A stretch of 64,000 nucleotides of DNA. Origin: Caenorhabditis elegans. Lineage: Eukaryota; Nematoda; Chromadorea; Rhabditida; Rhabditidae. Shown piece after piece: positions 1-64,000 of this stretch. The stretch covers positions 9,548,001-9,612,000 of the forward strand of contig NC_003283.11 of NCBI RefSeq assembly GCF_000002985.6. The letters run 5' to 3'. The position numbers were made by a program, and so were the translations under genes. Positions within the stretch are counted from its first letter, which is position 1, and every line of letters starts with the position of its first letter. The notes beneath the pieces are model-generated. The model saw only the letters and a program-made list of their open reading frames with translations, was not told the origin of the DNA and made no database searches.

Positions 1-1040
1 TTTTAATTCTGAATACCAAACTACAGCCATTACAGTCTGAGCAGCTGCTTTGGCAGTTCCAGAAATATTGTGAGTAAGAGGCGATGTTGCTTGAATTTGC
101 CATCCAGTGACGTATCCCATCATAAATCCGAAAACGCCACCCAAAGTCATAAGAATCCAGAAGGTTGTGTCGAAGAGTTTATCGAAATAGAAGACTGCTC
201 CGAATTCTCCATTGAAAAGCATAAGTGGGAGGAAAAGAACAAGAGCATTCAGATTGTTGTACATTGTTAGGCGCCAGAGACAATCACCAACAGATGAGAG
301 AACTCTAAATTAAAATAAATTATTATTTAACTAAAGTCTAAAGCTGACAAAATAAAAGTACTCACTTTCGCGTGTAAATTGCATTTAGAGCAACTGATAG
401 ACTTGCTAGTACTCCAAAAATGACACCCGTGTAGGAAAGAGTTCCGGTCACACCTTCCTGATCGACTCCTAACAGGAATCCAAAAATAATAAGGGCACAG
501 CAACCGATCGCCTGTCCTGATGTCTTTTGTCCGAGGATCAGATAAGTACAGACAACATTGAAAACGGTCGTTAAACTACGTCCAACATAGTAGAAACTGA
601 CGCCAACGTATTTGAGACACAAATTATTGAAGGAAATCATAGCGACAAAAACGACAGAAAGAGGTAATACTTCTCGGCTGATTTTTGCATCAATTGGCAT
701 CGATGGGAATTTGAATAAACCATAAGCTTTTGATGTTTTACTGAGGAATAAACACAGAAATACGGTGACCAAACATTGATACCAAGTGATGAAAAGCGGA
801 GCATCAAGCTGAAAAAAGAATAATTATTGATGTTCGAGAATTGAACAATTTACCTGCACACTAGACAGCAAATACTTGTTGAGAAACACTAATCCTATTG
901 AGAAGACCCTGAAATTGGAAAATTTAGTTGAATAAAGAAACCTGAATAGCGTACCAATATGCTGAAACAGCTGTGATGACCTGCTTGTAACTCTCCCATT
1001 TGGTTGGATTCTCACGATTTCTCATAGCTTCGAAGAGGGC
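1..1040 (-). CDS. nstp-10: GDP-fucose transporter (SLC35C1 family), 3' end cut by window edge
   Basis: This is a multi-pass Golgi nucleotide-sugar transporter that would import GDP-fucose for fucosylation. Minus-strand exons are 1040-955, 908-854, 808-366 and 304 to beyond base 1; all junction phases agree. The protein contains [10 protein letters not shown], the segment [43 protein letters not shown] and [18 protein letters not shown], which match human SLC35C1 closely and separate it from other SLC35 members. The first visible exon follows AATTTAG, which could be a cis acceptor or an SL trans-splice site. If trans-spliced, translation would start at the in-exon ATG ([10 protein letters not shown]), which gives a normal family length. 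The C terminus lies outside the window. The family is clear; the symbol rests on memory of the worm gene set and on the neighbouring genes. Confidence 0.85.
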
Positions 1041-1640
1041 CTAAATTAGAATGAAACGTTTATGAATGGTAGTTAAGGCGGGAGGCAGGACAAACATAGA
1101 ACGTGGAAAACGTAGAAATGGAAGAGGACGAGAAACAGGCAACACCCGACAACTAGGCCATTGTTGTCGAGTTAATTGCGGGCATTGCTGCCGCAGTTTC
1201 TGCTCGATTATTCAGCTTTCTAAGGTTTTAAAGAGTTTGAATTCGTATAAAAATTATTTATAATTAATTGAGACATTTGTAAAAGTTTAACAAAGGTGAA
1301 AAAGTAGTTTGTTCACAATAAAATTAACAATATCGTGAGTAATTCTTTACCTGCTTAAGAAATAATCAATATCGAAATCGGCTTTTAACTTTTTTAAAAA
1401 TATAATTTAATTTTTTAATTTGTGAGAATACAAACGCATTTATGGAGGGAATTACCAAGGAAATAAAAGAAATAAAAGAAAAACCCCTCTGCAAAAATTA
1501 TTTCGGAAAAAAAATGTTTTCAAACAGAATAACAATGTGCAAACACGGCCACGTCGAATTACACAATATTCTATTTACAGTAACGTGTCTGCGTTTTTGC
1601 GTGACTGTGAATGCAGACGCAAAAAGACGTAAACGTTTTT

Positions 1641-1751
1641 CACGGCCCGGCAAGTGGTACATCCATGCAAATGCGCTCTACTGATAATTGGAGTGTAGAC
1701 CTCTCCAATTTTTTATATGCATCATAAAAAAATACCACTTCTCGGGCCGTG
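1641..1751. repeat. Foldback repeat with 19-bp imperfect terminal inverted repeats
   Basis: CACGGCCCGGCAAGTGGTA at 1641-1659 is matched in inverted orientation by TACCACTTCTCGGGCCGTG at 1733-1751 (17 of 19 positions). A second small hairpin (AATTGGAG...CTCCAATT) lies near the centre. It looks like a short MITE-type element; no coding content. Confidence 0.6.
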
Positions 1752-2633
1752 TTTTTTAGACCAATTTTTGAAAACGGTTTTTCAATATATTGTTGCAATA
1801 AATATCTACTTTGTTGTTTTCTTCATGCAGTTTCATCGTATTAAATTAATTTTTGTCAAACAATCACTGTGGTTATGCATATAGTTCTCGATCAAACCAT
1901 TTATGTTCCTCACGTTTATTAAATATCGCATTTTCGATAGCTCCTCATGTTTTCTGAAAACGTTACTTAATGGTGTTTTCAGAATAAAAATTAACTTATT
2001 TATTCTGACTGCCATTTTTTGTTTATGGGAGAACACTTGAACTTCGACGGCGCGCTGAGCAGAGTTAGTGTAACGGGCGCTGGCAGCTGACTGATACATA
2101 ACGACGAACACTCGAAAAGTAGCACTTGTAACTAAATGCTAAATCGAAAACCTACCGAGAGCGTGAGAGATGGCAAGAAGTGGCCATAAATCTTTGTATC
2201 GGCGGTCTCAAGTGACCAATCCAACTCGATCTAGTAACATTACACGATGCTCTACTGTCAGATTGTTTTTGTTATTCTCTCCTCTCCCTTTCAGTTTTAC
2301 TAAATTTCTATTGTTCATTTTCTTTAAAATAATACAAATTCTTGTGAATCACTGGATAAAATAACATATTTCAGACCTTCTCTTTGGAGCTCCAAATGCT
2401 CTTTTCTTTTTACCTCTGTCACTCTCTTTTCCTTCTAGTCTATCGCCTCTCGCTCATTTTATCAAATCTTCTCGCCGCCGTTGTCGAATGAGGAGGAGGA
2501 AGACGGCTGCGCCCATTCCTCTCGGTTTCCGCCGCCTTTCCTTTCTTCTCATCTCCTCAAATATCCATTTCCGTACGACAAATCGAAAAGAAATTCTTCG
2601 CATTACGCACCTGATTACCATTGTTTTAACATA

Positions 2634-2643
2634 TAAATTGCAG
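2634..2643 (+). promoter_or_regulatory. Splice acceptor directly before the ehbp-1 start codon
   Basis: TAAATTGCAG abuts the ATG at 2644. It is either an SL1 trans-splice acceptor or the acceptor of a 5'-UTR intron. Its position supports this ATG as the start. Confidence 0.5.
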
Positions 2644-5600
2644 ATGGCGGGTATTCTTCGTCGACTTCGGAGATCCAATAAGAAAGCTGCCAAATTTAGA
2701 TTTACAGTTACTCTTCAGGTTCGTTCTTGATACTTTTATCTCAATTGTTTATTATTTTAGGAATTACATCTCTACACCGACGAACAATGGAAACCAGAAA
2801 ACCTTGCAGTTTCTTTCGTTCATAGGTGAATACATTTTCTTATCAAAGAATAATAAATGTCAATCAGAAAATAGACACAATGCATCATGATCATTATGGA
2901 AATTTGAAAAAAAAAGAAAAATATTCACAAGAAAATAATACGAATCGAAAATAAATAAAAAATTGTTCATGAAACCTTTATCATACAATTTTTACAGACG
3001 ACGAAAAGTATCATCAAAGGAACGAAAATGGGAAGAATGTTCGGACGCTAACAAATGTTTGATTATGTGGCCTGAGCAATTTTCAGAGAATATAGATATT
3101 CTTACAACATTATATCGTATTGCAAGTGATGAATATGAAGATAAAGAATGGACGATTGTTGTTGAAGAAGTAACTGCTAAAGGAAAAAGAAAAGCAATTG
3201 CAGCAGTGCCACTCAATGTTCGCTTATTTATTCTGGATCTACCCGATCATAAAAGTGAACTGAAGCTCAAGCTCCGTCCATTGACGCCTCATTTGAAATT
3301 GTGTTCCCTGATTATTCTTCTTGGAAGTTCTCTTATTTCGGAAGTAAATGCAGATGATGTTAGTATTACTTCGTCAGCTGCAGCCTCTTTTGTTGAAAAA
3401 GTTCCAGTAACAGATGAAGTTGATGCGAGTGCAAATGATTCCAGAGCAGCAGGTATTTTGATTGAAAAAATACAGTTTATTTCACATAATTTGTTTTTTT
3501 AAGCTGCAAGACAACAAATCGACACGACAGCTACAAAAATGATGGAATGGATCAAAGAGGAAAAGGAAATCGCTCCGCCTATTGTTCCAGCACACCGAAA
3601 ACCTTCCGGAGAGAATGAAAACCCTGCAAAAGGTAATTAGAAATCGTTTTTTAAACCTAATCGTTAGAATTTTTGGCTAGAATATTTTCATGGAAAAAAG
3701 TCATATAGCCTAAATTCGTGTGTGGTCATCAAAAAATTTGTAGATTTTTTTCATTTTTTTTTCAAGGAACATCGAAAATCGAAAAAAAAATTCGAAAATT
3801 ATCCAGAAAATGATATATCAAAATTTGTTTATGTTGATGAAGAAAAAGGATTAAAAAAACCAAAATAAATACTCGAAATTTTTTTTTTCAATTTTTCGGA
3901 AAACGAAAAATCGAAAAACCGACACCCGTGGCTCTTATAGAATGTATTTCAGTTCGTCCCCAATGGAGAGTATCAGCTGAAGAAGAAAAAACGTCACAAC
4001 CAGCAGCTCCAGCGCCAATTGCAACCAACAGACATAGTCGGTCAAGCCGTGCTTCGACAGAAGAAAAAGCGTCTACAACAATAGAATTCCGTGTGGATTC
4101 CAATTCTCGGCATGTTCCAGTTACAGCAATCGCTACACCATATTATCTTCAAAGTGGAACAATGAGTAGAGGGTATTGTTTGGTTACTTTTCTCACAATC
4201 ATAATTTTTTTTCAATTTCAGAAGATCAAATTCTCCGAGAGCTCCATCTAGAGATGCTGTCCCTCAACCGATCGATGGAGAGACTTTACTTTCATGGTGT
4301 CAGAGAGTTACTAACGGATATTCGCATGTAAAAGTTAATGATTTTATGAAATCTTGGAACAACGGATTGGCCTTGTGTGCAGTTCTTCATTCTTATCGCC
4401 CGGATCTCATTGGAGATTACGAAACACTGGATATCTCTAATAATATGTCTGGACGCATTTCGAATATTCAAAGAGCCCTCGATTCACTTACTTTGATAGG
4501 AATAACAGAAGTACCAACAGTTGATATGTTTCTGACTCCTGATCGGAAACAAATAGAATTTCTTCTTCAACATCTTCGCCGAATCTTTGAAGGATTTGAC
4601 GAGGGATCTACACCAGCCAGTGCTTCTGATCACAGAATATCCAGAACATTTGGAATTAATGAATCCGAAGAAAAAGTTGTTGCCATGATTACAGAAATTC
4701 GAAATCAAAAAGATCTCGAAGAAGCTGTGGATTATAGACACATTCCTGATGAAGTTCCTGTTACACCACAGTTGGCTAGTCGCAATCCGGCTCTCAATCA
4801 ACCAACTGACGCTGATGACGATGATGCTGAAACTTCAAATATGCGCTTTGAGAGAAGTAATGTAAGCATAACCATGGTGACTCCAGGAGTTGGAGCAATT
4901 CGTGCATCGGTGAGTTTTTATTGAAAAAAAAAATTTTAAAATTTTAAATATTTAGTTTTTGTTTTTTTGTTGAATTTCGAATTGAATAATGCTAATTATT
5001 TAAAATAGTTATTGAAATCTTTTTTCACTTCAATTCTACCATTTTTAAGATACTTTGTGTGTATAATATAACTGAAATTATAGGAAAAAAACAGGTTCTT
5101 TCAATCGTCAGATTTCTTGGTATATTTTCTTATTTTATTTTTTTAATGCAATTTATAAGGTTATACATAACTGAACATTTCCTACTACCATATAACAGCT
5201 TGATAAAAATTGCGACACAACTTAAAAAACTTATTAAATACTCGCCCTTATAAAACTCAATTACATTTGTTCCCAGCGAAATAGTCTAATCAATTCTTTT
5301 TCCTAATAGATATCCAATTTTACGAGATTCTTATTTTTGAAAATCTTTACAACTTTCAGAATCGTGCATCACCTTCAAAGCGAGATGAACTACGCCAAAG
5401 AGCACGTGATTTAATTGAAAAATCAACAACTCCTGCAGCAACACCAAATTCACGGAAAGCGAGTGATGAAGAGAGAAGACGCGAAGAGGTCAGACGGATG
5501 CTGAACGAAAAGCAGCATCCAACGGGTGAGAAGTTTTTAAAAACACAAAAGTTGTCGTGATTCTCTATAGTAATCTCCTTTGTTGTGATTGTTTTAATTA

Positions 5601-7745
5601 TTTCTACCGTGTGTTCCCATTTCAGCAATCCCCTCTACTTCATCATCACCATATCCCACTTTCCGTCGTATCGATGGATCAAATACCGATCTTCGTCGTA
5701 TTGGTTTGTAACATTTTCAGATCATGCTCCGATTTAATTGTTTTAGTGTTGTGACAAAGCATGTAGTGAATTTATTTTCAGAACTCGATGTACACAAGTT
5801 CAAGAAACGTGATCCATCTCCGACGCTCGTCCGCAAACAATGTACATTTTATTATTTCCTCATAGTGCAGTGATTTTTAACATGTCAATTGCATTATTAG
5901 GAACAATTTCATCTTAATTTTGTTTTAATTACAGACGATCCCAATGATACTCCTCATGTGCCAGCAATTGGTCGTGGCAGAACAAATGGAAATCGGGTCA
6001 GTCATTAATATATTTAAATTCTCGGCATTTCGTGCCTACTTTCTCCCACCTTTTCGCCTTCCGGCAAAAAGGTGGGAGAAAGAAGACGCGAAATGCCGAG
6101 TTAACAGTTTAATCCCGAATAGAGCATTATTGGCAACACCGATTCAGGAAAAATATGTGTACCTTTAAAGATACAGTTACTTCAAATCCTCGTTGGTGAG
6201 GTATTTTCATAGATTTTTCATAGTTTTTCGATAAAACTTTTTTTTTTATAAAAAACTAAAATAAAACAATAAAACACACATAAATTTAAAAAAAAACTAT
6301 GAAGAATCGATGAAATATCGACAAATACGAGAGCTTGAAACCTTGCGTCAAGACCAGCTACCGTATATTTTGTCGCAAACTATTTTGTCAGTGTAATAAG
6401 TTGTCTGATTTTCAATTTTAAACATTTGAGTATTATTTTAAGCTTTAAATATGAATGTTGTCAATTAGCTGTCAATACCACTAGCAATCCTCATTTCTAT
6501 CTAACCATAATTTTTCTTTCGTCGATATTATCTTTAGTTCTTCTCTGTTCTATATTTTCTTTTTTATCATACACCGCATTGTACAGTATGCCTAACAAGT
6601 GTTTTGCTCACATTTCAGAACGATTCATCAACTCCTTCATCAGCTTCTACATTTGATCGTGTCAAGAGATATGGGAGTATGCGTAGTGCAGAATTGAAAG
6701 AATCGTTGCAGTTGATGGCGAAACAATACGGATACATGGTTTGTGATGTTGTAAAAAGTGTAATGTAATGATTTTTGCTTCTATTTTAATCAACATAAAA
6801 TTTAATCATGGGTGCAAATTGAAAGTTACCGTCTAAATGTTATTATTTTTAGGGAAACGATTTCGAATCATCTTCGCAAGACGCTCTGGCGACACCAACC
6901 AAAAAGTTCTCTTCCCAATGGGAAAAAGACGTCGATGACGTTGAAGGAACCGCCAATGAGCTTGTTCGTATTGACGAACGTATATCGGATATTACAGCAC
7001 AAGCCGATGTAAGATTCTGAGAATTAAAGGATTAATTCAGTTTGTTTTGTTTTCAGGTTATTCAAGACAAGATCCGTGAAACAGAAGTTGGAAGTTCAGA
7101 AGAAGAAATGTTGACTGCATCATATCTTGAGTTGACAAATGAACGGAACACTCTTGTACATCGACAGGAATACTATAATATCATTGAGACAATTCGTCAG
7201 GTTACTTCGGAAATTGACCAATTGGGAAAACAAATCAATGAAGTTCCTGATGATTTCCCTCGTTCTGATGAGAATAAGACGGCAACGGATAAACTGATTG
7301 AACAATATAGTGATGCTATGAAAACAAAAAGTAACTTGGTTCAAAAGTTATTTGCAACTGAGGACGAAATGTAAGTGTTTATTGCTTTGTTGAACCACGT
7401 GGTGTCAGGCTGTCCCATCACGGTTTGATCTACAAAAAATGCTGGAATTTTTCGCCTAAGAAAGTGCCGTCAGCACGTTCTTAACCATGCGAAATCAGTT
7501 GAGAACTCTTCGTCTCAACTTCCGAATTTTTTGTAGATCTACGTAGATCAAACCGAATGGGACATTCTGACACCACGTAATAAACTACTTTCAGTGAAAC
7601 TAATGAAACAACATTCGAAATTTTCAGCGAAGAAGATTCGGATCGTTTGAAGAACCTTACTTTGGATAGGGCTACTCGCTTTGTTCGTGGAATAGATCAG
7701 CCTGTTTCAGCATCGAAGCGACTTATTCAATGGTGGCGCCGTTAA
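2644..7745 (+). CDS. ehbp-1: EH-domain-binding protein EHBP-1 (NT-C2, calponin-homology, bMERB)
   Basis: Endocytic-recycling adaptor that in worms works with RAB-10 and RME-1/EHD. Exons: 2644-2718, 2761-2825, 2998-3452, 3504-3632, 3953-4172, 4222-4909, 5360-5525, 5626-5703, 5782-5841, 5935-5996, 6619-6738, 6853-7008, 7057-7370, 7628-7745. All phases fit and give 901 aa. Residues 1 to about 150 form the NT-C2 domain (starting MAGILRRLRRSNKKAAKFRF, with LKLRPLTPHLKLCSLIILLG). A CH domain covers about 333-440 (ETLLSWCQRVTNGY, SWNNGLALCAVLHSYRPDLI). A coiled-coil bMERB/DUF3585 domain covers about 705-890 and binds Rab GTPases in this family. The C terminus (QWWRR) has no CAAX box, unlike vertebrate EHBP1. 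A poly(A) signal lies at 8009. Introns carry an 80-nt hairpin and a MITE-like palindrome. Confidence 0.93.
6021..6100. repeat. 80-nt near-perfect hairpin in an ehbp-1 intron
   Basis: Two 38-nt arms differ at four positions and are separated by a 4-nt loop (TTCC). The outer stem begins CTCGGCATTTCG and ends CGAAATGCCGAG. Most likely a small palindromic repeat. Its pre-miRNA-like size is noted, but the arms pair more fully than most worm miRNA precursors. Confidence 0.6.
7397..7578. repeat. Palindromic MITE-like repeat (copy 1), ACGTGGTGTCAG termini
   Basis: ACGTGGTGTCAG at 7397-7408 is inverted exactly at 7567-7578. Inside the ends are GTCCCATnnCGGTTTGATCTAC-type sequence and a centre with TAAGAACGTGCTGAC-like sequence. 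Related copies lie at 8883-9035 and 31074-31260. It sits in the last-but-one ehbp-1 intron. Confidence 0.8.
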
Positions 7746-8715
7746 TACGCTTCAACGTTATTTATTACTCAATTTAAAACTACGGGTCTTCTTCTCTTTC
7801 TGAAAACAAAGTTTCTCCCAGTGTCCCTTTGTTATCTTCTATCATTTTTTCTCCTTTCCATAATTCACTCTTTCCCGTTTTTTTGGCAAATTTTTAGGAG
7901 TTAATCAAAACATCAAATTTTTCTCTATCTTTTCATCTCTATGTGTATATTTTTGTATTCAGTTTTCTTTTCTCTCGGTGCACACAAATCCAAATGCTTT
8001 CAGCTTTCAATAAATCAATTCAGAGTTTTAAATGATGTTCAGCAAAAATTCATTCGAAAAAAGAGGAAAGTGTGTGGAAGACTGGTGAAAAATACTTTAC
8101 ACGTGGAAATATTTAGCGTAGAGATCAAACAAGTGGGATAGGAAAAAGCAAGCTCGAATTGTGAGGGAATGTACTGAAAGAAAAAACAAATAAATTTGAG
8201 AAATTGAGTGATATGGTTAAAAAATGAATCGCATTTTGCAGGAAAAAATACTCGTATGCATTAATTTGAAGAAAAATAGATGAGAAGAATAAACTTAATA
8301 TTGTACTCTCATATTACGAGAACACTAAATCCTGAGAAGGCGTATTGCGCAACATATTTGACGCGCAAAATATCTGACCGAAAACTACAGTAACTTTTTA
8401 AATGACTACTGTAGTGCTGGTGTCGATTTACGGGATCGATTTTCACTTATGTTCGAATTGCGACAGTGATATTCAGTTTTTCGTATTGTTTTGTCATTTT
8501 TGTGTTTCTTTTAATATTTAATCGATTAATAAAATGTTTCCGTAAATCGACACTAGCGCTACGGTATTCATTTAAAGTGTTACTGTAGTTTTCGCTACGG
8601 GATATTTTGCGCGTCAAATATGTTGCGCAACACGCATTCCCAGAATTCAGTGTTTGTGTAATATATTCTTGCTAAAAATAAAGAGAGTGCAGAGAAAGAG
8701 ATAGATGGAGACAAA
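7746..8715. other. Gap between convergent ehbp-1 and rgef-1
   Basis: This holds the ehbp-1 3' UTR with AATAAA at 8009, then a long foldback at 8345-8630, then the rgef-1 3' flank. No ORF with worm-like coding character is seen. Confidence 0.5.
8345..8630. repeat. Long foldback repeat, 30-bp perfect termini
   Basis: The 30 bases at 8345-8374 (TTGCGCAACATATTTGACGC then GCAAAATATC) are repeated in exact inverse at 8601-8630. Inner arms also match (CTACAGTAAC / GTTACTGTAG; GTCGATTTACGG / CGTAAATCGAC). This is a typical non-autonomous palindromic element of the worm genome. Confidence 0.85.
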
Positions 8716-11700
8716 TCAGGCGGTACGGTATGACGCAGATGAAATATCTGCTAGATCATCATCTTCGAAGACTTCTTCACAAGCAAGGCTTACAAGACCA
8801 ATTTCTTCATCTGGTGTACTTCCGGAATTACTGAAATTCTTATTGATGTTTAATGAACAACTGAAAATATTGATGGGGCACATGGTGTCAGAGTGTCCCA
8901 TTTCGGCTTGATTTACGTAGATCTATGAGAATTACTAAATTCGTATGGTTAAGAACGTGCTGACGTTACATCTTTCTGGGTAGACAATTCCCGCATTTTC
9001 TGTAGATCAACTCCTAATGCGACAGCCTGACACCAATTGATGGGATCAGTATTGTATCGTAAAAGTGAATCCTGTGCTCCACAAAACTTCTAATCACATG
9101 TCGTATTTTCCTTATCAGACTAGTATCCGCTTGTTCTACTTTGACAGCCAGCTGACTTTGGTTTTAAAAAATTGTCAACTGACAAAATACGCCCAAAACA
9201 TTTTTCTATAGTTCTAAACATAGATATTTGATTAAAATTGAGACATAAGAGATATAAGCTGTCAAAGTAGAGTGATGATGCAAGTTTATTAGGGGACATA
9301 CGGTATGTGATCCTACCGTAGTCCACGTGAGAATTACGGTAGACTACAATATAATTACTGCAAGAAATACATTCAGGAAACCGTGAATATAGAGCTCTGT
9401 TCAAAATAAATATTAAAGCATGTCACAATTAAAGTGTTTGTTACATATGAATTATCGCATTATTGTGATACACTGTTGACTAGGTTTTTTTTAGTTTTGA
9501 AAAGATTAAGTTTTTGGTTGGAAAAGCATTTAACTTTTGATAAATTTAGGAAGATACTTAAAAACTAATTAGCCACTATAATAACTTACTAATATTCAGT
9601 ACTTTCCGATTGTGGTCGAATATCTTTCAGTTTTGGAGGACTGAGTTTCGTAGAACATGTCGGCTTCTCTGTTGTTGGAGATGTGACAACTGCAGATACA
9701 GTACGAGGCCGAGACGATCTTCTAATGAATCTGATTAGAGGTTACATACTACGACCGATTATTTATAACTAGGAATTATATAGTCTACGGAAATTACCAA
9801 GAGTAGAAAAAATGAAACTTTAGACTTTTAGAAACATATAATTCTCAAATATTTCTTCCCGTTCAAACGTGCTACATGCTTCTGAAGAGTTCAAAAAACG
9901 TGCGAGATCAATCATATCAAAACTAATCTAGATCTATGTATTTCAGTGAAAACCGGTTTCTGAAGATTCTTCACAATTTGAGACCAACTCACTTGCATGT
10001 ATTTATTATCCTACTTCTCATACTGCCACGTGGTGAAGCGAACCACTCGGCAGCCCTTGTTAAATTGCTGCTACTTTTTCTTCTGCATTCGGCTACAGCA
10101 TTTGATTTACAGCAACTATGAACTGCTAATCCACAATCTTTGCACTTGAAGCCTTGTCTCAAAATCCCCCACAACAATTTGTTGCAATGATTGCAAGTCG
10201 TTGGAGTTAAGAATGTAGTTTCATGGAAATTGTGCTTGAATCCTCTTCGTAAATCTTTTGTATTCTTGTTTGCAGCCATAAAATAGGTCTTCAATTCATC
10301 TTTTGATATCTGTCCATCCATATCAACATCTATGTTCACAAATGCGTCAATAAAAGGGAAATTTCCAGCAATCAACTGAAATTCTTCTTGAGAAATGAAT
10401 CCATCTCTATCATGATCATAGTGTTTGAATACTGCGTCCACCATTGCACTGATATGTTTTGAAACTGTTGCATTATCAGGTGCAACTGTAACTCCAGAGG
10501 CCCACTCAGCGAATACGAGTCCACGAGATGGTTCGAACTAAAAAAAAGAACAATTAAAAAAAGTTAGTTCGTTGACAAGTATTCTTTAAAGGGGTAGTCG
10601 CAATTATTTGACCAAATACATTTCAGGCTAGCCACATAAGACTGTATTTTATAATTTTGAGTATCATTTCGAAATCCGGTTTTCAGGGGTCTAATAAAGC
10701 AAAACCGAAAACCGTTACTTTTCCTGCAAACAGGAATCTTTGATTTTGTCAAAAATTTTCTGGAAAAAGTTCACATTTATCGAACGCCTCTATACAGGAA
10801 ATTTTGCAAATTAAATTATAGAGTTTTTGAAAAGTTTCCAAGAAAGTTGCCATCAGATACCATGGTACTTTAAAATATACTTACATTCATAAAAGTTTTT
10901 GGTTCCCGTCTCAACGACAGCTCGTAAATATCATCATCGTTGTACCGAATGTCCAAAGACACTTTCAATGTGTTTATCAAATCCATATTCATTTCGGGAA
11001 GATTATGTCCTTTTTGATTGAAAACCAGAAAATTTGAAAGCAGTTTGGAAAGTTTCACCAATTTATCACTACTGATGCATTTTGTTTTCTCAAAATTTGC
11101 ACCCGAACAATTGATTGCGACTAGGTCTTTGAGATGTACACCGCTGAAAAGTTGAAACATATAAATATTGAATTATTGAACTTTTAGAAAATTAAACACT
11201 TCAAACTCACATTATAGGTATCCGGAACTTTTTGTTACACGCTCCTAATGCTTTTCGATACTCGCAGAAATTGTGTTGAGCAGATAAAAGATTTGTCAAC
11301 TGAGTCAGTTCTTTTTTGATATCGTTTGACAGAACTGCATATGTTTTGGCAAGTCGAGCCACTGATGAATGAGTTATTCCACCAACAACGGACATCAAAG
11401 TGTTAAAATTATTGATCTTTCGTAGATGCTTTGCTACATGAACAAACTTCACAAGGATCTCTGCTCGTTCTTTTGGTGTTGTCTTGTTAAGGATCATGCA
11501 CTGTACCCAATTGGAAAGATTCTGAATTAATTATTGTTTTTTGTGTGATTTCGAGAAAAAAATCAAGAACCAAGAACCTACACCCAAAACGTGTTATTTA
11601 AGTGCTTGTTAAGCCACTGTTAGAATACAAAAAAGTGAAAATTACTAGTTTCTTAGAAGGCTCAAAGATCTGTCTATATTTGGTCCTGGCCGCTATTTGA

Positions 11701-13608
11701 TCATAAACGAAGCAACCAATCCATTAAAGCTTCTAATTAAAAAATGCTCAATTTTCTTCAATAATATTTACTCACATTAAATACTGAAATACTTCTTTCC
11801 AACATTGGACATGATCTTAGATGTCCATCTTTCACATATTGCTTGAGCTCAGTTATCTGAAATAAAGGTAACCACAATTCATCATTTTGTTGTTCTAATT
11901 TATATTATTCTCACCGAAATTCTGGACAAAACGCGATAGTCGATATGAGAAAGTGACGTCGAAATATCGCTAGGGGATGCTTGGACAAATGAAAGAGAGA
12001 AGGCAGTCTGAAAATTAATTGATGTTAGAAAAAATTCATGAATATTCAAAGAAGTTGATAAATGTACTAGTGAGAATTTTTTCGAGGCAATGGGAAATGG
12101 TGGAGGGGTTCCCGGAGTGGGCAAAGTCTCGAAATCAACTCGAACTATTGTCTGAAACTCAAGGCTATTTTTCTCAAATCAGATACAGACAAAAAGCAAA
12201 ACGAGGTATTCAGCGAGTGATATTTGATACAACTTTTTTTTGTTCAAAATTTAATGTTATCAAATGTTGTAAACGACAGAATGACCATCTTCGAAATTAT
12301 CGACAATTCTGCAATTATATGTAATCATGTCGTGGAAATTCACACAGTGTATAAACTCTGCTGGATTTATGTGTTTTTTTTAAGTTGACTCTTTTTATGC
12401 AGGCTATGCACATTATAAATATAGGTCGACTAAAAAAGAGAAATTTAAACTCAATAAAATTGTGCATCTTGACAACATTGGAAACTTATCAAAAATCTCT
12501 CAAACTAATTTTTCTTCTAATGGCGAGTTCATCTCTTTTCAATGAAAACTTTTTGAGAAACTTTCCCAGTATACCACTTCCTGAGGAATTCTTAAATGCT
12601 TGCTTACTCATTGAATCGAGGAGCAAGTTGGGTGCGTACTTTTTATTTCAGGGTTTTGTATGATTCATTTATCTAATCTTTTTATCCGTTAATCAAAAAG
12701 ATTACTTTGCTAATCCGCAATAGTATGAAATAGTTCAAAAAGTTCACATGATCTGATTCAGACAAAACAGCAATATGAACTTAAAAATATAATGCAAACT
12801 AATTGAAACCAAATTGAAATTTCTCTCCACACATCAACACCATAGCTCGCAATTCCTCGAAGCCTTCACTCTACAACAAAAAAACTTACCTGTTTAGCCA
12901 ATGGATTTCTAACTGAAACTGCTCGAAGCCACGCAAATGACGGTCTGAGTTTGTTTCAACTTATTTATTTTTTTGTAAATTGAAAGTACTTACAATGCAC
13001 TGACATCTAGACCATTTCGAATATTTTCATTTATATCTTCTGCTATCGTTTTCAATCGAACAACTTGTGCACAGACTTGAGGTTGCGCATCGAAATGCAT
13101 TGGAAACTTTTCGATCCAAAATGATACCGCTCGACATACTGCTTCTCTTTGTTCGACGTTTCGAGTTTCCTTAAAATTTGATATTATTACTATTTGTTTT
13201 CTGTGACAGTCTTTAATTCAAAATAAAAATGTAAATAAATTTGCAAGCTTCACTCAGCCAGGTGTTTTAGGAACATCTGAACTGGGCGCGTGAAGCCGGA
13301 AATATAAAACTCAAGAGCAATAATTCAATTAATACTACAGATCACAACTTTTAAATTACCTGATAGAAGTTCACGAAATGTGTAATAAGTGATAAACTAT
13401 CACTCAACCATTGATGACTTAAAAACAAGGCGTCAACAAATTCAATATCTTCAACCTCATCCTCCTCGTCGACATCTATAAAATTACCACCTGTGGTGTT
13501 AATAGGGTTTCACTTTTTATTCCTACCAAAGCATTCAACACATCTTGCCACAAGTTGATCTTCTGTGAGAAGTTCTTGATGTTGATCTTCTTCAACTTTA
13601 CTGCTCAT
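8716..13608 (-). CDS. rgef-1: Ras guanyl-nucleotide releasing protein RGEF-1 (RasGRP)
   Basis: Neuronal diacylglycerol-responsive exchange factor for Ras/Rap. Exons: 13608-13527, 13475-13360, 13169-12994, 12944-12890, 12007-11915, 11856-11776, 11521-11211, 11143-10885, 10537-9993, 9721-9590, 8830-8716. This gives 654 aa, the length I recall for RGEF-1b. RasGEF-N is residues 1 to about 140. The CDC25 domain is about 145-390 (ILNKTTPKERAEILVKFVHVA, SVVGGITHSSVARL). EF-hands are at 432-443 (DHDRDGFISQEE) and 461-472 (DVDMDGQISKDE). A textbook C1 zinc finger is at 493-542, with exact H-x12-C-x2-C-x13-C-x2-C-x4-H-x2-C-x7-C spacing. If the last intron is retained, TAG at 9591-9589 ends a 616-aa form. 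TTTTTCAG at about 13696 may be an SL acceptor. Confidence 0.93.
8883..9035. repeat. Palindromic MITE-like repeat (copy 2)
   Basis: TGGTGTCAGAGTGTCCCATT at the left is inverted as a shorter GACAGCCTGACACCA at the right. The interior matches the 7397-7578 copy (TTGATnTACGTAGATC, TTAAGAACGTGCTGAC). It lies in the last intron of rgef-1. Confidence 0.7.
9136..9270. repeat. Small foldback with CTACTTTGACAGC termini
   Basis: CTACTTTGACAGC at 9136-9148 is exactly inverted at 9258-9270. It sits in the last rgef-1 intron next to the previous palindrome. A related fragment (TTGACAGCTGAC) occurs near 29767. Confidence 0.6.
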
Positions 13609-15049
13609 CGTCGTCGTCGTCGATGCCGTCTTCACGACGAACGATTGAGCAGAAGGAAGATTGTCTCAAGATCTAGAAAGAACGTTGGTAATGGTCTGAA
13701 AAATAACGGGAAGAATTGAAAATGGGCACACGCACACATGAATTGCAGGAATTGCAATTTGAAAATAAAATGCGATAGGTCTCTCTCTATCTTTTTCTCT
13801 TTTTACTGGCTATTTTTCTGAGGACGAACTGCTGCTGCGTCTCCGTTTTCTCGTTTCAATTCTCGGATGCGCGCTGCTTTTGCACCCCTCTCGCACGCGC
13901 ATATAAGGGGAGGAGTGAGGGGGAACTGAAAAAAAAAGAAGAGGATGAAGAAGAAGACGAAAATGAAGAAAAGAAGAAGCCCGAAGTGGTGGTGGTGGAG
14001 TGAGGAAGAGAGAAGAGAAGCTGAGAAATCGATAGCCTACGGCGAGAAAAAATAGAATTGAGAGCTCTGCCAACGCCTTCTTTCTTCGGAAGCGGCAGAG
14101 CGCAAGCGGTAGCCATAAAGAAATTGATGGAGAGTGAGAGAGAGAAGTTCGAGACTTTTAAGAAGTATATGGACAAGAAGAAGAAGAGAAGCTGGTGAGT
14201 TCAAAATGAAAAGGATATAAATGAAATAGGATAGAAAAATATAGATAGAGCTTTTTTGTTCTCATTGAACATACTTAGACTATTTATTATTTAGTTAGTA
14301 TAGAAATAGTGCAAAGAATATTAAATTTAAAATATATTCCTGGAACATCAGAATTCAATCAGAACTAAAAAACAATGTTGAGAACTTTCTTAGAATAGCA
14401 ATTACTTAACTTTCTGGAACGGGCACCAAAAGTCTAGAGATGTGTGAAAAAATTGGCGGTTCAGAAATACGAGAAAAGTTTTCGAACTTAAAAAAGGTCA
14501 AATGATGAAGCCAAAATTTTAATTTTATTGTTTTTAGTGTTGAACAAAAGGCTCATTAATTTCCCTAAAACAATGCATCGGTTTTTAATATAGTTTTGCA
14601 AAGAAATAAAAACTATAATCTATGAAAAAAGATTAAAAATTCAAATTTCCAAACTTCACAGATTATTATGAAGATTTGCAAACAAAGAAGCCAATTTGAA
14701 AATTGTCTAGAATAATCTTGGTCTCGAGTGTATATGATCTTCAACAAATTTTTGATCCGAAATAATCGTTTTATTTTCCGTCGCTTATTCCTTATTTGTG
14801 ATCTTTCACCAAAAATGTGCTGATCATTCATTTCAAACGATTCATTATATCCATTATTACTTCACGGTAAGGAGTACACAATTCAGACAGATTTTAGCAA
14901 TGTCGTGGTTATTTATTTCTATATTTGGAATACTGAGAAAGTTTTAGATTCAAACACATTTTTGGTGAATGGTTAATCTGATAGTTTTATTCGCAAGTGT
15001 TCAGTTTTTTACTTGAAATAAAGATTTGGATCATTAAAAACCAGCAGAA

Positions 15050-15244
15050 ATGACTCCTTCTGTGCCTATAAGCTTAACAGAATTCCTCTGGAACTGGACA
15101 GGTGATAAAGTTATTATAAAGATCAGTAATATAGGTACGTTACCCTTGGAGGATTTGTATTTGATAACTACGTGGAAAGCTCAGGGCGAGGTCAGATCAC
15201 TTAAAGCAATACAAGTATTTCAAAAATTAACAAAAATAAATTAA
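15050..15244 (+). CDS. Possible small ORF or exon fragment, unknown
   Basis: A 64-codon frame starts MTPSVPISLTEFLWNWTGDK and has somewhat coding-like composition for about 55 codons, with a plausible donor (GTACGTT) at 15134. I do not recognise it. No acceptor-linked partner exon was found. It may be an exon relic or chance, since it lies inside the rgef-1 promoter region. Confidence 0.2.
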   Translation: MTPSVPISLTEFLWNWTGDKVIIKISNIGTLPLEDLYLITTWKAQGEVRSLKAIQVFQKLTKIN

Positions 15245-16627
15245 TTTTATAAGTTGCGCACTTATTGGTCGATGTGCAAAATAATTTTTAAAAAAAGCAT
15301 ACCCAAGCCCGAACAGAACAAAAAAGAAGAAAAAAGCAGAACTTGAATTCAAAAACATTCTATTTCATATTTTACATAAAAAGAATTCCAGGAAAATGCA
15401 TAGAAAATGATTCAGAAAGTTTGAAACTTGTCAAAAGTTCAGAAGTGGATAGAATCCAAAAAAGTAGGAAAAAAACTGACAATCAATCAGAACAACTTTC
15501 ATATGATTGACAAGATCCGTCACCAAAAACTTTGTGCTCTTTTTTCTCTTTTCTTGTCCCAAACGGGATGGCGTCAGTGATGGACGGCGCTCATCCAAAC
15601 GGTTTATCTCCCTGTGACGTCATTCAATTGAGCCGAATTGATGAAGATTGGGGAGGTAGAATTGACGGAAATAGCTCCTCTCCGCTTATTTTTGAATTCG
15701 TTCTTCTTATTTGTGTCCTCTTTCTCTCCTTTTTGCTGCTTCTACTGCCCCCGTGTCCCGCCGTCCAAATCTCACGTCACTTTCATTTTCCATTTTTGAG
15801 CAAAAAAGAGACAAGAATGAAATTCGAGAAAAATGAGGAGAATGAAGAGCAGTCACTTGAAGACGTCGAACATTTGAAAGAAAAGAATGGAAAAAAGTAG
15901 AAAGTTGAAGAAAAAAGAGAAGTAGATGATTCGAATTGGAGCGGAAATAAAGTGTATGCATCTTGAGATACAAATGTAGGAGGAGCCTGGAAATCATTAA
16001 GAAGACTAGGAAAGTTTCAAATGAGATGATGAAAAGAAATTAAACGGGTTTTTGAGCTATTCAGGTTCTCATGAAAAAGGATAAACTGTTCTGGTTTCTG
16101 AAAAATAGCGACAGATCAAGAAAGGGAATTCGGAAACGTAAATACCCAAACAAAGAAGATATAATTCTTACACCCCAAAAATACCTGGAAAATAAAGAAG
16201 CAGTGCTGTTCGGCTATTGGAAAAATCGACTTTCGGGCGAACCGAGCTTAGGTTTTTGAACGGATTTCAGTTGACTCGATTCTGCTTTTCATCGCAATCA
16301 AAATGCTCAAATTTGCTCATATTTAACGTTAAAGTAATAGAGAAATATAACTATATGTTATTCTTGATTTATATTCCTTCAATAACGTGTTCTCATCGTG
16401 AAGAATGTGATTTTTCGCAAAAATCTTAAAAAATTTCCAATGATATATGTTGGAACGCCGTGCCAAACATTATCCGGCTATCGGCTACGAAGTTTTCTTC
16501 AACATTTTTTTTCAAAAGCGATGAAGAAACGGAAGAAACAAAAGATGACCTCACTCGTATGCCACACTCGTATGCCGGAATAACAAAAAAATGAGGAAAA
16601 CTGTCGCAAGTTTCACTAAAATTCAAT

Positions 16628-16976
16628 TACCGTATTTCCTCTATTAGTATTGCAGTCTCTTATATTTTTGCACCGCTCTTTTTGCCTGACCAGCATTACT
16701 TTGCGGTAACGTCAGAAAAATTGTCTTTTTTTGGGCAAATTGAACTTAAAATCACAAAATCGTTCAAATTATTGATGAAATATTAAAAAGTGTGTATTTT
16801 TCCTTGTTTAAACGGTATCAAGTTTCTACAAAAAATAGGCCAATTTCCAAAATTATTGAGCATACGAAAATTAGTATTTCAGCCTCTAATAGTCTTGCAG
16901 TCTCTATTAGTCTTGCACCCCTACGGGTTAATCGAAAATTAGTCTTGCATGCAAGATTAATAGAGGAAATACGGTA
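16628..16976. mobile_element. MITE with TACCGTATTTCCTCTATTA termini
   Basis: The left end (TACCGTATTTCCTCTATTAG at 16628) is inverted at 16950-16976, and both ends carry TA, as expected for a Tc/mariner-type TA target. Shorter internal copies of CTATTAGTCTTGCA occur near the right end. No coding capacity; non-autonomous. Confidence 0.75.
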
Positions 16977-17627
16977 GTTTTGCCTATCACTATCACAACA
17001 TTTTGTGGTATGATGACTGAATGTGTGCTGATATAAGGGGGTATCGGAAACGAGTGTCACGAGATTATCGAACTACGATGGGATCATCTATTCCGGCAGC
17101 GATGTGTGTGGGGGCTTAATGCACAATATTTGAATGATGAGAGCTCATTCGAAATGAGACAAAGTTTTCTCATCGAACGTTGGAGGTTGCGACTTTTGCA
17201 TTCGATGCCAATTTGAAAATGGAATTCCTTTAAAAGTTTAAGCAAAAAACAAGACTTTCTTGGTTGCCACACTTTGAAATTAAGCGTACTTTTGAATAAC
17301 CGAATCAAATTAATTTAATAAATCCGAATAGAAAAGAACATAAACATTTATTCGAAAAAACGAGAAGAGATCACGAATAAAAATAAAATAGTAGTGTATG
17401 TGAGCTAACATACCATCAAAAAGAAGAACACACACACAAAATCCATGAAAGGGAAGAACATACAACAAGTTCATGAAATGAAAGAGAGAGAAAAGTGAGT
17501 GGATGGAACTGAATAAACAATAATATCTATGCACTACTACCGGAGAAAGGAACAATCACGAGAATGTGTTTATATCACTGGAAATTCGAGACAGAAGAAA
17601 AGTTCAATACATTCGAGGAATCATACA

Positions 17628-20600
17628 CTAGTTGACCGCTGGCATCATACGACGTCTCGCAATTTTCTTTCTAGGACGGAGAACCTGAAAATAGATTAGA
17701 TGAATTTTGAATTGGGAGAAGAGTGGAATAGATAATAGAGTCAAAAATAGGTATATGAAGACTACATCGTAGTTAATAAGAACCAAGATAATGCAACAAG
17801 AATAATCTTGAATCTAGCTCTTGGTCGGAATTCAATGTTGCGTTTTTGCACTTACATCTAGAGTTAATTATACTTGATCAAACAGTCTCAACTACCACTT
17901 CTGAAATTTCCCCAAAAACTCACCACAAACGAACAAACAAGATTCTTATTGACATACATCACTGCAGCTGCATTATCAAACTGTCCACAGTAGAACGGTG
18001 CCGAAAAGATTGTAACCAGACGACGATTAGCAAAGAATTCGTAGCCGTCTTGCACAACTTGATGAGCACGAACCACGAGATCAATTTGAAGACGATCGAG
18101 AAGTTTGCGAAGGGCATCTGATCCAAAAACGTACGAAACACCACGAGAGTTCGGGTTCCATCCTTTTTGGAAGTTTGTTGGATCGCTCCAAAGAATGTCA
18201 ATTGCAAGCGTATTTGGCTCAGGATTGTCAAATGGACGTTTGATAGCACGAAGTTGACTGACGTTTTGAAGCTGTAAAAAGTTCAAGTTTATTTGTACCG
18301 AACCGTAAAAATTTGATACCATTTTGGAAACACCGCCATGCATACACAAAATTCTCTGACCAACAAGAGCTGTCAATGGCATAACCGAAAAGACACCTTG
18401 AAACGAATGCCATACGGATGGTTTGTTGTAACGGCGCTGACACTCTTCGTAGAATCCATATTGCCTGTTGATAAGTGAACATTCGTGATTGCCTCGCAAC
18501 ATGAAGAAATGGTTTGGAAAGATGACTTTGTAGGCGAATAGAAGCAAGATTGTTTCAAGGCAATGCTTTCCACGATCCACATAATCACCAAGAAACAGAT
18601 AATTCGCACGATGTGGGAAGCCGTTTTTGTCAAAGAGGCGAAGAAGATCACTGAATTGTCCATGAATGTCACCACAAATGTTAATTGGTGAGTTGACCTC
18701 AATGAGCATTGGTTGCTTATTGAATATGCTGCTGAAAATTAAACAAATTTTTCAGAGCTTTAAAATCATCAGAAAATGTGGCTTTGCAGCATTTGAAAAA
18801 TACAGGGTGGGCCAAAAGTATGGTAACACGTTTGCAGCTCTATAACTTTACTAGTGGAGAGAGTTATTACATCAATTTGTACAAGTTTTGTTCTCCATAA
18901 AATACTGACCAGATGAACGTTTTGAATTTTCAAAATATTCCCATCCGCATCGCTGCAGGCCTTCAGAACTTTTGAGATCACGACCTTTATGGCACGCAAG
19001 TCGGCATTCTGCGGGATTTCTACATTTTTCTCGAGGAATCCATCAAGTGTCTTACAAGTTTTTATAGTTCAAAGAATGCTCTTGGTCTAGAGATTCTTTA
19101 AAAACAAAAATCCAAATAATTTCTATCACGGTATTTCTGTCATGCACTGCGGCAGTAGGTTAAGTCTTGAATGGCATAGTCGCCAGAAAGATGGATGTGA
19201 GCGGCGGCAGCAGTATGCAGAAAAATTCATTTTAGTATTTTTCGAGACGTTTTGACCTGACTTTCCAGAATTTTTTTAGAAAATTGAGCTCGGATGATTT
19301 TGTGGGTCATTACGCCTTGCGAAACCAAAAAAACTGAGTAAATTTCGCAAAGTTGAATTCATGAAATATTCAAAGGTTCTTGCTAGGCGCCAGTGTCGAC
19401 ACAGAAAATTTTTATATGCTATAAAAACAATTAAAAACGCTTTTTCACTTCTTTAACTTTAAATTTAACATAAAAATCATACATCTGAAAATTATTGGCG
19501 TGCGTGGGAGGTGTGTTTGTGTGGGAAGTGCCGCGTGCCAAATTACCGTTTTTTCGGAAGGGTTCGCCAAATTGTCGAGGTGATAAAGATCGCACCTTAT
19601 TGAGAAACATTACAAATTTTGAGTCAAATTGAAGGAAATTTATTCAGCTATCAGTATTCGATAGAAGAATGTACGTATGACGTGGCAGTCGCGCGAAAAG
19701 CTCATGTAAAAGAGCGCTTCATGTGTTACTTTTGGCCCACCCTGTATTGTATCAAGAGAATATTTCGGGGAGATATCTTGAATCCGGTTACATGACACTC
19801 TTCACCTAATACAACATTTTCAGAAGTGTTCTCTAGTTTGAATATAATAACCTACAATGCATGAAACAGCAAAGTTTCTACATCCTCAGGTGGAATAAGA
19901 CGTGTCAGCTCCATATCTGTGCTCTTTCCGCTTTCAAGAACTCGCATCAGGATACTGTAGGCAAATTGAATCTGAAATAATGCTCTCAAAGGAATATAAA
20001 AATTGAGGATAGTTTTATAAATCATCTGATCACTCTTCTTAATATAACTAATTTATAATTACCATTTGACTTGAAACATTTCTTTTTATAGATTATTATT
20101 TGACATTAAATGTGAAGTTTCATTAGTAGGGATATCCCTTCAAAAAAATCCAGAAAATCTCCAATTCACAAAAACCACTAAAAAACGGGAAAGAATGAAA
20201 AATCAAAATTTCAAAAACGTGATGTTCCTATTTTTGTTATTCCCTGTGTGAAATTTCTCCAAAATGAAAAGCCATGTCGACTTCGAACCAATCAGCTCTA
20301 TACACTCCATCTGATTGTCTCGAAAATGAATGGAGCGAATCGCTGATTGGTCACAGTTATCCTTTTGAAGGAAAATCAAACAGGGAATTGAGCCAAAATT
20401 GAAACATCTTGTTTAAAAAAAACATTTCGTCTCTAAATCTCTGAATTTAGTTTTTTTGAAGCGATATTCCCATTCACGCTTTGTAAAACTGTTACAAACC
20501 ATGCTCTTATTCTCCGGAGTGATTGCGGTCTTGCTGTTGCTCTGTGGCACACGACGCGTCTTCTCAGTTTCATTTGCAATTTCCGGTTTGGTCTCCAACT

Positions 20601-20921
20601 CCGTTCTTTCCGTTTTATCAACGTTATTAGTTTTCTGTTTATTTTCTAAATACACTCGTTTTCTTCTCTGATTTTAATAATCATATAAACTCACTTCCTT
20701 GAAGCATTGTCAGATTCTCTTGTTGTTACAGTTGATTGAATTTCTTTATGAATTTCTTTTCGGCAAACTGGGAATGAATTATTTTGGGAAATCGGGACAA
20801 AATGGGCATTGAAACGTGGAAACAAAAATACACGATGCAAAAGATAAGATCTCGGGCTGAGAAAATTATTAAAGGTGACACGTGAAATATTGCAAAATGG
20901 GACCGTGGATTGTGAATTCAA
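17628..20921 (-). CDS. Divergent PP1-family serine/threonine phosphatase (F25B3.4-like)
   Basis: Metallo-phosphatase of the PPP family. Secure exons: 19971-19856, 18731-18320, 18271-17924, 17684-17628. Signatures are GDIHGQ, GDYVDRG, RGNHE, SDP and RAHQV, so the metal ligands and catalytic His are present. Departures from canonical PP1 are HGGVSKM for HGGLSPDL, QVVQDG for QVVEDG, and [10 protein letters not shown] for APNYCGEFDN; the last is in the loop that contacts inhibitors in PP1. The N terminus is less certain. Exons 20695-20921 and 20500-20665 join in phase (using the second AG of TCAGAG) and add a charged tail rich in Lys, Glu and Thr. The ATG at 20921 is only one candidate start. The reading frame ends about 140 nt below the 21061 stop, an operon-like gap. 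An intron holds a mariner-like insertion. Confidence 0.85.
18801..19746 (-). mobile_element. Decayed Tc1/mariner-like transposon, 946 bp
   Basis: Termini TACAGGGTGGGCCAAAAGTA (18801-18820) and its exact inverse (19727-19746) carry the TA ends expected of this superfamily. On the minus strand about 19040-18920 encodes [20 protein letters not shown] then [20 protein letters not shown], which resembles a transposase C-terminal tail. The rest of the transposase is gone or scrambled, so it is an internally deleted, non-autonomous copy. It lies wholly within the phosphatase intron 18732-19855 and has the same orientation as the gene. Confidence 0.75.
20286..20351. repeat. Short foldback with CCAAT-type arms
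   Basis: ACCAATCAGC (from 20287) and GCTGATTGGT (to 20351) form an inverted pair with further imperfect pairing between (CTCCAT...ATGGAG). It sits in the phosphatase intron 19972-20499. Confidence 0.4.
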
Positions 20922-21060
20922 TTATGTAAATTATTGGAATAGAGATTTTTTTTAAATAGAAAAAGGATACAGGTGTAGAAAAACAAATGAATTAACGTTT
21001 GAACTGGTGCTATTCAACTAATCAATTAAACCCCTAGAGTCGGATTTCAAAAAATGTAGA

Positions 21061-22291
21061 TTAGTCATTGAATAGTTCATCCAGAATTGGCATAAAGAAT
21101 TCCTCATAGAATCCGTTTGGATTCTCGAAATCTTCACCGTTCTTCTCGCTCTTTTTTACAGCGTCATTGAAATTTTCTAAAACTAGCAATTGCAGTTCTT
21201 CTTTTGATTTTCCACCAACTGTCCTTCCAAGTTGAAGTTTCAGAAAGAAGAAGTTTATCTGAAAAATAAATGTATAATTATATAAAACAATATTTACCTC
21301 TTCATCTGTCACTCCCAAAATCTGTCCAAGTAGGCTTTTTTCCTCCGGTTCAATATCTTCTCTGATCAAAAATCGTTTAATAAGAACACGAGATTGATAA
21401 ATTCTAAGTGCAGACTCGGTGTTTTTTTCACACAAAAGCTCTTCGGGGATTCCTTCATCAGTGTTGTCAAAGATTTTGAAAAATGGCGAAACATTTGGAT
21501 TGTTGTCATCTACTCCAGGAAGGAAGATTTCAATCCATTTGCTGCCTTCCTCCCTGAAAAATTAGCTAAAAAATATTCGCTTTCTTTTTAAACAAAACTA
21601 AATCAACATTGCTGATAAGACACATTTAGTTCAAAATAACTCACCGATAAAGAATAGATCGTCGTGATTCCAAATTTTCGTTCGGAGAATCTATAAGTTG
21701 CATATACAACATTGCAGCAACTGTTCTTGTTACTGCTTCGAGAATCCCTGCCTTTGAAAAAATCAATTCCAAAATTGGAACAGCAGGGGGTTTGATTACT
21801 GGAGGAATCAGTTGTCCACGCTCTGGTTTTTTCATCTTCCCGATGTTTCGTGTTTGTTCAAGCAAAGCCATTTTCCGTTGTTTCTTCGATGCTTTCCGAA
21901 GTTTGAGGCGACGAATCTGTGGTGACGTCTTCAATCGAATTGGCATTGGTGTTGGCGGTCTTTCCAAATTTTCTGCTTGTTCGTAGATTGCACGTAACAA
22001 AATATCAATCGGTAACAAACGGTTGATCTCTTCCATGTCCTCGACGTGAGTTTTTCTTTTGAGGTTCTGTAAGTTCACTTGACGAAGCTCTTGGACTCGA
22101 TGTCGACTTGGTCGGAATCCGTAAGGAGGGGTAAATACAGAAGATCTGAGAGAAGAAGTTGAGACGAGACCCGCTTGTGGGCAAGCAATAAGTGGTGATG
22201 CAATCAAAATTCGTCGTTTTTTGATTGGAGTTGGTGAAGCATGGAACTTCTCTATAGAAGATTGAATAGATTTTGTGATTGATGGAGTCAT
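21061..22291 (-). CDS. Unrecognised 366-aa protein
   Basis: Exons 22291-21645, 21553-21298 and 21258-21061 join in phase to give 366 codons plus TAA. The start is MTPSITKSIQSSIEKFHASP. Residues about 1-80 are Ser/Thr/Pro-rich and basic. About 118-160 is strongly basic (RLKTSPQIRRLKLRKASKKQ then RKMALLEQTRN), suggesting nucleic-acid binding or nuclear localisation. The C-terminal half is helical and acidic and ends NPNGFYEEFFMPILDELFND. No signal peptide or membrane span. I do not recognise the family. The stop is about 140 nt from the downstream phosphatase reading frame on the same strand, so the two may be co-transcribed. Confidence 0.75.
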
Positions 22292-25200
22292 CTGTAATAA
22301 AAGAGATGTTTAGTGATAATGCGATGATTATGCAAGTAGTAGAAATATTCGGAGAGCAAAAAAGAAGTGAAAGCGATAAGCGTCAGAGAAAGGTATGTGC
22401 TGTATATGCACACATATGTACACTCCAATAAAGGATTACAACTTTTTTAATTTCAGACTTTGGAATTGTTGATGTGGAATCAGTTGGAATGTCTATGTGG
22501 TACAGATAATACCAACAAGAACATGTGTTTGTACTGAGCAAAAAATAAATGTATATAATGGAAAACTGTTGTCCAGATAGGTGGCTACAGTTTGAATCTG
22601 GCAATAATGAGTCACGTGAGTGATGTCATCGCGGGGAAAAACAGGAGAGAGAAACAATGAGGAAACATCACTGGATCTTCGAGAAAACTGTTACTTTCCG
22701 AACATCGGGCATAGAGCAATGTTTTGAAATCTAAACTGGTTTAATAGATATGTTTTACGTATTAGTTCATTGGTCGAAGTTGAAATCACTGAGAATCCGG
22801 TTTCCAAGAAAAAGAAAAGGAAATGATTTTGTCTATCTCTACATTTTGAACTTATAAAGTGCTGTCATCTATTTTGAAAGCATGAAAACCGTTATTGAAA
22901 AATTTGAAATTCTATGTTAACACTAAAATTAATAAAATACAAAAAGGTATAACTATAAAATTGAAATATTTATATTGAAAAGGAATAACTGAATTGAAAG
23001 CTATTGCTTTTCATCTAATGTAAACATTTAGACAAAGAACTAGTGAAAGGAAAGAATATTCCAGAAAATCTTTTCAAGTTTGTTTTTTATGGAATGTAGC
23101 TCTTCTACTAGAATTGATGATTTTAGTTTCAAAAATTTCACCAGCTCCGCCCAAATTTTCTCACAATGATCCAGTAAAGGCCACCGAAGTCACCAATGTT
23201 TAGTACTCGTTATCATTATTTCTCGAATGACGAAAGAAGAGCCAGCTCTTATTCCCAACAATACCGCTTTCTCTTATCACTTATAAGAAGGAACGACAAA
23301 AAAAGAAAGGCACATGATATAATAGTTGGAGTCCAATAACGAAAAAAGGATTTTGTCATATGATGAAGGAACAGATACTTAAAAAAAAATAAAACAATGA
23401 CACAGTTACAACGATCCATGTCAAGCTATCCCTATTACCGTTAAGCTCAAGAGTAATAGACTTATGATTAAACTGTTACACTTTGCACAAGTAAGCGTAA
23501 TGACAGATTTCTTGAAAGTGACTAATAGTTCAGCTAAGTAGATTTAAATACCAAATGACCTTATGAACTTGAAACAGGAATAGTATTTCATCAAAACTAG
23601 ATGGGATATTGTCACATGGTCATTTGATTTGTTACTTTCACTTTTCGTTAAACAGATTCTTGAGTTTTGATGCCCTATTTACATGAAATAATATACTTAC
23701 TACTAATTCAAAATTTTCTGGGATGGAAATTTTTTGCAAATCGCAAAACGCGTCAAAATTCAAACTAGAAACCGAGCCAAATGCAGTCACCATATACGTG
23801 TGTATCAGTCAGTGGTTAGAAACATTGAAAAGCAAAACCAAACAGATCAGTGAGAGTATGATGAAACCATAACATTTTCGGAAAGCAAAGTCACAGATTG
23901 TGAGCGTATGTGTTTATCACCATTCACACTACCCCCTCCCTTCTCAACGCTCTTTCCGTTCCCCTGGAGGAAGAAGGGGATGTGTATGACAGAAACAGAA
24001 ACAGACTCGGTAAGCCTGACAAAAGTTATTGGGAGAAGAGAAAGGAGAGACAGAGAGTGGACACAGCCAATATGAATTTGAAAATGTTTGATGTCTCGTG
24101 TGAAAAGAAAGCGTTCTTTATGGATGATAGAGGCTGTTGAGCCTAACAATAGATGTCTACGTCAGAGTTTCCAAAATTTTCTGGAAATATAATAATAAGG
24201 GCAGACAACGGGCGATATGTAAAACTCGTTAGACAGACAAATAGTCTAAAAAATCATTCCATCTTGCAATTAGCAAGCATGGAATTTCATGAGAATACCA
24301 AACATTACTAGGTTCTCATTCCCGTTGGAAATATTCGTATTCCGCTGGGCAACTGGATAATCAGCAAAAAAGAACTGGAAGGTAGCAAATTTTTTTTACA
24401 TTAAAATGCTATACGTAAGCTTGCAGAACGTCTACAACCTTAACATATTACTTTCAGAAGTCTTGTAAAAAAATAACTAGGAAACAAAAATAACTTTTTA
24501 AACAAACTTTTAAGCATTAAAAAAACAAGAAGGAGTGAAAAATCAAAAAAAAAATTTGCCTAATTAATTGAAAAACCGCAACACGATTAATCCTTACCAA
24601 CAATTTTTATTTTTATTAATCCGACGACTGTTGAATAAACCAAGAAAACTGGATTATTTTGAACAATCCTAAGAATACAATTTTGCTTCTGATATTTCAA
24701 ATTGCCAAAAAAGTCAAATTTCAAATTTAGCCATCTAGTTTTTTATCTGCAAAAAATACAATTACACGAATCAAAACATTACATCAAAATTCAATTCAAG
24801 AATAGAATGTAGGTTTCCAGGATAAACCTAATTCTGAGAATGACATCACACTTCCATGACTACTTGTAGTTTACGTCAATAACTGAAAATGATTAAAAGA
24901 GTTATAGTGGCTTGATTTAATCAAAATCTCGAGAGGCCTATAATGAATTTGAGAAATATTTTCAGAGTATGAAATTGACTGTAATAATTATGGAATGTTT
25001 TTTTTCTAAAAAATAAAATGGTAGTTGGATACAAAAAAGTTGAGCCAGTTTTTTTTTAAATGAAATTACCCGGTTTGTCAAGAGAGTTTCAAGAACTCCA
25101 CACTCAGCAGCTAGGAAATAAAAATCTCCAAACAAATCCTAATACCTACAGATTTGGCTCACAAAACGTATCAAATGAAATCCTAAGCTTGATAGTAGAA

Positions 25201-28200
25201 CGCCAGGCTGCTCAACAACAACACATGGAAAGGGATCAAAAAATTGAAAACGAGGAACCAGAAGAGATGTCGGCTGAACTGAATTTCATGCGTGTTTTCT
25301 TAAATTTGCTGAATTTTAATGAGATGAAGCCTCTAGGATAGGCACAAGAAATGTGGAGGCTATGTTGTTCTTTATGTGTATATATTTAGTTAATTATATG
25401 GTTTAACAGAAGAAAAAGTGGAAAGAACAAGATAAGTTTTCCAAATGAGATGGAAAGAAAAAAAACGTAATCAAATTTTATACTTTCAAGAGGAGCCTAA
25501 ACCAAAAAATATGCGATATTTTTTAAATTGTTGAAAGTTGGGCTGTTAGAGAGAAAAAATCATATATTGCTTTTATTATGTCTATATTCCCAATGTCTTT
25601 TTTGAATTAAAAATTATTTTGTTGGCTTTATCAAAGAAAACATGTGAAGCTTAATGTTGAAGTTGAAGTCATACTTAAGCAATAGAAATTACAACCTGGA
25701 CAACTATTTGAATGGATATTTGTCAAAATTTCTCATTTTCCTCAATGGTGACCTTTGGCGGAATATTTCAAAACACGCTTGCTTTTTTCTCTCTCTCTCT
25801 CTCTTCCCCTCTTTTCTAGGAATAACTGTTCTTCCAATTGTGTCAAAACTCAAGGTTACTATGGTTCATGTCAAAAACAAAAACAAATATGAATATGATA
25901 CAGCGTGTTAAACCCCAAATGAAGGGAATTAACTGGAATAATAAAAATAGTTCGAACAGTAAGTGATTACCAATTTGAAAATAAGAGTGCACTAAACCAA
26001 AAAATGCGGCGAATATGGGAAGACGATGAGTAAGAGAACACGAGACAGGCAGCTTGTGATCTGGGGCCGTCTATGTTGGAGGAGAGGTCTTCAATAGTAT
26101 GTTGACCTAATGGAAAAGAAGAGGAAGATGCGAGAGAGAGGGAGCCATCTTTGGGGCTGACCAACCGGCGGGAAACAATTGCAAAATGTATAAGCGTGCA
26201 TGTTAATTGAGTAGGTAGGTGATACGCAGATAATATTGCCCCTTTTCTCTTTCTCTTTTCTCTCCCGGAAGATGACGACTGAGAGTAGATAGAGATAGAG
26301 TTTAAGAGCACAGCTCACAACATCTTCTTTTCTTCTCATTATAACATCTACAAAGGAATTGATATATAAACTAGAGAAAGATAGACGCGTGTATCCATAA
26401 TCTATAATTATGTGTATGGAGTGTACAACTACGATGTTGAATTTATTTTTGTCAACACCTTTTCTAAGAGTGGGGTAGTCTAAAAGGCACACAAATTGCA
26501 AATGAGCATTATTCGAATAAACAGGGACATCTTAAATCAAATAACATATGACTGATTGTTCACTGGAACGTATCAAAGTCAAACCATGATCACTGACACA
26601 TAAAAATGCTCACAAAATAAAATTGGGCTGCAAAAATTTAGTGGATAATTTAACTGGAACGAAAACATTTTTTTTCGTTGGGTTCTCTAGCAAAATGATA
26701 CCAAGTGGAGATATTGGTGAATCGTACTTCCAGGAATGTCAAGAAACGATTTGTCAAAAACATAAATAAACTTCGATTCATTTTTTCAATGCTATATCCC
26801 ATTGAGTTTGAAGATATATAGAGGAAAGTAGACAAAAAAGTAACAAAACAAGACAAAGCACAAACGCATAAAATGGTCGTTGTCCCCTCTTGAAGAGAAT
26901 GAGGTGACGAAAAGAGAAGAAAATAGAAAGGAGAAAAAGCAGGTGTTCTTTTTTGGCAAAATACTTGGATTCCCGGTCGCAATGTATACATATTGAACAG
27001 AAAAGATATGAAAATGTGAGGAACAGAGTTGAAATGAAAAAGGAAAAAAATGTGTTTCGAAATTGTAAATCAACTGACATTTAATAATTTCAAAATATAA
27101 TTTTTTGAAGTCAAAGTCGAAGTGTGAGAGCAGTATGATTACTGAATACGTTCCTTATTGTTCAGGAAGTTTCGTTCAAAGTTACTGCGAAATTATAATC
27201 CTGTTTTACTTAGCAAATTGAATAAAATATACAATGTTAACAACAACATTAGTATACTAATTTAGTATACAATAAAAATTAGATTTTTCTAAAACACAGT
27301 GTTTGGAAAACTACAGCACAGCTCAATTTTGAAGAACGCTGAAATAAATAAAAATTGAAGCAAAACATTAACAGGTGAAACAACAAAGAGACAATAAGAT
27401 CTTATTTTCTAGAGTTACTGATATTCGAGTTAATAAATTTCGATTTCAAAAACATTTCACTTTTTTAAAATATAATATTATTCAAAAATATAAACGAAAA
27501 TCTTTAACAATGCAAAAACAACTTTTTTGTTTTTGAATTTTCGCATCTATGATTCAAAGTTTTGTTTTTCACTCCAAGAGTCCCTTATGGTGAATTGAAT
27601 AAAGAAAACGTTTTCCCATTAGTAAAGTCAAATAAACATTGAAAGAATCCACAGAAATGGAAAAATCGTTCGAAAAATGAAGAAATGTTGGAAACAATAT
27701 TTTCAAAAAACATTCATTTTTATGAGCCTAATTAGAAATCCAGTTTTATGAGCATCGTGCATAACTTTGTTTATAGAATTGAATTTATTGCAAAAATATC
27801 TGGATGATATTTAAAAATTGATACAAGCTCTGAATATATTTAAAAGATATTCAAAAAGTTTTTTAAGAAAATGGAAGAATAAATTTCTGTTATGGACCAG
27901 TCACACATTTTTTGAATTACTGTTAAATAATGCTGGAATAGTTTTACTATATGATATCTACATGATATTTGGTTTCTTGATCACCAAAAACGTTTTCTAC
28001 ACATACTTTTTGAAACAAAATCACTATTCACGCCACTTCATTTCTGAGAAAAGTACAGATACGAATTATACAAATTTGTTTCCAAGTTACAGTGAAAATG
28101 TTGCTGTTTTCCAAAACATTGAAGGTTCAAAAATTAATAATAATCCATATTTATAACACCAATTTTTTGCAATTTATCTGCGACTTTTGTTGCTTGGAAA

Positions 28201-29352
28201 CCTTCCATCGCTCTTTAAAACAATTTTTTATTGGTTCATATGGAAATTTTTTGTGTGTCTTTTTCATTTTTATTTGACTTTTTCTCACAACTGATAGGTT
28301 TTTTGAATAGTTGATAAAACTTATTGAACATCAAACTATTTATGAAACATTTAACAACCCGAATCATTTGGCTTTCTTCCTTGTTTATTCTTTCCATTTT
28401 TATCCATTTTCACTGGTCATTTATTATAATAAGCAAATATATTTTCCATGTCTGTTATGTACTGTCTCTTGTCTGTTTTTTCTCTACCCAGACAATCTAT
28501 TGGCTTTTGTCAATGTTTATTTGAGCTCAAGCTATTTTTCTTCCATGCTTACTAATTGCAAGGTTTTCTGAAAATTTTAAAATTTTGGAACGAGAATTTT
28601 CAAACCAAAGTTATTTCCTTAAATTTTTCATGTATTATCGTTTGAATGGCAATCGAACAATTTCATTACCAACAGAAAAAAAAACAGAAAACGATAACGG
28701 TCCAACGTGTCACCTGATAATGTTCATTTTTATTAAAAAATCACTCTCAAAATATTTTTTCTAAACACTTGCAGAGCTATTTTATTCGGAATTGCAAAGT
28801 TTTTGCTTTGAAAAATCTTTGAAAAAGCAACAAACTACGTATAAACATCAGGTATAAAAATTAGCATTGAGCAAAATTGCAACACTTCTCTGGTTAGAAA
28901 AATATCTTCATAAAAATTTAATTTTGGTTTTTGTGCGTTTTGGTTAATTATGTGGTTCATAATTATTTTATTAAAGTTAAAATATCTACTCACTTTTCTC
29001 ATCAGACAACAAATTTCCCAAACGTTCATCTAATGCGACTATTTGTTCCTAAACTTTGCCCTGTCATTTTGTCATTATGATATTTACATAACCCTCAGCT
29101 TCAACTCCGTATGATTCGTCGTCATACATGCATTTCCTCATTCTCAAAAAATCAAAAAACGCCTTGCTCACCACAGTGATCTTTCTTTCCATTTTCCTCT
29201 CTCAAATCATTTACTCTCTATTTTCTTCAGCACCTTTTTCCGCGCAGAGCACAAACATCCGCTTCCGCGCACTTTTCTCATTCTCTCGTTGCCACTTACT
29301 CGGACTACGTGTTCTTATGCCACGCTACATATTTTCTATTTCAGAACTTAAA
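22292..29352. other. 7-kb A+T-rich gap with little coding signal
   Basis: Flanked by the 366-aa gene (-) and the cystine-knot gene (+), so it probably holds both promoters. Apart from the ORF at 25060-25341, open frames are low-complexity. A CT microsatellite is at about 25791-25815. Pyrimidine-rich runs just before 29352 (about 29170-29340) resemble the 5' flank of the next gene. Confidence 0.5.
25060..25341 (+). CDS. Small intronless ORF, 93 aa, unknown
   Basis: A single open frame starts MKLPGLSREFQELHTQQLGN and ends NFNEMKPLG-TAG. It is unusually coding-like for this gap: mixed third positions and a Glu/Gln-rich helical centre (ERQAAQQQHMERDQKIENEE). No signal peptide or membrane span. 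A run of T directly upstream could serve as a weak trans-splice acceptor. It might be a small gene, a terminal exon of an unseen gene, or a pseudogene fragment. No family recognised. Confidence 0.35.
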   Translation: MKLPGLSREFQELHTQQLGNKNLQTNPNTYRFGSQNVSNEILSLIVERQAAQQQHMERDQKIENEEPEEMSAELNFMRVFLNLLNFNEMKPLG

Positions 29353-31946
29353 ATGGTATTTGCCACATTGCTATTCAACTTATTTCTATTAATATCAGCA
29401 GACTTGGATCAGGGCTATGGATTCCAAACCGGTCATATATCCATGAATGATTCAGAAATTACTATACTGATAAATTCAACGTTCGAGATTATTGAAGATT
29501 TTGATGTAAGAACATAATATAGATACTTCTGTAGTTAAATTTTTTCAGAATGAAACCGAAATTTCTTTATCAAAATCTACTGAATCATCAGAAACACCAT
29601 CCACAACACCTCTTCCGCCCTTGAATATTACAGAGAAATCAGTAAAGCTTCCAGTTCGAATGAAAAAGTTAGATCCAATTAATTTATATACAGTATTCCC
29701 TCTATCACCTAATTACTCAAAGTTAGCAGTTTATATCTTGGTTGCCTTTGGTTCAACCAAAAATTGACAGCTGACCAAAAACTTACATTTTCTATTTCTA
29801 TAGTTTTGCATTAAAAAATTATTGAAATGTTCCAGATAAACAGAAACATGAGCTTTAAAATAAGACTAGTCGGGTGCAAGACTATTAGAGAAAATATGCT
29901 TCAACCATTAGCAGAGAGATTTTCTAGATTGCTTCTAAATTTGTTAAGTTGTAGTTCAACAAATATTAGTATTGAGCATCAGAAGAAACGAAATGAAATA
30001 TACAAATTATATCCAGACGTTTATGATAATTTCAGACTCCGTCCATCCACCAATGTTCAATGTCAAAAGTACACGGAAGCTGAGAAATACAAACTTCTTG
30101 AAGATGCTGGTGGTAGGAATCAGCTGTTTATGGCAGATTCAGTTGATGAAGCATCACAGAACTTTGCCGAGTCTTACACACCAAATCCACTTGGGAATAC
30201 ACTTGGAGATGCGGTATTTGTTGCACATTTTCAGCAGGTTTGGCTTTAAATGGTTTATGTTATAAACATTTGTTGTACATATGTGAGAGGATGTTACTAT
30301 TAGTACGGCCCCTTGAGGGTATAGAGCAATTAGAAAAAAAAACGGTTGCAAGTTTCACGAGACTTGCTTTAAAATTATTTACATTAATTTTAAAAATTAT
30401 CTATAACCGAAAAAGATTCATTTCGAATTTCTAAGTCACAACAAATAACTTTTATACATTTTTGTAAAACTTTGAATTCAGACCAATCCGTGTGATTCAA
30501 GATGTCAAATGATAAAAGCAGCGTTGAATGGTGAAATATCTCGTCGTTCATCTTCTCCATCAAATAATACAACAAATCCATTCGTCCGTGTTTTTGGACG
30601 CCTTCGTGCATCTGTATTCAGTGATGCTCATCCTACTGTACCTGGTAATTGTGCACTCGGAAACTTCATCCCTGTCGGAACATGTTCTGACCTTGGAGAA
30701 ACTATTGATGGAGGCACACACGAATCGTTGTGCTCTGAATGCAGAGGGCTGTACATGCTCGGTGCTAATTGTTTTCCGAAGATTTTCAACACAGTTCAAT
30801 GTAATTCACAGGAAATGGGATGTATTTTTGACACGTTCACTGATAAAGGTGAGATCATTCAGGAATTTTTTAAAGTTGTAGAAACGCTCTTCTGTGCTCA
30901 CTACTTCCTAAAATTTATTGTTTAGAAGACGAAATTTTGTATACATCGACTATCAAATTTAATCTCTTCTCTCCGGAATTTAATACATAGAGGTTTAAAG
31001 ATACGAACTTTCGTCATTTTTTATGCGCATGAGTCTCGCCACGCTGACAACGAGTTACTGTAATCCCACGTGGCCACGTGGTGTCAGCCTGTCCCATGTT
31101 GGTTTGATCTACGTAGATCTACGAGAATTGCGGGAATTTAGTCGCAGACTTCTCAACTATTTTCGCATTGTTAAGAACGGGCTGACATCACTTTTTTTGC
31201 GGCAAAAATTCCCGCATTTTTTGTAGATTAAAACGTAATGGGACAATCTGACACCACGTGTAATTCGTGTTCATTTCCCGCTACTGCATCGTATTTTTTT
31301 CAAATTAAAAGCAAAATCGCTGACAAGATTTTTCAATAAAAAATATTATGCAATGGAGACCCGTATTTCTAAAAGATAAATGAGCAAGAGTTACAGTAAC
31401 ACGATGCCCGATTGGGGAGACCTCGCCACGAGTGCAAGGAGATACTGTAGCTCGTGCCGACGTATGATCCGCTATTGCCTCATATTTGCATATTAAAAAG
31501 TCTTGGCGCAATTGTTCGTCTAATATTTAAAACATGAGACAATGTAGGCCCCGTAAATCGACACGAGCTACTGTATGTCAATGTCTGCGTGGCGAGACCC
31601 ATGTACGTATTGTATGGCGAAAATGATCAATTTGGACGTTTACGTAATGAGAGCGTTCTACGTTTTTCAACTGAGGGGTCCGTTGATTACATGTAATTTG
31701 TGATTGAAATATATTTCCAGCTCATGGTCAATGTGGCATTCAGACCCTCTCATTCAAAGTTCTACGAAACACAGGGGATGATAATTGTGAGGATTGGATT
31801 GTTGAACAAATCCAGGTTTGTCTTATTTCTCTTATTGTATTAATCTCGAAATAATCTAATCCCTTCCTTTCCAGCTCCCTGTTGCCTGTCAATGCTCACT
31901 GAGCAAAAGCTCATTTCTTCGAGCCAAGCCGAGTAAAGAGCTGTAG
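29353..31946 (+). CDS. Secreted cystine-knot protein, Trunk/PTTH/neurotrophin-like C terminus
   Basis: Exons 29353-29505, 29549-29692, 29836-30237, 30482-30848, 31721-31815 and 31875-31946 join in phase (410 aa). A TTTCAG acceptor ends at 29344, eight bases before the ATG, and fits trans-splicing. The signal peptide is MVFATLLFNLFLLISADLDQ. A pro-region follows with several N-glycosylation sequons and a KKR site (HQKKRNEI). The C-terminal domain has Cys 290, 301, 317, 320, 330, 340, 347, 360, 378, 392 and 394. It ends with W-x5-Q-x-Q-LPVACQCSL, a final CxC after a Trp-containing strand. The pattern of an early aromatic/Gly turn, C-x6-C, a VLRN strand and terminal CxC resembles arthropod Trunk/PTTH and Spatzle/neurotrophin knots. 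That family assignment is my inference. Exon 3's start is less sure because an alternative acceptor exists near 29956. Poly(A) signal at 32027. Confidence 0.75.
31033..31598. repeat. Foldback element with GTCTCGCCACGC termini, containing a nested repeat
   Basis: GTCTCGCCACGCTGACA at 31033-31049 is matched inversely by TGTCTGCGTGGCGAGAC at 31582-31598. Inner pieces (ACGAGTTACTGTA, GTCGATTTACGG-like) recur in inverted form. A different palindrome (31074-31260) is inserted near the left end. All lies in the fifth intron of the cystine-knot gene. A single arm of the same family occurs at 35836-35885. Confidence 0.65.
31074..31260. repeat. Palindromic MITE-like repeat (copy 3)
   Basis: CCACGTGGTGTCAG at 31074-31087 is inverted at the right end (CTGACACCACGTG, 31248-31260). 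The interior matches copies 1 and 2 (GGTTTGATCTACGTAGATCT, TTAAGAACGGGCTGAC). It is nested inside the 31033-31598 foldback. Confidence 0.8.
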
Positions 31947-32537
31947 CGCTTAAGATGTTAAATTACAATTCTTCGTTCACATTCCAAACCATTTCTGTAT
32001 ACCGGGTTTCTAATCCTGAAAGATGGAATAAAAACGTGAAAAGAACTTTGAGTTTATTCATTAATTGCACGAAAAATTATTAGAAAAGTTTCAAAAAATT
32101 CACACAGATTTTTGGTTTACATCCGTTAACCTAGGAATACAGTAGTCACAAGGAATCAAAAAAGGAATAAAACATGAAAAGATGAATGAGGGTGAAAATC
32201 AATAGAATCACATAGAAAATTTAAAATTAAAGGTTTGGGATTGGTGAGGAGTATCAGTGAGTGGGAAAGATCTAAAACAAACGGTGAAGGATTCATAAAA
32301 TGTTCCATTTCTTGCATTCTGCAATTGCTATCTTTATTACGATTTATTTTATTCTGACGAAATTAAAAGCTAAAAAAATGTGTTCTCAAAAATTGGAAAA
32401 AATGAACGGAATAGTATAATGAAGGAATTGAACAAGTTTTGATCAGTTTATAAAACGAAAGAAAATAAGTAAAACGTAACGATGAGGGATGAGGGGGGTA
32501 ACGCTGAGAAAATCAAAGAGATGTAGAAAAAGACAGT
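31947..32537. other. Gap between convergent cystine-knot gene and rtfo-1
   Basis: It contains AATAAA at 32027 for the plus-strand gene and its complement TTTATT at 32343 for rtfo-1. No coding signal seen. Confidence 0.5.
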
Positions 32538-34627
32538 TCAAACTGCTGAGGATGGTGCAGCTGATGTGGAGGATCCAGCGTCACCACCTCCTGATCGACG
32601 CATTCGATAATCACTAAGTGACACTCCTCTGAAAATATAGCAATTAAAATAGTCCACTATAAGATGTGCTAACTTGGAAGAACTAATTGATGGACGTTTG
32701 TTTCCTGACGATTCCGGCGTACTAAAATCCTTCAATTTACCCAAATCGATGTCTAGATCAAAGTCATGCAGACTGGATATATCAGTTTTTTTCTTTATTT
32801 GAGTAGATGGAGGAGGTTGCGTCGGTTTAGCCAATGATGAACTTTTGTCTTTTCCGCCGTCAGATACTGAAAATTATAAAGTTATGTCAAAAAATTGATA
32901 TTTCCTATTAACTTACAATTTGTGGTTGATGAAGATGCGGAAAGAGTTCCGTCAAGTCTTGATTTAGATCCAGAAACAACACGCATACCTCCCTTCTTAC
33001 GTGTAAAAGGATCATCCTGTGAATTCTCTTCGATCTTCAATTGCCCACTCAGGACTTGGTCCTTTATTTTTGATCGATTCCTATGGTTAATGAACGCAAT
33101 CGCACTAATTGACTTGCTTCGCTCTTTCTCCAATTCATCAGCTTGTCGTTCAATCTCATCGATTTTAGTTTGAATTTGTTCGGCTTCTCGAATGTCACCT
33201 CGTTGTTGAGCCAGCTCTTTTTGCTTGGACCAATTAGCTTTTGTCATAGCGAAATTTCGTGGAACTGTTTGATATTTGCTCTTTTCCTTGATCATCAGAT
33301 CGACTTCTTTGTCCGAATACTTGTGGTTGATTGCTTTTTCGATATCTTGTTTTTTCTTATCCATAATATCGACGGTTGGAAGATTTCCGTGTCTCTTACA
33401 TGCCAGAAGCCATTCATCAAACTCAATTTGTTCGAAATCAGCATTTGAAACGAATTGCATACGGAATGGTCGTTCTGATCCACCTGCAGTTAAGGTTGTA
33501 ACAGATTTCAAATTTTCACAAGTAAATAAACAACTCACCATTCTGACATTTTATGATTTTATTTGTCTTTTTTCCTTCCAATTCGTAGACTTTGTTGGAT
33601 TCCTCCACACCGACAATCTTCCATATCCGATATTTGCTTCCTGAGCCACTCATTTGCCCTTGTCCAAGTCGAACATAGCATCCTACGACAGTAGAATCAA
33701 AGAATGGGGCATGAATCATCAATGAAAGTTTATGACGGGACAATCGAGCTCTTCGAAGTTCCGAAAGTCCATCAACATCTTTCTTTACTATCTTATCTTT
33801 TTCGGATACACGTTCTGGTGATGATTCGCGGGAAGAAGATGATGAACGAGAGCTTTCGCTTGAACTAGACGAACTTGAAGATCCCGAATTAGCTCCAAAA
33901 ACAGCATCGATAGAGAGTGCTTCGTTTTTTGCATTTTTCTTTTCGATCTCTTTACGTTTGTTCTTCAGAGCATCCATAGCATTCTTCTCTTTATGTTTGC
34001 GGTTAATCTGGAATAAAAATTTTTATTTGAAAAATAAAAAAATAAACTTACATCACTGGGTCGGTGGAAAGCAGCATCCATCTCAGAATCGGAATCCGAT
34101 GAAGCTTTGCGTTTCGGGGAACCTGCATCACTTCCACCACTGTTCATTTTCCTTCGTTTTTCGGTTTTGACTCCCTTTTCAGAACTTTTCTTTGCTTTTT
34201 TAGCAAGTTGTTGAGCAATTTCTTCTCGAGCAATCGCGTTTTCACGAGCCTCCATCCTTTCAAAAATTTCTTGCTCCTTTTCCAATTCTGTCAATTTCTT
34301 CCATCTTGCTTTGTCTTCTTTGTCAGCAAATAAATCATCATCTACTTGGTCATCGTCACTACTTCCAGTAGCTCGCCGCTTTCGCTTTGTTAAAGTCTTC
34401 TTTTTTGCAGGCTTTGCCCTGAAAATGGAAACTCGTATAACTTTTTTTTGGATAGAAAACAGTAAAACTCACTGTGGTTTTTCGGCATCTGAATCGGATG
34501 CCGAGGAGTCGGTACTGAGAGGTTTTCCAGGTTTTGGACCTGCGTCTGAGTCAGAATCGGAATCTGAAGTGGCTGGAGCACGGCGTTTTGTCTCTTCGTC
34601 TGATGAAGCACTCTCAGAGGAAGACAT
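32538..34627 (-). CDS. rtfo-1: RTF1 homolog, Paf1-complex elongation factor (Plus3 domain)
   Basis: Nuclear elongation factor that in the RTF1 family promotes H2B ubiquitination and associates with RNA polymerase II. Exons 34627-34473, 34418-34052, 34007-33539, 33483-32917, 32866-32674 and 32628-32538 join in phase (613 aa). The N terminus is a Ser/Asp/Glu-rich acidic tract (MSSSESASSDEETKRR). A Lys/Glu-rich coiled region and a poly-Ser block at about 217-235 follow. The Plus3 domain is about 253-380 (LSELRRARLSRHKLSLMIHA, VVGCYVRLGQGQ, YRIWKIVGVEE). A coiled segment with FAMTKANWSKQKELAQQRGD comes next. The last intron is only 45 nt and in frame, so a retained form would still encode protein. 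TGTTCTCAG, 14-22 nt above the ATG, fits an SL acceptor. Confidence 0.93.
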
Positions 34628-35626
34628 TGTTGATTAAACTGACCCTGAGAACATAATTATGAATTGAATAAATTATTAGAGAACGGTGAGAAGAAACGGT
34701 TGTATAAAAGTGATGTAGAGCGTCTGACATTTGTTCTGGGAAAATCGATATCGACACACAGTTGCAAGATGGCTACGAACAATAGGTTTCATACAAATAT
34801 TTAAACAAATAAAAGAAACAAGGAAAAGTGTCATATTTTTAATGATATATGCGCGTTTTTGTCGAAAATATTCGAAAAATTAAGAAAAAACTTAAGTTTC
34901 TCAAAAAATGTGTCAATATTGGATTCGAGAAACAAAAAGGACGGGTGCAATAAAGTTTTTCTACTCTTTGAATTAAGATAATAATAAAGAATCATTAAAA
35001 ATCAATTATAATAACGAAAAACCAAAGAAAATACCGAAAATTAAGAATAAATTTTTACATTCAAACTGCACAGTGTCAATACATTTAGTCCCGCCCACTT
35101 TGCAAGCCGCGCACGCTATTTTGCAAGGTTGTCGCACACAATTGGGATATTGGCTTCTGTTGCTGTAGGTCATGGTGCAAGCTATGTATATTTAATGGAT
35201 TTATATATAAATACCAAACACTTTTATAATCGATAAGGAAATTGAGAGACACTCCCATTTTCTGAAGTTTAGAAAAACTAATTCTTTAGTGCCCATCCTG
35301 TGGGAATCCGAAGTGTTCTTATAGGTTTTTCAAATCTCTTATGCTCTCACAGTATTCTCAAAAACCATTAATCAAGAAAAAAACATAAGAAGAGACAAGG
35401 GTAGATGGCTTACGGAAATACAACCCCTTTTCCAGGTTAAACGATGTAAGAGAAGAAAAAACGAAAAAAGAAAGATCAAATGCTCTTTAGTGAACAGTTG
35501 TTCTATTAAAGTGTTTAGGTAGACCTGGAGATACAGAGAATCAGAAATAAAGGATAATCTTTCTTTTCGTGTTTCCTGTTGCCATTCGACAATTAGTAGA
35601 AGTAGTAAGCGAAGTTTTCGAAGAAA
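34628..35626. other. Divergent intergenic region, rtfo-1 / MARVEL gene
   Basis: About 1 kb with A+T-rich sequence and a small G+C-richer patch near 35089-35140. It should hold both promoters. No further ORF of note. Confidence 0.5.
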
Positions 35627-38600
35627 ATGAAGAATTTGCGGTTCGAATCCCATCGACACAATGGAGGAGCAGCTGAGGCAGAGTTTAATTTTGGTAAGTT
35701 ATCTGATTATTGAAATACTGCATGTTTTCTTTCTACGAGTTTTTAAGAGAGACTCATTTGTGTTTAATACATAAAAAATTCCGTATAACGCAGACGTTTA
35801 GATATTTTAATGTTGGTTATACTTTACTCGCAGGGGTCTCGCCACTCGGACAACGAGTTACTGTAGCTCGTATCAATTTACGGCCCTCTATATATTTGTA
35901 TATGCGCCTTCAAGATTACGGTAAATAATTGCGAAACAAAATCTTGATGTCCAATTCAACAAATGTTCACATTAGTAACATTCAATTTTAATTTAACGCT
36001 AAATATAGAGACTTTCTGTAAAAAACCCGATTTCACATTGATTGTCTAACTTTTTCAGTCCGAGTTGCCCGTATAAAATTTCAAAAGACTTTGTGAACGT
36101 ATTTTATCTTATTATTCTTTTAAAGCTTCAGAACTCAAAACTTTCCAAATGTTCATATTTTCTCGAACACAATCCATTTTGCTTTTCCGACAGTTCTAAC
36201 CATCAAGTACATGTTTATCCAGCCAAGTGGTTTCTCCTCTCTATATCACTTTCATTCTAATCGATCTCTCTTCCTTCTCACAAAACCGGCAATTGTATTG
36301 CGTGACGACGTACCTCTCATCACGCATTCTGAATGAATATTGAAAATTTGAATATTTGAAATGGCTATGAGCCTGCAACGTTCACTACTTTATTAGAACT
36401 CATCATGATTACTCATCTACCTGCCAGCCGATTGGAAGATTACTACTTGACTTCAATTTTAGGTGATTTTAATTTATTTTCTTTCTTCTCTTCATCACCA
36501 AAATGAAATAAAAAGAAACAAATCAATCATGCCACACCTCGAATGATTAGTACTAGACATTACTGAAATTAAAGAGACTTAGACAGTCATTCAACTGATT
36601 TGATAACTTGAAAATTTCTTGGAGTAAGTAAAAGATATGACTCTGTTCAATGCTTGAAGTGCCACGTCACAAGAGGAATGTTTCTCTGAATCTCTTAGAG
36701 ACACACATTATTTTTTATTGAGTGCTTCACCTATTTCTTCTTGCCAAAAACCATTCCCGTTCAATCTCTATTGCTGAGCAAACAGTGTACCAAGACAAAA
36801 AGTTAAGGATGGCTCCAAACTTTTTCCCTTTTCTTCAAAGTTTCGTTTCCAGACCGTACCTTTTTTTCTTTTTTTCAATTCTAACTTTCAGTCTTGAATA
36901 ATAATAATATATACATTACTTTCGATATCAAAACAAATGTCAGCTCCTCCTATCCGTTCTCTCATTTTTGGTCTCCCAACTTTAGTTACAGTCCTTCTCG
37001 TCTTCTTTTTCTTCTTATTGTCGTTCGTTTTTTTTTGTTGCATTCTTGATTGACTGCCCAGTCGACAGACAATGAAAAAAGAAACAGATGACGAAAAATC
37101 AGTAGCTACGGCGCTTCGATCCACTGCTGGTTTTACGGCGGCTATTCCTGTTGAAGGTATTTGAGTTAGGAATGCGTAAACCTAGAAGCTCGGTGTCTAA
37201 ATTTGCTTGTTTTAGATCATGAACTTTGTGAAAAGAACTTGTGAATTCACTTTAAGTTCTAAAAAATAGGCTAGAGATTCCATCTAGATATGCTTTACTT
37301 GAATTCTGTTTTCACATTTAGAAACCAGGAAGCTAAAATTAATGTCTCGTTATAAGTTTCATATCGTACAACTGAACTTTTTTTCATTTCTCCCTATTTT
37401 CTTCATCTTATCACCTTCTTTCAAAACAAGAACGATTGAAGGAAAAATGAAGACATTCGGAGTTTTTTTTGGTCATTTCGGTGATGGCCTTCTTATTTCC
37501 AATTATCAGTTTTATTGCTGATAAATTTGATTCAAAGTTCCTAGAGTTGGTTCTAAATAGATTAAATAAATTTGTATCAAATGATTTCAAAAAATTCAAA
37601 TATACTGCATATTAAATGTATATTAAATGTCGAGATACAAGATAGTTACAGCATTTTTACCATTAGACATGCACCATATTACTCCATTTTTTAGCAATTA
37701 TTTTAGTTCATTTGCAGATATCAACGAATCTAATTACAAAATTACATTGGGGTTTTGTCTATGAATACTTCATTTTTAAACAAAGAACCCGAGTTATGAG
37801 CTATTAAAGTTGAGTAATGGTCAGTACGACTTCTACGGAAAATATGAGGTCTCTGTTAGTTTAGAAGAAACAAATTATCACGAGCATTATTAATGTCGAA
37901 GATTACTGAGCTACTTGTCCTATAGTTTCACACTGCAATAGTTTTTCATTTGTTTTTCCGTTTCTGAGTAGGAGTAGTAAATCTTTTGTTTGCTCACTGC
38001 AAACCTAGAATGTACAGTCAGGTGATTCCATCTACACAATTGTTTCATAGACTCCAAAAACAAATGAGTTTTCTTACGAGTAATGTTCTTAGTTTTTAAT
38101 TTCTAACACTATGTTCTTGCACTATCACTGATTTGTGACCTTTTCTCTACCTTTTTTCAATTGACTCAGGAAGATTGTTGCAGGGGAAGTACGTCGTGCG
38201 GCTGCCAGTTTTCAAGAAAATCCACAAGAAGACGGAAAAATGAGTGAAACAGAAATCATCACAATCCGCAAACCGGACGGAACCACCGAAACCAAGACAG
38301 TGGTACGTGTTTGTGTGAGTCCGTGTAACCTGCCCCCGCAACGAACGAACAGGGAAAAAATGCTGGGGAGAAGCATGAGCAGTTGCTTGAGAAGCTTTTG
38401 ATAATGAAAGGTGTTAGGGATGTTAGTGGTGATTTTGACATGTATCTTGATACGTTTGATACGTTTGAACACATCGAAATCTTTTGCCAAGTGCTTTTCA
38501 ATCAGCCGGTTTTCAGTTGTTTATAATTAGTATTGGCAAAAATAACCATTTTTTGACAATTTTTGCCAATTCAACAAATTTAAATCAAGTACTATAAAAT

Positions 38601-41600
38601 TTGTAAAAAATATTATGTTTGTCAAATTCAAAAATTATGTTAAGTGCTTTCATTCAAATAACTGTTTTCAAAAGTGTTTTTTTTTTCAAAATTGAACAGG
38701 ATTTTTAAATAAGGAAGTTTTAAAATATGTTCCAATAGTTTCGGACAGCTAACCTAATCTAAAAAATCCATGTGGTGTTTATTCAGACATGTCATGTCAT
38801 CATGAGAATGTATAATTATGAGTACTAGTAGTTGGTGCTATTGATAGATCCGGTTCACCCCTCTTCTTTTTCATACAGTCCCACTTTTTCACCGATTTGA
38901 TCCTATCCATTTTGCTGTTTCATTTCTCTATCCTCCCAGTCTACCAGTTATTTATTTACCTGTCCATTTATTCGATCGATTCAAATTCACTTCTGTATTT
39001 ATTCTTTCGACCGTCGTCGTTGCTTTACAAAAGGTAACTGAAGACCGCCTAATGATAGACGTAGACGAATGGATTGAAGATTTTTTTTACAATAAGAAAA
39101 ATAGATGAAGAATACGGAAAAACCACACCTTCTTATCATTTTTTGTTCTTGTTTTGGTTTGGTTTAACTTCGTTGAAATAGATTGACCGGAAGAAGTTTT
39201 ATTTAAAATTAATTTAAAATTATTATTAAACACACTTCATTTTAAGAATCATTCAGAAAATTTCCAATGGGAATTTTTCAGGTTTTTTCTCCCGATACAT
39301 CGTTTTTTGGTTGAATGCATATTTTCCAAAGCCCATTGAGAAACTAAACATGGTCATAACTTTGCAATGTTTTATAGAAATGAAATATGTGAGATTGTGT
39401 GCCAAATTGAGCCAAATATGCAACTGTAAATACTTTATGAAACTATTTTATGTATCTTTTTGTGTTGACATACTTGACAAATCTCAAGCAATTGTTTTTC
39501 GTCGACCAAGATATAAGATTACATATCATCGATATCAAGATACAACCTATTTTTCTTAAAAAACCGCAATTATATGATTCACTCCAAGCTGATTTGGACA
39601 CTGTGGTTTTAAATACCTCTTTTTGTAGAACCACGAAAAAGGCGAACAAACAAATTGAAAATATTTATTTTTTACTTTTTTTGATAGAAGAATGGGAACA
39701 CCAAAGTGTATTTTAGTGTTTTATCACCCCGTTGGAAAGATAGAAATCATTCCAAGGTCAGTTTCTATTTCTCTTAGTATCTCATCTTCTTCCTTTTCCT
39801 CTCTCCTGAAATCTAAATTCCCATTTGCCTCCATTTCCGGATGTTTTCCACTTGAAGAAAAGAACATGACCCTCTCGTTATTTGACTTTGAGGAGTGATG
39901 TCCACATAGTTTCCGAACGTGAAAAGTGACACTTTGGAATCGTGTCTTCACTATGCCTCGATTCATTTCATGATGCGGAAGAATGATTTTCAATTGGCCA
40001 TTCACAATGACATTTTGTTTATTTTTTGAAATTACCTAGAATTTATCAAATTGGATTGTTTTTCTCTAGTAATCAGCTAGGTTTATTTCATATCTTCTCG
40101 AGATTTTTTTTTTCATTTCCTTTAATGATACAATTATTTTTTAAATAAGAAATCGGATTTCAATTTCACTCAAAACACTTAAAAAATCACGAACGTCTGT
40201 TTCATACATGAATTAATACAATTTTGTATCGTTTGCAGTTCTATGTTTGTTCTGAAATTGTCAGGAAAAATACACGCAAATTTAAGGTAGCACAGTAAAG
40301 GTCCATGTCGCGATAACCCAAAAATACCAAACAATCTAAAAATATTTACGAAAAAACACGAATTCAGAAATAAATTAGAGCAATGTGCACAATGTTTAGA
40401 TAAAAGTAAGTAAAGCTTAATTAGAATAGAAAATTTGAAGGAAAATAAACAGTTTTTTGGTCGAGTTCGAAACCTTTCTACAGAAAATGTGGTTTATGAG
40501 TACCATCTTCATTTTAAATCATTGAATTATTAGAAGAATGATTAATAACTAAACGACGATACCTATTCACCCAGAAGTATATATTCATTATATGTATATT
40601 TTCACTCAGTGATTTGCAAAGAACCCAAAAACCTTCACAATATCTTTCTAATGTGAAACATAACAGTTAGATTTATCCAATGTCTACAAGTACAATAGTC
40701 TCTCGATCTCTCATCTCGATTCTTGACCGCGTAATGCTATCATCACTTACGGATCTTCTTCTTCCCAATTTCCTTCTCCGGTCTTTTCTGTGTCTCTTCT
40801 TTTCAACTTCGATATTACTACTATATACACGTATCTTCTGTCACTTTTCTCCGAAGAACCAGGTCATGACTGTGTCTGTATTTATTTACAAAACTCACAT
40901 TTTATTCTTTTTCTTCTTCTTTTTTTTTACTTTTCCACGCTTTATCGATACTTTTTGTGTTCTTGCTTTTGCCTTTTTGTAAAAAAATTGACAATGCATG
41001 TTTCTTGGCTTTGTCATCAAAAGACGAATACCCGAAAACATCCAAATAAAAGGAATCTAAAAAAGTTTGGAATTCTCCCAATACCTGTTTTTCTTTTTCA
41101 TATTTTCCTTTTCTCTTCAACTTACCTATCCATAATCATAATCCTTCTACCATTGAAGAATAGAAAATGATGCAAACCGAAGAGGGAACAACCGTTGAAT
41201 TGGGACCGGCCAAGGACGTACCCCATTCTGATGACATCACAAGACCTGATTCTTCTCCAAAGAAGGTTCCTAACTTAAGATTCAAATTTTAAAGCACTTA
41301 GAAATATTATTAATAACCCTAATTAAATGCACCAACCTTTTTGATAATGTGCAGGGCAGGTACACAAAATGTTAAAAATTTAAAATTATTTTTTAAACAT
41401 CAAGTTATTTCAGGAGAAAAAGAAGCTTCAATTCCATATGGCTAATAAGGTGAAAATCATTCCAACAAACCGTCAAGGACAACTCAACACTGGTTACTTG
41501 GCAACACTTGCCGGAGTTTTGAAGATTGCTGAAATTGTGAGTTTGGAATGTGCTCATCCTCCTAATTTTTGAAGCTGTATTGCATGTCAATAGTTATTTT

Positions 41601-42234
41601 AAATTGAAAGATCGGCGGCAAAATAAGTCGAGTCACATCTATATTGTAGGCAGACAAGTAGTAATTTTTTGCTTGCAAATCATAAAACCTGAATACTTAA
41701 CAGGTTCTTTCTTTCATCGCCTTCATCCTTGCCATCTGTGCTGATCGTCGAACAACAACAGCCGCCTGGACTGAGCATATCTCATTTGAAACTCTTCTTA
41801 TTGTTTCTGCACTTCTTCTTGGTTATGTAGTCTTCCCACATCTTACCATCAAAGATGAAGCCACGAGAGAGGGACTTATTGTTGTGGTAATTACCAGGTT
41901 CATGCCGATCGAATCATAGATTTTGAAAAATTTAGGAGCTGATCTTCTATGGAGTCAACACTCTTTTGTACTTCATCTCAATCTGGTTAATGGTTCATTT
42001 GTCTGCTAGCTGGGGAACGGATGGAAGAGGAGCTGCTATTATGACTGCTGTAAGTATTTGTTTTCATAGTTACAGTTGCATTATATTGTTTTCACTTGCA
42101 AAATACATTAATTTCAGGTGATCTGCGTCGCCTTAACAGTATTGTTTGCTATTGAAACCGTCGTGAAGCTGAAGGCGTGGAGAGGAGAAAACGAGCCAAC
42201 AACTGTGATTGAAGCCGGAAATGCTCAAGCTTAA
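35627..42234 (+). CDS. Four-span MARVEL-like membrane protein with alternative first exons
   Basis: Common exons: 38184-38302, 41164-41265, 41414-41536, 41704-41886, 41936-42049, 42118-42234. First exon A is 35627-35693 (MKNLRFESHRHNGGAAEAEF); first exon B is 37072-37156 (MKKETDDEKSVATALRSTAG). Both end with one base of a Gly codon, so either joins 38184 in frame, giving 274 or 280 aa. In-frame internal ATGs at 38240, 41167 and 41438 allow shorter forms. Four hydrophobic helices follow residue about 120: VLSFIAFILAI, LLIVSALLLGYVVF, ELIFYGVNTLLYFISIWLMV and AVICVALTVLFAIETVV. The spacing fits MARVEL-type vesicle and junction proteins, but no diagnostic motif proves it. I believe it corresponds to worm K09G1.1. 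AATAAA overlaps the stop region at 42234. Confidence 0.82.
35836..35885. repeat. Partial copy of the GTCTCGCCAC foldback family
   Basis: GTCTCGCCACTCGGACAACG and the following AGTTACTGTAGCTCG match one arm of the 31033-31598 element. No opposing arm is seen nearby. It lies in the first intron of the MARVEL-like gene. Confidence 0.5.
37072..37156 (+). other. Alternative first coding exon B of the MARVEL-like gene
   Basis: Encodes 28 residues, acidic/basic then Ala/Thr-rich, ending VEG across the junction, with donor GAAG|GTATTTG. An AG acceptor-like context (TCGACAGAC) precedes the ATG. The phase matches exon A exactly, which supports two promoters about 1.4 kb apart. Confidence 0.6.
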
Positions 42235-42677
42235 ATAAAAGTTCTTTCAAACTGACCAATTGTGATGATCCATTCTTAGCCTCCATTCAATTTGACTAGT
42301 CCTCAATCCAAATATTGAATTGCCAACGTTTATCAACCAAAAACCTTATATTTTCTTATTCTCACTTCACTTATAATTTTTCAAGAGCCTTTCCAATTTG
42401 TGTTGTATTGTTTAACGCTCACAGGTAGAATTAGCATTTTTATTGTTCTGAAACTTGACATTTGTTTTTCAATATGAAATTGCTTTCATAAATTTTTAAT
42501 AAATTTATTTGGCCGTTTTGAATATTTCTTGCAATTGGAAAGTTATTAAAAGTTCACGGACGTTATTAAGATTGCAACGTTGCAAAACTCACGTAACGAA
42601 TTCGAAAAACAGACCATTTCCAATGAAAATTTATTGCTTAATTTACTTGTGGCAAAATTCGACGGAAAGTTCAAAAA

Positions 42678-43205
42678 ATGGTAAGTGAAATCCAATGCTG
42701 ACTGTTCTTCAAAATCGTTTTTGAAGGAAAATAGCAATTCGACTCGCACTGCGATTCCAAAAACTGAAACTTCAATGTCCGAGAAGAAAAAGAAACCCGA
42801 CAGCCTAAGAGCAGAAACTCCACAACCGAAAAGATCTACAGGCATTAAGGTATGTTATTGTGCATTTGTTTTGTAGTTCAATTTTATGTTTTTTAGGATG
42901 TAATCGATATAATCTGGGCTGCTCTCATCTTCGTTCTCATGATTGTCGTTCGGTTCCTTCATTCTGCATTCGAGATTCTTTCCGACATATTTGTGAAAGT
43001 CTATCGTATTCTTATCTTTTGCTACCGTAAACCAAATCATGCAAAAGAGCTCTTCAAATCAACTCTCAATATTATCAAAGTATCCTATGATGCTGAGATC
43101 TGGACTTGGACTGATATGTGGGAAATCTTCAAGTCTCATTTGGTAACTCCAATGACAAAACAGCCACCCGCACGTCCAGCTCCTCAATCTGCTAAACAAA
43201 AATAG
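42678..43205 (+). CDS. Small single-span membrane protein, 144 aa, unknown
   Basis: Exons 42678-42680 (ATG only), 42727-42849 and 42897-43205 join in phase. The product has a basic Ser/Thr-rich head (ENSNSTRTAIPKTETSMSEK then KKKPDSLRAETPQPKR), one hydrophobic helix (IIWAALIFVLMIVVRFL), an amphipathic middle (ILSDIFVKVYRILIFCYRKP) and a Pro/Lys tail. If the tiny first exon is wrong, ATG at 42775 is the next start. Poly(A) signal AATAAA is at 43240. It begins about 440 nt after the MARVEL gene stop and about 180 nt after a second AATAAA (about 42499), so an operon is possible, though no strong SL2-type acceptor is visible. I do not recognise the family. Confidence 0.7.
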
Positions 43206-44459
43206 GAAGGAAGAAATACAACATTGAAACGAGGAAACTAATAAAGCTTGTCGATTTAAAATTTTTGTTGTTTGGTACAATCTGATTGTTTTCTCAAAGG
43301 CAGCTGTTTATTATTTGCAATCTAAGTTATTTGTTGTTATAATATAGGGATTTAATGGAGCCTTAGATTCAGGCAGCGGCACCAACATCAACCCTGCCTA
43401 CTCCAAGACTGATCACGCGAGACAGGTCAGACAGGCGTTTAGACACCTATTTGGAATACCTATTCAAACATGAGCTTCTCCTCTTCAGACGTCATAAAAC
43501 TTTTAGTTCCCAGAAGGAAGTTGTCTTCCTCTCATCCTTTTCTCAATTATAATGCGCCCCCGCCCCAATTTCAATCTCCGGGACTCTTTCCACGTTTTCA
43601 ACCCTTTTTTCAATAAGTGTGTTATGCACCTTGAAGAGTCTAAAAATATGTTGACCTATTTGAAAAAAAGTTGAGAAAGGAAAGGGTAAGCGGCCCACCC
43701 ACTCAACCCTTGTAAAAGTATTATAGGAGCACTATGAGGTAATAACTCACAAGACTTGACCCAAACACTCATATATCATCTGGAACTGATGTTGCGATCT
43801 TTAGACATAAACTTGTTTTTTTTCATTCTGCGTGTAGTTTTCCTCCCGATTTTTCTTTTTAAACTTTCCGTAGCAATATGAAAATGTTTAAAAGAGATTA
43901 CCAAATTTGGAAACTCAACGAAAATTATTTAATTTTAATTAACTGACTGATAAATTATCAATTACTGTTATTGAAAATATGTTTCAAATAAGTTTTGATG
44001 ATATCAACCAACTGCTAAAAACTATAATTTTTCCAGGCTATGATTACACACTTTTCGTAAAACTCGAGACCATTCCTTGCGAGTCGTTGGCGCAAATTTC
44101 GGAGTTCTAGTTTTCAAAAAAGAAATCCGATAGGAAATTTAAACTGGGAATACATGTTTTTCGACAAAAAATTGGCTGAAAGTCTGTTTTATTTATTTCT
44201 TTGATTTCACTGTAGAAATTCGGTATTTTGTTCTATTAAAATCAACAAAACAAAAAATTTCTGACGTTTCTGTTTTTCATTCATTTTTACATTTTTATTT
44301 TTTCTTTCACACTTCCAACAACATAATAATACTTTTGTTCGAATTACCGGAAGTGCGTGCAAAGGTGACAGAAAGCACACCTCTCCTTAACCTTCTTCTC
44401 CTTTTCGAATTTCACGAAGTTTGGTCGAGGAGTTCAGATTCAGATTCGAAGAACAAGTC

Positions 44460-44525
44460 ATGCGGGCGGAAAATGCGTTGTCGACTCCTCGTCGGATGTC
44501 GATGGAAGAACTTGTCTCGATACTT
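44460..44525 (+). other. Exon-like segment, possible distal first exon
   Basis: ATG opens 22 codons, MRAENALSTPRRMSMEELVS then IL, with markedly higher G+C than its surroundings and a donor-like CTT|GTTTGT in phase 0. Upstream codons in the same frame also look coding (SRSLVEEFRFRFEEQV). The dop-2 exon at 60562/60580 can be entered in phase 0. Linking the two is speculation. Confidence 0.3.
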
Positions 44526-47500
44526 GTTTGTTTTTCAAAAAGAGCCGTGATGTTCAATTCAGGTTTTTTACCAGTATTCCTCGACTTTTACAGTTTCGAT
44601 AAGAGTTTCCATACGTTCGTTTTCATTTAAAAAGTTGAATTCAATTTAATCCAGTAAGTTATCCCACAAAATTTGTGGTTCTCGTGTGTTTTCTTGGCCT
44701 ATTGAGTGAATAGAAACTACATTGAAGTCAAGATTTTTGTTTGAATGAAGGACACTGAATGCCTGATCTTTTGATGTTTAAGAACTTTTTTATGTTGCTC
44801 GAAAGTGGATTCGGTTTTGCAGAAATTTTCATTTCAAAATAACGTAAAAGCATTTGAGTGTGGACGGAAATTTTATAAATACAAACTCAAAGAATCCGCG
44901 GATTACTGTAAGAGGTTTCGCGTTTGCGATGATTTGAACTATTTTTCTAATGTTTTTTGCATAATGTAATGATTGATATTTTTAAATGAAAACTGCTTCT
45001 TTTGCCTAATTTGGACACATGAAAAAGATTTGTACATCAAATCGTTGATTGGTATTGCAGATCTTTTTTTAAAGCGAATTCAAATAAGGAATGAAGCACA
45101 CGTTGGAAAATCACAGCTTTAAAGTTTAAATATTTCGTCGTTCTCAAACTTTTTTTGTTTTGTGGTATTTTCGAATTCTAGATTATTTCTGGTATTTTAA
45201 AGACAAATCCCTAGTCACGCTACTCCCCCTTTAAGTCAATTGTCACAAAAAAAAAAAGTTGCCCTGACAAAATATAACAATTAAAGAGACTCCATGACGT
45301 CTACTTGTGTATCTAAACCATCCTGAAAATGTTCCTGGAAAGTGATATCTGATGTTTTTCGTTTATTTTCTTTAAAATGCACAAAATTGAAATAAAACAC
45401 CTCTACGTTCGTTTCACCTTGTTTTTTTCTTCTATTTTCCACTCGGTTTCCAGTTACTGGAAATGACTGACTCATATCCGTTTTGGTAGACGTTTGCTAG
45501 ACCTCGTGGCGCTCACATTATTTTGTTCAGTGGGTCAAATAACACAAAACTATACAGTCCCATGGTATTCGACTAATAATGTTTTTGTATCATTATATTA
45601 TTATTTTTTAGTTTTCTTCAGTTTTTTTCTACAGTAAATATTCGTTTATTGTTATTCTAACACAAACAAATGTATTTTTTGAATCCAAAATTTCAATTTA
45701 TGTTCGTCTGGGATTGAACACGATTAACGAGCCTATAAAAACTATCTCTTTCATTCATTCTTCTCACTTAATTTTCAGTTAATGCTCACTGAAAATGTAA
45801 GTTTAAAATGTCCAAACATCTTCTTTTCGCTTAGTGTTTCGATCGAAAAAAAATTGTAAAAAAAGAGCCCTCTCGTCGTCATCATGTTTTCTAATTTCCG
45901 GTCTCATTTCAAATTTCTCCTTAACTTTTTCATTTTGCATTTATTTTCTTACCTCTCAGTGACGGCTGCAAAAAATACTTGAAAAATAAAATGAGAAGTT
46001 GTAAAAAAGAACGGAAATTCAATCGATTTGCTCTTGCTCTTGAGAAAAGTCCCTGTGTTGCTGCACAAAACGGGAATTCAAGGAGAGAAGGGTATCGGTG
46101 AGCAACGTCTCTATCTTCACATTTTAGTTCCTTCTGAACTTTGATGTAAATCCGAAGCTGTTTCCAGTTGAATGGTTTTTAACCTTTGTTTCGACGACTT
46201 CAGCCACTTGTTTGAACTGTTTCCACGAAGAATTTCAAATTATATGAAAATTTGATTCTACAATAAATAATGATAGAGAATTTTTTACGGTTGTATTCAA
46301 GATTCACGCAAATTTCCACAAAAATTGCATTTTCAGTATCGTTTTCATTTTGCAACAATTTGCGTAATAATTTTTCATAAATAATTGGTTTTGGTATTTT
46401 GATATTGGGATGAAATCAGACATTAGGCTGCGACCTCATTCGTTCGTTTGGAAAAGTATTTGAAGCTATAACATTCAAGATTTTTCTTTCCATTAAAAAA
46501 CAAATTTTTTCCATTTTTGCACTAATTCTAGTTTTAGATACTCAAAAAACATTGACACACACTGTCCATCCTTCAACATTTATTTCACTGTAACTATATT
46601 TCAATTTCTGATCGCTCCGAGTTTGTTAGTAGCAGTATTCATTTTTGTTATATTTTTTCAAATTGCATTACAATGTAGGAAGATAAACACTGATAAAATG
46701 TCTTGTGTCGATATTTCTGTATTCACAAAATAGTGATTTTCAAAAGGACTTTTCCAACATGAGATTTGAATTCAAAAACTGAAGTGTTTGAAAGTTAGGA
46801 AATTATAAAAGAATTGAAACGGAATAAATAAAATAAAATGATATGGCTCTGTTTGATCTAGAAAATAGGACAATTGAAATTGGTTCCATATATTTTTGCC
46901 GACAATGAAAAGTTTCCACAAACTGATATATCTTTAGTAATAAATTCGGTAATAGTTCCAAATTTTACCAAAGAAATTATACACTTGTTTCACAATGAAA
47001 ACTGAAAGTTATACTAGCAAGGTCCAACTTTTTTGGAAAATAATCTAATGGATTTCTACATTTTCAGAATCATTGGCCTAACCCAAGTGTTCTAGAAAAA
47101 GAGACAGTAATCCAGAGAAAAAAGTTATTTTCTCGCTACTAACTTCATCTATTGAATCTATTCCACAAACAGTTGAAGATGTCTATGCGTTCTTTTTTTG
47201 TGAAACCTCATTGCTCTCTCTCTCTGTTTCTTTTTTCTAGAGTCATTGTCAAGACTATGAGGGTCTCAAAATGCAGACAAAACAAGTATTCTAACTCTCA
47301 ACCCGTAGACTACCCACACCCATTTTCATTCTTTTACTCCCTACCAAAAAACGTTGATGTTCCGTGAGTCGATCTGTCAAATTTTTGAGTGACGCGTTCT
47401 GATTTCTCTACACTCTACTTCCATACTTTTTTGACTATTTTCTGTGGGCTTTTGTGAATGCTATTCACAACACAGAGTACGTCGCTCAGAGCAGAAAAAA

Positions 47501-50500
47501 AAACACATTTTGACTCAACCAGTCACTTTTTGGTATTCAGATGTATTTGGGCGCGTCAGTCTGGAAAAGAAATGTGATTGATATGCATTTCAAAATCATC
47601 TCGTTTTTAAGTGTTTGATAATACAAATTCGATTCGCTATTTTCGGATTCGAAGCTTAGTCTTTGATCAGATCAGAAACATTGTCACCGTGAATCTTGCT
47701 TCTAGTATTTTTTATTCTAGTAATATAAGTCAGAGCTGTCATCTAACATTCCTATTATCAAACATTTCAATTGAGTTCCCGATAACCAATATATATGTAT
47801 GTCGTTAGTAACTGTATAATTTTTTTTCCAAATTGCCATCTCTTCAATTTTTAAGTTCAAAATACAAAATTAGACCTTCAAAAGTTATGAAACTACTGCA
47901 ATATAATTGCCGTTGATATTTACTCTAATCTTTGTCTTTTGTCCTGAGAGAGCCTTTAAAAAGTGAGAAATTAACAAAAAAAAGAGAAAAAGCACAAAGT
48001 GCTTTTTCGTTTTCCAAGTTTTATTCATCAATGATTCGAGATCAAACTTTTTAGAAATCTTCACAAACTCCTACAAAGTAGCTTAAAGTATAGAAAATCA
48101 TTGAAAAAAGTGACTTGAAATTAATCGGTGTGGCTTACTAGTTAGAAAAGCATATTTTAATTTGTAATATTTTTAGATCTTATGGATTTTTATCTGAATT
48201 AGACCAAACTTCCAATTAATTTTAGTATTTATCTCATTTCTGAAATATTACTCCTTTATTATCATAAATATTTCAACGAAAAGTTTAAAATTACCATAAG
48301 TTTGAATCCGATTTTCATCTTTGGACTTCTTGAAATTTATTTCTTGTCTAACTGGAATGACTATGATTTCTCATTGTTCGAAAGCATTTAATCAAAAGTT
48401 CTTCTAAACTTTCTCTAACTTCTACAACCATTGTCTACTGAACTTTTTCGCCCCTTTAATCTCAAAAATGCTCCCGTCAGAGAAACTCCCTTGTGAATTT
48501 ATGTACTGCTCTTTCTCTGCCATCTCTTATTCTTTTCTCTTGTACACCAAAAACAATTTAATTTTAGTGATCTTCACTCCCGCGTCTCCTTCCATCTACC
48601 TAATTTTTAGGGAGCAATAGCTGCTTCAGGTCAACTGCAAATATTATTTTTCTCTTTTCTTTCTACTGCCAGCTCAGATTTTATTTAATTCAGACCACAC
48701 ATGTTCCATTTCAGTGGAACACTACCGCTACAACACGAAACAATTCAGTCAATAAAAATAGTAGAATAAAATAGAAAAATGATGAGTTTTTGACAAGTTC
48801 TATATACGTTCGCTGACACATTCAAGCGTCATTCCCTGTGATGCTTCACAATTCAAAACTGAATGTGGAAAAAGTGAAAAAACAGAACGAATAGGTGGTC
48901 AAAACACTCGAAAACTTTATTGAAGAGCAGAGAGTGTTCAGAAAAATTTTGCAAAAAATTGTATCATTAGAAATTTGCAAATTGACTTTCAGTTTTTCAA
49001 AACAACTTTTTCAAATATTGTTATTTGTTTTAATGTAATAATTTATTTTTTTAATTAAATATAATAGTCGTTTTCCACAACTTCAACCATTTTTTAAAAT
49101 TTAATGTGACTTGAAAAATAATTCAGGCTTGGAATGTTTGTTTTCTACGCATAAAATGTATTTTTGATTAACTGACTAGTGAATTACAAATGAAAGTAAA
49201 CGGTTTTTTTTTTGAGACGATACCAGTAAAAAACGCAACAGGAAAGGTTGCCGCATTTTCTGGAGATCAAACAGTGATATACTGATTACTTGTTTTATTC
49301 TGAAACTATAGAAAAACAACTATGCAAAGATTAAATCAACAAAATTTAATTTAACTCAAAAGTCTAGCAGTGTAATCAAGAGGGCGGTTGATTTTTGATT
49401 TTTGAGAATATTTTGAAGAAGGCTTACAACTGCAAAATGTGAAATTTAAATATTTCAAGTGCATATAATAAGAATAGAAGTACTTGTAGTCATCCTCCTC
49501 ATCCATAACATTTTCTTTGAGGTAGTTACCTACTTCTGATTTCTTTCTTTTTTTCTTTTTCGTCATCCGTGTTTGATTTGTTTCATACGAAAGAAAACGT
49601 TGTCTTCAGCGACTTCCTAACTAATCGAATCGTCGGTTCCTTTACGACTACGCCACACGGAGTCTCAGAGATTTCTGACACTTTTTCAGTGATCCGTAGT
49701 TCAAAGTCTTCCAAATTGGAAGATATTGGAGTTTTGTCCCTTGGACCAAATTGTAGTTTCCATACATATTACTATTTTGGTCACTGCCGTTTTGGAGAAA
49801 AAAAAACCGCTTAACATTTTTTGAGAGCAGATTTTTCAAGGTCAGCACTTTTTGGAGCCTAGTTTCATGTCAACTTTGTGGTATCTCTTTTTTTAAGTTA
49901 AAAAAAAAAGATTTAGAACCTCAACTATGAAACGCGCTGAAAACAGGTTCCGCCTATTTCTTGTTTTTTTTTTTGCCTTCTCGCAACAAATTTCAACGAA
50001 CTCTGGAAATTTCGTATTTTTACTTCTTTATTCTTACTGATATAACTGACTGGTTATATAACCTCGCCAAAACGCCAAAACTCTTGTTCCTTATAATGTT
50101 TTAAATTTTCATCAAACCGATGTCATTTGAAGAGGACATTCGAATTTGATCACTACAGAAATTTAGCGGCAGAAATGCACTTTGAACTAGAATAAAGGCG
50201 ATCTGAATTGTTTCAGTATAACAATTTTGGATTGTCTTTTTTGAGAGACGATTCTGTTAATGTGTTAAGAAAAATAGTTAGAACACTTTCCGGGAATATC
50301 CGATTCAACAAGGGCAAACAATTAGGTTATTTAGACACTGTATATTTGTTTAATTCATCCATTTTTCTATCTTCATTAATTATATTATTAAAGAAGCATA
50401 TGTGTCCTTAAACACATCTGAGACTCCCTGTCCATTTATTCATGTGTTTTTGAACCTCGTTCCGTCTCTTCCTTCATTTTCTCTTTTCTATGACTTTTTT

Positions 50501-53050
50501 CATCTTGAAATAATTCCAGATCTACTGTCATTTCCTTCTCCTTCGTCTTTTTCTTCTTTTCACCATCTATGACAACTCATTCTTTTTTTTTGAAGACGTT
50601 GTGTTACTTTCTCGACGGCTCAACGAACTCGAAGCATGTGTTGACTAGAGGTCCCTCTCTCTTCGGATACAAATCCATCTACGCTTCATTGCATAGGTTT
50701 TCCCGAATTCCTGTATAATGTGTATCCGATTTGTGCTCACACTCGTCGAGTACCCAATTCCCATTTCTCACACCTTCGGGTCTTTTCAATGATTATTAAA
50801 GAGAATAGGAGAGCATATAAAATAGTTTCTTGTAAAGAAACGTTCGACATCATTCCTAGAAAAAATGATTGTACCGGTGGTTGGCCATACAAATTTTTGA
50901 AAGATACGACTAGAAATTCAAGGGATTTCTTCAAAAAAGATTGAGTTTACATATAGCATATTTTTTAAATTTGCAGTTGTTTCGTTGCAGTTCATTTTTA
51001 CAAACAGCAGTTTTGGAAAATTGCCGAATTGCAATTGCTGCCCACCCTTGGTATGTCAGTCAAAATTTCAACTGACTTACTTTCTGCACACATAATTCCA
51101 TACTACGGCTATAATCACAGAGACCGGTGAAACAAATGCCCCCATTTTTCTGTGGTGTGTTTTGGTGCATTTTTCTTTAAAGGTCTTCTAGCAACCAAGC
51201 GGATCAAGATTTTTAAATGTTTTCAAGTGCTGAAATTGTCACCAGAAACCCGGCATTTTTTTTCTGATATCATTTTTCATCGCTTCTTTGCTAATCCTTT
51301 TTCAAACGGAGTTTTTTGTGTTGATAACGATGCAAAGAATGTTGTTTATTTTGTTTGCCTTGTTCAATTTATAAAGAAAATGTTTTGAATACAATAATTT
51401 AAAAAAAACTATTAGTGGGTTTTTCAATTTCAATTAAGAAATTCGAGTTAAAAATGGGACTCAATCAGTCAGCCCTCTTTATTCTGTCCTGTTTAACTAG
51501 GAAATTATCGGTTTTTCGTTATTTAAACTTATTCTACTGATATAATCCTAATATATGTACTTGTGCAATGGAAAGCAATTCAATGAATAAAGTTGTAAAA
51601 CATTGTACAAAAAACGGGCGAATACAATTTTTAAAAATTTAATCCGAATTCTAACAAAAAGCGATCCCACCTTTCAAAGAATTCTTCAAATTATATAATA
51701 AATCTCCGAAATCAACCAAACAAAAAATCTTCATGTGCTGTTGGTTGGCGGTGTCGCTTCATCAAATGTTCTATTATTCAATTGTTATGCTTCTCTTCAA
51801 TGAGCATCACCGGGCGGTCGGCGCCCTTTTTACAAATTTCACCGTCGTCTGATTCTGATTCGAATTCTGATTCCCGAAATGTATAGATGAATGAATTCCT
51901 AGCTATCGTTTCTTCTTTTTTGAGAGCAAAATTGCTCCACGATGACCAATCATCCATTCTTTCGTGCCTAGACGTTGCTCATTTCAAGCTCATGTGATGA
52001 CAGTGATCATGTATTTTGAACCTTCTGAATTTGACAGTTGATGTAGAGATACTTGAATTTTGAAAGTTTGAACGCTGTCAAAAACACACTTTTCGATTAC
52101 GTAGTACATCCATTCTATTGCAGAAATCAAAATTTAATACTACGAAAGTTTCTAGGAAAAGCCTGAAATTTTATTTATTTAATCTAGCTTCTCAGGTTCA
52201 CTGCAATATCCTGTTTTTTGATTTTTCGAAATACTTTATTGCAAACAATGAGAAATCAAATGTTCCATGGATTAGTCAATGTGGATTTGCAATAAAAAGA
52301 AAAAAGAATGAAGAGAGTTGCTCTCGTCAGTTGAAAAGATTGGAAACTTGCCTGAGAGGAAGAAGTTCATTCTTTCATTTCTTCGTTTCGTTTTCAGCTT
52401 CTGCTGATGCTCAAAGTATCCAATGAGCTAATGAAACAAAAATCAACAACATTTTGAATTCTGATTAAACTATTGTTTTGACGGTTTCTTTTCTAATAAT
52501 GCAAATAAATATTATTAAATCTTATTAAGTATATTGAAAGTTTATCATTGGAGAAGACAAAAAGTCTCAAAAAATGTAAGTTTTGAAGCGTAAAATACTC
52601 AGAATGTTTCATAGAAAGTTTTACGTAAAGCTTAAATGCTTTGGCTCTAAAAAAATTTAACTATCATAAAGATTGAAATTCTTATTTATTGTTTAAAATC
52701 TTTCAAAACTGTTTGAAAAGCTCTATTGAATTTTTTTCTTGTAAAATTTTCAGACGAGAAATATTAAAGTATTTTCTTAAATATTTTTTTAAATAAAAAA
52801 TCAGCAAACACACTGCAATAGGCCAAATATCTCTATCTTAACCGGCTTGGAACCGGGCAATTTGCATGGTTTCTGATAAAAGTTTCTCTGTAATTTTTTA
52901 GTGTTGTAAGTTTTCTGACGAATTTCCTCGAATTTCCTCAGTTATTAGACAAATAATAAATTTCTAATTGTAAGAAAATTGATAAAATGCCGAAGCTAAA
53001 ATTTCCTATTTTATTTTTCTAAAATATAACTGAGAAAAAACTCACAAGTT

Positions 53051-53069
53051 CCCCCCCCCCCCCCCCCCC
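53051..53069. repeat. Mononucleotide C-run of about 19 (G-tract on the minus strand)
   Basis: Long G/C homopolymers in C. elegans are known to need the DOG-1 helicase for stable replication. Its flanks are A+T-rich, so the tract stands out. Confidence 0.85.
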
Positions 53070-53910
53070 ATTTTTATACAGCGATGAACATGTTATGTAG
53101 TGGAACACACTTTTACATGAATCTAGAATTGCTTTCCACCCCTACCATCATCATCATCACCAGGACAATTATGACCATACTTTATCCCAAAGCTCCTTCT
53201 CTTTTTGTTTTCAAATATAAGAAAACATAAACTACATTTGAAGAAGAAAAGATTCTATTTTTCTATTACAAAGGTGATTTGATCCTTCATTTTTTAGATT
53301 AATCCTTATTAGCAAAATACCTAAAAGTTTATTTTGTAATGCTTTACATTTTTTTCTGCTGATCCTTTTGTGATTTTTGATGAAAAAAGATAGCGTGGGT
53401 TGTGATAGAAGGTAACAGACCATTTCACTTCACTGACCTTTATTCGTCTTTTTTTAGAAATCATCTTATACGTTCTGTTTTTCCCTCAAAATTTTATTTG
53501 AATGACGTAAAAAATGTGTAACGATGCTGATCACATGAAGAATAATTGATAACTCGTTGAGGTCTTATTTACAAAAAAAATAACTGCGAAGGCCCCTTGA
53601 TACTTCCCACGCTTCGATTGAAGTTCACAGCTCTCTTCTGAATCATACATAAATATATGGAAAATAAGAACGAATATGGGAAAATAATGTTTTTTTGCTA
53701 AAAATTAAGTGAACTGCTGAATTGTTTGAAATTATTATTATTATTGAATACGTTTATTTGAACATAAAAATAAGAGAAGAAAAAGAGGAAAAATATCATT
53801 ACTTATATATTAAAAAATACAGTTCGTCTGTCCATAGTTTGTAGTCTATGTAGTCTTTGTAGTCTGTGACGTCACACCCAAAGTCAGTGAGAGTTTGTGG
53901 GCGGGGCCTG

Positions 53911-54255
53911 TCACCTTCGTGGTGACACCCATCGTGGTGAGACCCTTCGTGGTGAGACCCATCGTGGTGAGACCCTTCGTGGTGACACCCATCGTGTTGA
54001 GACCCTTCGTGGTGAGACCCATCGTGGTGAGACCCTTCGTGGTGAGACCCTTCGTGGTGAGACCCATCGTGGTGAGACCCTTCGTGGTGAGACCCATCGT
54101 GGTGAGACCCTTCGTGGTGAGACCCTTCGTGGTGAGACCCTTCGTGGTGAGACCCATCGTGGTGAGACCCTTCGTGGTGAGACCCATCGTGGTGAGACCC
54201 ATCGTGGTGAGACCCTTCGTGGTGAGACCCATCGTGGTGAGACCCTTCGCGGTGA
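53911..54255. repeat. 15-bp tandem array, about 23 units
   Basis: Unit GACCCTTCGTGGTGA alternates with GACCCATCGTGGTGA, differing at one T/A position; the first units have CACCC. The period is a multiple of three, so long open frames run through it on both strands, but their repeated peptides are artefacts. Confidence 0.95.
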
Positions 54256-54261
54256 GACCCA

Positions 54262-55465
54262 CATTTTTGGCGAGAAATTCAAATTTTCAGTGAAAAAAAT
54301 TTTGGCGAGAAATTCAAATTTTCAGTGAAAAAAATTTTGGCGGGAAATTCAAATTTTCAATGAAAAAAATTTTTGGCGGGAAATTCAAATTTTCAGTGAA
54401 AAAAATTTTGGCGGGAAATTCAAATTTTCAGTGAAAAAAAATTTTGGCGGGAAATTCAAATTTTAAGTGAAAAAAATTTTGGCGGGAAATTCAAATTTTC
54501 AGTGAAAAAAATTTTTGGCGGGAAATTCAAATTTTCAGTGAAAAAAATTTTGGCGGGAAACTCAAATTTTCAGTAAAAAAAATTTGGCGGGAAATTCAAA
54601 TTTTCAGTGAAAAAATTTTGGCGGGAAATTCAAATTTTCAGTAAAAAAAAATTTGGCGGGAAATTCAAATTTTCAGTGAAAAAAAATTTGGCGGGAAATT
54701 CAAATTTTCAGTGAAAAAAATTTTGGCGGGAAATTCAAATTTTCAGTGAAAAAATTTTGGCGGGAAATTCAAATTTTCAGTAAAAAAAAATTTGGCGGGA
54801 AATTCAAATTTTCAGTGAAAAAAAATTTGGCGGGAAATTCAAATTTTCAGTGAAAAAAATTTTGGCGGGAAATTCAAATTTTCAGTGAAAAAAATTTTGG
54901 CGGGAAATTCAAATTTTCAGTGAAAAAAATTTTGGCGGGAAATTCAAATTTTCAGTGAAAAAAAATTTGGCGGGAAATTCAAATTTTCAGTGAAAAAATT
55001 TTGGCGGGAAATTCAAATTTTCAGTAAAAAAAATTTGGCGGGAAATTCAAATTTTCAGTGAAAAAAAATTTGGCGGGAAATTCAAATTTTCAGTGAAAAA
55101 AATTTTGGCGGGAAATTCAAATTTTCAGTGAAAAAATTTTGGCGGGAAATTCAAATTTTCAGTAAAAAAAAATTTGGCGGGAAATTCAAATTTTCAGTTA
55201 AAAAAAATTTGGCGGGAAATTCAAATTTTCAGTGAAAAAAAATTTGGCGGGAAATTCAAATTTTCAGGGAAAAAAATTTTGGCGGGAAATTCAAATTTTC
55301 AGTGAAAAAATTTTGGCGGGAAATTCAAATTTTCAGTGAAAAAATTTGGGCGGGAAATTCAAATTTTCAGTGAAAAAAAATTTAGCGGGAAATTCAAGTT
55401 TTCAATGAAAAAAATTTTAGCGGGAAATTCAAGTTTTCAATGAAAAAAATTTTAGCGGGAAATTC
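54262..55465. repeat. About 34-bp tandem array with an E2F-like core, about 35 units
   Basis: Each unit contains TTTGGCGGGAAATTCAAATT, then TTCAGTGAAAAA. Length varies mainly in the A-run. The first two units read GGCGAGAAA and the last three AGCGGGAAA, so variants sit at the edges and the homogenised form is central. TTTGGCGGGAAA matches the classical E2F/DP consensus. Confidence 0.95.
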
Positions 55466-55480
55466 CAATTTCTGAGAAAA

Positions 55481-56140
55481 ATCGAGAAATGTCTGCAATG
55501 TTCCAGAACTTTCTAGAAAATTCGAGAAAATTCCGGAATGGTCCAGAATTTTCTAGAAAATTCGGGAAAACTCTGGAATATTCCAGAACTTTCTAGAAAA
55601 TTCGAGAAAATTCCGGAATGGTCCAGAATTTTCTAGAAAATTCGGGAAAACTCTGGAATATTCCAGAACTTTCTAGAAAATTCGAGAAAGTTCTGGAATG
55701 GTCCAGAATTTTCTAGAAAATTCGGGAAAACTCTGGAATATTCCAGAACTTTCTAGAAAAATCGAGAAATGTCTGCAATGTTCCAGAAGTTTCTAGAAAA
55801 TTCGGGAAAATTCTGGAATATTCCAGAATTTTCTAGAAAATTCGGGAAAAGTCGGCAATGTTCCAGAACTTTCTAGAAAATTCGAGAAAATTCCGGAATG
55901 GTCCAGAATTTTCTAGAAAATTCTAGAAAGTTCTGGAATGGTCCAGAAGTTTCTAGAAAATTCGAGAAAATTCCGGAATGGTCCAGAATTTTCTAGAAAA
56001 TCCGAGAAAGTTCTGGAATGGTCCAGAATTTTCTAGAAAATTCGGGAAAATTCTGGAATATTCCAGAACTTTCTAGAAAAATCTTGAAAAGTCTGCAATG
56101 TTCCAGAACTCTCTAAAAAATTCGATAAAATTCTGAAATG
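55481..56140. repeat. Continuous heat-shock-element array, about 66 decamers
   Basis: Consecutive 10-mers follow TTCnnGAAnn (for example TTCTAGAAAA, TTCGAGAAAA, TTCCGGAATG, GTCCAGAATT), so inverted nGAAn units recur every 5 bp. TTCTAGAA returns every 40 bp and an 80-bp higher-order unit is visible from 55511. I see no indel disturbing the 10-bp register across about 660 bp. This is the binding-site grammar of trimeric HSF1. Confidence 0.95.
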
Positions 56141-56647
56141 TTCAATTTCGTGGAAAAATTCAAGAAACTTCTGCAAAGTTCTACACAGGGTTCTGGCTCG
56201 ACCCCGCGCTTCATTGGACACTGAAATGGCGGGAAAAAACTTTGAAATCGCAAGAGGAATTTTCACGCAGCGCGTTGAAAAAAGTGTATGCATTTGCGCG
56301 TGACGGTGTTTCTTCAAGTTTTGATACTCCTAGAATATTCTGAAGTTTCAATAATTTTAAAAAAATATCAAAAATTGTTATAATTTTCAGAAACGCTCGC
56401 CAAAAACTTTCGGAAAGGACCGGAAAATGTTTCATATGATTTGAAGAACGTAGAGAAAATTATACGTTCAAGAAATTTAGAAATAGTTCCAGGAAACTTG
56501 AGGTTTTAAGTTGTAATTGCTCAGAACTTAGTTATATAATATTTATGTTGCTCGAAAATTTCCGGTAACCAGGGAAAAAACGTTCCATCTGCAAAGAAGG
56601 CTTAGAAAATTTAGAATTTGATTTCAATTTTGAGTACGCCAGTCGGA

Positions 56648-56667
56648 GCACGCGCTTCAGCGCGTGC
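56648..56667. repeat. Perfect 8-bp-stem G+C-rich hairpin near the Helitron-like 3' end
   Basis: GCACGCGC and GCGCGTGC flank a TTCA loop. An imperfect outer stem (CCAGTCG / CGGCTGG) extends it to the CTGG end. It is the most G+C-rich structure in the surrounding 10 kb. Confidence 0.85.
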
Positions 56668-56677
56668 GAACGGCTGG

Positions 56678-59600
56678 TAAATTATATTGAATATTGTGGA
56701 ATGGAACAGAAAAGTGGGAACGGGTTGAGGCCTTGTTACATAACCTTACCATTTATTAATGTTTCCAAAAAATAGGGATAAAGCCTGTGTCTGATGAACG
56801 AAAGTTAAGAATGATTGCTTTTTGCAAGGTTTACTATAGCACTGAGAACACGATGAGTGAAAAAATGAGTTCGAAGTTTGCTTTTAGGAGTTTTCCATCT
56901 GTAAGCGTAGATGTTCCTAGTTCTTTCAGAAGGTAATATTTATTCAAAAATTAAAAAAAAAATCAGAGCACATTTTAAAATTTCGTTTAGACGAACCCCA
57001 TTTTTTGCGGACCTAAACATGATATTCAGGTCAACAAAAAATGATATTTACAAATTTTCAGAACTTACACACCAGTCGAAAATTGCATTGAGAATTTCAA
57101 ATCAACCCAGGTTTTCTTGTTTTGAACAGCTCTTCGCTGTTCAAAAATTCATTCTAAAATTGTCCGATTTTTTGAACTATCCTTGTTCCTCTTTCTCTCT
57201 TTTTTCGGTCAATTCTATTTTAATCCAGAGCACTTTTAAATCGAATAAACATTTAGTTGGGATGCCAATTAACAAACATTTCGTCCCCCCGAACTTGATC
57301 TAATTACAACTTTCACTCCTTTCAATGTTCTGTTTGAAACTCTTTGAATCTTTCAGAATTTTTCCCAGAAAAACTTCTTCTTTTGTTCTCACGTTATTTT
57401 ATCATTTTACATTCAAGTTCTGAAAGATCAAATCAGACTATGAATAAGGCAAACCTTTTTACGAGAAAATTGAATTGCGTTGGTGTTCAATGTTTTTATG
57501 CCGTAGATTAGTAGTTATCTGAATCAGTTTTGTCTATACATTTTCTTTTTCAACTTGCGTTGATTTCCACGTACAACTTATTCATTTTCATGAAGAACAA
57601 TTTATTTGTTATCTTCAATTGTCCATCTTTTGCCTTTGCTCCTTCCAATTTCTTGATTTTTTTGTTTGTACGTCACTTCACATAGCTTCTCCTTTTTCTT
57701 TTTCTTCTACCAAATTGATAATTGATGAGTGGCGGAGCACCCAGTGGAGTAGTGTGAGATTTACATGTATGTGAATGGGGGACTAGATTTGTTTTGTGTT
57801 GTGGATGTGTATTCCGTTTCTTTATTTCCATTCATTCTATCATCAACACATGTATGTTCTTCCGGGAAACTTTTTTTCGCACTGGTTCCAAAGTGCCCGT
57901 AATTTGCAAGTTTAAGCTAAAAATCAATTCATTGTTGGGCTTGTCTAGGAATTTTTAATATATTCCAGTATTTTCATTATTTATCTACTAGAGATTAAAG
58001 CTAATAATGAGTCAAATAGTAAAAGACCGATGGAAAAATCAGTTCCTGAAGGTATTTTTGGTAATGCTGAATCATCCATCAAAACCTTTTTCAAGGATTC
58101 GTAAAATTACTATAAAGTTTGATATTAACAACAGTTAAAATTTTGCAATATTTGTACTGACAGTAAGTTCACTAATTTCAATAAAAACTTTGTTTAAATT
58201 TTTCTTTTTTATTTTGCCGTTGTTTTTGTTGTGAAAATTGACCAAAATTGATATTTGTATGTTATTATTCAAAAACTAAAAAAGAATCTCGCCAATACAC
58301 TTTTATCATAAAACATCTTTTAAAACAAAACAATTAAACTACGAGTAGCCACAGTATTCTCAAACACTGTGATCTCCTGATATTGTTCTATATGGTGATA
58401 ATTTATTATTTTATTTACACTAAAACGTGTGTGGCGTTATATTTTCCCATAACTAAACTTTATCAGAATTTCAGGAGATCAAACAAAGAAGGGACAATTA
58501 GACCACATGTGGTAAACTGTTAATGCCATTTTTTTACTCGTGATTAATAATTATCAGTGACAATTCAATTAAAGTATTCACCGAATGAGCACGTTAGACG
58601 AATTCTGTAAAATATGTTTAAAAACTTATTCCAAATAATAGTATTCTGCGAAATTATTTTTGTGATTTTATAAGTCACCGATATATAAATTTCATTACGC
58701 TGCTTTTGAGGTATGACTTTAGATTTGCGTGGTAGTAACTTATAAATGCTTGCCATAATCATGATGATGACAATTGTTATAGGTTGTCGAAATTTATTTA
58801 GAAGAATAAAATACTTGTCAACTGGAAAGAATACATTTCATTTTGAAACATACAGTTTTGTATATAATTTCGTAGATTGAATAAGCTTCCTGACCATAGA
58901 CAAAAATCTCCGATACAACTTTGTGGTTACTAATTTAGAGTTAAATTAGTTTAGCTCCCTATTAGTATTCTCTAGTTACTTCCAACTATACAGCTTCGTT
59001 GCCTAATTGTCAAAATTTTTATGAGAACTATCTAAGCATTGACGTAGGTTTCATTAACTTGTTAACTCACGGTTGTATGAAACAAATTTCAGTTTTTAAA
59101 GTGTTTTCGATGTTTCTAACATTTCTTTCAAGAAACCCCATATTTTTGTTTGATCCGTGCACTAGATTAAAAAAAAAACCTTTACACTTTGGCTTTTTTC
59201 TGTTTTCATATAAATTTGATCTTGCTTTTTTACACTAGAGGTCCGAAAAAGTAACACCCAATTTAGAAAAATAGCCAAAACAGGAGGAACGGCTCGCAAT
59301 TTATGTGCATTTTTTTGTGTCAACTCCACCCCAAGGCTTCTTCTTCTGCTACTTCTACATCTCTACGCCTGTCCTCCGCCCATCTCAAAGTTCGTTTATG
59401 TCTTGGGGACCGCATTTTCTCCGCCCCTTTACTCTTCGTTTTTTCTTTATTTAGTAAAGAAGAGATGTGGAAAAGATATTCATACTTTCCTTCCGTCTAA
59501 AATTCAACTGGCTTCTGAAGGTTTCTGCTCAGTCTAGGGCCACTTTTAATAGTTCACAAATAAACTATTGTTCAGTCTTGACAGAAGAAAAACATTCAAT

Positions 59601-60579
59601 GACCTTAACTTTATTCCTTATTTTTGTCATTAGACATCTCGCACTTTGCTCTTTACTTCCTTGCCTATTTTCAAAAGACAACTCATCGTTGGACCCTTAC
59701 CCCCCGAGATTCAAAAATTGAATATTCAATTGATGTGAAAGAAATCATCTGGGCTACCAGAGACGTGCCTCCTGGATTTCTTCTCTTTCTTGATAGATTT
59801 GGAGACATGAACCCCATCATTGCCAGACCTGCACTTTTAATTTTTTTTTCTTATTGGTGATTTTTGGGCTGCAATAACCTCAAAAACTATTTTTTTTTAA
59901 ATGTTTGAAGGTCTTCCAAAATATTCATGACAGAAATACAATTGTTCGTGTTGGTTAATGTGCTGAAAGTCTATGTACAACTTTTGTAATTTCCACAATG
60001 ACAACTTTTTTTCGTAGCTAAATTTCACATTTTGTGTGACTTCCCAACTTAATTTTATTATTTGTTGATCACTGATTTAGGATTAAGAGTAAGCTTAATG
60101 TGTGCTTTGTGTTAGAAATTTTAAATATTTTTAAAGATTTTACTTTAAGAGAGAATAATGATGTTTTTCAATGTTTAGTATTGATGTATCAAATACATTA
60201 CGTTGACAGTCATCTGAGCATTGGTAAAGAATTTCAAACTTTGAGCGAAACACTTAGAACTTTCCAAGCAAATTATATTTTTCTAACTCTTCAGATTCTT
60301 TCTGTTATCGAGTCTAAAAAACTTCAAAATTCAATTCCATTTTTGAAGTGTTCCGTGCCTTTTTTAGTTTTAAAACATTCTGAGAAACTAAAATCTATTA
60401 CGTTTCAGAAAGTAGGACCATTTGTAGAACTACTTACAGCAAAAAAACACTTGAAAATTTTTGTTCTTTACATTTTAGCATTAATCCTTGGAACACCTTT
60501 GTTTTTACCTTCTTCAAACCGTCTTGTTGGCTTAAAAAATGTAATAAAAAACTGTTTTAAGGTGATCCAACTCCAAAAA
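56678..60579. other. Gap between the Helitron-like block and dop-2
   Basis: A+T-rich, with no convincing gene. It probably includes proximal dop-2 promoter or 5' intron sequence. An unusually long open frame (60100 onward) runs into the first recognised dop-2 exon, but its first 150 codons have low-complexity composition. Confidence 0.4.
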
Positions 60580-63500
60580 ATGGAGGCCGGAGAGACATGG
60601 AATGTCTCCCTTGAATGGCCTCCACCCTCTCTTGATCTTTCAACAATCACACAAACACCATCAACGATAGTCGGAAGTGGAATTCCTTTGAACTACGCTG
60701 GACTTTCTCTTATTGTTATTCCACTCATCACGCTACTTGGAAACCTTCTGGTTAGTTAGAGTTCAATTGTCAGTTAAAAAATATATACAACTGTGTAATG
60801 TTACAGATAAAACTACTTGTTGATGTTTTTGATAAGAATGAAATCTTGAAAAATAAGAAATGTATCTTGATAGTCTAAAATTATCAAAGAAGAAAAAAAA
60901 ATTTTGTCTCAAAACCCAGAAATTAGGGAGAAATCAGAAAACTTTTTTTTTTTCAAAAAATCGAAACATCAAACAACGAGTTCTTTTGTGCCTCAGTTCG
61001 TCTGACATTTAAAATCAATATGCCAAGATACTTCTTAAATTATCTTCGAAACGGTATCAAAATATTATTCAAAATTTGTGAACAAAGAACGATTCCTTGC
61101 GATTCTGGAGCAATGTCTTATAGATGTTCGTGTGAAACTCAGTTCCTCACATTTATTGTACATTTGGTTCAATTTCAAACTCCAAAGCACGTTCCAAAAT
61201 AATAATAAAAAAGTATATTTTCTTTTCAGGTAATAATATCAGTACTCCGGTACCGAGCACTGCAATCAGCCATCAATTTCCTTATCCTAGGCCTGGCTGT
61301 GGCGGATCTTTTGGTGGCCATCATAGTTATGCCATACGCGGTTTATGTATATGTAAGTGATCAATTATATGTCTTTTGTTGGCAACCACAGCAACAGCTC
61401 TCCATAGCAGCATAGGCTCCCAATCTGCGTTTTCCTGAAGTGACGTGCTGTTCCACCTCTCTCTCTCTCTCTTTGCCTAACAAGGGAAACCGAGGTTGAG
61501 AAAAAACGAGAAAAGAGACATCAGCGACCAAGAGCAGTAATTTGTTGAGTGTCTCTCACAAGAGCTCCCGAGCTTTGCTCACACAGATTTATGGTTGTTT
61601 TCTGACGGTTGCCACGTCATAAGTTTTGGTAACTAGCTAACTAGTTGCAAACGTTGAAAGTCTCGTTGCATTTATAAATAGTACTAGAACACGTTGAAAA
61701 TGAAAAAGAAAAGAACATCAAAGAGAAGAGACAAGACATGAAGCTGGTTGATGTAATCCCCTGACAGCTATCACATAACTCTATTGATGGACAGAGTGCC
61801 AAACGATACTTCTTTGTTAAGTTCCGTAGGTTTTCCCGTTGAAACAGAACTCTGCAAACTGACTTGACTTAAAAAGAATAGAAAAAGGGGCATGATGATG
61901 GATGGTACAAGGAGCGTGTGCGTGTGTGTGTGTGACGTGGAAATGAAGCCCAGTGGGGTGGAAAAGGGGAAAGAACGTGGTGTGAAAAGTGTCAAATTAG
62001 ATGCACGGAAAGCCGTATTTATTGCTTCCTAGATCCTTCCAACCACGAAGGCTTTTCCTTTTTTTCCGGTAGATTAGAGAAAGCGTCAGGAGTGAAGAAT
62101 AATGGAGAATTAGGGTAATGCGTATCAGATTCTGCAGAAAAAAGCAATTGAATAATAGACTTTGAAATTGTGTTTCAGTTGGGAAATTTCCATCGACAGT
62201 ATAAATGAACACCATAATTACTATTGTAGTACAAAAACTAAAAATACCATATATTCTATTTTAGTGCTGCATCGCACTATTCCATTTTGGAAAGGTATAT
62301 CTCGGTTTATTTTGAAGATATCAAAAATTACTGTTCTACAAAACTATAGAAAAAGAATTCAAAATGATTTATTCATTTGACAATTTTTAATAAAAGAAAA
62401 GATAACCGAAAGTAGTCAAAGCAATGGTGTACAGAAGTAAAGAATATACGTTATTCGTTTTTTCAACTGTCCATTAATTTTCCCTAATTTGCAGGTCACC
62501 AACGGCGACTGGTATCTAGGAAATCTAATGTGTGACATTTACATGGCATCTGATGTGTGCTGTAGCACAGCTTCTATTCTTCTTCTTGCCGTAATTTCAT
62601 TCGATCGGTGAGTCGGGAGTTTCGAGTCATCTGAATAGAAAATGAACGTGTGGCTGTTATTCAACCAACCATTTTTTCTTTGTACTCATTTTTTGCATTC
62701 AGAATATGACGGGGAACAGCAAAGATCGTGGGAAAAATGTTAAGAGCATAAATCTAAGTATTTTGCTAAAATAAAAATGCACAGTTTTCTACAAAAAACT
62801 GAACTGTTCAATTATTTCAGATACCGTGCAGTCTCTTTACCAATTCAGTATTCAAGACAGTCACAAAATGTGAAACGGGTATGGACATTGATAGCTGTTA
62901 TATGGTTGGTCAGCCTAACATTAGCCAGTCCAATGGTTTTTGGTTAGTTTCATACATATATCCTTTTAAAAAAAATCAAACTCTTCTGAATTGAAGGAGT
63001 AAACGTTCGTCCACCAGATGCTAACCCATACGAGTGTCGATTCTACAATGCTGAGTTTTCGATCCTCAGTTCTATGATCTCGTTTGTTATTCCTTGTTTT
63101 CTAGGTAAATTGAAAAGCCAAAAATGGTTTATTAAAATAGCTTCCCCGTTTCAGTACTTTTCGTCTATATTCGAATTATAATTGCTCTAAAAAAACGAGA
63201 AAAGGCAGCTAAAATGAGGAGAGAGAAGAACACAATTGCGCACGGTTTAACGTAAGATTTATTTGTTTACAATATTTGAAAATATTGAAATTACAGAATG
63301 AGGCCTGATACAGGCGAAGAGCAAGTTGACGAAGAAGCTGCAGGGCGTATTGTTGCTGGACCAGGTTAGTTTTCAAGTTTTTGTAAGATTGCATTCAGAT
63401 GAGCGCACAAAAATTGACTAGGCTTTGATACTTTTTTAAGATTCATAGAAATTTCATAGAGAAGTGAAGTGAATTTTTCTCTTGAGTCGTATAACATAAT

Positions 63501-64000
63501 TTATTTACTGATTTAACCTTTTTGCTTACAGTAATCTTATCGTAGCTTTTTGTGCAGCAGCGAAAACAGTTTCTGTGATTTTTCTTCTTTTCTATTAGTT
63601 TCAGATTAAAGCTTTAAATATTATATTTCAATGTCTTTCTCACGTTCTTTTTTTTTCAATTTTACTTCTCTCCTTCCACCTATTTTTTAAATTTTAGCAG
63701 TTTAGAATGAAAACTTTAACACATATGCACAATTTCCAACATTAACTACAAGACGAATTGAAAAGTTTTGAGACACACAACTTGGAAACTTATACCTTCC
63801 CCTAATATAGCTCAGTTTTGATACGATTTTCCCAAATTCCCTAGACATTTTTTAATTTCCGTTGAAAGTCGTTCATTTTTCAATCCTACATCAGCTCGAG
63901 CTAATTTAAGTTCTAGTCTTTCCTCTAAAATTATACTTTCCCTACACGTGTTTCGTCGTTTCCAGTGGTGAATGTCATGATGGCTGCTCTACCATCAATG
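60580..64000 (+). CDS. dop-2: D2-like dopamine receptor DOP-2, N-terminal part, cut by window end
   Basis: Inhibitory dopamine GPCR. Exons 60580-60750, 61230-61352, 62495-62607, 62821-62942, 62997-63104, 63155-63251, 63297-63364 and 63966 onward join in phase. The start is MEAGETWNVSLEWPPPSLDL with an NVS glycosylation sequon. TM1 has GNLL and TM2 LAVADLLVAIIVMPYAVYV. TM3 has Asp in ASDVCCSTASI (amine contact in aminergic receptors) and DRY. TM4 has WLVSLTLASPMVFG, ECL2 has Cys in YECRFY, and TM5 has Ser in FSILSSMISFVIPCF. The third intracellular loop begins KKREKAAKMRREK. A candidate acceptor at 60561 precedes the ATG in frame, so an upstream exon could lengthen the N terminus. dop-2 rather than dop-3 is chosen from the chromosomal neighbourhood. 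Confidence 0.9.
61916..61934. repeat. GT microsatellite in a dop-2 intron
   Basis: A short GT dinucleotide run, once interrupted, lies in the intron between the second and third recognised exons. A CT run is also present near 61457-61474. Confidence 0.8.

Follow-up and report, generated by a model that had tools for sequence, protein, structure and literature searches.

A heat-shock-element satellite within a young, HelitronY4_CE-like transposon of Caenorhabditis elegans

The host Helitron and its surroundings

The stretch of Caenorhabditis elegans DNA analysed here (the window; 64,000 nucleotides, positions 9,548,001 to 9,612,000 of NC_003283.11) carries on its + strand, at 53796–56677, a 2,882-bp Helitron, complete and non-autonomous, which is delimited by its end letters and by boundaries at about 53795 and 56678 that are common to the fetched copies in BLAST comparisons. 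The 5′ end has an A followed by the terminal TC (53795–53797) and the 3′ end a terminal CTGG followed by a T (56674–56678), giving the TC and CTRR termini of Helitrons. A terminal hairpin, GCACGCGC-TTCA-GCGCGTGC (56648–56667), lies upstream of the CTGG end at 56674–56677 and stops 10 bases short of the 3′ terminus, close to which Helitrons carry such a hairpin; folding of 56638–56678 as DNA gives −16.8 kcal/mol, a stability equalled by 0 of 200 shuffles. By frame length the element holds no Rep-helicase gene, the longest overlapping stop-to-stop frame being 159 aa.

Between a 5′ unique head (53796–53913; 88–98% identical across 29 matches that each span 100 bp or more) and a 3′ unique tail (56141–56647; 19 of 21 matches 97–99% identical, the other two 92% and 70%) lie three tandem arrays with units of 15, 35 and 40 bp, the third of which is a lattice of heat-shock elements (HSEs). 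TRF places the 15-bp array at 53914–54260 (23.1 copies, consensus CCTTCGTGGTGAGAC) and the 35-bp array at 54265–55471 (34.6 copies, unit with GGCGGGAAATTCAAA). The 15-bp unit is the published HelitronY4_CE repeat, CCATCGTGG(T/C)GAGAC being present in the window, and 37 of the 40 letters of the 40-bp consensus agree with the published HelitronY4_CE unit after rotation (both compared by eye with the units given in PMC4039745). Judged by these two units the element is HelitronY4_CE-like, an assignment made by published repeat units.

All three kinds of array were found by TRF in 30 of 41 loci, namely the window and 40 fetched loci (40 of 1,117 candidates were scored); since the loci were picked as matches, this proportion is not a genome census. 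Satellites of 15, 35 and 40 nt are listed as families in PMC9918286, which prints one satellite at V:14156207, beside the start of a 15-bp array at C5:14156209 (L046), and another at II:14993697, beside 35-bp units that run from C2:14993733. At one locus (L011, C5:1252500–1260500) four 15-bp arrays occur in succession, with 35-bp and HSE arrays after every one of them, as tandem element modules. The 15-bp array is nearly indel-free in every copy where TRF found one, and no candidate factor is named for it.

The 35-bp array varies in unit length, as originally described, and its usual unit is 35 bp (23 of 34 units) rather than the 34 bp first given (8 of 34), the remaining three being 36 bp. 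These differences fall in an A/T run; the variable neighbour, first contrasted with the lattice, thus changes length in homopolymer runs, one of the observations that leave an unusual explanation for the register of the lattice unsupported. The 15-mer GGCGGGAAATTCAAA occurs in 29 exact copies in the array and in 32 with at most one mismatch, and exact 25-mers of the unit number 696 in the genome. The unit carries GGCGG, four letters and TTCAAA, which resembles an E2F site with a CHR after it and fits a CDE (BSSSSS) next to a CHR (TTYRAA) under the codes given in PMC5683655. Extra conservation of these E2F/CHR-like letters appears with one alignment anchor and is gone with another. The C. elegans DRM complex is reported to be recruited by a hybrid E2F/LIN-54 motif (PMC3093354), and EFL-1 is reported to have at least 20% of its sites in regions derived from one or another kind of transposon (PMC8896005); the array may have a DREAM or E2F role.

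Downstream, a whole-genome 7tm_1 search places receptor exons on the + strand at 61230–61358 (29.7 bits, short of the 30.5 cut-off) and 62492–62608 (37.1 bits, above it), with a further exon past the window end. This 7tm_1 gene, a candidate for dop-2, lies about 4.6 kb beyond the Helitron end. Among the 39 distinct frames (of 181 listed) scanned with Pfam no 7tm_1 match was found, and 59458–59721 gave a weak 7TM_GPCR_Srab match below the cut-off; one frame compared with solved structures gave no match. Elsewhere in the window, on the − strand, lie a frame with a calcineurin-like phosphoesterase domain (17888–18751) and one with a Plus-3 domain (32882–34022).

Make-up, register and age of the lattice

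The lattice occupies 55481–56140 (+ strand) and consists of 66 decamers of the form TTCnnGAAnn in a single phase, with inverted nGAAn half-sites in register as in an HSE array; the original prediction of some 66 decamers in one 10-bp phase is thus borne out, and there is no slip within the interval. The pattern is perfect in 45 of the 66 decamers, and 370 of 396 core letters match; the 26 mismatches in phase compare with 208–383 per 390 in the remaining nine phases. Perfect half-sites number 106 of 132, with longest runs of 14, and 27 non-overlapping runs of three perfect half-sites would each provide a seat for a trimer. The window holds 30 copies of TTCnnGAAnnTTCnnGAA (0.04 expected from shuffles), all of them within the lattice. 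A pattern of six perfect half-sites reads the same on both strands and was therefore counted on a single one; its exact matches number 1,554 genome-wide and 18 in the window, and the backwards control gives 0.

The 10-bp register stands, yet 10 bp is not the repeating unit. TRF reports a 40-bp array at 55469–56143 (16.9 copies), and lag identity is 0.85 at 40 bp and 0.90 at 80 bp. The 80-bp alternation of two unit types (0,3,0,3,x,3) in the 5′ part suggests local amplification, whereas the 3′ part appears inherited, since units 10–14 of the 15 typed units recur as an identical run in two other loci (L013 and L024). The recent amplification that had been proposed is thus partly right, fitting the 5′ part and not the 3′ part.

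To locate phase slips we used a hidden Markov model with parameters set by hand. For the lattice it returned two slips, both just past 55481–56140 in the degenerate right edge. Across the 41 loci, 13 of the 16 arrays of at least 500 bp were free of slips except within 60 bp of an end, internal slips being confined to L009, L012 and L048; the 71 segments of at least 60 bp yielded 70 slips, one edge pattern recurring in many of them, and 30 segments had none. One further locus (L043, C4:15074800–15084200) has nine 102-bp stretches of HSEs scattered through long 35-bp arrays; every stretch contains a single phase slip, equal in size in all nine, and no 15-bp array was found there.

The differences of the 15 typed units from their nearest units anywhere sum to 6, corresponding to about 6 private substitutions per 600 bp. 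Elsewhere in the element indels accompany substitutions at ratios of 19 to 180 in the 3′ tail (21 matches) and 53 to 167 in the 5′ head (29 matches), which are rough because the matches share ancestry. At these ratios about 0.6–2 indels would be expected in the lattice, so that finding none is not surprising. Weighted TRF indel rates are 0.12% for 15-bp arrays (41 arrays), 0.47% for 40-bp arrays (48) and 2.84% for 35-bp arrays (64). We infer that this copy of the lattice is young and that it owes its 10-bp register to the amplification of 40-bp units together with youth, and not to host selection at this site.

Half-site conservation and HSF-1 binding in the family

Conservation was assessed on 415 units from 38 loci, after removal of runs shorter than 80 bp and of units or runs that matched the consensus at fewer than 26 of its 40 letters. 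Half-site letters depart from the consensus in 6.7% of cases and spacers in 30.9%, a difference implying that HSF binding probably shaped the lineage of the element. By column, departure is 0.8% at the middle A, 5.8% at the G, 13.4% at the outer A, 24% at the inner spacer and 38% at the outer spacer. This order of middle A, G and outer A fits the contacts made by HSF with its half-site. Of the five frames GAA has the lowest entropy, a value that none of 20,000 column permutations matched.

The share of differences in the core varies with the distance at which units are compared. Among pairs with at least 10 differences, 0.26–0.33 of the differences fall in the core, while among close pairs (1–3 differences) the share is 0.53–0.56, against a neutral 0.60. 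Private single-step changes (36.8 core versus 33.2 spacer, p 0.22) are compatible with neutrality, whereas unique units at distance 2–3 still differ away from the cores (8 of 30, p 0.0003). Variants seen at most five times number 64 in cores and 38 in spacers, a count on which we do not rely, since rare variants are depleted in spacers by the alleles that are common there; the nearest-unit comparison is better, though mixed. The unit comparisons suggest that selection acted on the mobile lineage in the past and is weaker or absent on single copies, for which the sign is mixed. The quantified sign of historical selection of a family satellite for HSF contacts is what the present analysis adds.

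The find itself is otherwise ordinary, because the family, its HSEs and its binding by HSF-1 are published. In agreement with the original prediction that HSF-1 sites reside in a Caenorhabditis Helitron, ChIP-seq (Garrigues et al. 2019, PMC6927752) has placed HSF-1 on five Helitron types, HelitronY4_CE among them, with binding increased under heat. The same study reports that Helitrons hold 61.4% of HSEs, that each of eight HelitronY4_CE copies has more than 100 HSEs, and that Helitron HSEs are enriched close to heat-induced genes; dop-2, first proposed as a target of the lattice, is not named in its main text. Helitron1_CE RNA is reported to be HSF-1-dependent in heat (Schreiner et al. 2019, PMC6765114), and in heated germ cells HSF-1 is said to prefer Helitrons, according to a review that cites another paper (PMC9737000). 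On the side of repression, LIN-13, HPL-2, LIN-61 and MET-2 are reported on Helitron families, many Helitrons being up in lin-13 mutants (PMC5395297). Occupancy by HSF-1 and Pol II, induction of neighbouring genes and diversion of HSF-1 in germ cells are thus already published for the family, though not for this copy, to which the equally published ideas of enhancer and sink-like roles would apply by family analogy.

The lattice is best explained, with a probability that we put at about 0.88, as the HSE satellite of a young non-autonomous transposon of HelitronY4_CE type, whose lineage was selected for HSF binding and which would serve as a family-typical reservoir and potential enhancer. The array would have been retained since HSF-1 binding helped the lineage of the element, probably through stress-induced expression or mobilisation, and the present copy would be an inherited array that was re-amplified in part by 80-bp steps. 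It could seat many HSF-1 trimers. Published family data show that HSF-1 and Pol II accumulate on Helitrons of this kind after heat shock and that some of the genes nearby become heat-inducible.

Competing readings and known relatives

The exact register had originally been thought to need an unusual explanation, and selection by the host, which would keep this array in phase as an HSF-1 sink or as an enhancer serving the worm, has several points in its favour: zero slips across 660 bp, a receptor gene downstream on the same strand, and a phenotype on deletion of other Helitrons, those upstream of fbxa-215. With some 6 private substitutions, however, so few indels are predicted that their absence is unremarkable; array length varies widely between copies whose tails are 98–99% identical, and six arrays among the 41 loci exceed the present one in length. 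Given the youth of the copy and the equally regular phase of most long sibling arrays, host selection for the register is unneeded and was rejected; it is improbable. A role of the 10-bp period in DNA shape rather than in HSF-1 binding (phased A/T tracts, nucleosome placement or germline licensing) is less probable still. It would suit the outer spacers of the lattice, which are A/T-rich (74% A or T) every 10 bp, but across columns the A/T letters of the spacers are free (entropy 0.99), those of the core are not (0.31), and the G/C columns of the core are conserved (0.35). Free spacer A/T and fixed half-site letters disfavour a DNA-shape origin of the period.

A third proposal goes further than HSE satellite and reservoir. 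HSE lattices of the family could serve as the DNA scaffold for the nuclear stress bodies that HSF-1 forms in worms, and palindromic transcripts of the lattices could give rise to heat-induced nuclear dsRNA; upon heat, HSF-1 would cooperatively fill and transcribe the lattices, yielding dsRNA foci, whereas beforehand the 35-bp E2F/CHR-like array and LIN-13/HPL-2 heterochromatin would keep them silent. This chain of events, drawn by analogy with human satellite III, is speculative and rather unlikely, although ahead of either host selection or DNA shape. A 2019 paper described the binding sites of the granules that HSF-1 forms in worms as unknown, and reported that heat-induced dsRNA foci overlap these granules in part (PMC6453478); the granules are also reported to re-form at similar places, which implies a scaffold (PMC9737000). 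The lattice sequence is quasi-palindromic, and its RNA is predicted to fold at −290 kcal/mol, against −157 ± 7 for 20 shuffles. The first 500 nt of each of 14 arrays of 500–999 bp are likewise predicted to fold at −0.35 to −0.47 kcal/mol per nt, compared with a background mean of −0.21 ± 0.04 and a minimum of −0.31 in 40 window pieces; RNA of the 35-bp array reaches a predicted z of only −2.6. Against the proposal, a partial hsf-1 loss-of-function mutant (hypomorph) is reported to have retained dsRNA foci and the dsRNA pool to be enriched for downstream-of-gene transcripts (PMC6453478), and the arrays are scattered over the chromosomes with no single block. Helitron binding and stress bodies are treated separately in the review PMC9737000, and among the papers listed no title or abstract connects worm stress bodies or dsRNA foci with the HSE arrays. 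Were the lattice a scaffold, tandem repeats would seat stress bodies in worms as they do in humans, spread in worms by a transposon, and a transposon satellite would be the functional twin of human satellite III. The lattice offers a cheap test of which DNA the worm HSF-1 stress bodies use, and of part of the dsRNA source.

As the satellite of a HelitronY4_CE-type element, the lattice is closest to HelitronY4_CE itself, which has 15-bp and 40-bp tandem repeats and whose published members combine many HSEs with HSF-1 occupancy in heat; no distinguishing difference was found, the length and unit order of the window array being its own, as they are in other copies. Autonomous Helitron1_CE likewise has HSF-1-bound HSEs and HSF-1-dependent RNA in heat (PMC6765114) and is reported with flanking satellites of the 15-nt and 35-nt families (PMC9918286), but unlike the window element, which has no frame longer than 159 aa, it codes for a Rep-helicase. 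Human satellite III is also made of HSF1-bound tandem repeats (as cited in PMC6453478), and worm HSF-1 too forms nuclear granules; satellite III, however, is a pericentromeric block, whereas the worm arrays are dispersed with a transposon. In the window the arrays of 15, 35 and 40 bp follow one another within a single element. The RcS5 family of C. elegans, reportedly described by La Volpe and colleagues in 1988 as a tandem repeat that is dispersed and carries heat-shock consensus sequences, would be like the lattice in these respects.
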